DNA from: Spirochaetaceae bacterium
GTDB taxonomy: Bacteria; Spirochaetota; Spirochaetia; Treponematales; Breznakiellaceae
Length of the DNA: 14,963 nt
Assembly (NCBI GenBank): GCA_031255115.1
Contig: JAIRTD010000221.1
Span: 1 to 14,963 of the forward strand
Direction of reading: 5' to 3'
Shown here: in pieces, positions 1 to 14,963 of the stretch
Numbering within the stretch: the first letter of the stretch is position 1
Layout of the letters: each line of letters begins with the position of its first letter
Made by a program: the position numbers and the translations under genes
The notes under the pieces: generated by a model
What the model was told of the DNA's origin: nothing
The model's input: the letters and a program-made list of their open reading frames with translations, nothing else
Databases searched by the model: none

Positions 1-1311
1 CCTGCCCTTGATGCTCTGAATATTTGCGGTGATCTGGTTTATGGCAGCGGCGGTTTCGGTCATGTTACTGGCCAGTTCATTGCCTATGTCAAAGAGGGCC
101 GCTGACTGGTTTTTGATGGTGAGTACCAGGTTTCTGATATTTTCTACCATCACATTAAATATCTTGGCCATATCCCCTATTTCGTCTTTGCGGTTTACAT
201 TTACATGCCTTGTCAAATCCCCTTCGCCAAGGCTGGTAAAGGTTATCGCCATGTTTTTAAGGGGGTTGCTGATAGAACGGGCGATCATAAAAGCCGCGGC
301 GGCTATGCCCAGGAATATTACCGCGCTGATAAGCAGACTGACTTTCAGTATAAAGATTACCGGCGCGTTGATGACCGCCATGGGAACCGCCATGGCCAGC
401 GCCCAGGGAGTGGTGGAGTGTCCTACGGCATAGGGAACGGTGAGTACCCCGTACTCCTGCCTTTTGCCGCCGGTGTAAACGGTGTTTTCAAAATCGTATT
501 CAACGCCCGCTTTGACGGCGCCGACAAGATTGTCCAGATAGGGCCCGGCCATATCCGCCTCGGTTTCGGCCATGGGCTTTCCCAGCCGGGAAGTGTCGAA
601 ATGGGCGACTACCATTCCGGCGTTGCTGAAAGACGCGGCTATGCTGCCTTCGTAGGGCCTGATGTCCGATATCATTTCCTGAATATTGGATATGGCGACA
701 TCAACGCCGGCAACGCCGATGGACTGGCCATTCTTTTTTATGGGAACCACCAGGGAAGCGATCAGTACATCGGCTCCGCCTATGGTGTAGAAAAAGGGCT
801 CCGTCACGGTTTCGTTTCCGGTCCGCATGGCGGGAACATAAAATTCCGCCTCGGGGTCATCATAGCCTTGAGAATACTGTACCTCGGCCCCCCCGTCGGT
901 TCGGGACCAGGTGGGAATGAACCTGCCGCTGGCGTCCGTTCCCTCGGTATTGGCGTATACGGCGTCCATGCCGTCCAGGGCGTTGGGCTCCCAGATGGTC
1001 CAGATGGAGGCCAGTTCGGGATTTTCTATAATCAACTGCCTGAGCAGCGTATTATAGGAAGAACGGCGCTGCGAAACCTCAATTTCCTCAAATCCTTCCA
1101 TTACCTGCGCCAAAGACCGGGCAATACTGAAGTTTGATTCCATCCATACTGAAATCTCGGCGGCTTCTTTTTCCGCCAGGTGATTTGATTCGCTAAAAAC
1201 CAGCGCCGTGGTCTGCCCCCGGACTATAAATAAAATCGTCGTTAAAAGAATGCTGATTCCAACAACGGCAACCGCCGTAATCATGATGATGAGTTTCTTC
1301 CCAATCTTCAC
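1..1311 (-). CDS. Methyl-accepting chemotaxis protein (dCache, HAMP), C-terminus beyond window
   Basis: Transmembrane chemoreceptor. 437 residues are visible before the left edge. The start is GTG, chosen because AAGGAGG (plus strand 1318-1324) sits 6 bases upstream; the next ATG is at residue 10 and has no such site. Seen in order: a short basic N-terminus, TM1 at about 7-30, a periplasmic sensor of about 280 residues, TM2 at about 316-343, then a HAMP domain at about 344-395 (SNPLKNMA near its start, DEIGDMAKIFNVM near its end), followed by the start of the methylated helical bundle. The sensor reads like a double Cache domain (EPFFYTIGGADVLIASLVVP, then GVAGVDVAI). I do not see the R-x-W-Y signature of amino-acid-binding dCache sensors, so the ligand is unknown. 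The signalling tip that contacts CheA/CheW lies outside the window. A promoter of its own lies 55 bases upstream. Confidence 0.93.
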   Translation of the reverse strand, partial: MKIGKKLIIMITAVAVVGISILLTTILFIVRGQTTALVFSESNHLAEKEAAEISVWMESNFSIARSLAQVMEGFEEIEVSQRRSSYNTLLRQLIIENPELASIWTIWEPNALDGMDAVYANTEGTDASGRFIPTWSRTDGGAEVQYSQGYDDPEAEFYVPAMRTGNETVTEPFFYTIGGADVLIASLVVPIKKNGQSIGVAGVDVAISNIQEMISDIRPYEGSIAASFSNAGMVVAHFDTSRLGKPMAETEADMAGPYLDNLVGAVKAGVEYDFENTVYTGGKRQEYGVLTVPYAVGHSTTPWALAMAVPMAVINAPVIFILKVSLLISAVIFLGIAAAAFMIARSISNPLKNMAITFTSLGEGDLTRHVNVNRKDEIGDMAKIFNVMVENIRNLVLTIKNQSAALFDIGNELASNMTETAAAINQITANIQSIKGR

Positions 1312-1365
1312 AACAAACCTCCTTGTACAGCGGAAACCTGATAATTATATTTTTCCTAATTTATT

Positions 1366-1394
1366 ATAATAAACTGGTACTTTAGTATCGTCAA
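1366..1394 (-). promoter_or_regulatory. Sigma-70-type promoter for the chemoreceptor gene
   Basis: On the minus strand TTGACG (1389-1394) is followed after 17 bases by TATTAT (1366-1371), in an AT-rich stretch. This predicts a leader of about 45-50 bases ending at the AAGGAGG site. A TATAAT overlaps the -10 but would need a 20-base spacer. I looked for a flagellar sigma-28 pattern (TAAA, then GCCGATAA) because this is a chemotaxis gene and did not find one. The promoter lies in the 107-base gap after the lipoprotein gene; I see no intrinsic terminator in that gap, so some read-through is possible. Confidence 0.6.
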
Positions 1395-1418
1395 GATTCT
1401 TTTAGCGGTACATCGTTC

Positions 1419-2567
1419 TTACGGAAGTTTCTGTCCGGCTCCTTCCCACCATTTTGAAAAGGTCTGATCGCGCTCGTCAAGATACACCGGTTCGCCTATC
1501 ATGGGAGTTACCAGGTTAAGGCTTTCTTCTTCGTCGGCTTGGGAAATATTGACCAGCGGTTCTTCCCAGGGATGTGTAGAAAGGGTGAATTTTGAATTAT
1601 GTACAGTTAATAGTTTTTTTGCGCGGAGATCCCTGGCGGCCCTGACCACTTCGTCAGGGAGCAGGTGGCTATTGTGCCAGGCGGGATTGTACTGGCCGTT
1701 TTCGAGGAGGGCAAGGTCTATCTCAAAGCGTCTGCCGATTTCGGCAAAGTGGCTGTCATAGCCGCCGTCGCCGCTTATAAAAATATTTCGCTCAGGGGTT
1801 TGCAGCATGAAGGAGGCCCAAAGGGTGGTATTGCGGGAAAAGAGTCCCCGGCCGGAAAAATGACGGGCAGGCAGGCAGTGAACGGTAAAACCCCCTTCCA
1901 GGTGCGCGCTTTCGTTCCAGTCAAGTTCAATGATACGGTCCTTGCTTAAACCCCAGTACTCCAAATGTTCGCCGACTCCCAGGGCGCAGATAACCTTTCC
2001 GACCCGGTCCCGTATTTGTTTTACCGTGTCGTAATCAAGATGATCCCAGTGATCATGGGTAATTAAAAGGTAATCAATATCGGGCAGATCATCGGGTTTA
2101 TAAATGCCGGTTCCCTTAAAAAATTTATTGGCAAAGTAGACCGGCGCGCCCTTGACCAGGACAGGATCAATTACTATACGCATGCCGTCTGTCTGGATAA
2201 AGCAGGAAGAATGACCAAGCCATACAAGGACATCTTCGTCCCGGTCAAAACCCCGTAAATCAGTTTTAACCGTAGGCAGCGCGGTCCTGGGGCGCAGCCC
2301 TTCCCTGCTGCGGAACAGAAACCCGAAGAAGCCCGGCCGCTTTGGCGCTCCGGGCAGGGCAGGCGAAGGAGGGCTCAGGTTCTGAAACCTTCCGTCATGA
2401 TAATTAGGTGAATTTTTTATCCGCTCAAGCCGTTCGCCCCTGGGCGTCCGCCCGAAGCTCGCGCAGGCGCCGCTCATAAGTGTCAACATCAGAATCAGTC
2501 CAACTCCAAAAAAAATTATCTTTACGAGCTTTTTGTTTATGCCCGGTAAAATACATGTACGCTTCAT
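1419..2567 (-). CDS. NAPE-PLD/RomA-like metallo-beta-lactamase-fold lipoprotein
   Basis: Predicted zinc-dependent hydrolase of 382 residues anchored as a lipoprotein. The N-terminus has a basic start, a hydrophobic stretch at about 14-31, and MSGAC with Cys35 as a relaxed spirochaete-like lipobox. The metallo-beta-lactamase domain starts at about 113 (WLGHSSCF). It carries the metal motif HDHWDH (H171, H173, D175, H176), H236 in PARHFSGRG, D267 in SGDGGY and H323 near the C-terminus. This pattern and the PARHFSGRGLFSRNTTLWAS stretch match the N-acyl-phosphatidylethanolamine phospholipase D (COG2220) branch. The start is ATG two bases after the pssA stop with no clear Shine-Dalgarno, so translation is probably coupled to pssA. 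A longer open frame upstream overlaps pssA and lacks a signal peptide at its N-terminus. Substrate is not proven; the PE-synthesis neighbours make a phospholipid or N-acyl-PE plausible. Confidence 0.85.
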   Translation of the reverse strand: MKRTCILPGINKKLVKIIFFGVGLILMLTLMSGACASFGRTPRGERLERIKNSPNYHDGRFQNLSPPSPALPGAPKRPGFFGFLFRSREGLRPRTALPTVKTDLRGFDRDEDVLVWLGHSSCFIQTDGMRIVIDPVLVKGAPVYFANKFFKGTGIYKPDDLPDIDYLLITHDHWDHLDYDTVKQIRDRVGKVICALGVGEHLEYWGLSKDRIIELDWNESAHLEGGFTVHCLPARHFSGRGLFSRNTTLWASFMLQTPERNIFISGDGGYDSHFAEIGRRFEIDLALLENGQYNPAWHNSHLLPDEVVRAARDLRAKKLLTVHNSKFTLSTHPWEEPLVNISQADEEESLNLVTPMIGEPVYLDERDQTFSKWWEGAGQKLP

Positions 2568-2569
2568 TA

Positions 2570-3526
2570 TTATACAGTCTTTGCCCGGACTTTTGTCCGG
2601 TAATTTTTTATCCACCCAATCAGGGCGCGGCCCAGGCCGTAAATGGCAAAGCCCCAAAAACAGAGAACCATGCCGAGCTGTATGTTCCATACAACAAGGA
2701 GGCACATAAAGACGAGCAGCACAAAGGGGGCAAAGGTTTTCTTTCCGGTGAACAGTCGGTTCGCGGCATGGGGGTAGTAGATACGGGTAACCATGAGTAC
2801 GCCGCTGGCAAGCGCGGCAAGGGGAAGCAGCCACATGGTCAGCCCCATCAAAAACTCGTACAGGGCGGGCAGTCTTTCGGAAATACGGGGAAGAAAATTT
2901 TCCCTAAAGATAATAAGGCTGACCACGACTCCCGCCGCGGCCGGAGAGGGCAAGCCGGCAAAGCTCTTGTGGGCGGCGTCATCGGTGTCGTTTTCTACAT
3001 TGAAACGGGCAAGCCGTATCACCGCGCAGAGGACGTAAAACAGGGCGATAAAAAGAAGCCAGCGCCCGGCCTGCGCTATGAGCCACAGCCTCCAACTCAA
3101 GGACGCTTCGCCGGCAGAAGATACCCGCCAGGAAAAAACCTCAACGCCCAAAGCGGCTTCCATTACCTTGAGCATGAGAAAGGCAGGGGCGATGCCGAAG
3201 CTGATAACATCGGAAAGGCTGTCAAGCTGGCCGCCGAAACTTGACGCGGCGCCGCTCCACCGCGCCACCTGGCCGTCAAGCATATCGGCTATCATGGCAA
3301 AGATAATCATATACCCGGCCAGGGCCAGAAACGACAGATCGGCCCTGCGGAAGCGCGATACCTGGAGAAAGACCTGGAGGCCCCGGCTGGCAAACGCAAT
3401 CGACAAAAAGCCGCAGACGGCGTTTATCAGCGTAACAGTGGCCGGCAGTACCGCAATGTACTTGAGCCGCCTTCTTTTGCGGAGAACAATTTCTCTGCCG
3501 TGTTCTGTGCTTTTTCCCTGTTCCAT
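2570..3526 (-). CDS. pssA: CDP-diacylglycerol-serine O-phosphatidyltransferase (PS synthase)
   Basis: Integral membrane enzyme, 318 residues, that makes phosphatidylserine from CDP-diacylglycerol and serine, the step before PS decarboxylation to PE. The CDP-alcohol phosphotransferase motif is complete: D81, D84-G85, A88-R89, G98, D102 and D106, with the exact spacing DGxxARx8Gx3Dx3D. RLARFN (171-176) and FAGLPSPAAAG (189-199) are typical of the type II PssA family. Several hydrophobic segments follow (about 150-175, 195-207, 225-247, 265-298). The C-terminal extension after about 255 makes it somewhat longer than minimal family members. The ATG is separated from the psd stop codon by a single base (TAATATG), which argues for translational coupling with the upstream decarboxylase gene. 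Confidence 0.93.
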   Translation of the reverse strand: MEQGKSTEHGREIVLRKRRRLKYIAVLPATVTLINAVCGFLSIAFASRGLQVFLQVSRFRRADLSFLALAGYMIIFAMIADMLDGQVARWSGAASSFGGQLDSLSDVISFGIAPAFLMLKVMEAALGVEVFSWRVSSAGEASLSWRLWLIAQAGRWLLFIALFYVLCAVIRLARFNVENDTDDAAHKSFAGLPSPAAAGVVVSLIIFRENFLPRISERLPALYEFLMGLTMWLLPLAALASGVLMVTRIYYPHAANRLFTGKKTFAPFVLLVFMCLLVVWNIQLGMVLCFWGFAIYGLGRALIGWIKNYRTKVRAKTV

Positions 3527-3527
3527 A

Positions 3528-4784
3528 TTACCGGTACCTTATAAGCGGAGTAAGTCCTGCCCGCACAGAATCGCCGACCCCGACGGCTACTTCGTACTTG
3601 TCCGGTTCCGACGCCGGAATATACAACTCTGTGCGGGAACCGAATTTTATCATGCCGAAAAGTTCTCCCTGGCGCAGTTCGTCCGTTTCTTTTGTCCTGC
3701 AGACAATGTGCCTGGCAATGGCGCCGCTTATCTGCCGCACCAAAAGACAGGAACACGGTTCGGCAAGGCGGGTCATAAGAATAGTATTTGACTCGTTCAC
3801 CCTGGTTGATTCCGGGGACCGGGCATCCTTAAACTTTCCCCTGGTATAGGTGATTTTTTCTATTCTGGCCGAGCAGGGCGCGCGGTTCAAATGTACATTA
3901 AAAATGCTTAAAAATATACCTATTCTGAGGGCCTGTCCAAGCGCGCCGGTGTCAACAACGCTGATATCCGTTATCCGTCCGTCAGCCGGAGAAAGCAGTA
4001 TTGATTCATCCTGAATGATCTTGCGCGCAGGGTTGCGGAAAAATGAAAGCATCCATAACAAAACCAAAAGGAAAACCGCTTCCAGGGGAATGAGCCAGAA
4101 CGCGGGGTAAAAGATACGAGCCAGAACAACCATGCAGAGCGCGGCAAGGGCGGGAAAGACCAGCACCTGGGGAAGTCCGTAGCGCGTCAGGGGAATACGC
4201 AGGCCGCGCTTTACCATAAACCGGACGCCAAGCGCCACGACGGCTACGCCGAGCAGGGCAAACAAGAGCAGGCCCGCTATGTGGAAGGGATTTTTCACAT
4301 CTTCACCAAAACAGTAAACCAGAAAAAACAGGGTATTCACGCTGATAGCCGCGGCGATAATATCATAGAAGGCAAAGCGCCGCAGCGGCAGGGAGAGAAA
4401 CCCTGAAGCCATAAAGAGGGTATTCCGCATACCCAGGGGAATAAAACGGCACACAATAAACGCCAGCATGCCGTTCTTGTCGAGATAATGCCTTACCCGG
4501 TCAAGGTTTTCCGGACAAAGAAGGGCCGAGGCGAATTTGACCTTTACCACGCCCTTCCGTATGAGGACTCCTATAAAAAAAGACGTAAAATCGCTTATGA
4601 TCACGCCTGAGTAAATCGCCAGAAGACTGGGAACAAAGAGTTCGGGCGCTCCCCTGGAAACCAGAGCGCCGGTGATGATGACAATATCTTCTGATATGGG
4701 CACATTGAGTCCCGCAAGGAGCAGTCCGGCAAAAGCCGCAGCAGGGAAAAAATGCACATACCGGACAAGAAAATCAAAACCCAT
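3528..4784 (-). CDS. psd: Fusion of DedA/VTT membrane domain with phosphatidylserine decarboxylase
   Basis: 418 residues with two parts. Residues about 1-190 form a DedA/VTT-type polytopic domain: SEDIVIITGA at 31-40, the arginine signature R113-FIPLGM-R120-N with ASGF just after, and further membrane segments to about 190. After two hydrophobic segments (about 205-222 and 230-247) comes a short-type phosphatidylserine decarboxylase: FFRNPAR (248-254), LSPADGRI (264-271), NVHLNRAP (296-303), ARHIVCR (357-363) and GMIKFGSR with the Gly382-Ser383 self-cleavage site that creates the pyruvoyl group. The decarboxylase converts PS to PE. DedA proteins are implicated in moving lipids across the bilayer, so the fusion would couple synthesis to PE redistribution (inference). 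The ATG at 4784 fits the start of the membrane domain. A start at 4895 is possible in frame, but it would put the promoter inside the gene and adds an unlikely leader. No strong Shine-Dalgarno is seen. Confidence 0.9.
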   Translation of the reverse strand: MGFDFLVRYVHFFPAAAFAGLLLAGLNVPISEDIVIITGALVSRGAPELFVPSLLAIYSGVIISDFTSFFIGVLIRKGVVKVKFASALLCPENLDRVRHYLDKNGMLAFIVCRFIPLGMRNTLFMASGFLSLPLRRFAFYDIIAAAISVNTLFFLVYCFGEDVKNPFHIAGLLLFALLGVAVVALGVRFMVKRGLRIPLTRYGLPQVLVFPALAALCMVVLARIFYPAFWLIPLEAVFLLVLLWMLSFFRNPARKIIQDESILLSPADGRITDISVVDTGALGQALRIGIFLSIFNVHLNRAPCSARIEKITYTRGKFKDARSPESTRVNESNTILMTRLAEPCSCLLVRQISGAIARHIVCRTKETDELRQGELFGMIKFGSRTELYIPASEPDKYEVAVGVGDSVRAGLTPLIRYR

Positions 4785-4791
4785 AGCGCCT

Positions 4792-4821
4792 AGTATACCG
4801 CCGAAAGAAAATAAATTGCAA
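4792..4821 (-). promoter_or_regulatory. Promoter of the psd-pssA-lipoprotein operon, possibly leaderless
   Basis: On the minus strand TTGCAA (4816-4821) is followed after 18 bases by TATACT (4792-4797). The region upstream is AT-rich and lies after the argH terminator. Only 7 bases separate the -10 from the ATG at 4784. Transcription should therefore begin at or within a base or two of the start codon, giving a leaderless message. This agrees with the absence of a convincing ribosome binding site. Confidence 0.55.
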
Positions 4822-4931
4822 TTAAAAAAATACCAATCATGGCGGACTAATGAAGCTTTTGCGAATGAAGCACCAGGAAAAAGGCCCCCGGACATTACTG
4901 CCCGGCTGTGGCAATGCCCTGCCCGCGCGCG

Positions 4932-4957
4932 AAAAAAGGCGCCTGAGATTCAGCGCC
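4932..4957 (-). terminator. Rho-independent terminator overlapping the argH stop codon
   Basis: Read on the minus strand: GGCGC-TGA, loop ATC, TCA-G-GCGCC, then six T. The stem has eight pairs with one bulged base, and the T run is directly attached. The TGA in the left arm is the argH stop codon itself, so the hairpin begins inside the last codons. It should end the argGH transcript and insulate it from the psd operon. Confidence 0.8.
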
Positions 4958-6356
4958 GGGCAAGTTTGCCGCGGAGCACGGCTATCTGCCGCTTTACTTC
5001 CGAAGGCGCGGGGCCGCCGGGGAGACTGCGGGCCGCCACGCAGGAAGCGGGTTTTATTGCCTCATAAAGATCGGCCTCGAAAAGGGGCGAGCGGCTTTTT
5101 AGCTCCGCAAGGCTGCGGCTGGCTATGCCCCGCTGTCCGGCGGCAATACAGTCCCTGACAATAAGGGCAACCGCCTCATGGGCCCTGCGGAAGGGAAGCC
5201 CCTTGCGCACCAGGTATTCCGCCGCGTCGGTGGCCTCAAGGAAACCGCCTTCAAGGGCTGCTTCCATACGCCCGGTATTGAATTCAAGCTGCTTCATCAT
5301 GCCGCTAAAGATACCAAGGCATTGGGAAACCGTATCGAGGCTGTCAAAAAGGGCCTCTTTATCTTCCTGGAGGTCCTTGTCATAGGCATAGGGAAGGCCC
5401 TTGAGCAGGACGAGCAGGGTCATAAGATTGCCGCCCGTTCTTCCGGCCTTGCCCCTGACAAGTTCGGCGAAATCAGGATTCTTTTTTTGGGGCATGATGG
5501 ACGAACCGGTACTCCACGCATCGGCCATAGTGATGAATTTGAATTCCTCGCTGGCCCAGATAACCAGGTCCTCGCAGAAGCGGGAAAGGTGGGTCATGGT
5601 TATGGCCGCCGCCGCGGCAAGTTCCAGGGCAAAGTCCCGGTCGGCAACTGAGTCCATCGCGTTAAGGGTCGGTTCAGGAAAACCCAGGGACAGAGCAACT
5701 GAATTCCGGTCAAGGGGAAGGGAAGACCCCGCCAGGGCCCCGGAACCAAGGGGACACTGGTCAAGCCGCTTTAAGGCATCCTCAAAACGGCCAAGGTCCC
5801 GTTCAAGGCCGCAGGCCCAGGCGCACAGGTGGTGGCCCAGGGTAAGCGGCTGGGCCCGCTGGAGATGGGTATAGCCCGGCATGACAGCGCCTGAATGCTT
5901 TTCGGCAAGCTCAAGCAGGGTGTTTATGGCCTGGGTAAGGACCGCGCAGAGATGGGGAAGCGTCCGTTTGAGATAAAGCCGCACATCAAGGGCAACCTGG
6001 TCGTTCCGGCTCCTCCCCGCGTGGACCATACGGCCCTCATCCCCCAGCCGGGAAGTGAGAATTCCTTCTATAAAAGAATGAATATCCTCGGCATCTTCGT
6101 CAATAACAAGGGAACCTGATTCGAGCTCTCCGGCTATGCGTTCCAGTTCGGCGTCCAGAGCGGACGCGGTTTCGCTTGTAATAATGCCCTGCCTGCCAAG
6201 CATGGCCACATGGGCGCGGCTTCCCCGTATGTCGTCCTGGGCAAGAACCTTGTCAACGCCTATTGAAGCCTGAAAAGCAAAGGCTTCTCTGCCGGGCTTT
6301 TCCGAAAGCCGCCCTGCCCAGAGTACCGAAGCTTCCTGCTGCTCTGTCCCTTTCAT
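4950..6356 (-). CDS. argH: Argininosuccinate lyase
   Basis: 468 residues, normal length for the family. It splits argininosuccinate into arginine and fumarate, the last step of arginine synthesis. Signatures are present in order: SRNDQVALD (116-124), GYTHLQRAQP (161-170) and the superfamily loop GSSIMPQKKNPD (284-295) with the catalytic serine. The family core begins at about residue 11 (VLWAGRLSEKPG). The first ten residues, MKGTEQQEAS, come partly from the last copy of a 17-bp tandem repeat that fills the space after argG. The ATG at 6356 is the final start codon of that repeat chain, with AAGGGGA seven bases upstream, and it overlaps the TGA of the preceding mini-ORF. It is co-transcribed with argG and ends in an intrinsic terminator. 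Confidence 0.96.
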   Translation of the reverse strand: MKGTEQQEASVLWAGRLSEKPGREAFAFQASIGVDKVLAQDDIRGSRAHVAMLGRQGIITSETASALDAELERIAGELESGSLVIDEDAEDIHSFIEGILTSRLGDEGRMVHAGRSRNDQVALDVRLYLKRTLPHLCAVLTQAINTLLELAEKHSGAVMPGYTHLQRAQPLTLGHHLCAWACGLERDLGRFEDALKRLDQCPLGSGALAGSSLPLDRNSVALSLGFPEPTLNAMDSVADRDFALELAAAAAITMTHLSRFCEDLVIWASEEFKFITMADAWSTGSSIMPQKKNPDFAELVRGKAGRTGGNLMTLLVLLKGLPYAYDKDLQEDKEALFDSLDTVSQCLGIFSGMMKQLEFNTGRMEAALEGGFLEATDAAEYLVRKGLPFRRAHEAVALIVRDCIAAGQRGIASRSLAELKSRSPLFEADLYEAIKPASCVAARSLPGGPAPSEVKRQIAVLRGKLARR

Positions 6357-6506
6357 AGCTCTGTCCCCTTCACGGCTCTGTCCCTTTCATAGCTCTGTCC
6401 CTCTTATGACTCTGTTCCTTTCATGGCTCTGTTCCCCAGCCCTGTCCCCTTCATAGCTCTGTCCCCGTTCTGCCCTTCACAGCTCTGTCCCCGTTCTGCC
6501 CACACC
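6341..6506 (-). repeat. 17-bp tandem repeat forming a chain of overlapping mini-ORFs before argH
   Basis: Minus-strand consensus TATGAAAGGGACAGAGC. There are about nine units: seven 17-mers or close variants, one shortened to 13, and two lengthened to 25-26 by an internal insertion of about nine bases. The array covers the whole argG-argH gap and the first codons of argH. Each unit contains a purine-rich GGGGA/AGGGA and a start codon 7 bases later. Reading gives GTG 6503 to TGA 6477, GTG 6480 to TGA 6451, ATG 6454 to TAA 6404, ATG 6390 to TGA 6370, and GTG 6373 to TGA 6353, then argH ATG 6356. Four of the five junctions are 4-base RTGA overlaps. The short peptides are variants of MKGTEL. Confidence 0.9.
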
Positions 6507-7736
6507 TTACTTTTTGGAGTTTTTTGGGCCGGGAGAGGCTTCGTTTTCCATTAAGGCCCTGACCAGCACGGGGAGGCCGTATAGTTTGATAAAACCTTTG
6601 GCGTCGGCGTGGTTGTACAATTCGCCGGTGGTAAAACTCGCTATGCTGGCGTTGTACAGTGAGTAGGGAGACTTGACGCCCGCCGAGCGTATGGAACCTT
6701 TGTAGAGCTTGAGTTTTACGCTGCCGCTGACAGTTTTCTGGGTTATGTCAACAAAGGCGGAAAGGGCTTCCCTGAGGGGGGTAAACCAGAGGCCGCCGTA
6801 AATCAGTTCGGCCATTTTCTGCCCGGCAAGCTGCTTAAAGGCATAGGTTTCGCGGTCAAGGCAGATGTGTTCCAGTTCCTGATGAGCGTAGTACAGTATG
6901 CTGCCCCCGGGAGTCTCATACACGCCCCGGCTCTTCATTCCGACCACCCGGTTTTCGACCAGGTCTACAAGGCCAACGCCATGAGCGCCGCCCAGGACAT
7001 TAAGGGTCTTGATGAGGCTTACGCCGTCAAGTTTTTTGCCGTTGACCGATATGGGGATGCCTTTTTCAAATTCAATTTCGACATATTCTCCTTTGCCGGG
7101 TGCTTTTTCGGGCGGAACCGTCATCTTGAGCATGTGGGAAAGATCCGGCTCGTTGGCCGGGTCCTCAAGTTCGAGTCCTTCATGGGAAACGTGCCAGAGA
7201 TTGTCGTCTCTGCTGTAGGAATCCTTTTTTTTCATCGGGACAGGAATATTCCGCCGTTTTAGGTAGCGTATTTCTTCTTCCCGGCTCTTGAGTTTCCAGG
7301 TCCGCCAGGGGGCGATGATTTCGAGATCTGGTGCCAGGGCCATAACGCCCAGATCAAAACGGACCTGGTCATTGCCCTTGCCGGTAGCGCCGTGGGCAAT
7401 CGCCTGGGCCTTGACCCTGCGGGCTTCGTTGACAAGAACCTTGGCAATCAGGGGCCGGGCGGTCGAAGTCCCCAAAAGGTATTTGTCCTCATACAGGGCA
7501 TTGGCCTTGAGAGCGGGCCAGACATATTCTTCGACATATTCTTTTTTTACATCAGCGACAACACATTCCGCCGCGCCGGTATCCAGGGCCCGCTGCTTGA
7601 TTGTTTTCCAGTCAGCCTCCTGCCCCACATCCACACAAACCGCCGTAATATCGCAGTCATGATTTTCTTTAAGCCAGGGAATAATCACCGTGGTATCAAG
7701 TCCGCCTGAATACGCCAGGACCACTTTCTTCTTCAT
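6507..7736 (-). CDS. argG: Argininosuccinate synthase
   Basis: 409 residues. It joins citrulline and aspartate with ATP to form argininosuccinate. The N-terminal PP-loop AYSGGLDT is at 8-15. Further family stretches include [12 protein letters not shown] and [18 protein letters not shown]; the C-terminus KNSKK is basic. The ATG at 7736 was chosen because AAGGAG (7743-7748) lies 6 bases upstream and the PP-loop is at the usual distance. An ATG 21 bases further upstream is in frame but would place the start before that site. It is the first gene of the argG-argH unit, preceded by a 215-base control region with promoter, palindrome and terminator-like hairpin. Confidence 0.97.
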
Positions 7737-7791
7737 GGAACACTCCTTGAGAGGCATTATGGCTTATGCCGCGCCCTTAGGCAAGAAGCGC

Positions 7792-7823
7792 AAAAAAAAT
7801 ACGAAGCGCCGGAAAGGCAGCTT
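7792..7823 (-). terminator. Terminator-like hairpin in the argG leader (candidate attenuator)
   Basis: On the minus strand AAGC-T-GCC, loop TTTCC, GGC-GCTT forms seven pairs with one bulged T. It is followed by CGTA and a run of eight T. It lies about 55 bases before the argG start and downstream of the predicted promoter at 7859-7887. It would therefore cut the argGH message short unless disrupted. I see no clear alternative antiterminator stem, no Arg-rich leader peptide and no T-box. It could instead be the end of transcripts reading in from the upstream helicase gene. Confidence 0.45.
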
Positions 7824-7858
7824 GTAAAAAAACAGCCGGATTTTGAAGCAAGCCCAAT

Positions 7859-7887
7859 ATTATCCCCTGACATTCTTAGAATGTCAG
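7859..7887 (-). promoter_or_regulatory. argG promoter
   Basis: On the minus strand CTGACA (7882-7887) is followed after 17 bases by GATAAT (7859-7864). Both hexamers match sigma-70 consensus in five of six positions. It predicts a leader of about 115 bases to argG. The -35 hexamer and most of the spacer are inside the palindrome at 7867-7887. A second TATAAT at 7898-7903 has only a weak -35. Confidence 0.55.
7867..7887. promoter_or_regulatory. Perfect palindrome over the argG promoter (candidate operator)
   Basis: Ten-base arms CTGACATTCT and AGAATGTCAG flank a single central T with no mismatch. No T run follows on either strand, so it does not look like a terminator. Its position over -35 and spacer is classical for a repressor site. 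Its sequence is not an obvious ARG box of the Escherichia or Bacillus type, so the regulator is unknown; arginine control is an inference from the downstream genes. Confidence 0.55.
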
Positions 7888-7905
7888 AGAATTCCGATTA
7901 TAATT

Positions 7906-7947
7906 GTTTGCCAGTCAAAGAATTAACTAATTCATTGCCTGACAAAC
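7906..7947. repeat. Long imperfect inverted repeat after the EndoQ-UvrD gene
   Basis: Two 20-base arms (7906-7925 and 7928-7947) match at 17 of 20 positions when one is reversed and complemented, separated by AC. It starts five bases after the helicase stop codon. No T run follows, so it is not a standard terminator. It may protect the 3' end of the helicase message or serve as a second protein-binding site upstream of argG. Confidence 0.5.
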
Positions 7948-7951
7948 TTAA

Positions 7952-10900
7952 CTATGGAGTATAAAAAAGTTCTCCCTGGGGGTCTTTTTTCCCGGGGCTT
8001 CCGGCCTTGATGATGGGCACCAGTTTTTCGAGTTCGTCCAGAAAACGGCTGGGCCTTCCTTTTAACAGCCTGCCCCGGAAATGCCGCGACATGGCCCAGG
8101 AGAGGTTCAGCCCCTTGCGGGCTCTGGTCATGGCCACATAGAGGAGGCGCTTTTCTTCTTCTATATCTACTTCCTGTGAATCGTAGAGGGTAAAGGGCAC
8201 TATGCCTTCTTCAAGTCCGGGGACAAATACATAGTCGAACTCAAGGCCCTTTGAAGCGTGCATGGTCAGGAGGGAGACGCCTTTTGCCGGGGGCAGATTG
8301 AAGGGTATCTCTTCGCGCTGTTCGGCGCTGTCGTTGTACTCATAGGGTATGCCGTGGTCCTCAAGGGCCTTGATAAAAGGCGCTGCCATGACTCCGGCAC
8401 GGAACAGTATGGCGCAGTCCTCAGGCGCGGCTTCGCCTGAACCGGCGGCGTTTGAGTCTATGGCGAAAAATGAAGCGCCGCCTATGAGGGCCGAGATGCG
8501 CCGGGCTATGCCTTCGGCCTCGGCCTTGTCTGTCGCGTAAGCGGCGCGGAAAAGTTCCACCGCCTCGCCCGATCCCGCCATTTCCCGGCCGGAGAGCAGA
8601 CCCGCGGCCTGTATGATGGGAAGGGCGCAGCGGAAACTTCGGGTAAGTTCAAAGCGGACGGCGTCAGGATAGTCTTCGGGAAAGCGGTCGATAAAGCGTT
8701 TGTCGGAACCCCTAAAGCCGTAAATGGCCTGATTGGGGTCGCCGATTACCCAAAGAGACGGGCCTCCGCTTTGGGTTGGGGCAAGAAGCCGTATCAGAAT
8801 GTACTGGGCAAAATTAACATCCTGATATTCGTCTACAAAAATAAAACGGAACTGTTCCTGATAACGGGCCAGTATATTTTCATGGCGCAAAAAAAGTCTT
8901 GCCAGGCCCGATATGAGGTCGTCATAGTCAAGCTGCGCCAGGGCGCGGAGCCGTTTCCGGTATTCGCCATAGAGCGCCTCCATCGCGGGCAGAGGAGCGG
9001 TAAGGCCGAAACTTCCGGCAAAAGATTGAAGCAATTCCCGGAAGCCGCTGTCAGACGCGTCAAAGGGCGGTTCTGTTTCGCCGGGAAGTAGCAGATAACG
9101 CTTGCGGCTTTCTATATAAGCGCCGAGCTTCCGGGGCCGTATTTTCTTTGCGCCGTCCCCGCCTGCGGAAAAAGCCCCGCATAGCTCCGCAAGCAGGGCG
9201 TCCCGTTCTTCTTCTCCGATGATGGAAAAATCAGCAGGAAGCCCCGCCGCCTTTGCTTCGTTTCGCAGTATGAACGCGGCAAGAGAATGAAAGGTCGCCG
9301 TAAAGACGCTGCCGGAAGAAGGGCGTTTGGCGCAAGATGGATCCGCGCGCAGGTCTAAAGCCGGAACAGACGCTGCGCCGTTTTTCTGCACTCTGTCCCT
9401 GAGTTCCGCCGCGGCCTTGACCGTAAAACTCAAGGCCAAGATTGAAGAAGGCGCGGCGCCTTCTCTTATAAGCCGCTTTATGCGTTCACTTAATACGGCG
9501 GTCTTGCCTGTTCCCGGCCCGGCTATGATGACGGCCCTGGGAGTTTCTGCCCCTATGATGTTTTTTTGAATTTCGTCAGGAACAAAAGCCCGAAGCTCCG
9601 GCCGCCTTGCGGGGCCGTCTGCGACAAAATGATCTTTTGCGGCGGCATCCTTTTTTCCGCGGCCCCGGACAGCCGGGAGAGTTGGAGCGGCCCGCCCCTT
9701 CGCCGCCGAGGTTGCCATTGCGGCTGGTGTTGCCGCCGGGATTGCTGACGCGGGTGTTGCTGTCGCGGCTGGTATCGTCGTTACTGCCAGGGTTGCCATT
9801 GCGGCTGATGTTGCCGCCGGGATTGCTGACGCTGGTGTTGCTGTCGCGGCTGGTGTTGTCGCCGGGACCGCTTGAGGGCTGTTTTCAAAAAGATCCTGTT
9901 CATCACGGGCGGGGAATTTTTTCTCGCCGCTAAATACCCTGACAACGCCGTACTCGCCGTCATAGCCGGGGCTTATGGACACAGCGCCTGAACGCATGCG
10001 CCTAATCGCTTCGGCAAGGAGCTCTCCCTGGACAGCCAGGCCCTTTATGCGCCCAAGCTCGCCGGTGTCCGCGTCCATGAGTATGGATAATTCGCTGCCG
10101 GCCTTTTCTATAAGGTCTGAATACAGGCCGCTGACTTTTTTTGACGACGGCCCCGATCCGGTAATTTCGCCTAACAGTTCGTGAAGTGGTATGAGCGAAT
10201 AATAGGGGTTTGCATTGGCCTGCCTTGATTCGCCGCTACCTGAAATTGCGTTACCAGAAACCGCGCCGCCCGGGGATTGGCCGTCCGGGGATTGGCCGGG
10301 GCAGGACGCCTTTTCGTCAACCGGGCGGCCGGCCAGTTCCAGCACCCGCCCCATGACTCCCCTGGTGAGGGGTTTGCCGCACACAGGGCAGATGAGCGTG
10401 CCGTCATTCATATAGACACCGCAGACGCGGTGGCCGTCGTAGTGGTACTTTCCCTCCTGGGGAAAAAATTCAACCGTTCCCCTAACGCCTTTATTTTCGA
10501 CTTTGAGCGCGGCGCTGAGGCCCTGAAACGAAAGCTCCATGTCAAGAATTGTCGCCTCCCGTCCCAGCTTTGCCGGGGAATGGGCGTCTGAGTTTGAAAT
10601 GATAGAAAAGCCGTCAAGAAAGGGAACCGCCCAGTTCATGGGCGGGTTTGAAGAAAGCCCTGTTTCTACCGCCGGAATAAAGCGGGTATATTTCCCGTAA
10701 CATTCTTCGATTGAATCAAAACCCGACCTCGAGCCAAGCACCGAAAACCAGGGCGTCCAGATATGGGCCGGAATCAGGAGGGCCCGTTCGTCGGCGTCAA
10801 GGAGCATGGCAAGTAAATCACCTGAATCTACGCCCAGTATGGGCCTGCCGTCTGAACGTATATTGCCGGTCTTTTCGAGCCTGGACTGAAAACGCAGCGC

Positions 10901-11299
10901 CGCTTCAAAATCAGGAAGGAGGACCACATGGTGAAGCTTGCGGGTCTTGCCGTCTTTTTTGTAGATTGTGCTGATTTCTCCTGAAAGCACAAAACGCGGC
11001 GGCTGCCCGGAAGACGCGGAAGAAAGCGCGGCGCGGGCAGCGGGAAAGGGAAGCCCCTCCTCAAGGGCCGGCCCCTTTTCAAAGGCGGCGCGCGAGCTTT
11101 CCTTCAATATATAAAGACCATCTTCTGCGTCATCAAGGTTTTCCCGCAGCTCCGCAAGCCAGGCAGGATGCGTAACGTCGCCTCCGCCCATAAGCCCTAT
11201 GCCCTTGATGCGGGCCCAGCGTTCAAGACTTGCCGGCGTAAGGGCGGGACTGGTCGCGCGGGAAAAGCGGGAATGAATATGAAGGTCAGCTATGATCAT
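7952..11299 (-). CDS. EndoQ-type PHP nuclease fused to UvrD-like SF1 helicase
   Basis: 1115 residues. Residues 1-460 read as a whole EndoQ/TIGR00375-type protein: PHP metal motifs DLHIHS (H7, H9), GGGDVTHP (D41), SGEIS (E108), HHVV (123-126), PAHIWTPWF (H179) and SDAHSP (D238, H240). A zinc ribbon follows (HRVC with C293, CPVCGKPLTRGV with C304 and C307), then the C-terminal EAIRRMRSG...PGYDGEYG. EndoQ enzymes nick DNA 5' of deaminated or abasic bases. Residues about 477-550 are an Ala/Thr/Pro linker with an internal duplication. Residues about 570-1095 are a complete UvrD/Rep helicase: Walker A GPGTGKT (594-600), LSFTVKAAAELRDRV, VDEYQD (822-827), GDPNQAIYGFRGSD, TRSFR, LLTMHASKGLEFDYVFVPG and LLYVAMTRARKGL. 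The ATG fits the conserved EndoQ N-terminus. The inferred role is repair of deaminated DNA, with the helicase acting at the nick. Confidence 0.92.
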   Translation of the reverse strand: MIIADLHIHSRFSRATSPALTPASLERWARIKGIGLMGGGDVTHPAWLAELRENLDDAEDGLYILKESSRAAFEKGPALEEGLPFPAARAALSSASSGQPPRFVLSGEISTIYKKDGKTRKLHHVVLLPDFEAALRFQSRLEKTGNIRSDGRPILGVDSGDLLAMLLDADERALLIPAHIWTPWFSVLGSRSGFDSIEECYGKYTRFIPAVETGLSSNPPMNWAVPFLDGFSIISNSDAHSPAKLGREATILDMELSFQGLSAALKVENKGVRGTVEFFPQEGKYHYDGHRVCGVYMNDGTLICPVCGKPLTRGVMGRVLELAGRPVDEKASCPGQSPDGQSPGGAVSGNAISGSGESRQANANPYYSLIPLHELLGEITGSGPSSKKVSGLYSDLIEKAGSELSILMDADTGELGRIKGLAVQGELLAEAIRRMRSGAVSISPGYDGEYGVVRVFSGEKKFPARDEQDLFENSPQAVPATTPAATATPASAIPAATSAAMATLAVTTIPAATATPASAIPAATPAAMATSAAKGRAAPTLPAVRGRGKKDAAAKDHFVADGPARRPELRAFVPDEIQKNIIGAETPRAVIIAGPGTGKTAVLSERIKRLIREGAAPSSILALSFTVKAAAELRDRVQKNGAASVPALDLRADPSCAKRPSSGSVFTATFHSLAAFILRNEAKAAGLPADFSIIGEEERDALLAELCGAFSAGGDGAKKIRPRKLGAYIESRKRYLLLPGETEPPFDASDSGFRELLQSFAGSFGLTAPLPAMEALYGEYRKRLRALAQLDYDDLISGLARLFLRHENILARYQEQFRFIFVDEYQDVNFAQYILIRLLAPTQSGGPSLWVIGDPNQAIYGFRGSDKRFIDRFPEDYPDAVRFELTRSFRCALPIIQAAGLLSGREMAGSGEAVELFRAAYATDKAEAEGIARRISALIGGASFFAIDSNAAGSGEAAPEDCAILFRAGVMAAPFIKALEDHGIPYEYNDSAEQREEIPFNLPPAKGVSLLTMHASKGLEFDYVFVPGLEEGIVPFTLYDSQEVDIEEEKRLLYVAMTRARKGLNLSWAMSRHFRGRLLKGRPSRFLDELEKLVPIIKAGSPGKKDPQGELFYTP
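9711..9854 (-). repeat. 63-bp direct repeat in the inter-domain linker of the EndoQ-UvrD gene
   Basis: Copies at 9711-9773 and 9792-9854 differ at two positions, separated by 18 bases (period 81, which is 27 codons, so the frame is kept). They encode two copies of an Ala/Thr/Pro/Met-rich stretch of the linker (about residues 481-531). The near identity suggests a recent duplication or ongoing copy-number change in a flexible tether. Confidence 0.9.
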
Positions 11300-11341
11300 G
11301 CCCTCTGGCCCCGAATCTCTTTTTCGTCAGACGTGTTTGAC

Positions 11342-11365
11342 AACGCGAAGTTTCTGTTCGCTGTT
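11342..11365 (-). other. Hairpin between the Lys-tail gene and the EndoQ-UvrD gene
   Basis: On the minus strand AACAGCGAA and TTCGCGTT pair over eight positions with one bulged A around a 7-base loop. It lies in the 72-base gap. No T run follows, so I do not call it a terminator. The helicase gene has no promoter that I can defend in this gap and is probably read from the promoter at 12123-12151. Confidence 0.35.
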
Positions 11366-11371
11366 GGCGGC

Positions 11372-12082
11372 TCACTTTCCTTTTTTGGATTTTTTGCCCG
11401 CCTTTGATCCGGTGTCGGAGGATTTTGGCTTTTTGGTTTTTTTGGGCGCGGCGGTCTGTGCGGGTTTCCGCGCCGCTTTAGTACCGGCTGATTTTGAAGA
11501 TTTGCCTCCGGCCCTGGGCGGCAAGAGTCCGTTATGCGCAGACTGAACCTCGTCGTCCGGCGCGTCCATGCCTTCGGCCCTGGTAAGGGAAGCTGTTTTA
11601 AGCAGCGATCCGGTTTTGTCGTCTTTTTCTTTTTTGAACTCTGAAGGCCCTTTTTGGGATTCGTAGGCGTCTATGCCGGCAAAGGCAATGGCCCTGTCGT
11701 CGTCGCCTGAAAATCCGGCAAAGGCGCAGATGCACTGGCTGTCGTCGCTCATCACCGAACCCTTCCACCATGATTCGTTCCCCAAAACCTGGTAGTAGTT
11801 GGTCCCCGAATCTTTACCGGTTCTGCGGGAAAAGGCTATTTTTCCGTGAACCAGGGCGTCAAAATTCACTCCGTTGTTGATGACCAGTTCATCCTCATAT
11901 CCGTAATCCCGAAAATTTACGCCAAAACTCCGCGACGAGCCGTCCCATTGGTCCTTGTTTTTTTCGTTCCGCATATACACGGCCAGTACGCCCCGCTTTC
12001 CGTCATTGACATAGTCCTCATTGTCTTCGAATACGGCTGTGGCTGTTTCTTCCATAGCGTCAAGGATTTGGTTAAGGTCCAT
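11372..12082 (-). CDS. Unrecognised protein with acidic/aromatic N-domain and Lys-rich tail
   Basis: 236 residues; I do not recognise the family with confidence. The first about 145 residues look like a compact globular domain (LAVYMRN, SFGVNFRDYGY, NYYQVLGNESWWKG). The stretch CICAFAGFSGDDDRAIAFAGIDAY (split at 118-131 and 132-140) weakly recalls the end of GlcG/HbpS-type domains; this is a hint only. Residues about 193-236 are low complexity with roughly 15 lysines (KKTKKPK, KAGKKSKKGK), similar in style to histone-H1-like tails, which suggests nucleic-acid or polyanion binding. No signal peptide or membrane segment, so it should be cytoplasmic. ATG 12082 has AAGGAAGG six bases upstream; a longer in-frame reading from 12151 would overlap the promoter. 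It is followed by the EndoQ-UvrD gene after 72 bases, probably in the same transcript. Confidence 0.75.
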   Translation of the reverse strand: MDLNQILDAMEETATAVFEDNEDYVNDGKRGVLAVYMRNEKNKDQWDGSSRSFGVNFRDYGYEDELVINNGVNFDALVHGKIAFSRRTGKDSGTNYYQVLGNESWWKGSVMSDDSQCICAFAGFSGDDDRAIAFAGIDAYESQKGPSEFKKEKDDKTGSLLKTASLTRAEGMDAPDDEVQSAHNGLLPPRAGGKSSKSAGTKAARKPAQTAAPKKTKKPKSSDTGSKAGKKSKKGK

Positions 12083-12122
12083 CGCGCGCCTTCCTTTTTT
12101 TTCAGATTTGCCTGGCCCTAGA

Positions 12123-12151
12123 ACTATAGTATGAATAGTCCGGGCGGTCAA
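12123..12151 (-). promoter_or_regulatory. Sigma-70-type promoter for the Lys-tail gene (and probably EndoQ-UvrD)
   Basis: On the minus strand TTGACC (12146-12151) is followed after exactly 17 bases by TATAGT (12123-12128). It starts 18 bases after the argD stop codon. The predicted leader is about 35 bases and ends in AAGGAAGG. I see no intrinsic terminator between argD and this promoter, so some arginine-operon read-through is possible. Confidence 0.65.
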
Positions 12152-12169
12152 CGCCGTCTGCTCCCTGTC

Positions 12170-13357
12170 TTAGCCCGCCGTGTCAAGACATTCTTTAAGT
12201 ATGGCAAGGCCTTCGTCAATTTCCGCGCCGCTAATGGTATAGGGCGGGAGGAGGCGCAGGGTTTTTGGCCCGGCGCTGAGCATGAGAAGGCCGTTTCGTT
12301 TTCCGTCGGCCCTGGCTATGGCCGCTTCGAGCAGGGGCCAGGCTTCGCGGTCAATATCAATGCCGGTCATAAGCCCTCTGCCCCGTATATCGAGGATTTG
12401 CGGATGGTTCCAGGATTTGAGGGTGGACAGGATTCCTTCTCCCTTGCGCCTGATTTCGGCAAGGAATTCTTTTTGGTCCACGGTTTCAAGCACCACGAGG
12501 CCCGCCGCCGCGGCAAGGGCGTTGCCGCCAAAGGTTGAGCCGTGGTCGCCTGACTCAAATACCCCGGCGGCTTTTTCCCCGGCAAGAACAGCGCCTATGG
12601 GAACGCCGCCTGCAAGCCCCTTGGCCAGGGTAACGAGGTCGGGCTTTACGTTGTATCCTTCACAGGCGAGAAAGGTTCCGGTTCTCCCCAGGCCGCTCTG
12701 GATTTCGTCAAACATGAGCAGTATATCCCGTTCGGCGCAGAGCTTTGCCGCGGCCTGTACAAATTCTTCACTCTGGGGAAGTATGCCGCTTTCTCCCTGT
12801 ATGGGTTCCATGAGGAGGCCGCACACCGAATTGTCCAGGGCATTCTCCAGCGCCCTGCGGTCTCCGCCGGGTATATACGCAAAGCCTTCGGTAAAGGGCC
12901 CAAAGTCTTTGTGGAATTTATCCTGCCCTGTGGCCGCGAGGGTGCTGATGGTTCTCCCGTGAAAACTTCCCTTGAGGGTGACTATACGGTGCCGTCCCGC
13001 TCCGTATTTTTTAAGTGAATACTTCCGGGCTATTTTGCAGGCGCCTTCATTGGCCTCAGCGCCCGAATTGGCGAGAAAGACTTTTTGCATACCCGCGCCG
13101 GAACAGGCTTTTACCAGCCTTTCGGCAAAGGCCCGTGCTGTATCGCTCTGAAAATAATTTGAAGTATGAATGAGTTTTTCCGCCTGGCGGGAAAGGGCCG
13201 TAACCAGAGGGGCATAGCCGTGGCCGAGGCAGTTTACCGCGATGCCCGAAGTAAAATCAAGGTAGCTTCTTCCCTCTATATCGGTAAGCCACGAACCTTT
13301 TCCCCGGGAAAACACAGGCGGGAGCCGGTGATAAGTATTCATAAAAAAATCGCTCAT
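12170..13357 (-). CDS. argD: Acetylornithine aminotransferase
   Basis: 395 residues, typical length for this class-III PLP-dependent transaminase. It converts N-acetylglutamate semialdehyde with glutamate to N-acetylornithine, and relatives also serve succinyl-diaminopimelate in lysine synthesis. Seen: YLDFTSGIAVNCLGHGYAP (32-50), the cofactor-phosphate region ANSGAEANE (96-104), GSFHGRT (130-136), FDEIQSGLGRTG (216-227) and the Schiff-base lysine K246 in TLAKGLAGGVPIGA. The ATG at 13357 has AGGAAGGA about six bases upstream. It follows argB after 17 bases and is the last gene of the argJ-abm-argB-argD run in this window. Confidence 0.95.
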   Translation of the reverse strand: MSDFFMNTYHRLPPVFSRGKGSWLTDIEGRSYLDFTSGIAVNCLGHGYAPLVTALSRQAEKLIHTSNYFQSDTARAFAERLVKACSGAGMQKVFLANSGAEANEGACKIARKYSLKKYGAGRHRIVTLKGSFHGRTISTLAATGQDKFHKDFGPFTEGFAYIPGGDRRALENALDNSVCGLLMEPIQGESGILPQSEEFVQAAAKLCAERDILLMFDEIQSGLGRTGTFLACEGYNVKPDLVTLAKGLAGGVPIGAVLAGEKAAGVFESGDHGSTFGGNALAAAAGLVVLETVDQKEFLAEIRRKGEGILSTLKSWNHPQILDIRGRGLMTGIDIDREAWPLLEAAIARADGKRNGLLMLSAGPKTLRLLPPYTISGAEIDEGLAILKECLDTAG

Positions 13358-13374
13358 GGTATTCCTTCCTGGCG

Positions 13375-14250
13375 TTATACGATCATGGTTCCTATGCCCT
13401 CATCGGTAAAGAGTTCGATAAGAAGGGCATGGGGAAGCCTGCCGTCGATTATATGCGTGCGGGAAACTCCGCCGTCAAGGGCAAGACTGCAACATTCAAT
13501 TTTGGGTATCATGCCCTTGCTCACTACGCCCTGTTTTTTAAGATCATCCAGTTCTTTGCGATAGATAACTTTAAGAAGCGAATCAGGATCATTGAGGTCT
13601 TTAAGTACGCCCCGGACATCGGTCATGAGAAGCAGTTTTTCGGCCTTGAGGGCGGCGGCGATTTTTGCCGCGGCAATATCGGCATTGATATTGAGGCTCT
13701 GCCCGGCGTCGCTTTCCGTACCGATAGCCACGGTAGAAACCACCGGTATATAGCCGCCGTTTAAGACCGTCTCAAGCAGGTCCGTATTGACCCTGGTTAT
13801 TTCGCCCACAAAACCCAGGTCCTCGCCGCCCGAACGGTAACGCACTCCTTCAAGAAATGAACCGTCTATGCCGCAAAGTCCCAGGGCCTGGCCTCCTGCC
13901 TGCTGCACCAGAGCGACTATGTCCTTGTTCAGCTTGCCGGCCAGCACCATCTGCACCAGTTCCATGGTCTCGGCGTCGGTATACCTGAGCCCCTGGACAA
14001 AGCGGCTTTCCTTACCGGTCTTTTTCAGGAGCTGGTCTATCTCAGGACCGCCGCCGTGGACCAGCACGGTCCTGATACCCACGCAGGCCATGAGGACCAC
14101 ATCCTGAATCACCGCCGCCTTGAGTTCCGGCGAGATCATGGCGTTGCCGCCATACTTAACCACGATGGTTTTTCCCCTATACCGCTGGATATAGGGGAGG
14201 GCATGGATAAGTATGCCCGCCCGGTCCTGGCTGCTGTTGGGTTCGCCCAT
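13375..14250 (-). CDS. argB: Acetylglutamate kinase, probably arginine-sensitive type
   Basis: 291 residues. It phosphorylates N-acetylglutamate, the second step of arginine synthesis. Seen: VVKYGGNAM (30-38), VHGGGPEI (64-71), RFVQGLRYTD (83-92) and the C-terminal HALLIELFTDEGIGTMI. The N-terminal helix before the first strand (ILIHALPYIQRYRGKTIVVKYGG, split at 13-22 and 23-35) and the C-terminal signature resemble hexameric kinases that are feedback-inhibited by arginine, as in Thermotoga and Pseudomonas. This also fits a pathway that recycles acetyl groups through ArgJ. The ATG lies three bases after the stop of the small ABM gene, with GGGGAG upstream inside that gene. Confidence 0.95.
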   Translation of the reverse strand: MGEPNSSQDRAGILIHALPYIQRYRGKTIVVKYGGNAMISPELKAAVIQDVVLMACVGIRTVLVHGGGPEIDQLLKKTGKESRFVQGLRYTDAETMELVQMVLAGKLNKDIVALVQQAGGQALGLCGIDGSFLEGVRYRSGGEDLGFVGEITRVNTDLLETVLNGGYIPVVSTVAIGTESDAGQSLNINADIAAAKIAAALKAEKLLLMTDVRGVLKDLNDPDSLLKVIYRKELDDLKKQGVVSKGMIPKIECCSLALDGGVSRTHIIDGRLPHALLIELFTDEGIGTMIV

Positions 14251-14253
14251 GCC

Positions 14254-14562
14254 CTATACAGTCTCCCCTACCCGCGCCGAAGCACTTTCCCGCATGGGGC
14301 CGAGCAGTTTGGTATACTCAACCATATGGGCCGATCTGCCGTGGGCTTTGAGGTCTTCAAAACTTTCCCACTTTTCGACCAGGGTAAGCCGGTTAGTCTG
14401 TACAGGTTCCTGAATAGCCAGGGGAGAAGCGATTTCCCTGATATAGGTGTATTCCACACAGCCCTTTTCGGCCAGCACCAGGGGACAGAGCTTCTTAATT
14501 CCCTCAAGGTACTGGTCCATCATTCCGTCTTTGATAGTGAATGTTACTACCACATGTATCAT
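14254..14562 (-). CDS. ABM/YgiN-like small dimeric alpha-beta barrel protein
   Basis: 102 residues. The pattern MIHVVVTFTIKDG, then EKGCVEYTYI, then LVEKWESFEDLKAHGRSAHM is that of the antibiotic-biosynthesis-monooxygenase (ABM) superfamily, which includes quinol monooxygenase YgiN, haem-degrading IsdG-type proteins and many enzymes of unknown function. The fold assignment is fairly safe; the reaction is not. No signal peptide, so it should be cytoplasmic. The ATG has AGGAGG seven bases upstream. It lies 53 bases after argJ and three bases before argB, so it is embedded in the arginine operon, where such a gene is not expected. A small GGCGG/CCGCC hairpin (14581-14596) lies just before its ribosome binding site. 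Confidence 0.85.
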   Translation of the reverse strand: MIHVVVTFTIKDGMMDQYLEGIKKLCPLVLAEKGCVEYTYIREIASPLAIQEPVQTNRLTLVEKWESFEDLKAHGRSAHMVEYTKLLGPMRESASARVGETV

Positions 14563-14615
14563 TATGTTGCCTCCTTGGCCGGCGGCATGAACCGCCCTCT
14601 ATATAAAACCCTATA

Positions 14616-14963
14616 TTACGACCGGTAGTCGCCGTTTATTTTTACGTACTCGTAGCTGAGATCGCAGCCCCAGGTCTCGGCGGAACCGGGGCCGGAACCC
14701 ACCCGGGCGCGGATTTCGATTTCGTCGCCTGACAAAATACGCTTTGCCTCTTCTTCTGAAAATTCCACCGGGCTCCCTTCCCTGAAAACAGCAATGACCC
14801 CTGATGCCCCGGCAAATTCCACACTGGTTTGGTTGGGGTCAAAAGGAACGCCGGCATAGCCCAGGGCGCAGAGCACCCGTCCCCAGTTGGCGTCAGCGCC
14901 AAAACAGGCTGCCTTAACAAGGCTTGAGGAAACCACTGATTTGGCAAGGATTTCCGCCTCGGC
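14616..14963 (-). CDS. argJ: ArgJ, glutamate N-acetyltransferase (C-terminal part)
   Basis: The last 115 residues are visible; the rest lies beyond the right edge. ArgJ moves the acetyl group from N-acetylornithine back to glutamate and in bifunctional forms also makes N-acetylglutamate from acetyl-CoA. Seen: KAACFGADANWGRVLCALGY, the RARVGSGPGSAETWGCDLSYEYVKIN region and the closing YVKINGDYRS, which is the standard end of the beta chain. The Thr nucleophile at the autocleavage site is outside the window. It is the first gene visible of the operon, and its presence indicates the acetyl-recycling version of arginine synthesis. Confidence 0.95.
   Translation of the reverse strand, partial: AEAEILAKSVVSSSLVKAACFGADANWGRVLCALGYAGVPFDPNQTSVEFAGASGVIAVFREGSPVEFSEEEAKRILSGDEIEIRARVGSGPGSAETWGCDLSYEYVKINGDYRS

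Follow-up and report, generated by a model that had tools for sequence, protein, structure and literature searches.

A tandem repeat array between argG and argH of a Spirochaetaceae bacterium and its probable origin in a dispersed, RAYT-associated motif

How does a chain of overlapping mini-ORFs come to stand between two genes of arginine biosynthesis, and does it serve the second of them? The question arose from the Spirochaetaceae bacterium MAG GCA_031255115.1 (1.9 Mb, 74% complete), of which we analysed one window, the 14,963 bp of contig C44. On the minus strand, between argG and argH, this window holds a tandem array with units built on GGGGACAGAGC(T/C)RTGAA (Table 1). An earlier note, made from the letters alone, had proposed that the array could pass ribosomes from start to start and buffer or tune ArgH relative to ArgG; as an alternative it had named neutral growth of the argH start region or a tie to a dispersed repeat family. 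The motif GGGGACAGAGC is scattered over the source genome. In relatives it goes with genes for a REP-associated tyrosine transposase (RAYT), and three genomes of the same genus lack it at the junction. The array is thus very probably a species-specific tandem expansion of this short, dispersed, RAYT-associated motif.

The array and its chain of mini-ORFs

Tandem Repeats Finder divides the array into a part with period 17 (6341-6466, 7.6 copies, 74% matches) and a part with period 26 (6447-6501, 2.1 copies, 96% matches). The last unit contains both the start codon and the Shine-Dalgarno sequence of argH. The start of argG was set by a custom gene caller, and the ORF itself extends to 7757. The array is predicted to be unstructured (z = +1.69), its RNA folding no better than shuffled sequences, and the window gave no match to Rfam at gathering scores.

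Table 1. Coordinates of the array, its mini-ORFs, the flanking genes and the lone motif copies in the window
Feature	Position	Strand	Basis or remark
argH, argininosuccinate lyase	4950..6356	-	Pfam Lyase_1 and ASL_C2; 468 codons
argG, argininosuccinate synthase, upstream of argH	6507..7736	-	Pfam Arginosuc_synth and Arginosuc_syn_C
Degenerate tandem array, GGGACAGAG-type units, 17-bp and 26-bp spacing, degenerate middle	6341..6501	-	Sequence reading and Tandem Repeats Finder
26-bp sub-array (17-bp unit plus 9 bases)	6447..6501	-	Tandem Repeats Finder
Mini-ORF VKGRTGTEL, GTG start; TGA (6453) overlaps next ATG 6454	6451..6480	-	Start enumeration
Mini-ORF MKGTGLGNRAMKGTES, 16 codons, TAA stop at 6406; chain break (13-base gap) after it	6404..6454	-	Start enumeration
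Mini-ORF MKGTEP; TGA (6372) overlaps next GTG 6373	6370..6390	-	Start enumeration
Mini-ORF VKGTEL; TGA (6355) overlaps argH ATG 6356	6353..6373	-	Start enumeration
Single GGGACAGAG inside argH, antisense	5687..5695	+	Relatives ungapped, with a substitution cluster; a 9-mer that may be chance
Single GGGGACAGAGC inside ABM-domain gene 14254-14562, antisense	14481..14491	+	Three relatives ungapped, with one common core substitution

The chain is a true feature of this junction. Start enumeration bears out what the earlier note had described, namely mini-ORFs whose TGA overlaps the next start, with the argH start as the last member. The starts at 6480, 6454, 6373 and 6356 all combine good Shine-Dalgarno pairing with an overlap of the preceding stop, the first of them being overlapped by an ORF from GTG 6503 that stops at 6479. 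ATG 6424 is in frame with ATG 6454 and shares its stop. The phase break that the note had seen is real and is the only one, with 13 bases separating TAA 6406 from ATG 6390. The Shine-Dalgarno-like signal claimed for the units also held up, as six chain starts (6480, 6454, 6424, 6390, 6373 and 6356) have predicted pairing energies of -6.3 to -8.7 kcal/mol; the median is -6.6 in 162 predicted genes and -3.2 at 248 random places. The anti-Shine-Dalgarno letters used in this calculation were assumed and not taken from the source genome. The first starts after argG, GTG 6505 and GTG 6503, pair weakly (-1.0 kcal/mol). Meanwhile, the regular phase of the units says little, since at argG-argH it rests on just two distinct lengths (17 and 17+9) that need to be 2 mod 3, which would happen by chance in about 1 of 9 cases.

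According to the available part of PMC10666635, translational coupling requires overlaps or very short gaps, and the chain offers these everywhere but at the 13-base gap. Six starts with gene-like Shine-Dalgarno pairing make a hand-over of ribosomes mechanically plausible, and coupling along the whole chain may plausibly occur. Given this pairing, the chain may conceivably have a functional role. As far as the accessible text of PMC6728339 and PMC10666635 goes, the likeness to termination-reinitiation coupling lies in the ATGA/GTGA overlaps of the chain and the TAATG of relatives, and stop/start overlaps with a Shine-Dalgarno sequence are present throughout, with one 13-base break. The difference is that here a serial chain of tandem-duplicated starts precedes a single gene, an arrangement for which a thin literature search met no precedent among the papers it listed.

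Three genomes of the same genus, G001, G002 and G003, were compared; by shared alignments, they correspond to loci L041, L042 and L040, respectively. The earlier note had pointed to the argG-argH gap of relatives as the place to look for copy-number variation and conserved unit length; all three genomes lack the array, and their two genes are joined by TAATG. Elsewhere, G001 holds 27 copies of the motif, G002 41 and G003 17. The N-terminus of argH in G002 reads CGGACAGAAAGCCAG, a near-match of the motif, so that a birth of the motif by mutation at this 5′ end is plausible. The array appears to be species-specific among the genomes compared.

The window contains other repeats and genes of note. 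Upstream of argG (7859-7968) stands another dispersed repeat, about 105 bp long and without relation to GGGGACAGAGC, which has at least 38 further matches in the source genome at 79-98% identity. An 81-bp (27-codon) tandem repeat with 94% matches (9710-9861) encodes an Ala/Thr-rich linker in a UvrD-like helicase gene (7952-11299), the N-terminus of whose product we take to be PHP-like. A single ORF at 3528-4895 joins a VTT-domain region to a phosphatidylserine decarboxylase and is followed by a CDP-alcohol phosphatidyltransferase gene. The final 119 bases of the window (14845-14963) are identical to the start of contig C278, which is probably an assembly overlap.

Dispersal of the motif and its association with RAYT genes

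The repeat occurs far beyond chance in the source genome. The pattern GGGACAGAGCY has 77 matches, which form 44 separate places on 31 contigs, against 1 match for the reversed pattern, and the GGGGACAGAGC core has 69 copies against 0 for the reversed control. The densest contig, C320, holds 23 of the 77 matches. The source DNA examined consisted of the window and 30 stretches picked for their motif content (232 kb of 1.9 Mb), with contigs C65 and C270, of one motif copy each, left out of the fetched set. Within it, arrays lie on both strands, have unrelated flanks and show spacings of 17, 18, 19, 20, 21, 24, 26, 33, 37, 41 bp and more. The earlier note had suggested a search for its 17-mer elsewhere in the genome: the core is indeed dispersed and further arrays are present, but their unit lengths differ (18, 20, 21, 24 and 41). 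Two 41-bp-spaced arrays (L011 5101-5406 and L028 5833-5996) end at contig ends or within a dozen bases of them, which suggests that such arrays break assembly.

By the calls of a custom, unbenchmarked hexamer script, which was also applied to G055 and G042, 72 of the 106 GGGACAGAG copies in the fetched source contigs lie in predicted CDS, 38 of them antisense and 34 sense. The other 34 are intergenic, an excess since 90% of the sequence is coding. Where neighbouring copies (at most 100 bp apart) share a CDS, their spacing is divisible by three for 18 of 19 pairs of the source contigs and, less clearly, for 8 of 11 in G055, which is probably explained by selection for frame. Intergenic pairs of the source contigs fall into 3 of 20 at 0 mod 3, 5 at 1 and 12 at 2; a selected 2-mod-3 phase was considered and dropped, because the 12 pairs stem from few arrays. 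A DUF1015 gene (L015 3777-5285) carries eight copies, seven sense and one antisense, several of which are common to G001 and G002 and missing in G003.

Across the order, the GGGGACAGAGC motif is associated with RAYT. Sixteen of 58 genomes, the source included, are rich in the motif (at least 10 copies), and RAYT profile A1 has a match with E < 1e-50 in 13 of these 16 versus 8 of the 42 others (Fisher p = 2e-5, kinship ignored). Eight genomes with a strong RAYT match therefore hold fewer than 10 copies. The motif-rich exceptions are the source MAG, G001 and G018; the last has a match at 2.6e-24, while profile A1 found no RAYT in G001 or in the 74% of the source genome that its MAG represents. 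A PF01797 match in the source genome was rejected as a RAYT, being a fragment at a contig end in a 1.6-kb locus without GGGACAG; by eye, we take it to be IS200-like.

The identity of the RAYT proteins was checked in four cases. All four match PF01797, three exceed the cut-off of NCBIfam NF047646 (L103 scores 79.1, the cut-off being 80), and PDB 4er8, TnpArep, is matched at 2.3e-9. The matches listed comprise 28 distinct RAYT loci, and 11 of these have GGGACAGAGC in sense in the 400 bp before the gene, the nearest copy being 55-172 bp from the start. The L107 locus has GGGACAGACC in its place, and at L102 and L106, RAYT loci of the motif-rich G019 and G048, no motif was found within 400 bp upstream.

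Motif halos and copies inside genes

In some genomes, the motif is crowded around RAYT genes. Of the 82 copies in G055, 58 are no more than 20 kb away from at least one of five RAYT genes, where a uniform spread over 3.7 Mb would give 4.4, and four 20-kb control stretches (80 kb) contain one GGGACAGAG in total. G042 has 45 of 47 copies on two RAYT contigs, 8 on one and 37 on C64, where they cluster at 54.6-74.0 kb with the RAYT gene inside the cluster (68.9 kb); a 20-kb control stretch of C64 contains zero GGGACAGAG. On its sole contig with an A1 match, G024 carries 24 of 44 copies. Against the halo stands G043, with 16 of 96 copies on A1-match contigs and 80 off them, in an assembly of about 90 pieces. 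These four genomes are those scored, three for the halo and one against, with G038 left out. In the source genome, C320 carries groEL (Cpn60_TCP1), and G002 and G003 have a RAYT beside groEL; no RAYT stands beside groEL on C320, where another gene 51 bp away leaves no room. As the available text of PMC8266576 describes repeats crowded near the transposase in Marinomonas REPtrons, the halo as such has precedent.

The halos run through genes. In the G055 stretches round RAYT genes, 88 of 110 copies are in CDS. Two stretches of C64 in G042 (L264 and L265) hold 48 GGGACAGAG in 25.7 kb, 40 of them in CDS, where 86% of the sequence is coding. The genes concerned in G042 include parE-, parC- and polA-like ones, which match the DNA gyrase B, topoisomerase IV A and DNA polymerase A families and whose frames are open.

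We compared orthologs for four source contigs (C44, C98, C226 and C320) and one 20-kb stretch of G055 (L223) by reading alignments, not by a counted survey; the choice of sites by motif inflates mismatches, and several of the 9-mers could be chance. In the cases read, lone in-gene copies that are missing in at least one relative align without gaps and differ by one to several bases (C226 1764, 2925, 3388 and 3589; C98 4330 and 4797; C44 5687 and 14481; L223 4188). At C98 4330, for example, the source reads GGGGACAGAGTA and G003 GAGGACCGGATC. At tandem groups of the motif, relatives mostly align with gaps, and the arrays of C320 differ in copy number between the source and its relatives.

Identity at GGGGACAGAG sites was counted at ungapped sites only, against background 10-mers. 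Between G055 and G046, 11 of 15 sites are identical (background 0.25). On C98 of the source, identity is 5/5 to G001 and 6/6 to G002 (background about 0.21, with 3 and 2 more sites gapped) and 0/2 to G003, with 3 gapped. C320 gives 5/9 to G002 and 4/6 to G003 (background about 0.22, with 4 and 1 gapped), C226 gives 1/4, 0/3 and 0/4 in three comparisons, and C44 gives 0/1 in each. Judged by these counts, the motif is often better conserved than the sequence around it; in other places it is private to the source genome. The pattern agrees with near-matches that are first rewritten and then grow in tandem; a selected signal or simple point mutation may also lie behind it.

A more far-reaching idea, which we put forward tentatively and regard as rather doubtful, is that a RAYT rewrites its own neighbourhood, mostly within about 20 kb. 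Near-matches on either strand, genes included, would be turned into the 11-bp motif by length-preserving replacement through nicking and short-tract copying, and sites created in this way would then grow into arrays such as that of argH. If true, what spreads would be a sequence conversion almost blind to genes, and no element would be transposed.

Origin of the array and place among known repeats

For the argH array itself, the proposed tandem expansion of the dispersed motif would have run as follows. A copy of the motif would have arisen in the 5′ end of argH, a region in which one relative has a near-match. Replication slippage or cutting by a RAYT would then have multiplied the unit, and since the unit spanned both the ribosome-binding site and the start codon, these would have been duplicated along with it. 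The growth would have moved argG and argH, joined by TAATG in relatives, about 150 bp apart. Because units of 17 or 26 bp bring each mini-ORF into the next start, re-initiating ribosomes could still travel from argG to argH. Any use of the chain by ribosomes would then be a tolerated by-product that keeps ArgH made, and no evolved tuning device. The mini-ORF chain is most likely just that, most simply a by-product of repeat growth with an ordinary cause.

An evolved translational relay, in which selection favours the array because it passes ribosomes on from argG to argH via overlapping mini-ORFs and tunes ArgH by copy number, strikes us as unlikely. It would account for four start/stop overlaps at gene-like Shine-Dalgarno strength and for an array predicted to be unstructured (z = +1.69), and it agrees with the need of coupling for overlaps or very short gaps in the accessible part of PMC10666635. 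However, three genomes of the same genus do without the array, the 13-base gap breaks one link, the phase follows from just two unit lengths, and motif arrays elsewhere have other unit lengths. The earlier claim that the array exists to tune ArgH is not supported, given its absence in these relatives and the dispersal of the motif family with other unit lengths, and the neutral expansion that the same note had offered as its alternative is the better supported half.

The tandem units with their indel-like length changes, and the copy number of the C320 arrays that varies between source and relatives, could also suggest that the 5′ end of argH simply holds a minisatellite grown by replication slippage, with no tie to a mobile or transposase-linked family. 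Yet the core turns up again at 44 separate places, spread over 31 contigs, as well as in other genera with unrelated flanks, so that slippage alone is insufficient and can hold for the local growth step only; we consider this the least likely reading. We also regard it as very improbable that selection maintains the motif as a host signal (such as Chi, KOPS or uptake sequences) that evolves by point mutation inside genes. Genes do contain copies on both strands (predicted CDS hold 72 of 106), substitutions set lone CDS copies apart from relatives in the cases read, the motif is more conserved than background 10-mers between G055 and G046 (11/15 against 0.25), and G043, with 80 of 96 copies off RAYT contigs, gives no argument against such a signal. 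Nevertheless, the crowding of copies near RAYT genes in G055 and G042, their rarity in the controls (1 in 80 kb and 0 in 20 kb, respectively) and their patchy distribution over genomes all speak against a host signal.

Which known family comes closest can be judged from the available portions of the papers cited here. TIRYTs are RAYT-like transposases with terminal inverted repeats, some of which share GGGGWSAS (PMC3733652), and the consensus of subclass 2.1 is GGGG[AT][CG]A[CG] (PMC6006769). Our GGGGACAG is an exact fit to GGGGWSAS. Further points of likeness are the Y1 tyrosine transposase, which has the motif a little way upstream, and repeats that are moderately abundant and also form dimers and clusters. 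The RAYT-like Y1 gene is present in relatives (NF047646 in 3/4 proteins, PF01797 in 4/4), and GGGACAGAGC, a candidate for the flanking GGGGWSAS repeat, lies upstream of it at 11/28 loci among the matches listed, in a scan that used GGGACAG and not the first G of GGGGACAG. The differences from the TIRtrons of PMC3733652 are the direct (sense) orientation of the upstream motif and the frequency of copies inside genes. A TIRtron with terminal inverted repeats on both sides was tried as a class and rejected. No inverted GGGACAG was found within 400 bp downstream of the 11 motif-bearing RAYT loci (161 bp being available at L104), 2 of the 11 have one within 1000 bp, at 941 and 861 bp, and 2 of the 11 have direct copies close downstream. 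With the close inverted partner missing, the motif family is not classed as a TIRtron, which it resembles in part. The C-terminal HTH given for subclass 2.1 in the accessible text of PMC6006769 had no Pfam match in the four RAYT proteins.

With REP/REPIN sequences and their RAYTs, in the parts of PMC2817692 and PMC3116915 at hand, the motif shares short high-copy repeats linked to an IS200-like RAYT (NF047646) and tandem clusters, some of which adjoin RAYT genes. It differs in that it has no GTAG-type tetranucleotide, that a lone copy has no hairpin, and that copies are mostly coding and not extragenic. The palindrome with a GTAG or GTGG head is indeed lacking, the 11-mer being non-palindromic and the array folding no better than shuffles, and inverted motif pairs exist (e.g. 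L015 4052/4075). The copies are not extragenic as a class (in CDS 72/106 in the source, 88/110 in G055 and 40/48 in G042), despite the intergenic excess in the source. The Marinomonas REPtrons Ma and Mb likewise have repeats concentrated near their own tnpA, but according to the available text of PMC8266576 these are palindromic REPs, compared with an 11-bp non-palindromic motif that here also lies in housekeeping genes. A literature search for the GGGGACAG string gave no bacterial-repeat paper by title among the matches listed. A non-palindromic RAYT motif halo running through genes is not described in the listed literature or in the available portions of PMC2817692, PMC3116915, PMC3686654, PMC3733652, PMC6006769 and PMC8266576, and the last of these states, in its accessible part, that the mechanism of REP dissemination by TnpAREP/RAYT remains to be elucidated.

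The argH array illustrates that repeat growth can multiply a start signal within an operon while the protein frame is kept open. The placement of the motif inside genes is more surprising than the array, and the motif family is the more interesting object. In this repeat family of spirochaetes, the unit is no longer than about 11 bp, may reach a very high density round a RAYT gene and lies inside housekeeping genes, so that individual events can be followed on a background of conserved protein sequence.
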